Source: Bacteroidales bacterium (lineage in GTDB: Bacteria > Bacteroidota > Bacteroidia > Bacteroidales > UBA1715). Taken from it: 41,970 nt of DNA. The translations under genes and the position numbers were made by a program. This document shows, piece after piece, positions 1-41,970 of this stretch; position 1 is the stretch's first letter; every line of letters starts with the position of its first letter. The stretch spans positions 1-41,970 of the forward strand of contig JAFZOY010000128.1 of the NCBI GenBank assembly GCA_017552705.1, given 5' to 3'. Under the pieces are notes generated by a model. That model was not told the DNA's origin and did not search any database. It was given only the letters and a program-made list of their open reading frames with translations.

Positions 1-69
1 ACTCCAGAATGGATGCACAATCAACAAGCGATAACAATTAAAAATTATAAAAACAAATCACCGCTGTAA
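1..69 (+). CDS. possible 3' end of a gene cut by the window edge
   Basis: Frame 1 is open from the first base to a TAA at 67-69 (22 codons, ending in Lys-Ser-Pro-Leu). It would converge on the glycosyltransferase gene. The stretch is too short to show any family and the two other forward frames are also briefly open, so this is only a possibility. Confidence 0.2.
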   Translation, partial: TPEWMHNQQAITIKNYKNKSPL

Positions 70-85
70 TTAAACAACGGTGATT
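44..85 (-). terminator. Rho-independent terminator of the glycosyltransferase unit
   Basis: An 8-bp perfect inverted repeat (56-63 with 78-85, loop of 14) is followed on the minus strand by a T-rich run. It lies about 135 bp past the glycosyltransferase stop. A second small hairpin (7-bp arms, AAAGTCG with CGACTTT, near 163-185) sits between the gene and this terminator; nothing else is visible in 86-217. Confidence 0.55.
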
Positions 86-217
86 AAAAAATAACTATTT
101 TTGTCTAATAAAACTGTAACGCTTATTTAGGACTAGACATGGTACTACATACAAAGCAGGAATAAAGTCGCGTTGCTTTCGACTTTAAGCATAGAATAAA
201 TCACAAAAAAGCTGGAA

Positions 218-1339
218 TTACATTAAACTCCGATATACATCTATCGTTTGTTTTGCGAAGTTTTCGAGTGAAAATTGTTTTACTTGCTCAAGACCTTCAT
301 CAACTAAGCGATTTCGGAGATTAGGATTGTTATGTAAATCAAGGATTGCCTGCGAAATACTTTCAATTTTGTATGGATCTATATAATAGCCCGCAGAACC
401 GCCGACTTCTGGTAACGAGGTGGTATTACTCAATATAACTGGAGTTTTGCTCTTAAACGCCTCTAAAATAGGAATTCCGAAGCCTTCGTAGCGTGAAGGA
501 TAGAGGAAAAATTCCGCACATTGGTAAATTGTTGGTAACGCATTGTTTTCAATATCGCTACGGATGATGATTCTTTCCTTGAGGTTGTGGTTTTCGATGT
601 ATGTCATCAGACGGCGCATATAGTTGCGTCCTTTGCCCACAATTACAAGTGGAATGTCGATTTGGTCTTTAATTTCGTTGTAGGCTTCGGCAAGACTGAG
701 CACATTTTTACGATCGGTGATTGCGCCCACATACAACATATATTTCTTAGGAAATTCTAATTTTTCGAGCAAATCCTGTTTTTCCTTGTCGGTGTATTCC
801 GCATCGAAAATATTACTACATGTTTGATATACAACGTGGATTTTTTTCGGGTCGATATTGAAATTATCAATAATATCCTTTTTTGTCGCTTCGCTTGTCG
901 CAATGATTGCGTTAGCGTTTGTGCACGAATTTCGCCACTTAATATCGTAGATTTTTTTGTCAATTAATGGGAAATCAGCGGGAAACAGTTTGTAAATCAA
1001 ATCGTGGATGGTTACCACCGACTTGATTGCTGTTTTCTCTATGCCGACGGGCAATTCGTGACTCAAACCATGGTAAATGTCGATGTCGTGTTCGAGCAAT
1101 GAGTTAAGAATCATTTTTGTCCGCCAAATAGATTTTGAAGAGAATAAACTTGGCGTAACTGTCTCAAATTCTTGGGTATAGTAAAAACTTTCTTCGTTGT
1201 AGGCGATTTTGGGTGAAAACAGCACGTATGTGTTTTCTGGATACAATTCCTTCAAACTACGGACTAAACTTCGACTGTAATTGCCTAATCCTGTTCCATT
1301 TAGGAATAATCGTTTTGCATCAAACCCAATTTTATACAT
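218..1339 (-). CDS. GT4-family glycosyltransferase
   Basis: The 373-residue protein has the two-Rossmann layout of GT-B glycosyltransferases. Residues from about 190 on match the GT4 donor-binding domain: a YVGAITDRKN-type start, a VGKG turn, and the EGFGIPILEAF segment carrying the E-x7-E motif that contacts the sugar nucleotide. The N-terminal half has the glycine-rich GLGNYSRSL loop typical of mannosyl- and glucosyltransferases of this class. It probably adds a sugar to a lipid-linked glycan (O-antigen, capsule or exopolysaccharide) at the inner membrane face; donor and acceptor cannot be read from sequence. Its start overlaps the end of the upstream LutA-like gene by 8 bp, so the two are translationally coupled. 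No other glycan cluster genes lie next to it. Confidence 0.85.
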   Translation of the reverse strand: MYKIGFDAKRLFLNGTGLGNYSRSLVRSLKELYPENTYVLFSPKIAYNEESFYYTQEFETVTPSLFSSKSIWRTKMILNSLLEHDIDIYHGLSHELPVGIEKTAIKSVVTIHDLIYKLFPADFPLIDKKIYDIKWRNSCTNANAIIATSEATKKDIIDNFNIDPKKIHVVYQTCSNIFDAEYTDKEKQDLLEKLEFPKKYMLYVGAITDRKNVLSLAEAYNEIKDQIDIPLVIVGKGRNYMRRLMTYIENHNLKERIIIRSDIENNALPTIYQCAEFFLYPSRYEGFGIPILEAFKSKTPVILSNTTSLPEVGGSAGYYIDPYKIESISQAILDLHNNPNLRNRLVDEGLEQVKQFSLENFAKQTIDVYRSLM

Positions 1340-2057
1340 GCTCGAAGTTGCTTAATATGTTTACAATATGAATTGGTTTTATGTTGATGTTATTTCGCTC
1401 AACGTATGCTTTAATATTCATCAGACAGGAGAATTCCGTGCCTGTGATGTATTCCGCGCCAGATTCAACGGCAAAACGTACATTTTGTTCAACCATTGCC
1501 GACGAAATATCTTTTTGTTTTATGGAGAATGTTCCACCGAAACCGCAGCAGGTTGTGCTTTCTTCCATTTCAACGATTTCAAGTCCTTTCACGTTTTGAA
1601 GTAACGTGCGTGGTTCTGTTGTCAGTCCGTATTCGCGGAGCGCTGAACAAGAGTCGTGGACGGTGACTTTTCCATTGAAAGTTGCGCCTAAATTGGTGAT
1701 GTGCAGTACATTAACAAGAAAATCACAAATGTCGTAGATGCGGTTCGAAAGATTTTCTGCGCGTTCTTTTTCTTTAGGGTCATCGAACAACGATGCATAG
1801 CGGCGTTTGATAAAGCCTGTGCAAGATCCACCTGGACTTACGATTACTCTATCGCCTTCGAAATCTGAGAGAAATTTTCGTGCTAATTCCTGTGTTTCCT
1901 TGGTGTAGCCGCTGTTGAACTGCGGTTGTCCACAGCACGTCTGTTTGGGGTTATAATGCACAGTACAACCGACGTGTTCTAAAATAGCAACCAGATTCTC
2001 TCCGATTTGAGGTTCAATCTGGTCAACAAAACAAGGAATAAACAAATCAACTTCCAT
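1332..2057 (-). CDS. LutA/YkgE-type (Fe-S)-binding oxidoreductase subunit
   Basis: The 241-residue protein carries the two cysteine-rich CCG domains of the LutA/GlcF/heterodisulfide-reductase family. Visible ligands are Cys9 and CCG at 41-43 in the first half, and Cys137 (DSC) and CCGFGG at 170-175 in the second. The length is normal for LutA (about 240). In Bacillus and many other bacteria LutA works with LutB and LutC to oxidise L-lactate. Neither partner is in the window, so the electron partner is unknown. The gene overlaps the glycosyltransferase downstream and has its own -7 box upstream. The family call is firm; lactate as substrate is only an inference from homologues. Confidence 0.82.
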   Translation of the reverse strand: MEVDLFIPCFVDQIEPQIGENLVAILEHVGCTVHYNPKQTCCGQPQFNSGYTKETQELARKFLSDFEGDRVIVSPGGSCTGFIKRRYASLFDDPKEKERAENLSNRIYDICDFLVNVLHITNLGATFNGKVTVHDSCSALREYGLTTEPRTLLQNVKGLEIVEMEESTTCCGFGGTFSIKQKDISSAMVEQNVRFAVESGAEYITGTEFSCLMNIKAYVERNNINIKPIHIVNILSNFEHV

Positions 2058-2074
2058 ACAGAAATTTTTATTTG

Positions 2075-2082
2075 CAAAAATA
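2075..2082 (-). promoter_or_regulatory. -7 box (TATTTTTG) for the LutA-like/glycosyltransferase unit
   Basis: The minus strand reads TATTTTTG, a perfect TAnnTTTG box, 18 bp before the ATG at 2057. No clear -33 TTG is seen at 17-20 bp. It implies a very short leader. Confidence 0.5.
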
Positions 2083-2112
2083 ATGTTTTGTATGGAATTT
2101 ATGAAAGTAGAG

Positions 2113-2140
2113 TTAAAAATTATGGCGCAAAACCATAATT
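2113..2140 (-). terminator. terminator of the pheA-tyrA-DAHP synthase operon
   Basis: An 8-bp stem (2118-2125 with 2133-2140, AATTATGG/CCATAATT, 7-nt loop) is followed on the minus strand by a short T run. It lies 28 bp after the stop of the last aromatic gene and separates that operon from the LutA-like unit. Confidence 0.6.
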
Positions 2141-2167
2141 CTTAACCCATATTCATAATTATTTCAC

Positions 2168-3241
2168 TTAACTATTAACGATTTCCGTTTGAATATTGAT
2201 TGATTCTTGGTGAATTGCTTTAAACGTTTTTTCAATCAATTCGTCGCTCAACCCTTTTTCAGCGCCACGGGCAAGTTTGTCTGTCAAGATTTGGTCCCAA
2301 CGATGTGATTGGAATACTTGCACATTGTTTTCCTTTTTCGTCTTACCCATTTCGCGACATACGTCCATACGTTTCGAAAGCGTGTCGAGCAACATTTCGT
2401 CAAGTACGTCGATTTTTGCACGAAGTTCGCTCATAACTTCCTTGTAATCAGCATTATTCGTTCCGCGTTCACGAACAACCAAACTATTCAGGATTTCGCC
2501 TAAATTTTTCGGCGTGAATTGTTGCTTCGAGTCGCTTAACGCCATGTCGGGATTGCAGTGTGATTCAATAATCAAACCATTTGCGCCCAAATCCAACGAT
2601 TTTTGTGCCAATTCCTGAACATATTCGCGTTTTCCTGCCATGTGGCTTGGGTCGCAGATAATTGGCAATTCAGGGATTCGGCGATGTAATTCTATCGCCA
2701 TCTGCCACTGCGGAGCGTTACGGTATTTTATTTTTTCGAACGATGAAAAACCACGGTGAATTGCACCGAGTTTCGTGATTCCGGCACCGGCAATTCGCTC
2801 GAAAGCACCAATCCACAATTCCAAGTCGGGATTGATAGGATTCTTGATAAGCACAGGAATGTCAACGCCTTTCAACTCGTTGGCGATTTCTTGCACGGCA
2901 AACGGATTCACCGTCGTACGGGCACCAATCCAAAGAATGTCAACACCCATTTTGAGGGCTTCGTTCACGTGTTTCTGGCAGGCGACTTCGGTTGCCGTAA
3001 GCATTCCATATTCCTTTTTAACTCGTTTCAACCACGCCAATCCTTCGAAACCAACGCCTTCGAATGAATTTGGACGAGTGCGAGGTTTCCAAATACCCGC
3101 ACGGAAAATTTGTACACCAATTTCTTTCAATCCTTTGGCAGTTTCCATTACCTGCTCTTCTGATTCTGCACTACACGGGCCTGCTATGATTACAGGACGC
3201 TTTGCGTTAATTCCCCATGTTTCTATACTATCTACTTTCAT
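2168..3241 (-). CDS. bifunctional DAHP synthase / chorismate mutase
   Basis: The 357-residue protein is a fusion. Residues 1-255 form a small-type DAHP synthase of the KDO8P-synthase-like fold (GPCSAES at 21-27, KPRTRP at 52-57, CDPSHMAGKR at 196-205), which condenses phosphoenolpyruvate with erythrose 4-phosphate at the entry to the shikimate pathway. Residues 265-350 form an AroQ-type chorismate mutase (ELRAKID near 272, then RMDVCREMGKTKK), which makes prephenate from chorismate. This joins the first step to the branch step feeding TyrA and PheA, the next genes upstream. In homologous fusions the mutase domain also serves as a prephenate- or chorismate-sensing inhibitor domain. It is third in the operon, 10 bp after tyrA, and is expected to be under the pheA attenuator. 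Confidence 0.93.
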   Translation of the reverse strand: MKVDSIETWGINAKRPVIIAGPCSAESEEQVMETAKGLKEIGVQIFRAGIWKPRTRPNSFEGVGFEGLAWLKRVKKEYGMLTATEVACQKHVNEALKMGVDILWIGARTTVNPFAVQEIANELKGVDIPVLIKNPINPDLELWIGAFERIAGAGITKLGAIHRGFSSFEKIKYRNAPQWQMAIELHRRIPELPIICDPSHMAGKREYVQELAQKSLDLGANGLIIESHCNPDMALSDSKQQFTPKNLGEILNSLVVRERGTNNADYKEVMSELRAKIDVLDEMLLDTLSKRMDVCREMGKTKKENNVQVFQSHRWDQILTDKLARGAEKGLSDELIEKTFKAIHQESINIQTEIVNS

Positions 3242-3251
3242 TTTTATTATT

Positions 3252-4094
3252 TTATCCTTTTAATACGTCTTTAATTCTATTTGCTTCTTTTATTTCGTCA
3301 AACAATTCTTTTGTCTTGTCATCAGCAATCAGTTGTTTGAAATGATTCAACACGTCAATGTATTTGTCGATTGAATCCGTCAGGAAACGGGCGTTTTGGC
3401 GGAAAATCGGCGTCCACATTGCCGACGAACTTTTTGCGATTCGCACGGTCGAGGCGAAACCACTGCCTGCCATTTCGAAGATTTTCTTTTCCTCGTTTTT
3501 CTCAATTTCCTGAACCGTCAAACTCAATGCGTATGCAATCACGTGCGTAAGGTGCGACACGTAGGCAATGTGTTTGTCGTGGTCTTCGGCCGACATATAC
3601 AACACGCTCATTCCTAATAACTTATAAAGTGTTAGCGCACGTTTGAGAGCAAAATCGCTACTCAATTCTTTCTCGCAGATGATTGCCTTCTTGTCCTTGA
3701 ACAAACCAGCAAATGCAGCTGTTGGTCCCGAAAACTCCGTTCCAGCCATAGGGTGCGAAGCAACGAAATTTCCTCGGCGAGGGTGATTCCGTACTTTTCC
3801 GCAGATTCCCGCCTTTGTCGAACCAGTGTCAATTACAACAGCATCGTCGCGCATTGTGTCGAGTATTGACGGAAGCATTTCGCGTGCCGCATCCACAGGT
3901 ATTGAGATAATAATCAAATCAGCAATCAAAACAGCTTGTTCCAGCGGCATAGCCATATCGATAATACCAAGTTCTATCGCTTTTTTCAGGTTTTCTTCGC
4001 TTGCATCAACACCAATGATTTTTGTCTCAAAACCACGGGCGGAAAGTGCCATTGAGCCGCCAATCAAACCTGTTCCTATAACTACAATATTCAT
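3252..4094 (-). CDS. tyrA: prephenate dehydrogenase
   Basis: The 280-residue protein begins with an NAD(P)-binding Rossmann motif (IGTGLIGGS, residues 6-14). It has the SHPMAGTEFSGP signature of TyrA near residue 115 and a His-rich SHLTH segment near 180. It oxidatively decarboxylates prephenate to 4-hydroxyphenylpyruvate for tyrosine synthesis in the cytoplasm. There is no C-terminal ACT domain, so feedback control by tyrosine, if any, must act elsewhere, for example by attenuation. Spacing to pheA is 1 bp and to the DAHP synthase gene 10 bp, a tight three-gene operon. No aromatic aminotransferase is included. Confidence 0.93.
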   Translation of the reverse strand: MNIVVIGTGLIGGSMALSARGFETKIIGVDASEENLKKAIELGIIDMAMPLEQAVLIADLIIISIPVDAAREMLPSILDTMRDDAVVIDTGSTKAGICGKVRNHPRRGNFVASHPMAGTEFSGPTAAFAGLFKDKKAIICEKELSSDFALKRALTLYKLLGMSVLYMSAEDHDKHIAYVSHLTHVIAYALSLTVQEIEKNEEKKIFEMAGSGFASTVRIAKSSSAMWTPIFRQNARFLTDSIDKYIDVLNHFKQLIADDKTKELFDEIKEANRIKDVLKG

Positions 4095-4095
4095 A

Positions 4096-4932
4096 TTAGT
4101 TCAATATTTCGTAATTAAATTTTTCGTCACGTTTATATTCTCCCAAGACCGAAAGATTTGAAACCACCTTCAACACTGCTGCCAAAGCGGCGTCAAACTT
4201 GTTTTTGTCTTTCCATTCCAAATCCACGTAGAATGTATATTGATACGGACTTCCCAAAATAGGAAGCGACTGGATTTTGGTAAGATTTATCTCATGTTGC
4301 TTGAATGCCGCCAACACATCGACAAGCGAACCTGGCTGATGCGACAATTCAAAACAAATCGATGCCTTGTTATTTTCCTCACTATCGACGGGAATACGGC
4401 TCAGGGCAAGAAAACGAGTGTAATTTTTCTTGTGCGTCTGAATGTTACGGGCAAGTATTTCCAAGCCATACAATTCAGCGGCATATTCACTTGCGATAGC
4501 TGCCGCATTCGTAAGATTTTCCTCAACGATTTTCTGGGCACTCGAAGCCGTGTCGGACCAGTTGATGATTTTTATGTCGGGATAATTGTCGAGAAAATCC
4601 TTGCTTTGCTGGATTGCGATGGGATGCGAATACACCTCGTGGATGTCCTCGATTTTCGTTCCCGGCAACACCATAAGATTTTGCGTGATATGAAGGCTAA
4701 TTTCGCCAATCACCTTGAGTTTTGAGCGTTTGAGTAACAAATAATTTTCAAGAATACTACCAGCAATGGTATTTTCTATGGCGCAAATGCCATAGTCGGC
4801 AGTGCCGTGTTCCACAGCCGAGAACAAATCCTTGAACTGGTTGCAGTTGAGCGTTGTAATGTCGTCGCCGAAATACTCTTTGGCGGCTATTTCGTGGAAT
4901 GCTCCGTTCACACCTTGAATCGCAATTTTCAT
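4096..4932 (-). CDS. pheA: prephenate dehydratase
   Basis: The 278-residue protein has a periplasmic-binding-like catalytic domain (residues 1-180, with ENTIAGS near 53 and the essential TRF motif at 172-174) and a C-terminal ACT domain (about 190-270). It converts prephenate to phenylpyruvate. The usual ACT motifs GALV and ESRP appear here as GSLV and QSLP; this variation is familiar in Bacteroidetes and may change phenylalanine sensing. The frame is open upstream to 4989, but the ATG at 4932 gives the standard N-terminus MKIAIQG. The upstream extension would read through the attenuator hairpin and its T run (the source of a spurious Phe triplet). It is the first gene after the leader. Confidence 0.94.
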   Translation of the reverse strand: MKIAIQGVNGAFHEIAAKEYFGDDITTLNCNQFKDLFSAVEHGTADYGICAIENTIAGSILENYLLLKRSKLKVIGEISLHITQNLMVLPGTKIEDIHEVYSHPIAIQQSKDFLDNYPDIKIINWSDTASSAQKIVEENLTNAAAIASEYAAELYGLEILARNIQTHKKNYTRFLALSRIPVDSEENNKASICFELSHQPGSLVDVLAAFKQHEINLTKIQSLPILGSPYQYTFYVDLEWKDKNKFDAALAAVLKVVSNLSVLGEYKRDEKFNYEILN

Positions 4933-4947
4933 ATTTTTATATTTTTC

Positions 4948-4978
4948 AAAAAAAAAGCCCCGATTTTCATCGAGGCTT
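4948..4978 (-). terminator. attenuator terminator ahead of pheA
   Basis: On the minus strand a 10-bp stem (4969-4978 with 4955-4964, one G-U pair) with a GAAA loop is followed by a 9-T run ending at 4948. It stands 15 bp before the pheA ATG and 27 bp after the leader-peptide stop. Its 5' arm (AGCCTCG, 4971-4977) is also exactly complementary to a segment inside the leader peptide gene (5018-5024), so the terminator can be undone by an alternative pairing. Confidence 0.88.
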
Positions 4979-5005
4979 CGTTTATACAATTTTAATTCAT
5001 TTCAA

Positions 5006-5083
5006 TTACATACACACAGCCTCGCTTTTACCTTCGTAAAAGAAGTAAAAATAAAAGTAAAAGAATGTGTTTTTTGTCTTCAT
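5006..5083 (-). CDS. Phe/Tyr attenuation leader peptide
   Basis: This is a 25-codon ORF (ATG at 5083, TAA at 5006-5008). After MKTKNT it encodes FFYFYFYFFY: six Phe and four Tyr codons without interruption, then EGKSEAVCM. It starts about 15-20 nt after the expected transcription start. A run of ten aromatic codons has no structural meaning for so short a peptide and marks it as a sensor of aminoacyl-tRNA, like enterobacterial PheL. The use of both Phe and Tyr codons fits the operon, which makes both amino acids. Confidence 0.87.
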   Translation of the reverse strand: MKTKNTFFYFYFYFFYEGKSEAVCM

Positions 5084-5177
5084 ACTTGTTCGTTTTTGAC
5101 GGAGCAAATATATTAAAAAAAGTATTTGTTGTACTCGCTGAGAAAATTTTTTGTGTCAAAAATATACGTACACAAAT

Positions 5178-5210
5178 AAAAAAGGAAGATTTCGATAGTT
5201 GAAACCTTCC
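5178..5210 (-). terminator. terminator of the rubrerythrin operon
   Basis: A 10-bp stem (5201-5210 with 5184-5193, one G-U pair, 7-nt loop) is followed by six T on the minus strand. It lies 25 bp after the stop of the downstream rubrerythrin gene and separates it from the pheA promoter. Confidence 0.8.
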
Positions 5211-5234
5211 TTTGTGCTGAATGAAAAATCTTTG

Positions 5235-5777
5235 TTATTTCTTGAAATAACGATTGAAAAGACCTTGGAACCCTTGTCCGTGACGGGCTTCGTCTTTTGC
5301 CATTTCGTGGACAGTATCGTGGATGGCGTCAAGGTTTTGTTCCTTGGCGTTTTTCGCAATGCGCATTTTATCTTCGCAAGCTCCTGCTTCCGCCATCATA
5401 CGTTTTTCAAGGTTTGTTTTGGTGTCCCACACGATTTCGCCGAGCAATTCCGCAAATTTAGCCGCATGTTCAGCTTCCTCGAACGCGTATCGTTTGAAAG
5501 CTTCGGCGATTTCAGGATACCCTTCGCGGTCGGCTTGGCGGCTCATTGCGAGGTACATGCCAACTTCGGAGCATTCGCCCATAAAGTGGGCATTCAAATC
5601 TTTTTTCATTTCGTCGGACGTGTTTTTCGCGATACCAACAACGTGTTCCGTTACGAAATTCAGCGTATCGGCTGCGATTTTCCATGTTACCACTTGCTTA
5701 CATTGCGGACAGCGCTCTGGAGCCTCGTCGCCTTCGTGAACATATCCACATACGGGACAGATGAATTTTTTTGCCAT
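5235..5777 (-). CDS. reverse rubrerythrin (N-terminal rubredoxin domain)
   Basis: The 180-residue protein has a rubredoxin-like Fe(Cys)4 knuckle pair at the N-terminus (CPVC 7-10, CPQC 23-26). A four-helix ferritin-like diiron domain follows (about 55-180, with the EEAEH and DEARHG ligand motifs). The order is the reverse of classical rubrerythrin, as in the clostridial reverse rubrerythrins. These proteins reduce hydrogen peroxide, and in some cases oxygen, in the cytoplasm of anaerobes with electrons from NADH via rubredoxin reductases. It is the second gene of a two-gene operon with a classical rubrerythrin, 18 bp apart. Confidence 0.9.
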
Positions 5778-5795
5778 AATCGTACTATTTATATA

Positions 5796-6335
5796 TTAAT
5801 AATTCTCTGCTTTTACTTGGAAATAAGCCTGTGGATGGTTGCAAACAGGGCAAACTTCCGGCGCTTTCTTTCCGATAACAATATGACCGCAGTTCGAACA
5901 TTGCCAGATCATATCTTTGTCTTTCGAGAACACAAGACCACCTTTTATGTTTGCCAACAATTTTTTGTAGCGTTCCTCGTGTTCTTTCTCAATTTTAGCC
6001 ACCCCTTCGAACAAATCAGCAATTTCGTTGAATCCTTCTTCGCGGGCTTCTTTTGCGAAAGTTGCGTACATGTCGGTCCATTCATAGTTTTCGCCGTCGG
6101 CAGCGTCTTGTAGGTTTGTTATAGTGTCGGGAATTCCTCCATTGTGCAATAATTTGAACCAAATTTTAGCATGTTCTTTTTCGTTGTTTGCAGTTTCCTC
6201 GAAAATGCTTGCTATCTGCACAAATCCGTCTTTTTTAGCTTTCGATGCATAATATGTGTATTTATTACGCGCTTGTGACTCGCCGGCAAAGGCTGTCTGC
6301 AAGTTTTTTTCTGTTTTTGAACCTTTTAATTCCAT
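5796..6335 (-). CDS. rbr: classical rubrerythrin (C-terminal rubredoxin domain)
   Basis: The 179-residue protein starts with the diiron ferritin-like domain (GESQARNKY near 17, [11 protein letters not shown] near 46, [10 protein letters not shown] near 117). It ends in a rubredoxin domain (CSNCGH near 145, CPVCNHP near 161). It is an NADH-linked peroxidase protecting anaerobes from peroxide. It is transcribed before the reverse rubrerythrin, so the cell makes both domain orders from one mRNA. The 76-bp space to the divergent SPFH gene holds its promoter, but no clean -7 box is visible on this strand. Confidence 0.93.
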
Positions 6336-6447
6336 AATTTTATTGTTTTGATTGTTTTACATTTCGAATGGTTACAAATTTCGTAAATTCTTGGAGAAAT
6401 AAAACCTATGATTGTACAAAAAAGACCAACTGATTTCAGATTTTTTT

Positions 6448-6455
6448 TATCTTTG
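6448..6455 (+). promoter_or_regulatory. -7 box (TATCTTTG) for the SPFH gene
   Basis: TATCTTTG is a perfect TAnnTTTG box, 22 bp before the ATG at 6478. It decides the start: an upstream in-frame codon near 6412 lies ahead of the promoter and cannot be used. Confidence 0.6.
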
Positions 6456-6477
6456 CGATGAATTAAAGAAAATAAAT

Positions 6478-7296
6478 ATGAAAGGTAAGTATCAGAAACT
6501 AATTATTTTTGGCATTGTTGCGGTTTTCTTTCTTGTTGTATTTGGTAACAGCATGTTTATTAAACTTGAAGCAACCGAGCGCGGTGTAATTTTCCGTCAG
6601 TTTACAACAGGTTTGGATAAAGAAAATGTGTATGAACCTGGCTTCCATATAATTGCGCCATGGAACGATATGTATGTGTTCAATGTGGCAGAGCAAAAAG
6701 TTGAAGAAACAATGGATGTGCTCGATAAAAACGGACTATCCATCAATATAGAAATCACCGTTCGTTTTTTTCCAATCTACAATCGTGTAGGATATTTGTA
6801 CGAGGCGTTCCGCACCGACTATGCAAACGTGTTGGTGATTCCTGAAGTTCGTTCGTCGGTTCGACAAGTTGCCGGACGCTATACAGCCGAAGAAATTTAT
6901 TCTACAAAACGTTCAGAAGTTGAAACAACAATTATTGAAGAAGCTGGTAAAAAGTTGCGTGACAACAATATAGAAATGAAGGCATTGTTGATTCGTTCCA
7001 TCAATTTGCCACAGGATATCCGTCAGGCTATTGAAAGCAAGTTGAAACAAGAACAAGAAGCGCTTGCATACCAATTCCGTTTGGAAAAAGAAAAATCAGA
7101 GGCTGAACGTAAGCGTATTGCTGCCGAAGGTGAGGCTCGCGCCAACAATATCATCAACAACAGTTTGACGCCAAGTTTGTTGAAAATGCGTGGAATCGAG
7201 GCAACGTTGGAATTGAGTAAATCGCAGAACTCAAAAACTGTGATAGTCGGAAACTCTGGCACCAACGGTCTTCCGCTGATTCTTGGCGATAAGTAA
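6478..7296 (+). CDS. SPFH/prohibitin-family membrane protein
   Basis: From the ATG at 6478 the protein has 272 residues: one N-terminal membrane anchor (about 6-26), the SPFH/Band 7 domain (to about 190), a Glu/Lys/Ala-rich helix likely to coil (about 190-225), and a short tail ending in an NGLPLILGDK-type sequence typical of bacterial prohibitin homologues. Such proteins form large rings at the inner membrane and organise membrane domains or control proteases such as FtsH. The gene has its own promoter and terminator, so it is monocistronic. Partners cannot be deduced here. Confidence 0.88.
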   Translation: MKGKYQKLIIFGIVAVFFLVVFGNSMFIKLEATERGVIFRQFTTGLDKENVYEPGFHIIAPWNDMYVFNVAEQKVEETMDVLDKNGLSINIEITVRFFPIYNRVGYLYEAFRTDYANVLVIPEVRSSVRQVAGRYTAEEIYSTKRSEVETTIIEEAGKKLRDNNIEMKALLIRSINLPQDIRQAIESKLKQEQEALAYQFRLEKEKSEAERKRIAAEGEARANNIINNSLTPSLLKMRGIEATLELSKSQNSKTVIVGNSGTNGLPLILGDK

Positions 7297-7323
7297 ATTT
7301 TCATAAAACATAAATATAGAGAG

Positions 7324-7356
7324 AAGGACGGTGATACAATTCATCGTCCTTTTTTA
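7324..7356 (+). terminator. terminator of the SPFH gene
   Basis: An 11-bp stem (AAGGACGGTGA at 7324-7334 with 7341-7351, one G-U pair) is followed by a T run. It lies 27 bp after the SPFH stop, and faces the convergent T9SS gene. Confidence 0.82.
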
Positions 7357-7375
7357 TACAACACACAAAAGGGTT

Positions 7376-8581
7376 CTATTCTTTCACAAACTTATACGAT
7401 TCCCCATTTGCCATTAGCACATACGTTCCTGCTTGTAACATAGAGACATTTATCTCTGCCGAAAACCCTACATTTTGTTGCAACAGAAGTTTGCCTTGCA
7501 AGTCAAAAATTTTGATTTCGTTGTTGGCAGAGGGCAAGGTTAGGGTTAGAATGTCTTTTACGGGATTGGGGGCAAGGGTGATTTGTTGGGATTCAATTGG
7601 CTCAATTGCTGTTTGTTCGCAGTAACAAGTTTCGTACTTTGGATTTTGCCATAAGGGACGAGAATATGTATCATACGAATACAAAACAGGATTAAATTGT
7701 ACACATAACAATTCCTGAGTGTATCCTGTTGGAATTTTGTCGAAATGGGAACAATAAATACTTCCAATATCTTTTATCCATACATCGTTGATAAATTCAA
7801 AACGCGGTTTCCTATAAATTCCAACATCAACCGTGTCAATGGAGCGTAGCGTTTGGTCATTAAAGGTTTCGTTAGGCTTAAGATTGAAATCATACAACAA
7901 CGTTTCTTTTTTGGTTTCCAAATCAAGGGCAAAAACTTTGTTGGCTTCTTCTCGTATATAAACTACATCGTTCCATGTTTTCCCATTATCGTAAGAACCT
8001 TCTAATAATAGATAAATTTGTGTATTCTGATTGTATGTGACAAAAGAAAGTGGGTTTTCTATAATATTTTCGTCATAAATAGTTTTATATCTATATTGTG
8101 ACGTACTAACAATATGATTGTCTTTATCTTTCGTTACAAATGTCCACATTGTTTTACCAGAGCCAAAGGAGAACGCTGGACAGATGTAAGGTATGGATTC
8201 CATATGGCAAGTTTCAGAAATTTCTTGAGAATAACCATAAGAAATCGTATAATCAATAGAAAGATAATCGTCTGTTATTGTGCCATAACCCCTATAGTCA
8301 TCATTTTCTAATTTGTAAGAAGAGAATTTAATCTGATTGTTCTCAATTGTTGCCACAAGAGTAACATCATCGTACCCTCCGAGATCCATAAAGTCTATAT
8401 ATACGGTATCGTTTGTAAAATAGTATAGTGAAAAATAAGTTTGTTGTTCGTATTTTGTTTTTGGGGACGATGTTGATATACAGATATATGTAACTGGGTA
8501 AGATTTCTTGTCACCGTTATTTTGTGCATAACCAAATTGTACACACAAACAAACACAGAGCAATAAAAGAAGTCGTTTCAT
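7376..8581 (-). CDS. T9SS-secreted protein of unknown function
   Basis: The 401-residue protein has a signal peptide (residues 1-19, ending in YAQ) and a C-terminal type A sorting domain of about 70 residues. The sorting domain contains a LAPNPVKD start, an IKIFDLQGKLL core and a LQAGTYVL-x5-SYKFVKE end, which directs transport through the type IX secretion system and attachment to the cell surface. The middle part (about 25-320) is rich in Tyr, Thr and Asp, looks all-beta, and I do not recognise a family. It is monocistronic, convergent with the SPFH gene and divergent from the CAP-domain gene. Confidence 0.78.
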   Translation of the reverse strand: MKRLLLLLCVCLCVQFGYAQNNGDKKSYPVTYICISTSSPKTKYEQQTYFSLYYFTNDTVYIDFMDLGGYDDVTLVATIENNQIKFSSYKLENDDYRGYGTITDDYLSIDYTISYGYSQEISETCHMESIPYICPAFSFGSGKTMWTFVTKDKDNHIVSTSQYRYKTIYDENIIENPLSFVTYNQNTQIYLLLEGSYDNGKTWNDVVYIREEANKVFALDLETKKETLLYDFNLKPNETFNDQTLRSIDTVDVGIYRKPRFEFINDVWIKDIGSIYCSHFDKIPTGYTQELLCVQFNPVLYSYDTYSRPLWQNPKYETCYCEQTAIEPIESQQITLAPNPVKDILTLTLPSANNEIKIFDLQGKLLLQQNVGFSAEINVSMLQAGTYVLMANGESYKFVKE

Positions 8582-8818
8582 ACTATTATTATCTTATTAT
8601 TGTTCAAAGCAACCCTTTATATCAATTGTCAAGGAGCTACCTAATTCTACACTTTTTACTTTTAAGGTTAATTTTCACAAATCTAAAAAGTAAACGAACA
8701 AAAAACAAATAAAGATTACTTAATGTTATGGTTCATACATTATGTGAATTGAAATTTATGATTCTGTTTTCTACGTTGGGCAAATTTTGTATTTTAGCAT
8801 ATTGAAAATATATTGAAT

Positions 8819-10729
8819 ATGAAGAACTATATCTCCAGTATCCTTGCAATTCTTTGGGCAATGTTTCCGTATGTGGTATTCTCCCAGAACTATCTCACGT
8901 TTACAGCTTTGGAAAGTTCTGCGGTGGCAATTGTAAATAACGGTTCGTCGGCTCCCGATGTGCAATATTCATTTGATGGAACAACGTGGCAATCGTTTGT
9001 TTCGGGCAAGTCGGTCTCGCTGGCTGCATTTCAGTCAATGTATGTGAGAGGAAACAATGCGGCAGGTTTTTCGTCGTCGGAAGAAGATTACACCTCGTTT
9101 GTGATGACAGGAGCAATCAGTGCTTCGGGAAGTGTGATGAGTTTGATTGACCAAACGGGCGAAGCAACAGTGATTCCCTGTAATGCTTGTTTTATGAACT
9201 TGTTTAATGGGTGTAATGCTCTGGTTTCTGCACCCGAACTTCCTGCAACAACGTTGACGGAGAAATGCTACTATATGATGTTTATGGGATGTGGTCAGTT
9301 GGTTGTCGCACCGGATTTGCCAGCAACGGAGCTTAAGAAAGAATGCTATTTAGGAATGTTTTTCAACACCAATCTGCAAAAAATGACTGTCGGTTTTTCC
9401 GATTGGAACGTGGCAGGTAATGCCACATATTCGTTGTCGTACAATATCTACGACTGCCTGCAAGGCGTAATCAACTGTCCTGCTGGATTGGAAATAAAAC
9501 GTAACGATGCGAATGGTGGACATTACATTCCTAGTTATTGGTTGGTGAATCCTCATACAGTTACAGTTTCTGATGATTCAAAAGAATATGTGACGGTTAA
9601 ACCGTCGATATTTGCAGAGCATTATCCCAAAATTGAAAGTCCCTATTCAGTTGACCGCACCGTGTCGGTTTTCACCGAAAACGAAAAAGAATTGGCTAAT
9701 ACGGCGCGCAACTGCGACTATTTGACTGATACGGAAAAGGAAATGATTCAACTGCTGAATCTTGTGAGAATGGATGGAATTAAGTTCACCAATGAATTTC
9801 TGTTGGATATGGTTGGCTCCAGAAACGAGTATGAATCTTCGTTGATAGAAGACCTGAAAAGTGTACGCGATTTGCCACTTTTGTACCCTAACAAGAAATT
9901 GTATGATGCCGCCCTCTACCATAATAAGGAAATGGCGGAGCTAAACAGTTTGCAGCATGAATCTGCTGATGGCTCTGATCCGGGGGAACGTGTGCGGAAA
10001 TTCTATGATTGGGCACATATTACCGAAAATATCGCCTATGGAGTGGAGCCAGAGTCTGCGTTGCCTCTTTTGCTCGGCTATCTTGTTGACGAAGCAAGTA
10101 TTTCGAGCGAGAAATATGGACACAGATACAATATCATCCGTTCAACAGAATGTTCGAGAATCGGATTTTCTATTTACTATGATAAAGTAAACAAAAAATA
10201 TTGGGACACACAGGATTTTACTGATGCGAACGATGATTATGCCTGGGAATATGAGAATAGTTATTCGCAGGAGGAAACAGTGGAATTTACCATTGCCGAC
10301 AGAAGCGCCGACGGCGTTTCGCTTGAAAAAGTACTGCTCAACAATGTTGAACTTTCCGTTTCTGACTACAAAGGTAGTTTTGCTATGAAAGATTTCACTT
10401 CGGATGTGGTGATTACGGCGGTGTATTCTGATGGTTCGGGCTCTACTCCTGGAGATGAAATAATAGATGCGTGTGCTAATTTGCAGAACAAAGTTGCTGT
10501 GTATGCCTATCCAAATCCCGCAAAATCCTTTGCCGATGTGGTCGTTGAGGTGGATGGCATTGCCGATTTCACACAGTTAACTCTTTCAATCTTCGATGCG
10601 AATGGCCATGTTGTGAAGGTTGTTGATTCCGTCGCAAAACAAAACATTGTGCAATTGCCGTCGGGGATTTATACGGGAATTGTGAGCGATGGAAGTCTCA
10701 CGAAGTCGTTTCAGGTAGTGGTTCGGTAG
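8819..10729 (+). CDS. T9SS-secreted surface protein with CAP domain
   Basis: The 636-residue protein starts at the ATG at 8819 (a TTG two codons earlier is less likely), with a signal peptide ending in VFSQ. Residues about 20-250 contain repeated units of the APELPATTL-x-CYYMMFMGC kind seen in BspA-like Bacteroidetes surface proteins. Residues about 300-470 match the CAP/SCP-PR1 domain: LLNLVRMDG, a central HN-type helix, HITENIAYG and GHRYNII. A T9SS type A sorting domain follows (YPNPAKSFADVVVEV, ending QVVVR). CAP domains in bacteria are linked to lipid binding or protease-like roles, but here the activity is unknown. The stop codon directly abuts the stop of the convergent flippase gene. 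Confidence 0.8.
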   Translation: MKNYISSILAILWAMFPYVVFSQNYLTFTALESSAVAIVNNGSSAPDVQYSFDGTTWQSFVSGKSVSLAAFQSMYVRGNNAAGFSSSEEDYTSFVMTGAISASGSVMSLIDQTGEATVIPCNACFMNLFNGCNALVSAPELPATTLTEKCYYMMFMGCGQLVVAPDLPATELKKECYLGMFFNTNLQKMTVGFSDWNVAGNATYSLSYNIYDCLQGVINCPAGLEIKRNDANGGHYIPSYWLVNPHTVTVSDDSKEYVTVKPSIFAEHYPKIESPYSVDRTVSVFTENEKELANTARNCDYLTDTEKEMIQLLNLVRMDGIKFTNEFLLDMVGSRNEYESSLIEDLKSVRDLPLLYPNKKLYDAALYHNKEMAELNSLQHESADGSDPGERVRKFYDWAHITENIAYGVEPESALPLLLGYLVDEASISSEKYGHRYNIIRSTECSRIGFSIYYDKVNKKYWDTQDFTDANDDYAWEYENSYSQEETVEFTIADRSADGVSLEKVLLNNVELSVSDYKGSFAMKDFTSDVVITAVYSDGSGSTPGDEIIDACANLQNKVAVYAYPNPAKSFADVVVEVDGIADFTQLTLSIFDANGHVVKVVDSVAKQNIVQLPSGIYTGIVSDGSLTKSFQVVVR

Positions 10730-12223
10730 TTATTTCTTTATACCGATTTTTCTGAGGAAGTCGTTGGCGAGTTCGTTAACGTCGTCGGAAATATGGAAAA
10801 AGTAAACCAGTGAGCAGAATAGAATTGTTATGATTCCGCTTTTTATGGCAATGTTTGCTATAAGGTTTTCGGTCTCGGGAATGCAAATGGTTATGCCAAA
10901 GGAAATTAAGCCAAAAACTAAAATCAAAATATGTTTGAACGAATATGGCTGCAATTTGAATTTACGATTGACGTATGAGAACGCAACAAGATTGTAGAGT
11001 ATTCGGGCAAACGACGACGATGCTGCCGCTCCTACGATGCCGTATGTGGGTATTGCCACAAGGTTTAGTAGAATAATGACAATAATTAGTCCGATAGTCC
11101 AGTGCGAGAGCTTTTGGTATTTGGGCGAATTGCTTACAATGTCTTTGTTTACGCCAGCCGCCATGTCGCTCAAATAAAATATGCCAATAAAAATGATGAC
11201 TCCTCGTCCGATGCCGAATTTCTCAGGTAGAATCTGGAAAATGTAATCAAGGTTCACGCAAAGCCCGAAGAACACTAATGTGCCGATAATGAGCAACGTG
11301 AGCGTACTTTTTTCGTAAATCAGTTGCAATTGTTCGCGGTCGTTTCGTTTCCATGCTTCGGCAACCAGCGTTGAGGTGATTTTCTGCAGCGCGCGGTTTG
11401 GCATAATCACCATTGTGGCGAAATACGAGCACGTTGTGTAAATTCCCACATGTGCGAGCGGACTTTCTATCATCAGCTTCTCAATCATAATTTGGTCGAT
11501 ATTGATAACGACAATATTTGCCGAGGTTATAATCATTCCGTACATACTTACACGGAACAGTTCCTTCGCCATATCCTTGTTGATGAGCGAGAAATCGGGG
11601 CGGAGAAACAATTGTCCATCGCCGATGAGCGCCACAATCATATATACGAGAATAATCGCATAGCACACCACATACCAATGCGCAAATGCGTTGAAGTTGA
11701 ATAAATGGAATCCATAACAGATTGTGAGTATGAACGTTAGAACTCTCAACATCACTTCTTTCATAAAAAGTCCCCGTGTGGCTTTTAGGAGCGCTTTTGT
11801 GTAGTTGTCGAAAATGTTGAAGAACGCCACGCAGATAAACATTGGGACAATCAGAATTGCGTAGTCCTGCATAAGATTGCCGCTTTTGCTGTTGTTTTGG
11901 ATGAGGTAGGGGTACAATAAATAGAAAATTCCTATGGAAAGGATTGCCGCCACCGTGACCACGGCAATGGTGAGGAACAGAAATCCATTGTGTTTCTTTT
12001 CCTTATTTTTGAAATAGGGAAACATTCTTGTGATGGTGTTCACAAAGCCCGCCGAGGCGAACTGGGCGAACAGAGTTCCGTAGGTCACCAAAAGATTGAG
12101 CATACCAATTTGGTCGGCTTCAAGATAGTTGGGAAACAGCAAAGCACTCGTCACAAAGCCTAACGCCGCGCCGAGATAAACCCATGCGGAGCCAACAAGC
12201 GACTGAGTGCGAACAATTCCCAT
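10730..12223 (-). CDS. polysaccharide flippase of the Wzx/MATE-like superfamily
   Basis: The 497-residue protein is almost entirely hydrophobic, with about 12-14 membrane segments. It matches the polysaccharide biosynthesis/MurJ-MATE-like (MOP) superfamily: an N-terminal SLVGSAWVYLGAALGF helix, and a conserved IDQIMIEKL segment after the sixth or so helix. Such proteins flip lipid-linked oligosaccharides across the inner membrane; the substrate is unknown. Its ATG overlaps the TAA of the YfhO-like gene by 1 bp, so the two are coupled. Confidence 0.83.
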   Translation of the reverse strand: MGIVRTQSLVGSAWVYLGAALGFVTSALLFPNYLEADQIGMLNLLVTYGTLFAQFASAGFVNTITRMFPYFKNKEKKHNGFLFLTIAVVTVAAILSIGIFYLLYPYLIQNNSKSGNLMQDYAILIVPMFICVAFFNIFDNYTKALLKATRGLFMKEVMLRVLTFILTICYGFHLFNFNAFAHWYVVCYAIILVYMIVALIGDGQLFLRPDFSLINKDMAKELFRVSMYGMIITSANIVVINIDQIMIEKLMIESPLAHVGIYTTCSYFATMVIMPNRALQKITSTLVAEAWKRNDREQLQLIYEKSTLTLLIIGTLVFFGLCVNLDYIFQILPEKFGIGRGVIIFIGIFYLSDMAAGVNKDIVSNSPKYQKLSHWTIGLIIVIILLNLVAIPTYGIVGAAASSSFARILYNLVAFSYVNRKFKLQPYSFKHILILVFGLISFGITICIPETENLIANIAIKSGIITILFCSLVYFFHISDDVNELANDFLRKIGIKK

Positions 12224-14655
12224 TATGCAACCTCTTCGTTATTTTTTTTCAATGCAGAATAGATTTCGTAACCAATTGCTGCAAAGAAACTTATGAGCAG
12301 TATGATTGAGAATATCAGTGAAACGACATCGGTTTTGTGGAACAATGTCGGTTCGAATTTGAAGACAATCTCGTGGTTGCCAGCAGGAATTTCCAATGCA
12401 CGAAGCACGTAGTTCACACGGAAATGCGGTGTCAAATTGCCGTCGATATAGGCATTCCAACCTTTTTTGAAGTAGATTTCAGAGAACACGGCAACACCGT
12501 TTTGTGCGTTGTTTGATGTGTAGTGCAATTCAATTGGAGAATACGAATTCAATTTGATTGACGCAGCTGAATCAACCTTGAACGTTGTGTCGGCAACGGT
12601 GAATTGTTTGTCAACGTAGGCATTTTCCGCAGGCGTGAAATCTTTCGACATAATTGATGCAAGTTCTGCGTTTGCATTTGGTACAATGTGTAAATTCTTC
12701 ACAAACCATGCATTTCCCATAGCTTGATCGTTGAGTTGCGCAATTGGATAATTGTCGTCGGCGTTTACAATGAAATATTTGGTATTCAACATATTATACA
12801 CGTTCCAATTCTGTTTTGACAAGCAGGAATCAATCAAATCTTGGTAACGGCTGAGTTTTGCACCGTGGTAGCCGCCAATCGATTTATGGAAATATGATGT
12901 GCTTGCGTCGTTGAACGGGCTTACTGTCAGGTTCATCACACGGAAATTCGGGTCGGTATCTTGCAGAATCATACGGTTCGCGCGTGTTGGCTGGAATAAG
13001 TACTCTGATTTTTTGCGGAAATCAGTTTCGTTGAGGTACCGTTTGTTTACAGGGTACATGTCAACCACCACGATAATCGCCAATAAAATCATTGCCACTG
13101 TAGGTTGTAGTTTTTTGAATCGGAACAACGCAAGTACAATGTAGGTGCCCACTACAATCAGCAGTGAACGCCACAAATCCGACAACATCATAGCTTTTCT
13201 GTCGGCTTGTAGGGCAGGAAGAAGCCAGTCGGGAAGCATTTCGGCGTCGTGTGGGCCTTGATACGACCAGAGTCCCGCAGTGAAAATCAACAAAAGCAAC
13301 AATCCGCCAACAATTCCAAGTGCAATGGATAGTTTCTTAAATGAAAATGCTGTGTCTTCGTCGCTGAAAAACTTCTTTAATGCGAGAATGCCGAGTAGCG
13401 GTATTGAAAATTCCGCAATTATAAGCACCATCGAAACTGTACGGAATCGGTTGTAGCCGGGAACATAGTCGAGGAAGAAATTTGTGAGTAGCATAAAATT
13501 ACTTCCCCAAGCCAAGGCTATGGAAAGCCCCGTGATAATTACAATCCACCATTTTAACGGTCCCGTGACGTAGAGCAGTCCAAAGACAAACAAAAATATC
13601 ACAATGGCACCAATGTAAACGGGGCCTGACGTAAATACTTGGTCGCCCCAATATGTCGGCATGCTCTTTATGTGCGATTTTGCGTTAGGAACGCCATTTT
13701 GTTTCAATGTCTTGTACACTTCGGAATCAGTGTCAAGCTTGCCTGCGGTTGCTCCACCTTTGAAGTTTGGCACAAGTAGGTTGAGTGTCTCATCGATGCC
13801 GTAACTCCATGTGGTAGCATAGTCTTTGTCGAGACCTTGTGATTGTTTTTCTTCGGTAACCAAATCCGATTTTCCACGGATTGATTCCCGTGTGTAGTCA
13901 TAAACTGAATAAAAACGGCTGAAATCAGAGCCTACGGCAAGTATCAGACCGATAAGCAGAAACAACGATGGTTTTATAAAATCACGTTTGAATTCCTTTT
14001 CCTTGATGGATTTATGTATGGCGAAACAAACCAATACAATACAGATTATGGCGGTGTAGTAGGTGATTTGTAAGTGGTTGGCAATCAATTGCAATGCCAT
14101 TGCCATGGTGAACACAGCCGTGCCAAGCAAAAGTTTCCGTTGCCAATACACCGCATAAACCGAAGCGATTATGAGCGGCATATAGCCAAGTGCGATTGCC
14201 TTGGTGACGTGTCCAGCCTCGATAATAATGAAAAAGTACGTTGAAAGTCCGTAGAACAAACCTCCCAGTCCCGCTAATCCAATAGGCATATTGACCAGCA
14301 GCAATGCTATGAACGCCCATACAAAATACATAAGCACAATCATTTCGGGGTGTTCGATAGAGGTGTGGAAGAATTTGTAGATTGGGTCGACGAGATTCAT
14401 TGTTGTGATATGGGTAAGGTATGTTGGCATTCCGCTGAACATGGAATTCGTCCACAATGGCGTTACACCAGTTTCCTTTTCAAACGTGAGAGCCTCGTTT
14501 GCAGTTCCCAAATATTGTAGCACGTCGTGCTGGCGAAGTTCCTTGCCTTCGAATATCGGGCTGAAATATGTTAACACTATTGCCGCAAAACAAAGAATAA
14601 TTGCTATGCTAATAAGTATAGGTTTGTAATTGAACGATTTAAGATTGATATTCAT
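12223..14655 (-). CDS. YfhO-family membrane protein
   Basis: The 810-residue protein has about 12 membrane segments in the first 540 residues and a soluble C-terminal part (about 545-770) before a last membrane helix near 780-800. This layout, the early acidic loop (QHDVLQYL near 42) and the ETGVTPLWTNSMFSGMPTYL segment match YfhO proteins. In Bacillus YfhO decorates lipoteichoic acid with sugars; these are GT-C-like enzymes using undecaprenyl-linked donors. In Gram-negative Bacteroidetes the acceptor is unknown. Overlap with the flippase gene suggests joint work in surface glycan export or modification. Confidence 0.82.
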   Translation of the reverse strand: MNINLKSFNYKPILISIAIILCFAAIVLTYFSPIFEGKELRQHDVLQYLGTANEALTFEKETGVTPLWTNSMFSGMPTYLTHITTMNLVDPIYKFFHTSIEHPEMIVLMYFVWAFIALLLVNMPIGLAGLGGLFYGLSTYFFIIIEAGHVTKAIALGYMPLIIASVYAVYWQRKLLLGTAVFTMAMALQLIANHLQITYYTAIICIVLVCFAIHKSIKEKEFKRDFIKPSLFLLIGLILAVGSDFSRFYSVYDYTRESIRGKSDLVTEEKQSQGLDKDYATTWSYGIDETLNLLVPNFKGGATAGKLDTDSEVYKTLKQNGVPNAKSHIKSMPTYWGDQVFTSGPVYIGAIVIFLFVFGLLYVTGPLKWWIVIITGLSIALAWGSNFMLLTNFFLDYVPGYNRFRTVSMVLIIAEFSIPLLGILALKKFFSDEDTAFSFKKLSIALGIVGGLLLLLIFTAGLWSYQGPHDAEMLPDWLLPALQADRKAMMLSDLWRSLLIVVGTYIVLALFRFKKLQPTVAMILLAIIVVVDMYPVNKRYLNETDFRKKSEYLFQPTRANRMILQDTDPNFRVMNLTVSPFNDASTSYFHKSIGGYHGAKLSRYQDLIDSCLSKQNWNVYNMLNTKYFIVNADDNYPIAQLNDQAMGNAWFVKNLHIVPNANAELASIMSKDFTPAENAYVDKQFTVADTTFKVDSAASIKLNSYSPIELHYTSNNAQNGVAVFSEIYFKKGWNAYIDGNLTPHFRVNYVLRALEIPAGNHEIVFKFEPTLFHKTDVVSLIFSIILLISFFAAIGYEIYSALKKNNEEVA

Positions 14656-14691
14656 ATTAGTAAATATTTGTGCAAAAATAAACTTTTTATG

Positions 14692-15846
14692 TTAAAATGC
14701 CTCACGCATCGTAACATATACGCCTGAATCACCGAAACTGCCGCGTCCGTAGTCCAATCTTACGTTGATATTGTTCTTCGTGTCGCTTTGGAATCGGATT
14801 CCAGCACCAAACACGTGTTTTATCTGGTTGAAGCAAAATTCCGAGAATCGAGCGTACGTATTGCCAATGCCACCAAAAGCCACCACGCTGAACCGTCCCC
14901 AGATGTGCTTACGAAGCTCGGCTTGTGCGTAATATGCATTCTTGTCGATATAAATATATTTGTTTGAAATGCCGCGCATACGCGTTTGTCCACCCAATTG
15001 GTAGAGGCAGTAAAACGGGCTGTCGCCATCGCTGAGTCCGTTGAATAGTTGGCATGCGAGAATCAAGTCTTTGTATAGAGTAATGTATTTTCGGATGTCG
15101 AGTTCTATGCAATAAAAAGTGTAGGCATTTTTATCAATGCGAGGAAAATACTTTGCTCCGAAAGTGATGTATTCTCCATGGGCGGGATAGTTCACGTGGT
15201 CGCGGCGGTCGAAAATAAAATGTGGCCCAAAACCGACCAACCAATTATTTTTGATTTCGGGTAAGTCGAACCCGTTTCCGTTAGCCCCGAGCGAGGAACA
15301 TTCACGGTAGGAAATGTCGAACATAAAGCCGAGGTAGCAGGTCGATGAGATTTCCTTCGACACGTTTCCACTGAGCCGCAGATCGTTCATGTCGAATTTC
15401 ACTGGGTCGGTGTTCAGCGTATCGTTGCCGATACCGTAGAATTTATCGGGCGAAATCTGATACTGAACCAGCGTGTTGACCACAATGCCGTTGCTTGCGT
15501 AAATAACCATATCGGAACAAAAGTTCAGCCATTTTTTAGTGGAATACGACAGCGAATTTGTGATGGAAGTGGGGCGGTAGAATTTGATTTTTCGTTTATC
15601 CTTTTCCTTTGGCTCAATCGAAACGAGCGAAAGTACACCGAGCGACAATCCACTTGCCGGGTCAAGTCCCGCTGTGGGGTAGTATTTCACCGAAGTCCGA
15701 CCATGGTTGTATTCGAATTTGTTCATCACACGATCGATGATGTTTTCCTTCGGCAATGAATCGGAAGAAGCGTTCGCGGTGCTGTCGCTTTGGGCGGCAC
15801 AAATGCCCGAAAGCAAGAGTAGTATAATGAGTAGCCGAAATCTCAT
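14692..15846 (-). CDS. BamA/TamA-type (Omp85) outer-membrane beta-barrel protein
   Basis: From the ATG at 15846 the protein has 384 residues with a signal peptide (RLLIILLLLSGICAAQ). A further in-frame start at 15906 would only add a polar stretch before it. The remainder shows alternating amphipathic strands, conserved surface-antigen (D15) features such as a LGGQTRMRG segment and FGPHFIFDRRDH, and a C-terminal Phe as expected for barrel assembly. No POTRA domains are present, so this is a short barrel-only member, possibly a lipid or enzyme-associated porin rather than an insertase. It lies 36 bp upstream of the YfhO-like gene on the same strand and may be co-transcribed. Confidence 0.77.
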   Translation of the reverse strand: MRFRLLIILLLLSGICAAQSDSTANASSDSLPKENIIDRVMNKFEYNHGRTSVKYYPTAGLDPASGLSLGVLSLVSIEPKEKDKRKIKFYRPTSITNSLSYSTKKWLNFCSDMVIYASNGIVVNTLVQYQISPDKFYGIGNDTLNTDPVKFDMNDLRLSGNVSKEISSTCYLGFMFDISYRECSSLGANGNGFDLPEIKNNWLVGFGPHFIFDRRDHVNYPAHGEYITFGAKYFPRIDKNAYTFYCIELDIRKYITLYKDLILACQLFNGLSDGDSPFYCLYQLGGQTRMRGISNKYIYIDKNAYYAQAELRKHIWGRFSVVAFGGIGNTYARFSEFCFNQIKHVFGAGIRFQSDTKNNINVRLDYGRGSFGDSGVYVTMREAF

Positions 15847-15952
15847 TCTATTGTGAATGACGTTTTGTTTTTTGCAAAGATGTAAAAAAATGGAGATAAA
15901 GCACACTTTTGCAAAAGGTTTTTCTTAAAAGATTCAAGTTGGTGCCAAATCC

Positions 15953-16975
15953 CTAATGTTTTGTTCCGTCAATGTTTATTTTGTTTCCGTCAGGAAGAAG
16001 AATATAGAATTCACCGTTTTTGAAAATCTTTTGTGGCTTTGCTGAATTTTTATAATCATTTAACGAAGTAATACCTGTCTTACTTTGATACAAAGCGACA
16101 ACAATTATGTCTTTCTTTACATTTTCAATTTCCTTGCTCCAACCTATGAATGTGTAACCATCATGAGAGGGAGACGTTTCTGGTTCGCCGGTTGCGTTGC
16201 CACCTTCCTCAACTTTCTCCGTACCAAGTTCTGTACCATCCCAATCAAGATAGGTGATGGTATAGAGATTAACTCCATATCGTTCGTTGAAATCTTTAAT
16301 AATCATCGTGAGAAAGTCTATATCATACTGGTACATTGTAGAATCATAGTAGGCACGAAAATCCACATCCTTTTGGATTTGTTTTAACGCTTCGTCAACT
16401 GTTATTATGCCGTCTTCTTTTGAGCGCACTATCGTGTGTCTTTTACTATAATACGAATATGGCTCGGTGTTCACAAAAGTCGATAACCGAGGATTTGTTG
16501 TTAGTTCAGAGAGAAAGTTTGTTAGAATAGAATTTAATTCTTTATAGTCAAATTGTTGTTTCAGTGAGACGTATTTTGGCAGTTCCACATTGCAAGACCA
16601 AGATAAAGCAGATTGACTATAATATGTGGTCATGTTTCCTCCTCGGCTTGAAGGTTTATTTGGAACAAGACGAAGCGTTATATTCATACTTTCTGCCGAT
16701 ATTGTGTCAAGGAATGATTTTTCTCCTAAAATAATGCACCAATCTCGGAATATAGTTCCGTGTTCTTCGACTGCAACGGCGTGTGTAACATTGTCATATT
16801 CAAATGTATAATAATAATACTTTCTATCGGTATATTGATCTTGGTATTTGTCAGGATATAAACCACCTTGTCCTTCCGTACAATACGTGTATGTTGCTTT
16901 GACGGTATCGCATTGCGCCATAACAAATTCGAGGAAGTTTATGAAAATAATTGTTAAGAGAACATATCGCTTCAT
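15953..16975 (-). CDS. secreted protein with InlB B-type repeat
   Basis: The 340-residue protein has a signal peptide (residues 1-20, ending VMAQ). I do not recognise the N-terminal domain (about 25-230), which has a WSCNVELPKY and DFLTMIIKDFNERYG segment. Residues about 240-300 match one Listeria-Bacteroides (InlB B/Flg_new) repeat: ITYLDWDGTELGTEKVEEG, then HDGYTFIGWSKEI. These beta-grasp repeats occur in surface proteins. No T9SS sorting domain is visible at the C-terminus. A terminator just upstream separates it from the small secreted protein gene. Confidence 0.68.
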   Translation of the reverse strand: MKRYVLLTIIFINFLEFVMAQCDTVKATYTYCTEGQGGLYPDKYQDQYTDRKYYYYTFEYDNVTHAVAVEEHGTIFRDWCIILGEKSFLDTISAESMNITLRLVPNKPSSRGGNMTTYYSQSALSWSCNVELPKYVSLKQQFDYKELNSILTNFLSELTTNPRLSTFVNTEPYSYYSKRHTIVRSKEDGIITVDEALKQIQKDVDFRAYYDSTMYQYDIDFLTMIIKDFNERYGVNLYTITYLDWDGTELGTEKVEEGGNATGEPETSPSHDGYTFIGWSKEIENVKKDIIVVALYQSKTGITSLNDYKNSAKPQKIFKNGEFYILLPDGNKINIDGTKH

Positions 16976-16985
16976 AAATTATAGA

Positions 16986-17014
16986 TTAAAAAATGCTGTC
17001 CCGAAGAACAGCAT
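16986..17014 (-). terminator. terminator of the lipoprotein/small secreted protein pair
   Basis: A 7-bp stem (ATGCTGT, 17008-17014 with 16993-16999) with an 8-nt loop is followed by a T run on the minus strand. It sits 69 bp after the stop at 17083 and 11 bp before the start of the next minus-strand gene. Confidence 0.78.
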
Positions 17015-17082
17015 CTCGTTTTTAATTAACTATTTGTATAATTTAACTTATTGAAGTTTTGTTAACGTTTTTGTCAATACAA

Positions 17083-17427
17083 TTACTTATTAACTTTCTT
17101 TTTTAGAATCCAATGAGTTTTCATTTCCCCATCGCCTTTTACAACATAGCATTGGTCGATTTCCCAACCTTGCTGTGCCATGTAGTTCATTGCGTCAATC
17201 ATCGAGTTGAACGACTGAACTTTACCGCTCTCGTCTTTGATTCTTTGGTCGGTGAATAGGGTTTTTGCCTCACCATAGTCAATCGAAACCTTTACTTTTC
17301 CTGTTAGAGAAAGAAGTTTTTCATACCCAACCATGTCGCAATATACGTATGTTGGGTCGGGATTGTTTGCATATACGGAACCTGCAAGAACTCCGCATAA
17401 AAATAGTATCGAAAGGAATTTCTTCAT
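17083..17427 (-). CDS. small secreted protein of unknown function
   Basis: The 114-residue protein has a signal peptide (residues 1-20, ending VYAN). The mature part of about 93 residues contains a DAMNYMAQQGWEIDQCYVV segment and ends in basic HWILKKKVNK. The pattern of a helix followed by GWE and a short beta strand recalls small DUF4177-like proteins, but the match is loose and I assign no function. It follows the lipoprotein gene by 5 bp and shares its promoter. Confidence 0.65.
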   Translation of the reverse strand: MKKFLSILFLCGVLAGSVYANNPDPTYVYCDMVGYEKLLSLTGKVKVSIDYGEAKTLFTDQRIKDESGKVQSFNSMIDAMNYMAQQGWEIDQCYVVKGDGEMKTHWILKKKVNK

Positions 17428-17432
17428 AATTA

Positions 17433-18011
17433 TTAACGTTTAGTTAAGTCATATTTTACAACAATCCATTCAATGCCTTCTTCATCGGCAACTTCAGCAA
17501 TTGCAAGGGCAATTATCCAAGATTCTTCATCTTCTTCGTCGAAGAATAAATCGATAAAGTCTTCAATGGAAATTTTTACACCAAATGTCAATGTTTTTCC
17601 GTCTGACAAAAACATTCCGTTGTATTCTGCAGTACCAAGTTTAGCAACATTATATCCTGTAACTTTTACATCTTCAACTGTTTGTGATTCAATATCGAAT
17701 GTGAAACCGTTAGACGCTGCAGCAATTTTGTTGCCATAGAAAACATCTCCGTCGAAAGCGAGACGAATAGCACTTAGCTGTTCTGCGTCCTTTTCAACAG
17801 AACCATTAATTGAATTTGGTTTTCCGAATGTTTCTTCATCGGCTTCCATACCTTCGTCAGTAGCCCAATAATACGTTGTGGTACCTGTGTAATTTCCAAC
17901 CGCTGCGTCGCGTACATCTGGATCTTCTGTTTTTTCTTCTTTTCCGCATGAAGTGAATAATAGTGCGCCTCCAAGTAATGCGCCCATTGCAAATAATAAA
18001 GAACGTTTCAT
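17433..18011 (-). CDS. lipoprotein of unknown function
   Basis: The 192-residue protein carries a lipoprotein signal (lipobox LFTSC, Cys22). The mature part is strongly acidic (many Glu/Asp, including DEEDEESW near 160), probably all-beta, and resembles the small lipocalin-like or calycin-type Bacteroidetes lipoproteins only in a general way. It is first in a two-gene unit. Its promoter holds a repeated 13-bp operator, and an XRE regulator is divergently encoded 140 bp away, so tight repression is likely. Confidence 0.7.
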   Translation of the reverse strand: MKRSLLFAMGALLGGALLFTSCGKEEKTEDPDVRDAAVGNYTGTTTYYWATDEGMEADEETFGKPNSINGSVEKDAEQLSAIRLAFDGDVFYGNKIAAASNGFTFDIESQTVEDVKVTGYNVAKLGTAEYNGMFLSDGKTLTFGVKISIEDFIDLFFDEEDEESWIIALAIAEVADEEGIEWIVVKYDLTKR

Positions 18012-18018
18012 AAAATTT

Positions 18019-18077
18019 AACTTTAAGTTTATAAAAATGTTTAATTACGCAAATATATAAACTTTAAGTTTAATTAC
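18019..18077. promoter_or_regulatory. paired operator (two 13-bp direct repeats) at the lipoprotein promoter
   Basis: AACTTTAAGTTTA occurs at 18019-18031 and again at 18060-18072, 41 bp apart (about four helical turns). A second shared word, GTTTAATTAC, occurs at 18039-18048 and 18068-18077. One site lies between the -33 and -7 boxes of the lipoprotein promoter and the other just after its transcription start, the usual layout for a repressor. Confidence 0.6.
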
Positions 18078-18079
18078 AA
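18050..18079 (-). promoter_or_regulatory. promoter of the lipoprotein unit
   Basis: On the minus strand TTG (18077-18079), a 19-bp spacer and TATATTTG (18050-18057) match the Bacteroidetes consensus very well. Transcription would start near 18044, about 33 nt before the ATG. Confidence 0.75.
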
Positions 18080-18151
18080 ATGATTTCTAAATTTTTAGTA
18101 TAAAAATATGGGTGTTGTAGTTTGTACTTTCAACTTATAATTAGAAAAGGT

Positions 18152-18487
18152 ATGGATTTACAAATAATAGGGCGAACGATACGGGATTTCCGAAAGAATC
18201 AAAAAATTTCACAAGCTGACCTTGCTGGAGAATTGGATATGTCGATAATGGCGGTTTCAAAGATAGAACGTGGTTTAACAAACATTTCCATATTGCGTTT
18301 AGACCAAATCGCCACGATACTCAATACATCGGTTTTCACATTACTTGGCGTTGAAAAAACGGATATTTCAAAGATTGCCGTTTCGCAGGAAGTGGAATCT
18401 CTGCAAAAAGAACTGCAAATGACAAAAGAACTTCTGAAAGCTAAAGATGAGATTATTGAACTATTGAAAAATAAACTACAAGTTTAA
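18152..18487 (+). CDS. XRE-family transcriptional regulator
   Basis: From the ATG at 18152 (well spaced from GAAAAGG) the protein has 111 residues. Residues 5-65 are a Cro/CI-type helix-turn-helix (ISQADLAGELDMSIMAVSKIERG). Residues about 78-110 are a Glu/Lys-rich helix with heptad-like Leu spacing, probably a dimerising coiled coil. It is divergent from the lipoprotein unit whose promoter carries a double operator, and is the natural candidate to bind it. The partner is inferred, not shown. Confidence 0.85.
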   Translation: MDLQIIGRTIRDFRKNQKISQADLAGELDMSIMAVSKIERGLTNISILRLDQIATILNTSVFTLLGVEKTDISKIAVSQEVESLQKELQMTKELLKAKDEIIELLKNKLQV

Positions 18488-18506
18488 TCTTTGACGGTTC
18501 AGATAA

Positions 18507-18537
18507 TTGTAAAACACAATGGATTCTTATACATTTG
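18507..18537 (+). promoter_or_regulatory. promoter of the phosphoglycerol transferase-like gene
   Basis: TTG (18507-18509), a 20-bp spacer and TACATTTG (18530-18537) fit the Bacteroidetes consensus. The -7 box ends 13 bp before the ATG at 18551, so the leader is very short. Confidence 0.65.
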
Positions 18538-18550
18538 CAGAAAAAGTTAA

Positions 18551-20470
18551 ATGAATATGTCGAAACCACAACTCTCTCATTATCTGCTTTTTATATATAG
18601 AATTGCGGTGCTGTATGTACTGCTAACCGTAACGCGTGTGGTATTTTATGCATTCAATGCGGATTTGTTTTCCGACATGTCATTTAGCGCATGTATGACC
18701 ATTTTGCGTGGTGGCCTTAAATTCGACACCACGGCGATAATTTATTTGAACATCGTATTTATTGCGATGAATATTTTACCGTTTCGTTTTGTGTATAATG
18801 CTGTATATCAGAAAATTGCAAAGTGGATATATATTGTTACCAATTCGCTTGGATTGTTGGCTAACGTGTCTGATACGGTGTATTATCAGTTTACGGTAAA
18901 ACGTACCACTTCGTTGGTGTTTTCGCAGTTCTCGAACGAGGAAAATATGTTGCCGCTGATTGGTAAATTTATGATTGACTGGTGGTATATGACCGTGTTT
19001 TTCATTGCGTTGGTGGCGCTGCTCGTATTTTTATACGACCGTTTTCGCTTGAAAGAACCAACGCAAAACAATCTACGTTTCTACGGTTTTTCTGTTGCGG
19101 GAATGTGCATTGTGCTATTCTTGTGTTTCGGCGGTGTGCGGGGTGGTTTCCGCCATAGTACCCGACCAATTTCAATGGCCGATGCCGGAGAGTATGTCAA
19201 TCATCCCAACGAGATGGCTATCGTTCAAAATACGCCGTTCACACTGATTCGTACCATAGGAAAATCGGGATTGAATCGGCAAAATTATTTTGACGATGAA
19301 CAGGCGGAATCGTATTTTTCAATTTACCATCAGGCAGACAAATCTGCGAAAATGCAGAAATACAATGTGGTAATCTTCATTTTGGAGAGTTGGGGACGGG
19401 AATATGTCGGTTTTTTGAATAAGGATATTCCTGATTATAAGGGATATACTCCGTTTATTGACTCCCTGATGGAACATAGTTTAGTATTCAAATATGCCTA
19501 TGCGAATGGTCGAAAATCAATAGATGCAATCCCTTCGCTTGTTGCTGGAATACCATACGTGAAAGTTCCCTATGTGTTGTCGCATTATTCGAGCAACAAG
19601 ACGTGCAGTTTGGCGCAATATCTTGGGAATGAGGGATATTACACTGCATTTTTCCATGGCGCGCCGAATGGTTCCATGGGATTCCAGTCGTTCACACATT
19701 TGGCTGGCTTCGACGATTATTTTGGCAAGACGGAATATAACAACGATGCTGATTTCGACGGCATCTGGGGCATTTGGGACGAAGAATTTTTCCATTTCTA
19801 TGCCGAGAAAATGAACACATTCAAGGAGCCTTTTTTCACTACGGTGTTCTCATTGTCGTCGCATCACCCGTTCAAAGTGCCCGAACGATACGAAGGCGTG
19901 TTCCCCAAGGGACCGCTTCCTGTGCACGAATGTATAGGCTACACCGACAATGCGTTACGAAAATTCTTCGACTATGCGAAGACTATGCCGTGGTACGAAA
20001 ACACCCTATTCGTATTTTCTGCCGACCACGCTTCGGTGGCGTATTTAGAGGAATACAAGAACACTCCGGGGGCATTTGCCATTCCGATTTTCTTCTATCG
20101 TCCCGATAATTCCTTGCAACAATTCGACACAACCACCATTGCACAGCAAACCGACATTTTGCCGTCGGTGTTGTCGTATTTGAAGTATCCTTCGGATTTT
20201 TGTGCATTCGGCAAAAATGTATTTGATACAAGCCGTCAGCAAATGGCAATACATTATACCAACGAAAATTTCCAATGCTTCTACAAGGATTATGTTCTTC
20301 AATTTGACGAAAAATCATCGGTAAATCTGTATAACTTCAAGAAAGACAGGTATTTCAAGACTGATTTGCTTAATAGCGGCATTGCAGAACAAGACACGAT
20401 GGAACATTACACAAAGGCTTTCATTCAGCAATACACCAACAGAATGATAGACAATAGAATGTGTGAATAA
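18551..20470 (+). CDS. LTA synthase/MdoB-like sulfatase-fold transferase
   Basis: The 639-residue protein has five membrane segments in the first 210 residues and an extracytoplasmic alkaline-phosphatase-fold domain (about 270-570). Visible motifs are IFILESWGRE (metal-binding Glu, near 280), GRKSIDAIPS (candidate nucleophile, near 320), SLSSHHPF (near 435) and SADHASVA (near 510). Members of this family move phosphoglycerol or phosphoethanolamine from a lipid to a surface glycan. Where LtaS has a Thr nucleophile the likely residue here is Ser, as in many Bacteroidetes members. It has its own promoter. The acceptor in this organism is unknown. A second ATG two codons in is an equally possible start. 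Confidence 0.86.
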   Translation: MNMSKPQLSHYLLFIYRIAVLYVLLTVTRVVFYAFNADLFSDMSFSACMTILRGGLKFDTTAIIYLNIVFIAMNILPFRFVYNAVYQKIAKWIYIVTNSLGLLANVSDTVYYQFTVKRTTSLVFSQFSNEENMLPLIGKFMIDWWYMTVFFIALVALLVFLYDRFRLKEPTQNNLRFYGFSVAGMCIVLFLCFGGVRGGFRHSTRPISMADAGEYVNHPNEMAIVQNTPFTLIRTIGKSGLNRQNYFDDEQAESYFSIYHQADKSAKMQKYNVVIFILESWGREYVGFLNKDIPDYKGYTPFIDSLMEHSLVFKYAYANGRKSIDAIPSLVAGIPYVKVPYVLSHYSSNKTCSLAQYLGNEGYYTAFFHGAPNGSMGFQSFTHLAGFDDYFGKTEYNNDADFDGIWGIWDEEFFHFYAEKMNTFKEPFFTTVFSLSSHHPFKVPERYEGVFPKGPLPVHECIGYTDNALRKFFDYAKTMPWYENTLFVFSADHASVAYLEEYKNTPGAFAIPIFFYRPDNSLQQFDTTTIAQQTDILPSVLSYLKYPSDFCAFGKNVFDTSRQQMAIHYTNENFQCFYKDYVLQFDEKSSVNLYNFKKDRYFKTDLLNSGIAEQDTMEHYTKAFIQQYTNRMIDNRMCE

Positions 20471-20515
20471 AAATTCCTATGATTTTACGATTCGAAATAA
20501 TTCTATGTAAAAATT

Positions 20516-20544
20516 TTGTATTCCAAAATTCTTTCGTATTTTTG
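20516..20544 (+). promoter_or_regulatory. promoter of higBA
   Basis: TTG (20516-20518), an 18-bp spacer and TATTTTTG (20537-20544) lie 20 bp ahead of the higB ATG at 20564. The position excludes the longer open frame that begins at 20516. Confidence 0.65.
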
Positions 20545-20563
20545 TGAAGAGAAAAGAGGAATC

Positions 20564-20863
20564 ATGAGAATAGTTTCGCATAGAAAGTTGAAAGAATTTT
20601 ATGAGTCACCGGGCAGAGAAGATGCTCGTGTTCCATTGGAACGGTGGTATGAGGTTGTGGAAAATGCCGAATGGCATACGTTTGCTGAGATGAAGGCAGA
20701 TTTTAATTCTGTTGATAGTGTTGGAAATCAGCGTTATGTGTTTAATATTCATGGTAACAAGTATCGCCTGATTGTTGTAGTTAAGTTTGTTATGGGGTAC
20801 GTTTTTATTCGATTTGTAGGAACTCATAAGGAATACGAAGAAATAGATTGTTCAACAATATAA
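20564..20863 (+). CDS. higB: HigB-type mRNA interferase toxin
   Basis: The 99-residue protein starts MRIVSHRKLKEFYE and has the HigB (HigB_toxin) pattern: PLERWYEVVENAEWHTFAEMKADFNSVDSVGNQRYVFNI in sections, then NKYRLIVVVKF and FIRFVGTHKEYEEI. These toxins of the RelE fold cleave mRNA at the ribosome. The toxin gene comes first, as is usual for hig loci, and the antitoxin starts 12 bp later. Length and motifs are complete, so it looks intact. Confidence 0.9.
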   Translation: MRIVSHRKLKEFYESPGREDARVPLERWYEVVENAEWHTFAEMKADFNSVDSVGNQRYVFNIHGNKYRLIVVVKFVMGYVFIRFVGTHKEYEEIDCSTI

Positions 20864-20874
20864 AAAGGAATGCT

Positions 20875-21237
20875 ATGGGAAAAATCACAAAACAACAGTA
20901 TGAATTCGCACTACGGCGAGTTGAGGAATTGCTTCCGCTTGTTGACGAAACTATGTCAAAAAACGACCCTGCGGTTGTTGAATTGTCGATGATGTCGGAC
21001 TTTGTTATAGAATACGAGAAAGAACATTTTCCGATAGAGAAGCCAACCGTTGCGGAGCTTATCAGTTGCGGGTTGCAGGAGGTTGGCATTTCTCAGAAGC
21101 AATTGGCTATGGAAATCGGTGTTAGTCCTTCACGGATAAGCGATTTCACTACGGGCAGAGCGGAACCGTCACTTCGTATTGCGGGGAAATTGTGCTCACT
21201 TTTGCATATTTCTCCTTCGGCAATGTTAATGTTATAA
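20875..21237 (+). CDS. higA: HigA-type antitoxin
   Basis: The 120-residue protein begins at the ATG at 20875 after an AAAAAGGA site. Residues about 1-60 are the helical region that binds toxin, and about 60-118 an XRE helix-turn-helix (GISQKQLAMEIGVSPSRISDFTTGRAEPSL). It should neutralise HigB and repress the operon promoter at 20516-20544. No obvious palindrome was found in that promoter, so the operator is not assigned. Confidence 0.9.
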   Translation: MGKITKQQYEFALRRVEELLPLVDETMSKNDPAVVELSMMSDFVIEYEKEHFPIEKPTVAELISCGLQEVGISQKQLAMEIGVSPSRISDFTTGRAEPSLRIAGKLCSLLHISPSAMLML

Positions 21238-21248
21238 ATCAAAAACCG

Positions 21249-21256
21249 TATATTTG
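21249..21256 (+). promoter_or_regulatory. -7 box (TATATTTG) of the GH3 gene
   Basis: A perfect TAnnTTTG box lies 24 bp before the ATG at 21280. With it, the ATG at 21271 would leave only about 8 nt of leader, so the later ATG is preferred. Confidence 0.55.
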
Positions 21257-21279
21257 TAACGATTCAAAATATGCGGTTT

Positions 21280-23013
21280 ATGAAAAAATTTCTTCTTCCT
21301 ACAATCTTACTTTGCGGATTATGTGTGTCGTGTTCACAAATCGAAAACAACAACGAACAAATTGCAACCGACACAACGTGGAAACAGCTGACGCTTCGCG
21401 AGAAAATCGGTCAGACGATGATGGTCACGTCCGATATGTATATGCACAAACAGATTGGAAACGGCACGCTCGACACGTTTTTTATGAAATATCCCGTTGG
21501 TGGTTTATTCATGGCTCAATGGCATTTTACCTACCAAAAGCCTGATACTCTGTTGTTTGAAACATTCATTCCACGAATTATAAAAGAATACAATAAGGCT
21601 TCGAAGTTGCCGCTTTTCATCAGCGAAGACTTTGAACGTGGAGCTGGATATAATTACAACACGGCAACGAAACTTCCCGTTGAAATGGCAATTGGTGCGG
21701 CAAACGATACCGCTCTGGCGTATGCCCACGGAAAAATTCTCGGCGTTGAAGCGCGTGAAATGGGTTTCAACTGGGTGCTTGCTCCTGTGAGCGACCTGAA
21801 TATCAATCCGTTGCATCCATTAGTGATTGAGCGTTCGGTTTCCGACGATGCTGAACGTGCCATTCCGCTTTTGCAAAGCCAGATGAAAGGTTTGCAAGAC
21901 CAAAATGTCATCACCACGGTAAAACACTTCCCAGGTGACGGGGCAACCATATGCGACCAACATTTGGTAACGTCTGCCAACAATCTTTCGTGGGTAGAAT
22001 GGCAGAAATCGTATGGAAAAATCTTCAAAACTGTCATTAAGGAAAATACACCGTCGATTATGGTCGGCCACCTTCGTTTCCCTGCATATCAGAAAAAAGA
22101 TACCATGAATGGTGATTTTCTTCCTGCAACACTTTCTAAAGAATTGATGCAGAAGTTGTTGAAGCAAGAAATGGGCTATAAGGGCGTCGTGATTTCCGAT
22201 GCGTTGAATATGGGTGGCGGTTATGGTTTCTATGAATCGGAATTGGAGACTGCTGTACAATGTTTTGTAGCTGGTGCCGACATTGTGTTGTGGCCGCCGC
22301 TTGGCTACATGGACACGATAGAAGCCCGCATCAATCGTGGCGAAATTCCTATGGAACGCCTCGACGATGCCGTAGAACGTGTATGGGCACTGCGTGAACG
22401 CTTCAATTTGATAGACAAGGAAAATCGTACTCCTGTCGCTCAACCGAAACCCGAGGGTTTTGAAGCGTATGCCAACGAAAAATTGACTGAATTGGCTGAA
22501 AAAGCAGTGACAATCGTACAGAACAAAGGTGGACAGATTCCGTTGGACACGAACACGACAAAACGAATCTTGTTGGCTAACATCAGCCATAACGACTATA
22601 CCGCAACGTTTGCCACAATGAAACAAGAGCTGGAAAACAGAGGTTTCCAAGTCGATGTCCGTCACGACCTCCACAAAGACGAATGGGAGTGGCAATGGCA
22701 CAGAATTTTGGAATACGACAAAGTGATTGTCTGCTTTGAAAACCACTATTTTGCGCCAATCGGCTCGCCGCTATTGAAGGATTACGAGGCATACTGCTTG
22801 TGGACTATGGTGAAATTGCCGAAGGAAAAAGTCATTGGCGTTTCGTTCAGCAATCCGTATTACAACAAATACTATCTGAGCAAAAATTCCTTGTTAATCA
22901 ACGCTTACAGCAGCGACCCGTTTATGCAGAAGGCCGTCGTAAAAGTCCTAATGGGCGAAATAGAGGCAACCGCCACTTCGCCGGTAAATTTGGATAATGA
23001 GTTGATGAAATAA
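21280..23013 (+). CDS. GH3 beta-N-acetylglucosaminidase-like lipoprotein
   Basis: From the ATG at 21280 the protein has 577 residues and a lipobox (LCVSC, Cys18). Residues about 30-370 form the GH3 TIM barrel: GGLFMAQWH, SEDFERGAG (near 115), KHFPGDG (215-221), the Asp226-x-His228 pair on the mobile loop typical of NagZ, and SDALNMGG with nucleophile Asp307. Residues about 390-570 form a second alpha/beta domain. NagZ-type enzymes remove GlcNAc from muropeptides; as a lipoprotein this one likely works in the periplasm or on the surface. The canonical KHFPGHGDT is KHFPGDGAT here, a small departure. It lacks the beta-lactamase-like third domain found in some longer Bacteroidetes homologues. Confidence 0.86.
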   Translation: MKKFLLPTILLCGLCVSCSQIENNNEQIATDTTWKQLTLREKIGQTMMVTSDMYMHKQIGNGTLDTFFMKYPVGGLFMAQWHFTYQKPDTLLFETFIPRIIKEYNKASKLPLFISEDFERGAGYNYNTATKLPVEMAIGAANDTALAYAHGKILGVEAREMGFNWVLAPVSDLNINPLHPLVIERSVSDDAERAIPLLQSQMKGLQDQNVITTVKHFPGDGATICDQHLVTSANNLSWVEWQKSYGKIFKTVIKENTPSIMVGHLRFPAYQKKDTMNGDFLPATLSKELMQKLLKQEMGYKGVVISDALNMGGGYGFYESELETAVQCFVAGADIVLWPPLGYMDTIEARINRGEIPMERLDDAVERVWALRERFNLIDKENRTPVAQPKPEGFEAYANEKLTELAEKAVTIVQNKGGQIPLDTNTTKRILLANISHNDYTATFATMKQELENRGFQVDVRHDLHKDEWEWQWHRILEYDKVIVCFENHYFAPIGSPLLKDYEAYCLWTMVKLPKEKVIGVSFSNPYYNKYYLSKNSLLINAYSSDPFMQKAVVKVLMGEIEATATSPVNLDNELMK

Positions 23014-23046
23014 TGGCGCTTGCGTCTGTTGAACCCTTCGCGATGA

Positions 23047-23070
23047 GGTTGTTTCGACAGGCTCAATGAC
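23047..23070. repeat. fragment of a widespread intergenic repeat
   Basis: The words GTTTCGACAGGCTCAATGAC, between the GH3 and WYL genes, resemble the short repeat GTTGAGCCTGTCGAAAC that I recall as common in intergenic regions of many bacteria. No second copy is in the window, so this rests on memory only. Confidence 0.3.
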
Positions 23071-23087
23071 TGAAATAGTGAATACGT

Positions 23088-23987
23088 ATGGCAAAAGGAG
23101 ATTATTACAACCGCTATGTGTGGTTAATGAACACATTGCTCCAGGCAAAACGGATAACGTTTGAAGAAATCAAAACCCGATGGGAACAAGATTGGTGCTG
23201 TTCGTTGCCCAAACGGACATTCCATCAATATAAACAGTCCGTTCAGGAAATGTTCGATGTTATCATTGAGTGTGACAGCCACAATGGATATCAATATTAT
23301 ATTTCTGACATTGAGAATTTTAAGACCGACCGAAGTCGTCAGTGGTTGCTGAACTCGTTTTGTGCCTCGAATCTGGTGAAGGCAGGCGAACAAATCAAGG
23401 ATAGGATAGTGTATGAGGACATTCCCGAAAATTCCGAATATCTCTCGTTTGTGGTAGATGCGATGAAACGGAACCGAAAAGTTGAAATCACGTATCTTCC
23501 TTACGAAGCGGAAACACCTACTACATACGTTGTGCATCCGTATTGTATGCGGTTGTACCGTCAGCATTGGTATGTGTTGGGATTTTCTGAAACGCACCAG
23601 GCGTTGCGTCATTTTGCCATAAACAGAATGAAAAACCTTGTTGTGACCGACATACCGTTTGTCTATCCCGACGATTTCACGCCCGAATCGTATTATTACT
23701 ATTCTTCCGGCATTTATGTGGACGATAGCTTGCCGTTAGAAAAAATCCGTCTGCGGACGTATGGAAACCTTTGGTACTATTATCAGTCGTTGCCTTTGCA
23801 CCATACACAGAAACTGGTGGAAAAAAACGATGATTACGCTGATTTTGAGTATCAACTTCGTGTTACTCCTGAATTTATGTTGGAACTTTTGAGCAGAGGC
23901 GACAAACTCGAAGTCCTTGAACCCAAAAGTTTACGAGAACGAATGAAAAGAGAATTACAGAATACGTTGAAACGGTATAAGAAGTGA
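23088..23987 (+). CDS. WYL-domain transcriptional regulator
   Basis: The 299-residue protein has an N-terminal winged-helix region (residues 5-75) and a WYL domain (about 115-200, VEITYLPYE, then HPYCMRLYRQHWYVLGF where the signature reads WYV at 161-163). A C-terminal WCX-type extension follows to the end. WYL proteins sense ligands, often nucleotides or nucleic acid, and control stress, defence or metabolic genes. It has no co-transcribed partner, but it sits right at the border of the accessory region at 24-31 kb, so control of those genes is a possibility without direct support. Confidence 0.83.
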   Translation: MAKGDYYNRYVWLMNTLLQAKRITFEEIKTRWEQDWCCSLPKRTFHQYKQSVQEMFDVIIECDSHNGYQYYISDIENFKTDRSRQWLLNSFCASNLVKAGEQIKDRIVYEDIPENSEYLSFVVDAMKRNRKVEITYLPYEAETPTTYVVHPYCMRLYRQHWYVLGFSETHQALRHFAINRMKNLVVTDIPFVYPDDFTPESYYYYSSGIYVDDSLPLEKIRLRTYGNLWYYYQSLPLHHTQKLVEKNDDYADFEYQLRVTPEFMLELLSRGDKLEVLEPKSLRERMKRELQNTLKRYKK

Positions 23988-24001
23988 TTATCGTTTTATA
24001 A

Positions 24002-24032
24002 TTATGCGAATCACATAATGTAATTCGCATAA
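24002..24032. repeat. perfect 10-bp inverted repeat between convergent genes
   Basis: TTATGCGAAT (24002-24011) and ATTCGCATAA (24023-24032) pair exactly around an 11-nt loop. It lies 15 bp after the WYL gene stop and may end its transcript, although the following T run is weak. Confidence 0.5.
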
Positions 24033-24051
24033 AATTTAATTATCAAGCTTT

Positions 24052-24085
24052 TTTCACTTTCTGTCTGCAGCGACAGAAAGTGAAA
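24052..24085. repeat. perfect 14-bp inverted repeat between convergent genes
   Basis: The arms 24052-24065 and 24072-24085 (TTTCACTTTCTGTC with its complement) enclose the 6-nt loop TGCAGC. There is no T run on either side, so this is not a standard terminator. It lies 30 bp before the stop of the convergent PD-(D/E)XK-like gene. Confidence 0.55.
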
Positions 24086-24114
24086 CGAAAGAACGCCGAT
24101 AGATACAAAAAATA

Positions 24115-25125
24115 CTAAATAAGCTCTGCTTTATTATATTGATTTTCAATCTTTTCTATGGTGTTAAAAGAGTCATTATAGAAATAACCAAAATCAATAT
24201 TTGGGTGTTTTTTTCTAAATTTGTTAAAGATGGTTTGTATTTCTGTTTCTAATTCTGTGTATATCTTATTACCTTCTTTCTCTATAAATAATTCATTTTT
24301 GTAGAATAGATAATAAAAATGTAGGTTCTTCTTTTGGCGATTATCGTAAGAAAGAATACCCATTAGGTGACACAAGAATTGCTTAAAGTCAAAATGAGTT
24401 GTTGTTAACTTGCATCCAAAATCTTGAGCAACGAGATGCTCTCCATTTACAACGAGGTATTTTCCCTTTTCCTTAATTGAGGAATTAAAATATGATTGTA
24501 TAAAATCGGTTTCTTTATATTTTGATTTGAGTTTTATAATTGTATGATTATCAAATATTTCATGACATTTTACTTCTATAAAATATATGTCCTTATCCGT
24601 TTCAATATAAACATCTATTTGAGGAGATGAAATAATTTCTCCTTTATTTGTACTAATTCCCAGTGATTTTTCAAAAACGACATCACACTTATGTTTCTGA
24701 TCCCCAATTCGTATTTCATTTATAGGGACAATACACTTTTGGGTATCAGAATATTCAGCAAAACTTGCTGTGGCGAACCTGCTTGAGGAGGCTACGGAAT
24801 AATACTTTCCCGTTTTAAATTCATTGCCTTTCCCGTCTGTATATGAGTTTTGTATGCCTTCCGAAAGGTTCATAGGAATATCTTTAAAAAAATAATTGTC
24901 ATAATATCTCTTAAATCGGCTTAAATAAAAACCAAATTGATTAGAATTATTTTTCTCTAAATAGCATTTAGGCAAATAGGGTTCCCCGTTAATAAAACTC
25001 TCTTTAATGTAATAGTCAAAAGTTTTTTTAGATGATGCTTTTTTACAATTAGTCGATTCTGGTTTAGAAACCAATCTGACCCATTCTTTGTTGTTTTCTG
25101 TCGTTAATATGTTATAAATCGCCAT
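24115..25125 (-). CDS. PD-(D/E)XK nuclease-like protein, putative restriction endonuclease
   Basis: The 336-residue protein carries a likely PD-(D/E)XK core: Asp171 in QIDVYIE, followed after 12 residues by Glu184-Val-Lys186 in IYFIEVKCHE, both on predicted strands. This matches orphan restriction-endonuclease-like proteins of Bacteroidetes (the PGN_0703-like group is my best guess). There is no methyltransferase next to it. The gene is clearly more AT-rich than the housekeeping genes, which fits horizontal transfer. It is transcribed divergently from the unit at 25265 across a 139-bp gap. The catalytic assignment is inference. Confidence 0.6.
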   Translation of the reverse strand: MAIYNILTTENNKEWVRLVSKPESTNCKKASSKKTFDYYIKESFINGEPYLPKCYLEKNNSNQFGFYLSRFKRYYDNYFFKDIPMNLSEGIQNSYTDGKGNEFKTGKYYSVASSSRFATASFAEYSDTQKCIVPINEIRIGDQKHKCDVVFEKSLGISTNKGEIISSPQIDVYIETDKDIYFIEVKCHEIFDNHTIIKLKSKYKETDFIQSYFNSSIKEKGKYLVVNGEHLVAQDFGCKLTTTHFDFKQFLCHLMGILSYDNRQKKNLHFYYLFYKNELFIEKEGNKIYTELETEIQTIFNKFRKKHPNIDFGYFYNDSFNTIEKIENQYNKAELI

Positions 25126-25201
25126 TTTTATAATAAGTTTATGAGAAACAAATTTATTTTTTTTCTAGATATATTGATATATCTGCAATCAAAAAAAACT
25201 T

Positions 25202-25242
25202 CCACCTCTGCAGACTTTCCGCATACCCTCGTAATACTTTTG
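25202..25242 (+). promoter_or_regulatory. shared accessory promoter motif, copy 1
   Basis: The 22-bp block 25202-25223 (ACCTCTGCAG in its left half, TTT and GCA in its right half) is followed after 11 bp by a perfect -7 box TACTTTTG (25235-25242), 22 bp before the ATG at 25265. It aligns without gaps to blocks at 26405, 28349 and 29221. Confidence 0.72.
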
Positions 25243-25264
25243 TATCCGAATAGAGATTTCGGAT

Positions 25265-25639
25265 ATGATGGAAGCAAATGATGATGAATTACAGGCGTGT
25301 CTGTCAAAGGTTGGAATTGATTATGCGACGTTCCCGATTACAAATTGGCTTGTGGCAACTGAAGAGATTGTAAAAAGTCACGATAGGGAACTTGTTCGTC
25401 AATATGCCGAAAAACTTGACTGGGACTACATTTCACAATCGGATTGGATAGCCGACGACTCTTTTCTTGAAGAATTTGAAGAACGCTTTGACTGGTTGAA
25501 GGTTGTCAATAACGAGTATATCGCTATGGCGTGTGCCAGCGTATTTTGGAAGCGTTTCGAACAGAGGATTCCCCAATCGTATGATGAAATTGATTCTCGC
25601 TTATTCGATATTTTGGCAGGTAACGTAAAACTATTTTAA
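25265..25639 (+). CDS. hypothetical acidic cytoplasmic protein
   Basis: The 124-residue protein is acidic, has no signal peptide or membrane segment, and is rich in Trp and Asp/Glu (DWDYISQSDW, EEFEERFDWLKV). The spaced pattern LDWDYIS-x-SDW and FDWLKV suggests short helical repeats. I do not recognise a family. It is the first gene of a unit with a small membrane protein (3 bp later) and a lipoprotein, driven by the shared 22-bp motif. Confidence 0.62.
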   Translation: MMEANDDELQACLSKVGIDYATFPITNWLVATEEIVKSHDRELVRQYAEKLDWDYISQSDWIADDSFLEEFEERFDWLKVVNNEYIAMACASVFWKRFEQRIPQSYDEIDSRLFDILAGNVKLF

Positions 25640-25642
25640 TAT

Positions 25643-25924
25643 ATGGAACAGATTCAAAAAACAAATGGAGCAGATGCTCAGGTACAAAAGAACGTGATTG
25701 GTTTAGTGGGAATGGTTATTGCGATTGTGGCGCTCGTGTTTTCAATGGTTCCCGTTTTGGGTTGGATTCTCTGGTTTTTCGGAGAATTGTTTTCGGTTAT
25801 CGGATTGTTTAAGAAACCGAGAACGTGTGCCGTGATAGGTTTTATCCTTTCGCTTATGGGATTGATTTTAACGTTGCTTATGGGAGGCCTTTTGGGAAGC
25901 ATTATCAAAAGTCTTTTGTTTTAA
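25643..25924 (+). CDS. small two-helix membrane protein
   Basis: The 93-residue protein has a short polar N-terminus and two or three membrane segments (about 20-58 in a glycine-rich block, and 64-90). The arrangement GLVGMVIAIVALVFSMVP, then RTCAVIGFILSLMGLIL resembles DUF4190-like membrane proteins, but no function follows from this. It lies 3 bp after the acidic gene and 11 bp before the lipoprotein gene. Confidence 0.62.
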   Translation: MEQIQKTNGADAQVQKNVIGLVGMVIAIVALVFSMVPVLGWILWFFGELFSVIGLFKKPRTCAVIGFILSLMGLILTLLMGGLLGSIIKSLLF

Positions 25925-25935
25925 TTCGTAATGGT

Positions 25936-26394
25936 ATGAAAAAAGTTATTGGTATTTTTCTTTTCTTCATTTTTCTCTCGTCGTGTGGTGGTTCAAGTTC
26001 TTCGAGTTTCAATACCAAGAAATTTGCCGGACGATATAAGGTTGATGTAAGTCCTATTCTTTCGCTGGATGAAGCAAAAACAGACAAATTCGGCTATTTT
26101 ATTCTGTCGATGTTTGCAATGGGGGCGGAAATGGACTTGTTGTTTTACGAAAAAGGCGATGGTATGTTGAAGTGCAATTTTTCTCTGATTTCCTTGCTTG
26201 CACCCAAAGTAAACCAACCATATCCGTTTCGGTGGTGCATAACGAAAGATTCCCTTTTGAACTTTTATAACGATAGCTTGCAGAAAATGGAGCCTTCATT
26301 CATTCTGCGAAAAAACAGTGGCACTTACGATTTTATAACGGCTTGCGACATTGATTCCCACGAGCCGTTATTTATGATGACAAGACAAAATTAA
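25936..26394 (+). CDS. small lipoprotein of unknown function
   Basis: From the ATG at 25936 the protein has 152 residues with a lipobox (FLSSCGG, Cys17) followed by a Ser-rich linker. The mature domain is about 125 residues, has a KFAGRYKVDVSP start, and I do not recognise it. The frame is open further upstream inside the membrane-protein gene, but only this start gives a lipoprotein signal and proper spacing. It ends the three-gene unit. Confidence 0.66.
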   Translation: MKKVIGIFLFFIFLSSCGGSSSSSFNTKKFAGRYKVDVSPILSLDEAKTDKFGYFILSMFAMGAEMDLLFYEKGDGMLKCNFSLISLLAPKVNQPYPFRWCITKDSLLNFYNDSLQKMEPSFILRKNSGTYDFITACDIDSHEPLFMMTRQN

Positions 26395-26404
26395 AAAAAA
26401 TTTT

Positions 26405-26445
26405 TCACCTCTGCAGAGTTTTGGCAGAGGTGGTTCTTATTTTTG
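26405..26445 (+). promoter_or_regulatory. shared accessory promoter motif, copy 2, with hairpin
   Basis: The block 26405-26426 is followed after 11 bp by the -7 box TATTTTTG (26438-26445). In this copy CACCTCTGC (26406-26414) and GCAGAGGTG (26424-26432) form a perfect 9-bp inverted repeat, which the other copies keep only in part. It may therefore also end the upstream lipoprotein transcript, or mark the full dyad of the operator. Confidence 0.72.
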
Positions 26446-26484
26446 CATTGTTATTTTAATGTCGTTCTTTTAAATGTTGTGTGT

Positions 26485-26847
26485 ATGAAAAAACCTGTAA
26501 AGGCAGCGATTGTTGGCAGTCGCACGTTTTCTGATTATGAAAAAATGTATGCTTTCATTCAGAAAATCCGTCAAGAAAAGGAGTTGTTTATCTACGAAGT
26601 TATCTCGGGTGGAGCAAGTGGAGCCGATCAATTGGCGGAGCGATATGCAAACGAAAACGGCAAGGTGCTAAAGGTAATCAAGCCAGATTGGAAACAAGGT
26701 TTGGGAGCCGGAATCGCCCGAAATGAAAAAATTATTAAGGCGTGTGATGTTTGTTTTGCTTTTTGGGATGGTTCTTCCCATGGTACCAAATCCGACATCG
26801 AATTTTGCAAAAAACAAGGGAAACCTTGTTACATCTGTCGATTTTAA
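26485..26847 (+). CDS. SLOG-family (YspA/DUF2493-like) nucleotide-binding protein
   Basis: The 120-residue protein starts at the ATG at 26485 (a TTG at 26443 lies inside the -7 box and is excluded). It has the Rossmann-like SLOG pattern: AAIVGSRTFSDYEK (phosphate loop), VISGGASGADQLAERYA (second glycine-rich motif), and CDVCFAFWDGSSHGTKSDIEF. SLOG domains bind nucleotide-derived ligands, and many take part in defence or signalling. This is a single-domain protein with no effector fused. It is monocistronic under copy 2 of the shared promoter motif. Confidence 0.85.
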   Translation: MKKPVKAAIVGSRTFSDYEKMYAFIQKIRQEKELFIYEVISGGASGADQLAERYANENGKVLKVIKPDWKQGLGAGIARNEKIIKACDVCFAFWDGSSHGTKSDIEFCKKQGKPCYICRF

Positions 26848-26872
26848 GAGGAAGTTTTTTCTCTTAAAATCG
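26839..26872 (+). terminator. hairpin overlapping the SLOG gene stop
   Basis: A perfect 12-bp inverted repeat (26839-26850 with 26861-26872) contains the last Arg and Phe codons and the TAA. The T run after it is weak (TAAAATTT), but it is the only terminator candidate for the gene. It could equally work on the minus strand. Confidence 0.5.
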
Positions 26873-26931
26873 TAAAATTTCTGTGGTTATTGAGTTGAGT
26901 AAGATATAATATACTGATAACCAATATATTA

Positions 26932-26940
26932 CCCCCCCCC
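26932..26940. repeat. 9-C homopolymer tract in a promoter region
   Basis: Nine consecutive C lie 50 bp upstream of the -7 box (26991-26998) of the next gene in an otherwise AT-rich stretch. Tracts of this kind change length by slipped-strand mispairing. Confidence 0.7.
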
Positions 26941-26990
26941 ATAGGCATAAAATAATTGCCAAAAAATTTCTTATTGTCGAATGGATTGCA

Positions 26991-26998
26991 TACATTTG
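26991..26998 (+). promoter_or_regulatory. -7 box (TACATTTG) of the second PD-(D/E)XK-like gene
   Basis: TACATTTG fits the consensus exactly and lies 49 bp before the ATG at 27048. The only nearby TTG is 14 bp upstream, too close for a normal -33 box. The 22-bp motif of the neighbouring units is absent here. Confidence 0.55.
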
Positions 26999-27047
26999 GA
27001 ACGGTATATTTTCCAAAAAAGATGTTTAATTTTTAAAATTTATTACT

Positions 27048-28085
27048 ATGACAAACAAAGAAATTGTAGAGCGAACTTCCCAATTGCTTACCACTAACGT
27101 TTCTTGGAAGAGTATTTATGAAAGGTATGCTAATCAAATAATAAAGAATGAGGCTAATTATAAAGCAAACAAGAAAAAGTTTCAAGTTAAGAAACCACTT
27201 ACAGCGTACAGTACCATAGGTAAGGTTAAGTCAGACTCAAAAACTTGCCTTTATGATTTGCGATTTGCAGGACAAAGTGTTGGGACGATTAGCGTGAAGA
27301 ATGACAATGTTGAATTTACTGTATCTGACAAAGAGGCTAACTATAGTAAGAATAAATTAAATTTTGAAGATAGCAAAGCCTTTAAGAAAGTGGCTTGGAA
27401 AACAGATAAAGATGCTCAATCTTTCAGACGTTTTTTCTATGGTTTGGAGAATAGCAATACACTGAAAGTGAAAAGCCAGGAACATAGATTGGAGAACCTA
27501 TTCTTGCAGGAGTTTTCCAAGAAACTACGTGCCCAAAATAAATTATTATGTAATATTCAACCTGTCCGCTTGGGTGATCTTTTCTTCCAACTCACCACAC
27601 CTTTGAAAGCAAGTTCTCATCAACCAACTATCTCGTTGACCAAAAGTGAAAATGGAGCGAATGGTGGTGGTATAGACATTTTAGCAAGAACAGGAAATGC
27701 TACCAACGATGTAAGATTGACTATTTTTGAATTGAAAGACGATAACAATCCTTCCGAACCTCAAAAGGATGTGATGCTTCAAGCAATGACTTATGCCACA
27801 TTTATTGCACATCTATTGAGAAGTGAATCTGGGAAAAAATGGTGGAAAATATTTGGTTTCTCTGTCAAGGGAGCTATGGAAGGTCCTATAGACATAAGCC
27901 AACACATTGACTTAAATGTTGTTTCACTTATGCCGAGCGGAGATACACAAGAAGGTGAACTTACTACGATTGAATTACCAGAATTGAATATTAGTCTTCA
28001 TCCTTTCACCCTCTATTTTGACATTGATTCTAAGGGAAATCCTTGTGCACTAAATGGAACATTTCCAAAAGAACTGAAAAAATGA
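27048..28085 (+). CDS. PD-(D/E)XK-like protein of unknown function
   Basis: The 345-residue protein has a basic, Lys-rich N-terminal half (about 1-140, with KANKKKFQVKKP) and a C-terminal domain with a probable nuclease core. Asp210 lies in GGGIDIL and Glu228-Leu-Lys230 in TIFELKDDN. A helix with EPQKDVMLQAMTYA follows, as in PD-(D/E)XK enzymes where Gln and Lys join the site. No methyltransferase or helicase partner is present. It is monocistronic, with a 9-C tract before its promoter and a nested palindrome after it. A role in defence or repair is possible, but I infer it only from fold and context. Confidence 0.55.
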   Translation: MTNKEIVERTSQLLTTNVSWKSIYERYANQIIKNEANYKANKKKFQVKKPLTAYSTIGKVKSDSKTCLYDLRFAGQSVGTISVKNDNVEFTVSDKEANYSKNKLNFEDSKAFKKVAWKTDKDAQSFRRFFYGLENSNTLKVKSQEHRLENLFLQEFSKKLRAQNKLLCNIQPVRLGDLFFQLTTPLKASSHQPTISLTKSENGANGGGIDILARTGNATNDVRLTIFELKDDNNPSEPQKDVMLQAMTYATFIAHLLRSESGKKWWKIFGFSVKGAMEGPIDISQHIDLNVVSLMPSGDTQEGELTTIELPELNISLHPFTLYFDIDSKGNPCALNGTFPKELKK

Positions 28086-28098
28086 GGATATGATTGAA

Positions 28099-28270
28099 GG
28101 GGCTTTTTTGCCCCATTCGGGGCAACAGGTTGGTAGAAAAAACAGAAATATAGGTTTATGCGTGCCGTCAGGTACGCCACATATACACGTTATAAAAATT
28201 GTTGCGTACCTAAAGGCACGCTTTTTCTTTGGAGAATAATTTTCTACCAACCAAATGTGCCTACGGCACA
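28099..28270. repeat. nested palindromic (REP/MITE-like) element
   Basis: Four hairpins stand side by side or nested. GGGGC/GCCCC (28099-28114) comes first. An outer perfect 13-bp pair follows (28128-28140 with 28240-28252, GGTTGGTAGAAAA and its complement). Inside it is a pair GCGTGCC-gtc-AGGTACGC (28160-28177) with GCGTACCT-aaa-GGCACGC (28204-28221), followed by a T run. TGTGCC/GGCACA (28256-28270) is last. The inner hairpin may end the upstream transcript. The layout, with no ORF, resembles non-autonomous repeat elements; no second copy lies in the window. Together with the motif at 28349 this accounts for the gene-free stretch 28086-28413. Confidence 0.6.
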
Positions 28271-28348
28271 AAAAAATAAAATCTTCGAAATCACCCGTCC
28301 GATACGCCTTACAAACATATTTTCTTAAAAACAAAAATAAACTTTTTG

Positions 28349-28391
28349 CCACCTCGGCAGGGTTTCTGCATAGGCAAATCGTTTATTATAG
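28349..28391 (+). promoter_or_regulatory. shared accessory promoter motif, copy 3
   Basis: The block 28349-28370 matches the other copies at all 14 invariant positions. The box 11 bp later reads TTTATTATAG, a poor match to TAnnTTTG, so this promoter may be weak or need an activator. The ATG follows at 28414. Confidence 0.62.
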
Positions 28392-28413
28392 AAACGGTTT
28401 AATTTAAAGAAAT

Positions 28414-28932
28414 ATGGAAAAAGAAATTTGTGAAACGTATCGTTTTGTCCCTTCTGACTATGACGAGTTGGGCAGACGAAAAGATGACGGAAAGACGTTC
28501 CGTGATGTAGTAAAGGATTTTGAACGTGATTTCCACATTCGACATTCAACGGAATATGCGCTGAATTTATATGCCAATTCTTCAACAATGAGGTTGTTGG
28601 CGAAATCGAACGGCGCGGAGCCATTCATGATTTATGGAATGGATTTGCGCCATGGAAATGTGTTTAATCCAGTTGATGACCCTGAGTTCAATTTTCAAAT
28701 TGATGCGTTTAGTGAATATACTACTGTATATGGAATTGATTCGGCTTATATGAAGAACTTTGACGAATATGGATTACCCATATACGATGAAGAAGAAATA
28801 TATCCACTCACTTTGTTGATTGATGAAACGATGAAGAACGGAGAAATACGTTTAACCACGCCTACAACCGACGACGATGATGAAGAATTGGAACCAGTAA
28901 CGAATGATGTACCTCAAAAGGAATATATATAA
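28414..28932 (+). CDS. hypothetical acidic protein
   Basis: The 172-residue protein is acidic and ends in an Asp/Glu-rich tail (TTDDDDEELEPV). There is no signal peptide or membrane helix. Segments such as MRLLAKSNGAEPFMIYGMDLRHGNVF show a globular core, but I know no family. Its stop overlaps the next ATG by 1 bp (TAATG), so both are translated from one mRNA. Confidence 0.62.
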   Translation: MEKEICETYRFVPSDYDELGRRKDDGKTFRDVVKDFERDFHIRHSTEYALNLYANSSTMRLLAKSNGAEPFMIYGMDLRHGNVFNPVDDPEFNFQIDAFSEYTTVYGIDSAYMKNFDEYGLPIYDEEEIYPLTLLIDETMKNGEIRLTTPTTDDDDEELEPVTNDVPQKEYI

Positions 28933-29201
28933 TGGAAACACAAAAAGAAAATAAAGATGTTCTTGTTCACAACGAAAACGGTGAATGGATAAGTGTAACT
29001 AAAGTGATTTTTTTATTTGAGTCATTTGCTACAAAATTAAAAGCGCACGCAGAAAAACAAGGTGTGAAATTTTCAGTTCATAAATGGTACGATGGAACTT
29101 TTTGGTGTTACCGACAAGAATTTGAGGCTATAAATCTTCGAGATTTTAAAATGACAGCAAGAGAGTGGAAAACATTGGTTGATCAATATGTTAATATTTG
29201 A
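28932..29201 (+). CDS. hypothetical small protein
   Basis: The 89-residue cytoplasmic protein has a polar N-terminus, a helix (KVIFLFESFATKLKAHAEKQG), a short WYDGTFWCY segment and a final helix. No known family is apparent. It is coupled to the acidic gene upstream, which suggests that the two act together, for example as a complex or as a two-component toxin or immunity pair; this is speculation. Confidence 0.58.
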   Translation: METQKENKDVLVHNENGEWISVTKVIFLFESFATKLKAHAEKQGVKFSVHKWYDGTFWCYRQEFEAINLRDFKMTAREWKTLVDQYVNI

Positions 29202-29220
29202 CGTGAGCTGAAAATAATTT

Positions 29221-29261
29221 CAACCTCTGCCGAGTTTTTGCACACCTGGTTTTTATTTTTG
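29221..29261 (+). promoter_or_regulatory. shared accessory promoter motif, copy 4
   Basis: The block 29221-29242 is followed after 11 bp by a perfect -7 box TATTTTTG (29254-29261). The ATG of the beta-CASP-like gene is 26 bp further, after an AGGAGGAAG ribosome site that is unusually strong for this phylum. Confidence 0.72.
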
Positions 29262-29287
29262 CAGAAAATTTTAAAATAGGAGGAAGA

Positions 29288-30589
29288 ATGAAGATTACAA
29301 TTCATCGTGGGACGAATCAAATCGGCGGTTGCATTACGGAAATACAATCGTCAAAAGGTAACAAAATTCTTATTGATCTTGGGCATAATCTGCCGAATGG
29401 AGATGATAATGCAGATGATGTATTTGATAAACAAGAAAATCTTAATGCTATATTGAAAGGCGTTTCTGATATTTTCTATTCTCATTATCATGGAGATCAT
29501 ATCGGCTTTGAAGCCAAAATACCTGCAACAATTAAGCAACACATGGGGGAATTGGCTATTAAAATGGTGAGCATGTTGAAGCATCATATGATATTTGCCA
29601 AGGACTTAAAAGATGATGCAGAAGCTAGTCTTAATGCCTTGTGTAAGTTTGAGCCTTACAAAGCATTTGAAAGGGTACAATATGGGGATATTTTTGTAAC
29701 GCCGTTACCTGTTAGTCATTCTGCCGTTGATGCGTATATGTTTTTGATAGAATGCGATGGCTGTATGGTTCTTCATAGTGGAGATTTCAGGGATCATGGA
29801 TATTACGCAACGCAAAAACTTGATGCTATAAAGAATTATTTGGCTCAAAATGTAGATGTTTTAATAACAGAAGGCACAATGTTAGGGAGAGGAGACAAAC
29901 GGGTGATGAGTGAACAAGAATTACAAAATGAGGCTGTTCGAAAGTTGAAGGGAAGGTACAATTTCATATTGTGCTCATCAATGGATATAGATCGTATTGT
30001 TTCGTTTTCCAAAGCGCGTGAGATCATAGATAAAAGAATTCGTATCATTGCGGACTCGTATCAGGTTGCTCAAATAAAAACAGTCAAAAAGGAACTGCCA
30101 TATCCTTATAGCGAGTTATTTGCTTATCCTTATGGAAGAGATATGAAACATGAGTTTCCGAGGATGAAACGATACGGTTTTATGATGTTTGTTCGGGACT
30201 CTCCAAGCTTTGAAAAGCGTATAGATGAGGTTATTGCTGAAACTGGTATATTGCCGTCAGAAATAAATTTTGTCTACTCTCAATTTGAAGGTTATATAAA
30301 GGAAGATCATAAGGCATTCCGACCAAGGTTATGTAACTTTGTACATAGATATAATTGGAATCTCATCAAATTGCACACGAGTGGTCACGCAAGTAAAGAA
30401 GCTTTGAGACGACTCGTAGAAATAACTAACCCTCAAATGGCAATAATTCCCATTCATAAGGAAAAAGATTCTAACTTTGCAGAACTACAACTTGATTCTA
30501 ATTTGCAGGATAAGATTGTCACACAAAGTAAATGTTTTGAAAAACAAGTTGGAAATCAAAAAGTTAGGGTTGAAATAGAGATAAAATAA
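29288..30589 (+). CDS. beta-CASP/RNase J-like metallo-beta-lactamase-fold hydrolase
   Basis: The 433-residue protein has the metal site of the metallo-beta-lactamase fold (HYHGDH 66-71, His144, HSGD with Asp166) and the beta-CASP motifs of RNase J: TEGT near 194, HTSGHAS (363-369) and PIHKE (388-392), where RNase J has HVSGHA and PVHGE. Known relatives are RNA endo/5'-exonucleases. It is much shorter than RNase J (about 550) and lacks its C-terminal dimer domain, so it is a divergent, probably standalone nuclease. It lies in the accessory region, is AT-rich, starts under copy 4 of the shared promoter and is followed 3 bp later by a metallophosphoesterase. Confidence 0.8.
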   Translation: MKITIHRGTNQIGGCITEIQSSKGNKILIDLGHNLPNGDDNADDVFDKQENLNAILKGVSDIFYSHYHGDHIGFEAKIPATIKQHMGELAIKMVSMLKHHMIFAKDLKDDAEASLNALCKFEPYKAFERVQYGDIFVTPLPVSHSAVDAYMFLIECDGCMVLHSGDFRDHGYYATQKLDAIKNYLAQNVDVLITEGTMLGRGDKRVMSEQELQNEAVRKLKGRYNFILCSSMDIDRIVSFSKAREIIDKRIRIIADSYQVAQIKTVKKELPYPYSELFAYPYGRDMKHEFPRMKRYGFMMFVRDSPSFEKRIDEVIAETGILPSEINFVYSQFEGYIKEDHKAFRPRLCNFVHRYNWNLIKLHTSGHASKEALRRLVEITNPQMAIIPIHKEKDSNFAELQLDSNLQDKIVTQSKCFEKQVGNQKVRVEIEIK

Positions 30590-30592
30590 ATT

Positions 30593-31186
30593 ATGCGCAT
30601 ACTACATATTTCCGATACGCACAATCTTCACAAGGATTTGCGTGATTTGCCCGAAGCGGATGTGATTGTCCACTCGGGGGATATGAGTCTTGCCAGTACC
30701 GAAAATGAATTGTTTGATTTCATAAATTGGTTCTGCGATTTACCGTACAAATACAAGATTTTTATTGCGGGCAATCACGATAATCTGTTGTTTGACAGCA
30801 ATATAGATGGTCTTGACGAAAATGTGCATTTTCTTCAAAACTCTGGCGTGACGATTGACGGAGTGAAATTCTACGGCGTTCCGATGTTTCTGGAATATGA
30901 TATGAGCGGCGAGGACAAACGTGTGATTGCCGCCATTCCTCCTGATACCGACGTGCTGATTACTCATCAGCCACCCAAGGGCATTTTGGATTTGGACGAC
31001 AATATTCACTATGGCAGCGAACAACTTCTGCAAAAAGTGTTGGAAATAAAGCCTCGTCTGCATTTGTTCGGACATATCCATAGGGCAAACGGCATAGTCC
31101 GTCAGCACGATGTTGTGTTTTCAAACGGCTCGATTTCAACGCATCGCTATGGCCTGACGTTCAAACCGAGAGTGATACAGATTTGA
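30593..31186 (+). CDS. calcineurin-like metallophosphoesterase
   Basis: The 197-residue protein shows all five metallophosphoesterase motifs: SDTHNLH (near 7), HSGDMS (near 27), GNHDN (near 60), THQPP (near 124) and GHIHRANG (near 160). Size and motifs resemble the MPPED-like group, which cleaves cyclic nucleotides or other phosphodiesters. The base composition is nearer the core genome than that of the gene before it. Coupling to the beta-CASP-like gene (3 bp apart) suggests work on the same phosphodiester or RNA substrate. Confidence 0.86.
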   Translation: MRILHISDTHNLHKDLRDLPEADVIVHSGDMSLASTENELFDFINWFCDLPYKYKIFIAGNHDNLLFDSNIDGLDENVHFLQNSGVTIDGVKFYGVPMFLEYDMSGEDKRVIAAIPPDTDVLITHQPPKGILDLDDNIHYGSEQLLQKVLEIKPRLHLFGHIHRANGIVRQHDVVFSNGSISTHRYGLTFKPRVIQI

Positions 31187-31198
31187 GAAATTATTTGC

Positions 31199-31206
31199 TA
31201 TCTTTG
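31199..31206 (+). promoter_or_regulatory. -7 box (TATCTTTG) of the secreted protein gene
   Basis: TATCTTTG matches the consensus and lies 12 bp after the phosphoesterase stop, 29 bp before the TTG start at 31236. Confidence 0.5.
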
Positions 31207-31235
31207 CCGTAATTCAGTTTGTAATCAAATTCATT

Positions 31236-31847
31236 TTGTTCAGGAAACTTTCCATATTTCTCCTTTTTGTACTGCTGTGCTGTTTTGCATCGGCAACAGG
31301 CGATGTTGACAATCCGAATTTTCGGAAGACGAAAACGTTCACTATTCCGTACAAGGGTGGCATTTCTGATGTTTCAAAGGTCTTTTCATCTATTTCAACG
31401 TTGAAAGGAATCCAATACTATTCCAATAGCCACGAACGATGGGAGACGCTTTACAAGGAGGCGGGATTTATCAATAATACCAAAGAAAAGAAATTCGTCG
31501 CCGATGACAAAATCATTGTGAAACCTGCTACCGATTATTATTGTTTGTTGCAGGACAATTCCTTGGGCGACTGTGTGTTCAAAATCAATTATTCGGAAAA
31601 TGGTAACACGGTGACGGCGACTTTTATTCTGGTTGAACCGCTCACGTTTTGGGGAATCACTGGAGTGCAAGCCAATGATTTATGTATTCAGTTGAAAGCC
31701 ACAAAAGTTCAGGATACCATTCAGGCGGTGATTACCATTGAAGCTCGCTATCGCGAAATTTCCTTCATTGAAGATATGATTCCCAAATCCCTTGACGCTC
31801 GGCTTGATGCGTTATATCGTTGGATAACAAAGAGTTTGACGAAGTAG
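31236..31847 (+). CDS. secreted protein of unknown function
   Basis: The 203-residue protein has a signal peptide (FRKLSIFLLFVLLCCFASATG). The signal peptide forces a start at the TTG at 31236; no ATG is available nearby, which is unusual in this window. The mature part is probably beta-rich (TVTATFILVEPLTFWGITGVQ) and the pattern is like small DUF4468-type Bacteroidetes proteins (IPYKGGISDVSKVF), a loose match. It has its own -7 box. Confidence 0.6.
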   Translation: MFRKLSIFLLFVLLCCFASATGDVDNPNFRKTKTFTIPYKGGISDVSKVFSSISTLKGIQYYSNSHERWETLYKEAGFINNTKEKKFVADDKIIVKPATDYYCLLQDNSLGDCVFKINYSENGNTVTATFILVEPLTFWGITGVQANDLCIQLKATKVQDTIQAVITIEARYREISFIEDMIPKSLDARLDALYRWITKSLTK

Positions 31848-31877
31848 GAAACCATTCTGTTTGATGACATTTGTGCA

Positions 31878-31912
31878 CAAAAAAGAGGATGCCCCATACA
31901 AAAGGCACCCTC
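31878..31912 (-). terminator. terminator of the ammonium operon
   Basis: A 9-bp stem (31904-31912 with 31885-31893, one G-U pair, 10-nt loop) is followed by six T on the minus strand, 32 bp after the amtB stop. Confidence 0.8.
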
Positions 31913-31943
31913 CACCACAAAACACAATACGACAAAATCGCTA

Positions 31944-33326
31944 TTAGTTGTATGCCGACTCGCCGTGTTCGTACACATCGAGTCCTTCTTCTTCGATACG
32001 TGCCTCGACACGCAATCCGAATACTTTCTTAATCAATAGGAATATCAACAATCCACAGCCAAACGACCATCCTGCGATGGCAAGTTCGCCAATTAATTGT
32101 GTTCCAACGCTGTAGCCACATTCAGGGAATGCGAACACACCAGTGAGGATTGTTCCTGTGAAACCAGCCATACCGTGTACCGAAACTGCACCAACAGGGT
32201 CGTCAATGTGCAGACGGGCATCGAAAAAGCGTACGCAGAAACACATCACCATTGAAGCGATTGCTCCGATGACTGCCGCAGCCCAGATAGGCACGCAGTC
32301 GCATCCTGCAGTGATTCCCACCAAGCCGGCAAGGATACCGTTGCACACCATCGACAATGACGGTTTTCCGAATACTACCCATGTGTAAATCAACGCTACA
32401 ATGGCACCTACGGCAGCGGCAATGTTTGTCGTTACGAATATGTGCGACATAGCCGACATGTTTTCAAGAATGCCACCTCCATAGCAATCAGGATCAACTG
32501 CACCAGTAGCGGCAACAGTAGAGCCAGGGTTGAAACCGAACCAGCCCATCCACAGAATCCATACGCCGAGAGCAGCCAAGGCAAGACTATGACCAGGGAT
32601 TGCGTTTGAACGGATAGTTCCGTCCGACAATTTCGTGTATTTACCCAAACGTGGCCCAAGTACCAATGCGCCAGCCAATGCTATGAAACCACCGCACGAG
32701 TGAACGACAGCCGAACCTGCGAAATCGTGGAAACCAAGTTCCGACAACCATCCGCCGCCCCACGACCAGTGGCCTTGAATCGGGTAGATGAACGCCGAAA
32801 TAAGCACGGAGTACAAAATGTACATAGAGAACTTCGTACGTTCTGCCATAGCTCCCGATACGATTGTGGCAGCAGTTGCGCAGAATACAGTTTGGAAGAT
32901 GAAATATCCTTCCTTAGGCAAGTTTGGACAAGGGTTTTCCACGCCAGCGATTCCAAATCCGTCCCAACCGAGGAATGCTCCCGCACCGAACATTATGGAA
33001 AATCCACATAACCAATACAATACGGAACCAGCCGAAAAGTCAAGGAAGTTTTTCATAAGGATGTTCGCCGTGTTCTTTGTCCGCGTCATACCTGCCTCAA
33101 CCAAGGCAAAACCTGGTTGCATGAAGAATACCAACATTGCGGCAAGCAGCACCCAAATGGTATCGACAGCGTTTATTGAAAATCCTGCCGAGGATTCCTC
33201 GGAAACCGCCGTGGCGACCTCCGAAACTACTTCTTCTTGTGCCATGACCGCGCCCGATGACAACAAGGCGACGAGAAACAAACAAAATGGCACTATTCTT
33301 TTCATATATTTACTTATGCGTTTCAT
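31944..33326 (-). CDS. amtB: ammonium transporter
   Basis: The 460-residue protein starts with a cleavable-type signal (about 1-29, ending VMAQ), as in many AmtB proteins, and has 11 membrane helices. The pore residues are in place: Asp201 in HDFAGSAVVH, and the twin histidines His209 (VVHSCGG) and His384 (SVHGMAGF). The PGFALVEAGMTR signature (71-82) is complete. It conducts ammonium/ammonia into the cytoplasm and is gated by PII, encoded 33 bp upstream. It is the last gene of the operon. Confidence 0.95.
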   Translation of the reverse strand: MKRISKYMKRIVPFCLFLVALLSSGAVMAQEEVVSEVATAVSEESSAGFSINAVDTIWVLLAAMLVFFMQPGFALVEAGMTRTKNTANILMKNFLDFSAGSVLYWLCGFSIMFGAGAFLGWDGFGIAGVENPCPNLPKEGYFIFQTVFCATAATIVSGAMAERTKFSMYILYSVLISAFIYPIQGHWSWGGGWLSELGFHDFAGSAVVHSCGGFIALAGALVLGPRLGKYTKLSDGTIRSNAIPGHSLALAALGVWILWMGWFGFNPGSTVAATGAVDPDCYGGGILENMSAMSHIFVTTNIAAAVGAIVALIYTWVVFGKPSLSMVCNGILAGLVGITAGCDCVPIWAAAVIGAIASMVMCFCVRFFDARLHIDDPVGAVSVHGMAGFTGTILTGVFAFPECGYSVGTQLIGELAIAGWSFGCGLLIFLLIKKVFGLRVEARIEEEGLDVYEHGESAYN

Positions 33327-33359
33327 GTTTTCTACATTTTAAATTCACACTCATTCATA

Positions 33360-33716
33360 CTACTTCTCTTGTTCGGCGTTGTACAAGGCTATGTCGCCCC
33401 GTTCACCAGTCCTGATTCTCACTGCGTCTTCAAGCGGGATGATGAAAATTCGGCCGTCGCCGATTTCGCCTGTCTGTGCCGCACTAAGAATTGCCGATAC
33501 GGTTTTCTCAGCATTTTTGTCGCGGACAATTACCGAAACCAGTGTCCGTTCAATGCAACTCGTATCGTAGGCGATACCTCTGTAAATTCGCGCCTGCCGA
33601 GTCTTTCCCACACCACGCACGTCGTAGTACGAAAACCATTCAATGTCGGCTGCAAGAAGTGCTTCTTTCACATCTTCGAACTTAGTCTTGCGAATAATTG
33701 CTTCAATCTTTTTCAT
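33360..33716 (-). CDS. glnK: PII nitrogen regulatory protein
   Basis: The 118-residue protein has the PII fold with KIEAIIRKTKFEDVKEAL at the N-terminus, a T-loop (about 37-55) with IYRGIAYD where Tyr50 matches the uridylylation site Tyr51, and the ATP-binding AQTGEIGDGRIFI and RIRTGERGD motifs. It binds ATP/ADP and 2-oxoglutarate and controls AmtB and nitrogen metabolism. The T-loop sequence GVGKTRQARIYRG differs from the GRQKGHTE type of proteobacteria. A linked amtB marks it as the GlnK type. Confidence 0.93.
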   Translation of the reverse strand: MKKIEAIIRKTKFEDVKEALLAADIEWFSYYDVRGVGKTRQARIYRGIAYDTSCIERTLVSVIVRDKNAEKTVSAILSAAQTGEIGDGRIFIIPLEDAVRIRTGERGDIALYNAEQEK

Positions 33717-33739
33717 AACTATATTTTTTAATTAAACAT

Positions 33740-34456
33740 TTAGAAACTCAGTCCCATTACTATATAACCACCTTCTGAAGTCGGGTTCCAGATTGCTTGT
33801 GTGAACAATCCTAGATTATACGTCTCGCTTATCGGGATAGGCTTCAGCGCTTTGATGCTGATGTTCGTCAGGGCGAAACCTTCGGTAGCGTACAAACTTG
33901 TTTTCCATGGCACGAAGCCCAGTTCCGCCTCCCAACTCAGCGAACCGAATTCAAATGGTGCACCGATTGAGAAATACGATGAATAGGCCATGTCGCCGTT
34001 TGCGTTCTTCACTCCGTCGGCACCGGCAAAGTTTGTGAACCAGTTCAGCGAGAGAAAACCGAAATCGTAACCGATTTGACCTTCAAACACGTGTGGCGTC
34101 GCATCTTTTTCGTAGTGAAAATACGAATCGGGAACGCCCGGCATGGCAAAATAATAATCGGTAACCGACACGCTAAAACCTCCGATTCCGTAACCCAACG
34201 TGAGGTCGAACTCCTTGGTGTCGAACGATTCGAAACCTACGGAACCCCAGGCACCGAACGAAAATCCTTTCCATCCAATTTCCACTGACGGTTGGAGCGA
34301 AACGCCTCCGCACGCTTGGCCACGCCATATATAACTACTTACTAAATCACCTCCGACTTCTGCCGTGAAATCTGATTCTGGCTCGTCGGCAAACAATGGA
34401 ACTGTTGCGAACAACGCCATTGCGACACATACTATTTTTATTCTATTTCGTTTCAT
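33740..34456 (-). CDS. TorF-type outer-membrane barrel protein of the ammonium operon
   Basis: From the ATG at 34456 the protein has 238 residues with a signal peptide (MKRNRIKIVCVAMALFATVPLFA). The mature part alternates polar and aromatic residues over about 10-12 strands (GGDLVSSYIWRGQACGG, GYGIGGFSVSVTDYYF) and ends in a Phe (VMGLSF), so it is a barrel. It looks like the TorF/gcw_chp family, often found beside amtB-glnK in Bacteroidetes. It may admit ammonium or other nitrogen compounds across the outer membrane, an inference from the operon. The open frame continues upstream to 34558 but inside the leader hairpins. Confidence 0.78.
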   Translation of the reverse strand: MKRNRIKIVCVAMALFATVPLFADEPESDFTAEVGGDLVSSYIWRGQACGGVSLQPSVEIGWKGFSFGAWGSVGFESFDTKEFDLTLGYGIGGFSVSVTDYYFAMPGVPDSYFHYEKDATPHVFEGQIGYDFGFLSLNWFTNFAGADGVKNANGDMAYSSYFSIGAPFEFGSLSWEAELGFVPWKTSLYATEGFALTNISIKALKPIPISETYNLGLFTQAIWNPTSEGGYIVMGLSF

Positions 34457-34495
34457 AACATTTCGTTTTAATTTGTAAACTTTTGATTGATTTAT

Positions 34496-34586
34496 CCAAG
34501 GGCGGTGCACCTTTGCTCCTTGGTGATTTTTTCTATTCCATGTCATTCGTATGACCATATTGATTCCTGCCAGCCCTTTCGGGCTG
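34496..34586 (-). ncRNA. structured 5' leader of the ammonium operon (candidate cis-regulatory RNA)
   Basis: The transcript from the promoter at 34646-34674 has a leader of about 185 nt. It holds three hairpins: CAGCCC-GAAA-GGGCTG (34571-34586), GTCAT-ACGA-ATGAC (34542-34555), and CCAAGG with CCTTGG (34496-34523) around a loop containing the palindrome GGTGCACC. The longest has two GC-rich arms unusual for this AT-rich region. No T run follows any of them. I do not recognise a known riboswitch. The gene-free stretch 34457-34999 is made of this leader, its promoter and the promoter of the divergent flavodoxin-ferredoxin gene. Confidence 0.45.
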
Positions 34587-34645
34587 ATTCTTTGTGTTTA
34601 CCAATATGTTCCTTACAAATCGCATCTTTTTGTTATTGTTTGGTG

Positions 34646-34674
34646 CAAATGTATAACTAAATTTTAAAAAACAA
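34646..34674 (-). promoter_or_regulatory. promoter of the ammonium operon
   Basis: On the minus strand TTG (34672-34674), an 18-bp spacer and TACATTTG (34646-34653) form one of the best consensus promoters in the window. It places the start near 34640. Confidence 0.75.
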
Positions 34675-34971
34675 TAACAAATTGTAATTTTTCTTTAATT
34701 TTTAATTAAAAAAATATACCAACTCGGTTTATTTGGTTAAAAATTGAAATCAAAAAGAAGGTTTTATTGGTAATTCCAAACTTCTGCCCGATACGAATTC
34801 GCGCATTGTGACAGCGATGTAAGATAATTAGTATCAATAAGATGGAATCAAAAAGTGTGTGTGAGGGCGCGGTTATAACGTGCAAACCATAATGTATTCC
34901 TCGTCGGTTTCGCGAATAATTGAATTTCCAGAAAGAAACATCAAATTTCAGGATGGAATAAAGAATAATGT

Positions 34972-34979
34972 TATATTTG
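34972..34979 (+). promoter_or_regulatory. -7 box (TATATTTG) of the flavodoxin-ferredoxin gene
   Basis: TATATTTG lies 20 bp before the ATG at 35000 and inside the longer open frame that begins near 34880, which rules out that earlier start. Confidence 0.6.
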
Positions 34980-34999
34980 TTACTGAAAAACAACGATTT

Positions 35000-35761
35000 A
35001 TGATACTTTATTTTTCGGGGTCGGGCAATAGTTTGGCAATTGCACGACAGTTAGCAGAGAAGTTGGACGAACGTGTAATGTCGCTTTACGATGCGGTACA
35101 TGCTGATTTACAAGGCGAAACGCGCATTGGTTTGGTATATCCAACCTATTGGCTCGACGCGCCAATGGCGGTGAAACAACTTGTGGCTCAGTTAGTTTTG
35201 CCGAAAAATGCGTACACGTTCATTGTAATTACTTGTGGCGCACAAACCAACAACGCTGTTTGGTCAGTTCGTAGGATACTTAAACAGAAGGGGGTGCGAC
35301 TAAATTATTGCCACAAAATCCGCGTACCCGACAGCAGTGCCATAGCATTTGGCAGAAATCCCAACGACCAGGCATGGAAGTTCGACAAGTATGCTTCACG
35401 TATCGATTTGATTGCGAAGGAGATAGCCGACAAACGTAACCGCTTGCATTTTAGCGAATTCGACCCATTTGGATGGATATTGAACACAAAAACGCTCTCG
35501 CAAAAAGCGTATCGGCTCACGCTGCCTGCTATAAATTCCGAAAAATGTATCGGTTGTGGCGTTTGCACAAAGGTTTGTCCGCAAGCAAACATTAGTCTTA
35601 TTGACAAAAAAGCCGTTATGTCCGACCGTTGCACACTCTGTTTGGCCTGCTTGCATTTTTGTCAGCAGCAAGCCGTTGAAATTGCCGGAAAGCCAACAAT
35701 AGCCGAACGGCAATATCATCATCCCAATGTAAAGTTGAGAGATTTGCTGCGAAGGGAATAA
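35000..35761 (+). CDS. EFR1-type flavodoxin/ferredoxin fusion protein
   Basis: The 253-residue protein starts with a flavodoxin-like FMN loop (ILYFSGSGNSLAIARQL, residues 2-18) and a middle part of the flavodoxin fold (to about 150). It ends with two [4Fe-4S] ferredoxin motifs (CIGCGVCTKVCP near 178, CTLCLACLHFCQQ near 205). This is the EFR1 family, common in anaerobes; it is taken to shuttle electrons between low-potential donors and unknown partners. Composition and motifs are complete. It is monocistronic and lies next to the ammonium operon without an obvious link. Confidence 0.87.
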   Translation: MILYFSGSGNSLAIARQLAEKLDERVMSLYDAVHADLQGETRIGLVYPTYWLDAPMAVKQLVAQLVLPKNAYTFIVITCGAQTNNAVWSVRRILKQKGVRLNYCHKIRVPDSSAIAFGRNPNDQAWKFDKYASRIDLIAKEIADKRNRLHFSEFDPFGWILNTKTLSQKAYRLTLPAINSEKCIGCGVCTKVCPQANISLIDKKAVMSDRCTLCLACLHFCQQQAVEIAGKPTIAERQYHHPNVKLRDLLRRE

Positions 35762-35778
35762 GATTTCTCAAAAATTGC

Positions 35779-35786
35779 TAATTTTG
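35779..35786 (+). promoter_or_regulatory. -7 box (TAATTTTG)
   Basis: TAATTTTG, 18 bp after the flavodoxin-ferredoxin stop and 16 bp before the ATG at 35803, is a perfect TAnnTTTG match. Confidence 0.5.
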
Positions 35787-35802
35787 GTTGTTATTTGATT
35801 GA

Positions 35803-36177
35803 ATGAAGATGCAGATTCAAAAACAACGGATTTGTGCCGTAGCCTCAGTCATGGCTGCGGTTTTCTACCTTGTCGTGATGATTACGTTCGGCAACGACTG
35901 CACAATTGCGGAACAGAAATTATCCGAGGAGAATGCCATCATCAACTATGTGGAGACACAAATTGGCAACCAAGAACTGCCGATTAACAGCATCAGTTCC
36001 ATCATTAGTTTATGCAAGTCGCCCATAAAGACATTGTCCGACGATGACTTTCTTGCAATTGTAGAAAACACAAGACACGTTTCCGAATTTGCATATTTTG
36101 CCCATCCGATACGAAACACCAATGCACGAATTTTTGCAAATACCGACATTATTTTCCCATTTAATTGTTTTTGGTAA
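35803..36177 (+). CDS. hypothetical single-pass membrane protein
   Basis: The 124-residue protein has one N-terminal membrane helix (about 12-30, ICAVASVMAAVFYLVVMITFG in part) followed by a soluble, mixed-charge domain of about 95 residues with Asn-Ile-Ser repeats (INSISSIISLCKS). I do not recognise it. A second ATG two codons later is also possible. It is short and lies between other genes with its own -7 box, so it is probably real but uncharacterised. Confidence 0.55.
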   Translation: MKMQIQKQRICAVASVMAAVFYLVVMITFGNDCTIAEQKLSEENAIINYVETQIGNQELPINSISSIISLCKSPIKTLSDDDFLAIVENTRHVSEFAYFAHPIRNTNARIFANTDIIFPFNCFW

Positions 36178-36298
36178 AGTATTGATTTCTACTATCTTGT
36201 AACAAAATCCAAGATTGGGTTTTGTTATACTCTTTTTGTAAAAAATCAATAAAAACAACAGCATTACGATGTTTGTAATGCACAAAACATTTGATACA

Positions 36299-36763
36299 AT
36301 GAACTCAACTTACATAATTGGACTTATACTCGTAGCAGCCGTTGTAGTCCCAATGGCATTATTAAACCGCAAGAAAAACAAGAAAAATGCGGCTATAAAA
36401 AAGGAATTTTCCGCCTTGACCAAAACTGCAATTATAGCAAACCAAGAACAGTGGAACGGTCACATTATTGCGATAGATAAGATTGAAAAAAAGTGTTTTT
36501 TCGTTTACCAGGACGAAAAATCCTGCAATTCGCAGAGTATTGACCTCACGCAATACGCCTCGTGTCGTGTTGTGACCAGCAGTTCAATGGGCTCGTCAAC
36601 CACGTCGGTCGAAATGGTGGAACTTGTGTTCTCTCCCAAAATCAAGGATGCGGAAAGCATCAGTTTTGTGTTCTTCGACGCGGAAAAAGATGGTTTCACG
36701 CTTAACGGAGAATTGCAGATAGCCGAGCGTTGGAGAAAATATTGTGCCGATTGTATGAAATAA
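36299..36763 (+). CDS. membrane-anchored protein of unknown function
   Basis: From the ATG at 36299 the protein has 154 residues: one membrane helix (about 4-23), a Lys/Asn-rich linker (NRKKNKKNAAIKKEF), and a soluble cytoplasmic domain of about 115 residues with a Ser/Thr-rich turn (VTSSSMGSSTTSVE) and a final AERWRKYC helix. An ATG at 36269 would add ten residues. It precedes nhaD by 13 bp, so the two are likely co-transcribed. Confidence 0.6.
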   Translation: MNSTYIIGLILVAAVVVPMALLNRKKNKKNAAIKKEFSALTKTAIIANQEQWNGHIIAIDKIEKKCFFVYQDEKSCNSQSIDLTQYASCRVVTSSSMGSSTTSVEMVELVFSPKIKDAESISFVFFDAEKDGFTLNGELQIAERWRKYCADCMK

Positions 36764-36776
36764 AAAAAAGTAAACT

Positions 36777-38063
36777 ATGTATTCTACAATAATGGTTGTG
36801 ATTTTTGTTCTTGGCTACGTATGCATAGCACTTGAACATCCGTTGAAACTCGACAAAGCGGCAATCGCCTTGTTGATAGGAGTCCTTACGTGGACCGTAT
36901 TTATTTTGTTTGGAGAAAACGACGTTCACAATGTGGTTTCTTTGCTGAGCGAGAACTTGGCAGAAACCGCACAAACGTTGTTTTTCCTGTTTGCCGCAAT
37001 GACAATCGTGGAAATAATCGACTGCCATAATGGTTTCAAGGTGATTACCGACAAGATTCGGGCGACAAACAAGGTGAAACTGATGTGGCTTATAGGTTTT
37101 CTCACATTTTTTATGTCGGCTGTGCTCGACAACCTTACTACCACAATAGTACTGCTTTCGTTGCTTCGGAAACTTATTGGCGACAAGGAAACGCGATGGA
37201 CATTTGCAAGTATTGTGGTGCTTGCGGCGAATGCTGGTGGCGCATGGTCGCCAATTGGCGATGTGACAACCATAATGCTTTGGATTGGTGGACAAATTTC
37301 GGCATTAAACATCATTAAGGGAATTTTTATTCCAAGTTTGGTTTCCCTTGTGGTACCACTCGTCGTGCTTTCGTTCACAATGAAAGGTGAACTTGCCCGT
37401 CCTGATTCCGATAACGCCGAAAATGCCCTTACTACGCCAGCCGAACAAAAAGCATTTTTGATTTTGGGCGTTTCGTTACTATTGTTTGTCCCTGTGTTCA
37501 AGACATTTACACATTTACCACCATTTATGGGAATGTTGTTCAGTTTGGGAACAATATGGTTGATTAGCCACATACAATCATCTCATTCTCAGGGAGAGAA
37601 GAAAGAACGACTATCGGTTACGGAGTGTTTGCGGCATGTGGATTCCTCTACGATTTTCTTTTTCCTCGGCATTCTCACCGCTGTTGGTGCATTGGGCGCG
37701 GCTGGTCAGTTGGGACAACTTTCCGAATGGTTGCGCAACGTCACAGGTGGCAACATTTACGTGATTGACAGCGTTATAGGCTTGCTTTCTTCCATTATCG
37801 ACAATGTGCCGTTGGTTGCCGCTTCAATGGGAATGTACGCCATCGACCCGACCGTGGCTGAATTTGCCGTTGACGGTACATTTTGGTCTATGCTTGCGTA
37901 TTGTGCCGGAACAGGAGGCTCAATTCTCATTATTGGTTCGGCAGCCGGTGTTGCCGCAATGGGATTGGAAAAGATAGACTTCATTTGGTATTTGAAGCAC
38001 ATTAGTTGGCTTGCCCTTGTCGGCTATTTTGCAGGTGTGCTTTGCATATATCTGGGGCTGTAA
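36777..38063 (+). CDS. nhaD: NhaD-type Na+/H+ antiporter
   Basis: The 428-residue protein has about 12 membrane helices and the ArsB/NhaD ion-transporter pattern. Features are a first helix ending in a LEHPLKLDKAAIALLIG segment, SAVLDNLTTTIVLLSLL (near 118, with the conserved Asp), ANAGGAWSPIGDVTTIMLW (near 150-168), and SSIIDNVPLVAASMGMY (near 345). NhaD proteins exchange sodium for protons and give salt and alkali tolerance. It follows the small membrane-anchored protein gene and is closed by a strong terminator-type hairpin. Confidence 0.92.
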   Translation: MYSTIMVVIFVLGYVCIALEHPLKLDKAAIALLIGVLTWTVFILFGENDVHNVVSLLSENLAETAQTLFFLFAAMTIVEIIDCHNGFKVITDKIRATNKVKLMWLIGFLTFFMSAVLDNLTTTIVLLSLLRKLIGDKETRWTFASIVVLAANAGGAWSPIGDVTTIMLWIGGQISALNIIKGIFIPSLVSLVVPLVVLSFTMKGELARPDSDNAENALTTPAEQKAFLILGVSLLLFVPVFKTFTHLPPFMGMLFSLGTIWLISHIQSSHSQGEKKERLSVTECLRHVDSSTIFFFLGILTAVGALGAAGQLGQLSEWLRNVTGGNIYVIDSVIGLLSSIIDNVPLVAASMGMYAIDPTVAEFAVDGTFWSMLAYCAGTGGSILIIGSAAGVAAMGLEKIDFIWYLKHISWLALVGYFAGVLCIYLGL

Positions 38064-38065
38064 GT

Positions 38066-38115
38066 AATTAAGAGTTAAGAATGAGGAATTTCCTTGTCTT
38101 AACTCTTAATTTTCT
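38066..38115 (+). terminator. terminator of the nhaD unit
   Basis: A perfect 15-bp inverted repeat (38066-38080 with 38097-38111) starts 3 bp after the nhaD stop. The stem is AT-rich and the T run is short (TTTTC). Confidence 0.62.
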
Positions 38116-38118
38116 GTT

Positions 38119-38309
38119 GTGATTTTTGAAAGAATCGCCTTGATTCCACCAAAGATAATCCAAAAATCTTATGATATTTTTGGAATTGATTCCAAAAAAC
38201 TTATAAGGATTTTGGAAAAGTAAAAGAAAGATTTTTCAACTCATACCCAGATGCTCATTTTAAGGTAATAACCCCCAATAACATAGAAGATTTTTTGAGC
38301 GTGGAATAA
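38119..38309 (+). pseudogene. possible frameshifted gene remnant
   Basis: Two open stretches in adjoining frames read like one broken protein. From 38119 (GTG) to the TAA at 38221-38223 the frame encodes IFERIALIPPKIIQKSYDIF, GIDSKKLIRILEK. The next frame, open up to the TAA at 38307-38309, encodes GKVKERFFNSYPDAHF, KVITPNNIEDFLSVE. Both have ordinary protein composition. No family is recognisable. Together with the 38-bp repeat at 38323 and the -7 box at 38470, this is all I see in the gene-free stretch 38064-38558. Confidence 0.3.
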
Positions 38310-38322
38310 GTGCATTATCCAC

Positions 38323-38360
38323 AACTCGAAAAAAAATTGAGTTGTGGACGGGGAATATAT
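38323..38360. repeat. 38-bp direct repeat, copy A
   Basis: These 38 bases are identical to 41148-41185, same orientation. Each copy contains an inverted pair (AACTC and GAGTT, extended to 7 bp in this copy) around an A-rich loop, followed by GTGGACGGGGAATATAT. The two copies bracket the large T9SS gene and the small RNA unit. Confidence 0.9.
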
Positions 38361-38469
38361 CTTTCGCGAAACCACAGACACAAATTCGGGGATTTCAAAA
38401 CAAATCCTGAGTGTGAACAACATCTAAACAAAATATATTTGATTTTTTCTTCTTTTGCAACATTTTCCC

Positions 38470-38477
38470 TACTTTTG
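38470..38477 (+). promoter_or_regulatory. -7 box (TACTTTTG) of the Asp-box T9SS gene
   Basis: TACTTTTG is a consensus match 81 bp before the preferred ATG at 38559 and 33 bp before another in-frame ATG at 38511, so the leader is either long or the earlier start is used. Confidence 0.5.
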
Positions 38478-38558
38478 TAGTCTAATAAAAGAAACCTTAA
38501 AACTAAGAAAATGAAACTCTCTACAATTAATGTCAAAACAACCAAAATAATTAACGCT

Positions 38559-40952
38559 ATGAAAAAGATTGTCACTTTAATTTTCTCGACAGTTATGTCG
38601 TGTGTACTTTTTGCACAACAATTTGTGTACGAATGGGAAGATGTTACTCCAGACTATTTCAGTATGACAATTACCCAGTCTGCCTGTACAAAAGGAGGGA
38701 AAGTTGTTGCAGCAACGCAGGAAGGTTGGCTTGCAGAGTCACCAGATACAGGTAAGACATGGAATCCTACCTATAATATAAAAAACATTGTAAGAAATAC
38801 ACTTACAGGTACTGTCGATATTGATTATCAAACGATAGGATTACAATTTGCAAAGGATTCTCTTCATGGTATATATACCTCTATGTATGAAGAAAACGAA
38901 AAATTTGTTAATAATATACTTTATACGTCAGATGGCGGAAGTGTTTGGAAATCTTCTGATCTTATATTGAATGAATCTGATAAAATTGTAAATACAACGT
39001 GGCGGGACGACGAAACGGCTTTTATTACGGTATATAATACAATATCGAATAGATTGTCTATATATAGGAGTAATGACAAGGGTATAAATTGGAGTGTCGT
39101 TACAACTGACGCATTAGTGCAAGAAATTTCACAAAATGCAAATATATATATGGCATTTGTAAACAACCAATTAGGATATATCTTTACAAAAGGCGCATAT
39201 TGTGTGACTAAAGATGGTGGAGAAACATGGACTGCAGAAAAACTTGGCATAACGCCTGCACATTTTTTTCAATTTGCAAATGGATATATAATCTTGACTG
39301 TAGAAAATCGGATTAACAAAACATTAGATGGTTGCCGAATAATAAATATGTATGATGGTGGTAATAGTGCGGTCGCATACTATTATGTACCCCAATCCAT
39401 GTATGATTTAGGAGATGGAAAGGTATGGGCTTCAGTGTCTGGAGGGCAAAACGGAGATAGTAAAATTATGTCTTATGATAGTATGAAAACATGGCAAGTT
39501 ACGAATGAAATATATACCCCCTCCTCGGATATAACAACCAAAGCTCTAAATAATACTCGTTATTCTTATATCTACAATGGAAACATGAAAGGGAAAGATA
39601 TATTTGTAAAATCAAAAAACGAGATTTTTATAATTGGAGAAAAGAAAGGTAGATTGTTTTATACGTTCGATGGAGGGAAAAGATGGTCGTACAAAGATTT
39701 TAATACAACATTATATACAATGCAATTTATTTCCGATGATATTATTTACATGTCCAGTACCGATAGTTTATTTATATCACGAGATGGAGGAAAATCTTGG
39801 ATAGGAAAAAACATGAATTTATATGGCATATATGGACAAACGAGAATGAAGTTTTTTACAGAATCGTTCGGCTATATTTATGACGAATACTATCTCTACC
39901 AAACATTAGACGGCGGTAATTCATGGAATCGTATTGGATTTATTGATGACGACGATTTCTTAAACTATGATGGAACGTTAAATGGTTATTTTGCAAACAA
40001 TCATCTTGGATTATTTCGCAGTGCAAATTCAAAGACAATTTTAGTTACACATGTCAATTCCCCCAAAAGCAATATGACGTGTTCGTTACTTTCAGAGGAT
40101 AAAGAAAATAGAACCCCTTTTTTAAGTATAATGTTTTATGATGACAAATGGATTTTAACAGATAAATTTTATGGGTATATTTACACGTGTGACACTATTA
40201 GTTTTGACCTACAAAAAAAATGGTATGGCGAAAATTACACACCTGTACAACAATATTCGTCAATATTGCCCTTTTCAAAAAATACATTAGTATTGCCGAT
40301 GTTATCAGAAAATCCTGCATACACAAACGATAAAGCCATTGTATCTACAGATGGAGGTAACACTTGGAACATAGAACAAGCTTTATTCCCATGTGCATCA
40401 AAAGTTCAAAACGCAAATGATAATACATTGTATGCAATTCCGACTGATTATAATATTCGAATCTATAAAGGTATCCATAAAGTAAAAAACTCCGATTTCT
40501 CATTTGAAAAGCAAGAAAACGGTACAATCCAATGCTCCATAAGCAATGCAGAAAATCAAACCTATACTGCAAAGGTTTTAGTAGAGCAAGTCAATGGCAC
40601 AACTATAGTGGTGCAAGATAACGTGGAAATAAAATCGGGAGAAGCGTTTGTAATTACGTTACCACAAAATATAACCGCAAACTATGTGATAAAGGTTATT
40701 CCAGAGGATGAAGAGGTTTATGAAACGGTGCAGAGCCAAGAATTTATTGTAAACAATGGTGGCAGTGCCATAGACGCTGTTTTTGCAGAGGATATTCAAA
40801 TCCGTGTTGTAAACGGAAAAATAGAATGCAGTTGTGAGGAATATGCAATATACAATGTGGCAGGGCAAAAGGTGCAAAACAACGCTTTTTTGCCATCGGG
40901 TACGTATTTCGTGCATTATGGAACGCAAGTGAAAAAGGTTGTAGTGAAATAA
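38559..40952 (+). CDS. T9SS-secreted beta-propeller protein with Asp-box repeats
   Basis: From the ATG at 38559 the protein has 797 residues with a signal peptide (KKIVTLIFSTVMSCVLFAQ). At least seven Asp-box (BNR) repeats of the S/T-x-D-x-G-x-x-W form are visible, among them TSDGGSVW, SNDKGINW, TKDGGETW, TFDGGKRW, SRDGGKSW, TLDGGNSW and STDGGNTW. They indicate a beta-propeller of the sialidase/Ycf48/photosystem stability type. A T9SS type A sorting domain ends it (YNVAGQKVQNNAFLPSGTYF, VKKVVVK). No sialidase catalytic triad was seen, so binding or scaffolding is as likely as hydrolysis. An in-frame ATG at 38511 adds 16 polar residues. The gene is AT-rich and sits between two copies of a 38-bp repeat. 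Confidence 0.8.
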   Translation: MKKIVTLIFSTVMSCVLFAQQFVYEWEDVTPDYFSMTITQSACTKGGKVVAATQEGWLAESPDTGKTWNPTYNIKNIVRNTLTGTVDIDYQTIGLQFAKDSLHGIYTSMYEENEKFVNNILYTSDGGSVWKSSDLILNESDKIVNTTWRDDETAFITVYNTISNRLSIYRSNDKGINWSVVTTDALVQEISQNANIYMAFVNNQLGYIFTKGAYCVTKDGGETWTAEKLGITPAHFFQFANGYIILTVENRINKTLDGCRIINMYDGGNSAVAYYYVPQSMYDLGDGKVWASVSGGQNGDSKIMSYDSMKTWQVTNEIYTPSSDITTKALNNTRYSYIYNGNMKGKDIFVKSKNEIFIIGEKKGRLFYTFDGGKRWSYKDFNTTLYTMQFISDDIIYMSSTDSLFISRDGGKSWIGKNMNLYGIYGQTRMKFFTESFGYIYDEYYLYQTLDGGNSWNRIGFIDDDDFLNYDGTLNGYFANNHLGLFRSANSKTILVTHVNSPKSNMTCSLLSEDKENRTPFLSIMFYDDKWILTDKFYGYIYTCDTISFDLQKKWYGENYTPVQQYSSILPFSKNTLVLPMLSENPAYTNDKAIVSTDGGNTWNIEQALFPCASKVQNANDNTLYAIPTDYNIRIYKGIHKVKNSDFSFEKQENGTIQCSISNAENQTYTAKVLVEQVNGTTIVVQDNVEIKSGEAFVITLPQNITANYVIKVIPEDEEVYETVQSQEFIVNNGGSAIDAVFAEDIQIRVVNGKIECSCEEYAIYNVAGQKVQNNAFLPSGTYFVHYGTQVKKVVVK

Positions 40953-40978
40953 TGAAACGAATGAAAATTCGAAAAAAA

Positions 40979-41009
40979 TTGCATTTATCTGCAAAACGAT
41001 GTATATTTG
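40979..41009 (+). promoter_or_regulatory. promoter of the candidate small RNA
   Basis: TTG (40979-40981), a 20-bp spacer and TATATTTG (41002-41009) fit the consensus completely. It starts 27 bp after the T9SS gene stop and no ORF follows. Confidence 0.7.
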
Positions 41010-41013
41010 CCTT

Positions 41014-41112
41014 GTTAAATGACAATTTAACTATCCGGGTAAGTTTCCCGAGGAAGGGTAAGGCTTTATCGATACTGCCCAAAATAAAAGAGCCACTTTG
41101 GTGGCTTTTTTA
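41014..41112 (+). ncRNA. candidate small structured RNA of about 100 nt
   Basis: Between a full promoter (40979-41009) and a strong terminator (41091-41112) there is no usable ORF; the only ATG starts a three-codon frame. The sequence folds into GTTAAAT-GACA-ATTTAAC (41014-41031) and CGGG-TAAGTTT-CCCG (41036-41050). The word GGGTAAG occurs twice (41037-41043 and 41056-41062), and the second copy can pair its GGG with CCC at 41078-41080. It does not show the SRP GGAAGGAAGCA core, a tmRNA, or a 6S-like bubble, and I cannot name a family. The next gene is on the other strand, so it is not a leader. Confidence 0.6.
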
Positions 41113-41115
41113 TTT
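41091..41115 (+). terminator. terminator of the candidate small RNA
   Basis: AGCCAC-TTTG-GTGGCT (41091-41106) is followed by TTTTTATTTT: a compact, textbook Rho-independent terminator. Confidence 0.88.
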
Positions 41116-41147
41116 TACGTATTTTGCAACAAAAAAAAAACTACCAT

Positions 41148-41185
41148 AACTCGAAAAAAAATTGAGTTGTGGACGGGGAATATAT
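41148..41185. repeat. 38-bp direct repeat, copy B
   Basis: Identical over 38 bases to 38323-38360. Sequence on both sides differs, so the repeat has sharp ends. In the gene-free stretch 40953-41316 this repeat, the small RNA unit and the flavodoxin terminator account for most bases. Confidence 0.9.
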
Positions 41186-41237
41186 TTTTTGTCTGTTGGC
41201 GATTAACTGATATTGAAAAGAATTACCCCGAATTTTG

Positions 41238-41285
41238 AAAAAACAAAATCGGCAAAACACCTTCAGCGAAAGCATTTTGCCGATT
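41238..41285 (-). terminator. terminator of the exported flavodoxin gene
   Basis: A perfect 11-bp stem (41275-41285 with 41247-41257, AATCGGCAAAA and its complement) with a 17-nt loop is followed on the minus strand by TTTGTTTTTTC. It lies 31 bp after the flavodoxin stop. Confidence 0.82.
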
Positions 41286-41316
41286 GAAACATTTTATTTT
41301 GTGTGATACAGACTAA

Positions 41317-41844
41317 TTATTGTTTCCCAACAAATTCCTGCAACACTTTTTTATCTGCAAAGTTGAGCAGACGGCCGCTTTTGATATTGATTTCGGGATA
41401 CGTCGCCTTCAAGTCGCTCACTGCCTTGTTGATACTGCTTCCACCGCTTGTCGCGAACAAGTAAACGGTTTTGCCCTTGAAGTCGTAACTTTCAAAAAAT
41501 GTGTTGACAATTGTGGGTGCTGTGTCCCACCAAATTGGAAATCCGACATAAACTGTCTGATAATCAGACATATTGGCGAGTTTGTCGGTGATGGCTGGAC
41601 GCGAACTTTTGTTGGCCATCTCCACCGACGAGCGCGATTGCTTGTTGTGCCAGTCAAGGTCGGCACTGGTGTAGGCTTGAGCAGGCTTAATCTCGTGAAG
41701 GTCGGCGTTGGCAACCGTTGCCAATTCGGTGGCCACATTCTTGGTAGTGCCTGTTGCCGAAAAATATGCCACAAGCATCTTGTTTTGTGCTGATATTGTA
41801 TTCATAATCAATAAACTAAAGATTGTTAATACTATCTGTTTCAT
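41317..41844 (-). CDS. exported flavodoxin-family protein
   Basis: The 175-residue protein has a signal peptide (residues 1-19, ending ISAQ) and then a complete flavodoxin fold: the FMN phosphate loop VAYFSATGTTKNVA (25-38), VYVGFPIWWDTAP (about 97-109, isoalloxazine stacking Trp), and LFATSGGSSINKA (about 130-142). An exported flavodoxin is unusual but common in Bacteroidetes, often near an AraC regulator, as here. The electron partner in the periplasm is unknown. It lies 72 bp after the AraC gene and has its own -7 box at 41865. Confidence 0.88.
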   Translation of the reverse strand: MKQIVLTIFSLLIMNTISAQNKMLVAYFSATGTTKNVATELATVANADLHEIKPAQAYTSADLDWHNKQSRSSVEMANKSSRPAITDKLANMSDYQTVYVGFPIWWDTAPTIVNTFFESYDFKGKTVYLFATSGGSSINKAVSDLKATYPEINIKSGRLLNFADKKVLQEFVGKQ

Positions 41845-41864
41845 TGTTTTGTGATTTGATAAAG

Positions 41865-41872
41865 CAAATATA
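41865..41872 (-). promoter_or_regulatory. -7 box (TATATTTG) of the flavodoxin gene
   Basis: The minus strand has TATATTTG 20 bp before the ATG at 41844. No -33 TTG stands at the usual distance, which fits a promoter that needs an activator such as the AraC protein beside it. Confidence 0.55.
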
Positions 41873-41916
41873 CAACTCTTTCGATTTCTTTTAGTTAGCC
41901 AGATTTCGGAAAGTAT

Positions 41917-41970
41917 CTACGCCGCCCTGTATTCTGTTGGTGTCTTGCCTGTTTTGCGTTTGAAGAAGCG
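41917..41970 (-). CDS. C-terminal end of an AraC-family regulator (cut by window edge)
   Basis: The last 17 codons and TAG of a minus-strand gene read FFKRKTGKTPTEYRAA, the typical end of the second helix-turn-helix of AraC/XylS proteins. The rest lies beyond the window. It is transcribed toward the exported flavodoxin gene and probably controls it. Confidence 0.82.
   Translation of the reverse strand, partial: RFFKRKTGKTPTEYRAA

Follow-up and report, generated by a model that had tools for sequence, protein, structure and literature searches.

A probable ribosome-mediated attenuator with mixed phenylalanine and tyrosine codons ahead of pheA in a Bacteroidales bacterium and its relatives in the phylum Bacteroidota

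Results and Discussion

The window analysed in this study (41,970 nucleotides; contig JAFZOY010000128.1 of assembly GCA_017552705.1, a Bacteroidales bacterium) very probably contains, in front of pheA-tyrA-DAHPS/CM, a leader-peptide attenuator of the trp/phe type, in which a ribosome controls transcription by way of a mixed run of Phe and Tyr codons. A cluster of codons for the end products in a short ORF, an intrinsic terminator before the first gene, an antiterminator and, in the predicted fold, a 1:2 structure over the control codons were all found in this region (Table 1). The genes for prephenate dehydratase, prephenate dehydrogenase and the DAHP synthase-chorismate mutase fusion follow each other nearly without gaps, and the amino acids made by this operon are exactly the two coded in the run.

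Table 1. Features of the pheA leader region and the downstream operon (positions in the window)
Feature	Position	Strand	Basis and remarks
DAHP synthase fused to chorismate mutase	2168..3241	-	Pfam PF00793 and PF01817
tyrA, prephenate dehydrogenase	3252..4094	-	Pfam PF02153 and PF20463
pheA, prephenate dehydratase, first gene of the operon	4096..4932	-	Pfam PF00800 (E 8e-62); ATG at 4932
T tail of the terminator, 7 T (9 T with two inside the stem)	4948..4954	-	sequence
Terminator hairpin (3:4), 10 bp, GAAA loop	4955..4978	-	sequence, terminator scan, fold
Predicted antiterminator hairpin (2:3), inner stem around GUAUGUAAUU/AAUUGUAU	4969..5024	-	RNA fold
Leader ORF, 25 codons and stop, product MKTKNTFFYFYFYFFYEGKSEAVCM*	5006..5083	-	direct reading; ATG at 5083, TAA at 5008-5006
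Segment 2, antiterminator arm CGAGGCT	5018..5024	-	exact complement of 4977-4971 (AGCCTCG)
Inner 1:2 hairpin CUUUUAC-gaag-GUAAAAG, covering the end of the run	5025..5042	-	sequence and folds
Regulatory run FFYFYFYFFY, ten Phe/Tyr codons	5036..5065	-	direct reading
Segment 1 (ACACA-U-UCUU), partner of the arm and its flank in the 1:2 structure	5061..5070	-	MFE fold of the leader RNA
TAnnTTTG -7 promoter box TATATTTG	5105..5112	-	exact match; 29 nt before the leader ATG

Leader ORF, codon run and promoter box

The 25-codon ORF with its uninterrupted aromatic run, described in an earlier note on this DNA, was confirmed by direct reading, and the -7 box which that note had placed ahead of the ORF matches the consensus exactly. 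Among 83 non-redundant leaders of relatives, 44 had TAnnTTTG at most 60 nt ahead of their ATG (3.1 expected by shuffling, maximum 9), mostly at a distance of 25-29 nt. Codons for both Phe and Tyr were found in 82 of these 83 leaders, and the mean composition of the ten-codon windows was 4.5 Phe, 3.4 Tyr and 0.2 Trp codons. These counts support the earlier suggestion that mixed codons would allow a single switch to sense both end products.

An eight-codon run of Phe and Tyr codons is by itself not very rare in the AT-rich source genome, in which a TWY-type run of this length occurs at two places, compared to three matches of the reversed control pattern. Chance is excluded because of the full assembly and its conservation, i.e. 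the folding z-score, the antiterminator z-score and the frequency of leaders in upstream regions reported below, and not because of the codon run alone.

Hairpins of the leader RNA

The arms of the terminator are AAGCCTCGAT (4978-4969) and ATCGGGGCTT (4964-4955). The stem of 10 bp thus agrees with the earlier description, but the "nine T" said to follow it do not: they span 4956-4948, and the first two belong to the stem, which leaves a tail of seven T. The claimed exact complementarity between segment 2 and the 5' arm of the terminator holds (shuffle p 0.003, the lowest value attainable with 300 shuffles). When folded separately, the stretch from this antiterminator arm to the 5' arm of the terminator gives a long hairpin (-17.4 kcal/mol, z -6.2).

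The complete leader RNA has a predicted folding energy of -31.4 kcal/mol (z -3.5 versus dinucleotide shuffles). Beside the terminator, ACACA-UCUU at the start of the run pairs in this fold with GAGG-UGUGU, which buries the antiterminator arm. The inner hairpin is formed by CUUUUAC (5042-5036) and GUAAAAG (5031-5025), and a hairpin better than -0.5 kcal/mol occurs at the corresponding position in 62 of the 83 relatives. A hairpin covering the end of the run, as described earlier, is therefore present, but it does not represent the whole structure, being only the tip of a longer 1:2 fold. As a 1:2 switch of its own the small hairpin was dropped because it does not overlap with the antiterminator arm, whereas the longer fold does. 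According to these fold models, the classical set of 1:2, 2:3 and 3:4 structures is present.

A TRTG motif following the arm is enriched in the relatives (44 of 83, compared to 21.6 by shuffling) and was considered as a pause site. The enrichment does not demonstrate pausing, since segment 1 (CAUA) and the inner antiterminator stem are also possible pairing partners of these bases.

Conservation across Bacteroidota

Of 99 relatives, 47 yielded PheA, and so did 258 of 296 genomes drawn from the phylum as a whole. The analysis covered 134 distinct pheA upstream regions of usable length from these loci, a sample weighted to loci resembling that of the window. An ORF of 8-60 codons beginning with ATG, the only start codon considered, and comprising at least six F/Y/W codons within ten codons was detected in 102 of the 134 regions, compared to 2 of 134 on the opposite strand. 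A terminator follows the run in 96 of these 102 leader-bearing regions. The earlier note had proposed a comparison of the pheA upstream regions across Bacteroidales, in which conserved aromatic codons with covarying stems would favour an attenuator; the comparison gave this outcome and extends it to further orders of Bacteroidota. Among the carriers are Parabacteroides sp. An277, Dysgonomonas sp. 520, Mucilaginibacter frigoritolerans, Chitinophaga costaii and Chryseosolibacter indicus. Judged from the sequences, a putative Phe/Tyr attenuator occurs throughout most of the phylum Bacteroidota.

Within the family to which the window belongs, the attenuator was found at 11 of 13 loci, while one locus (L005) retains only a remnant and another (L011) has none. 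L005 belongs to a congener with 82% PheA identity, and its leader has shrunk to MKESKYIFL* with a weak hairpin; apparently, the attenuator has decayed recently within the genus. At seven Prolixibacteraceae-type loci (L037, L038, L045, L058, L067, L081 and L083), among them those of Mariniphaga, Maribellus and Draconibacterium, no aromatic leader with terminator was detected within 2.5 kb upstream of pheA. Since this congener and lineages such as Draconibacterium and Maribellus do without it, the leader is dispensable.

Five loci (L019, L020, L069, L103 and L106), including both Chitinophaga loci, possess two leader-plus-terminator units in tandem before pheA, where the second hairpin of L019 lies below the criteria of the script and was read by eye. 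Such units possibly act as attenuators in series, with a response that is steeper or graded.

The upstream neighbours of the leaders also differ. In seven relatives (L002, L003, L006, L007, L008, L009 and L013) the leader ATG is located just downstream of the end of an outer-membrane-protein-like reading frame, whereas in the window a rubrerythrin gene with its own terminator lies upstream of the leader.

Covariation of arm and terminator

The best duplex between the interval from run to terminator and the 5' arm of the terminator reached a mean score of 19.2, compared to 11.2 in shuffled sequences. The antiterminator arm surpassed the shuffles with p<0.05 in 80 of 96 loci and with p<0.01 in 57, where the choice of the best duplex biases the values of individual loci upward and the shuffles share this bias. 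Furthermore, arms matched the terminator of their own locus more closely than terminators from elsewhere in the set (19.2 vs 13.7; Wilcoxon p 4e-15), with 74 distinct terminator arms among 83 loci. Arm and terminator therefore change together, as illustrated by CGAGGCT/AGCCTCG in the window, GCGGGGT with the terminator arm AGGCCCCGCG in L033 and GGCAGGA/TCCTGCC in L089. This cross-locus duplex test was used in place of a formal covariance model because the leaders are too divergent to be aligned outside the arms.

The distance from the last aromatic codon to the start of the arm is about 8-16 nt in nearly all loci, whereas that from the run to the stop codon ranges between 6 and 42 nt. Within the arm and the following 14 nt, 14.1 bases pair with the leader ORF, compared to 10.3 after shuffling of the codon order (Wilcoxon p 4e-14); relative to such codon-shuffled controls, the 1:2 pairing showed z>1 in 53 of 83 loci and z<-1 in one. 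At five Cytophagales loci (L041, L048, L050, L066 and L073), segment 1 apparently gives way to AAGCGAUU or AACCGAUU, located where the run starts, which pair with AAUCGCUU or AAUCGGUU after the arm. This apparent compensating change was read by eye.

Proposed mechanism and folding models with a ribosome

Transcription would start just after the TAnnTTTG box, and a ribosome would begin at the leader ATG. When charged tRNA-Phe or tRNA-Tyr is scarce, the ribosome would stall in the run and occupy segment 1, so that the arm CGAGGCU is free to pair with the 5' arm of the terminator (2:3) and RNA polymerase may read into the operon. If both tRNAs are charged, the ribosome would pass the run and cover the arm; the 3:4 terminator would form and transcription would stop near position 4948. 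In the absence of a ribosome, the 1:2 structure would hold the arm, and termination would be the default.

For the folding models, the bases from -17 to +12 around the A-site were kept single-stranded and the RNA was cut at the end of the 5' arm of the terminator; as equilibrium models of an out-of-equilibrium process, they show only that the anatomy permits such a switch. In the window, the probability of the antiterminator was 0.99 up to the last Tyr codon and decreased to 0.69, 0.14 and 0.00 at the subsequent positions. The mean of the set was about 0.9 in the run and 0.80 at the last aromatic codon, followed by 0.43, 0.10 and 0.03. In the models, the antiterminator thus collapses just as the A-site leaves the run.

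With the full RNA, the probability of the terminator was 0.99 without a ribosome and 1.00 with a ribosome at the stop codon. Thermodynamics favour termination at most ribosome positions here, and the antiterminator reaches at most 0.53, when the A-site is at codon 9; the switch must therefore rely on the antiterminator forming first. The truncated RNA of the window forms the antiterminator also without any ribosome (0.99), and default termination therefore needs either prior formation of the 1:2 structure or displacement by the finished terminator. The mean energies of antiterminator and terminator are balanced (-16.4 and -15.6 kcal/mol).

Alternative explanations

A leader and switch of the same appearance would also be expected if the aromatic-rich nascent peptide arrested the ribosome in the manner of TnaC or SecM, perhaps by sensing free Phe or Tyr, so that the same hairpins would be switched by something other than tRNA scarcity, and the runs are indeed long and hydrophobic. 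Arrest peptides conserve particular residues, but in the leaders of the relatives F, Y and W change their order and place freely and just their abundance is kept. The C-terminal residues vary as well and follow the RNA arm (EAVCM for GAGGCT, SRD for CGGGAC). Moreover, His, Trp and Val/Ile leaders precede the matching operons in the same genome. Peptide arrest is thus very unlikely. The released leader RNA or peptide might, besides or instead of the cis switch, also act in trans on other genes, as has been reported for some trp leaders. A short RNA ending at the terminator would arise in rich medium, and the tests applied here address pairing in cis; the cis switch, however, accounts for all conserved features, and the peptides share no conserved sequence beyond their aromatic content, which makes a role in trans highly improbable.

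Runs of Phe and Tyr codons being not very rare in an AT-rich genome, the ORF could further be a by-product of base composition, and the hairpin might merely terminate a small RNA or the rubrerythrin gene located upstream. The rubrerythrin gene, however, has a terminator of its own at 5213-5181 according to the terminator scan and therefore does not need a second one. In addition, the combination of leader, arm and terminator is preserved ahead of pheA across the phylum irrespective of the upstream neighbour, which argues against this explanation and leaves it a negligible probability.

Relation to known systems

Leader-peptide attenuation is a classical textbook principle, and Vitreschak and colleagues are said to have mentioned attenuators of Bacteroidetes/Chlorobi in 2004. 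The enterobacterial pheA leader peptide PheL contains Phe codons without Tyr codons, and the leaders of ilvGMEDA and thrABC are multivalent attenuators. The window shares with the pheA leader (Rfam RF01859) a leader peptide rich in the end product, the 1:2, 2:3 and 3:4 pairings and a terminator before pheA; it differs in the mixture of Tyr with Phe codons (additionally Trp in some relatives), in an operon that adds tyrA and DAHP synthase, in its Bacteroidota-type promoter and in the lack of an evident Shine-Dalgarno sequence before the leader. With Escherichia coli trpL it has in common mutually exclusive hairpins, a 1:2 structure holding the antiterminator arm and, according to the fold models of the window, termination as the default without translation. 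trpL has two adjacent Trp codons, whereas the window has ten regulatory codons for two amino acids. Like the multivalent attenuators, the window's leader would sense more than one amino acid, in this case the pair Phe and Tyr.

At the gathering threshold, no Rfam family matched the window, and thus neither a curated T-box nor a curated amino-acid riboswitch family was matched; Phe_leader (RF01859) reached 36.2 bits, below its cut-off of 55 bits. Bacteroid-trp (RF01692), a predicted cis-regulatory RNA of Bacteroidetes and linked to trp genes by its name, matched neither the window nor the upstream stretches of trpB, hisG and ilvD of the same genome, for which Rfam gave no match at the gathering threshold.

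At the time of a survey from 2010, leader-peptide systems were known only from Proteobacteria and Actinobacteria, to which the survey added Firmicutes (PMC2965389). For Bacteroides thetaiotaomicron, a transcript map describes short ORFs in 5' UTRs as reminiscent of leader peptides (PMC7366714). In the transcriptome of Flavobacterium psychrophilum, published in 2021, amino-acid operons showed strong clues for attenuation by leader peptides, and pheA and hisG were found to have 5' elements which are conserved in Flavobacteriaceae and have no Rfam matches (PMC9723704). The impression given by the earlier note that this ground is unexplored in Bacteroidetes consequently holds only in part. The element of F. 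psychrophilum agrees with that of the window in gene and phylum and in being a structured 5' UTR; the Phe/Tyr run, the competing pairings and an occurrence beyond Flavobacteriaceae are not described in the available text. In the parts of the prior literature covered here, the phylum-wide spread and the Phe/Tyr mixture of the pheA leader do not appear.

Other leaders in the same genome

Reading upstream of operons in the same genome, gene by gene, revealed further leaders. hisG (L152) is preceded by a leader of seven codons, MIHHHSI*, with three His codons and a subsequent terminator, as well as a TAATTTTG box upstream; this is a candidate for a very short His attenuator. A search for His-codon patterns returned only ordinary His-rich proteins, and the hisG leader came from the upstream reading. 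The leader of trpB (L158), MKVLNNNFWWWQSYDIMS*, contains three Trp codons (WWW) and is followed by a terminator, and the Val/Ile-rich leader of ilvD (L154), MILETVFVVVVDVIQ*, was found together with a terminator and a box of the same sequence as that of pheA, TATATTTG. For thrA, no leader was found between the terminator of the 5S rRNA and the gene. In view of the hisG, trpB and ilvD leaders, this looks like a general attenuation regime.

Significance for Bacteroidota

On balance, it is probable that the Phe/Tyr attenuator ahead of pheA dates back to the ancestor of most Bacteroidota, as part of a regime of Phe/Tyr, Trp, His and Val/Ile/Leu leaders extending over the phylum, that it responds to two tRNAs in the manner of an OR-gate and is doubled in some lineages, and that the fixed spacing from codon to arm reflects ribosomes which closely follow RNA polymerase. 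One such switch would explain how a single operon for Phe and Tyr is adjusted to both products. The spacing from the last aromatic codon to the arm corresponds to about one ribosome half-footprint across orders and is hard to explain without coupled transcription and translation. Coupling of ribosomes and RNA polymerase has scarcely been tested in Bacteroidota. The results add to this phylum a large set of putative attenuators without an Rfam family, including those of cultured Parabacteroides, Dysgonomonas, Mucilaginibacter and Chitinophaga. This set is material for a new Rfam family and may serve as a ready-made assay of how closely ribosomes trail RNA polymerase in Bacteroidota.
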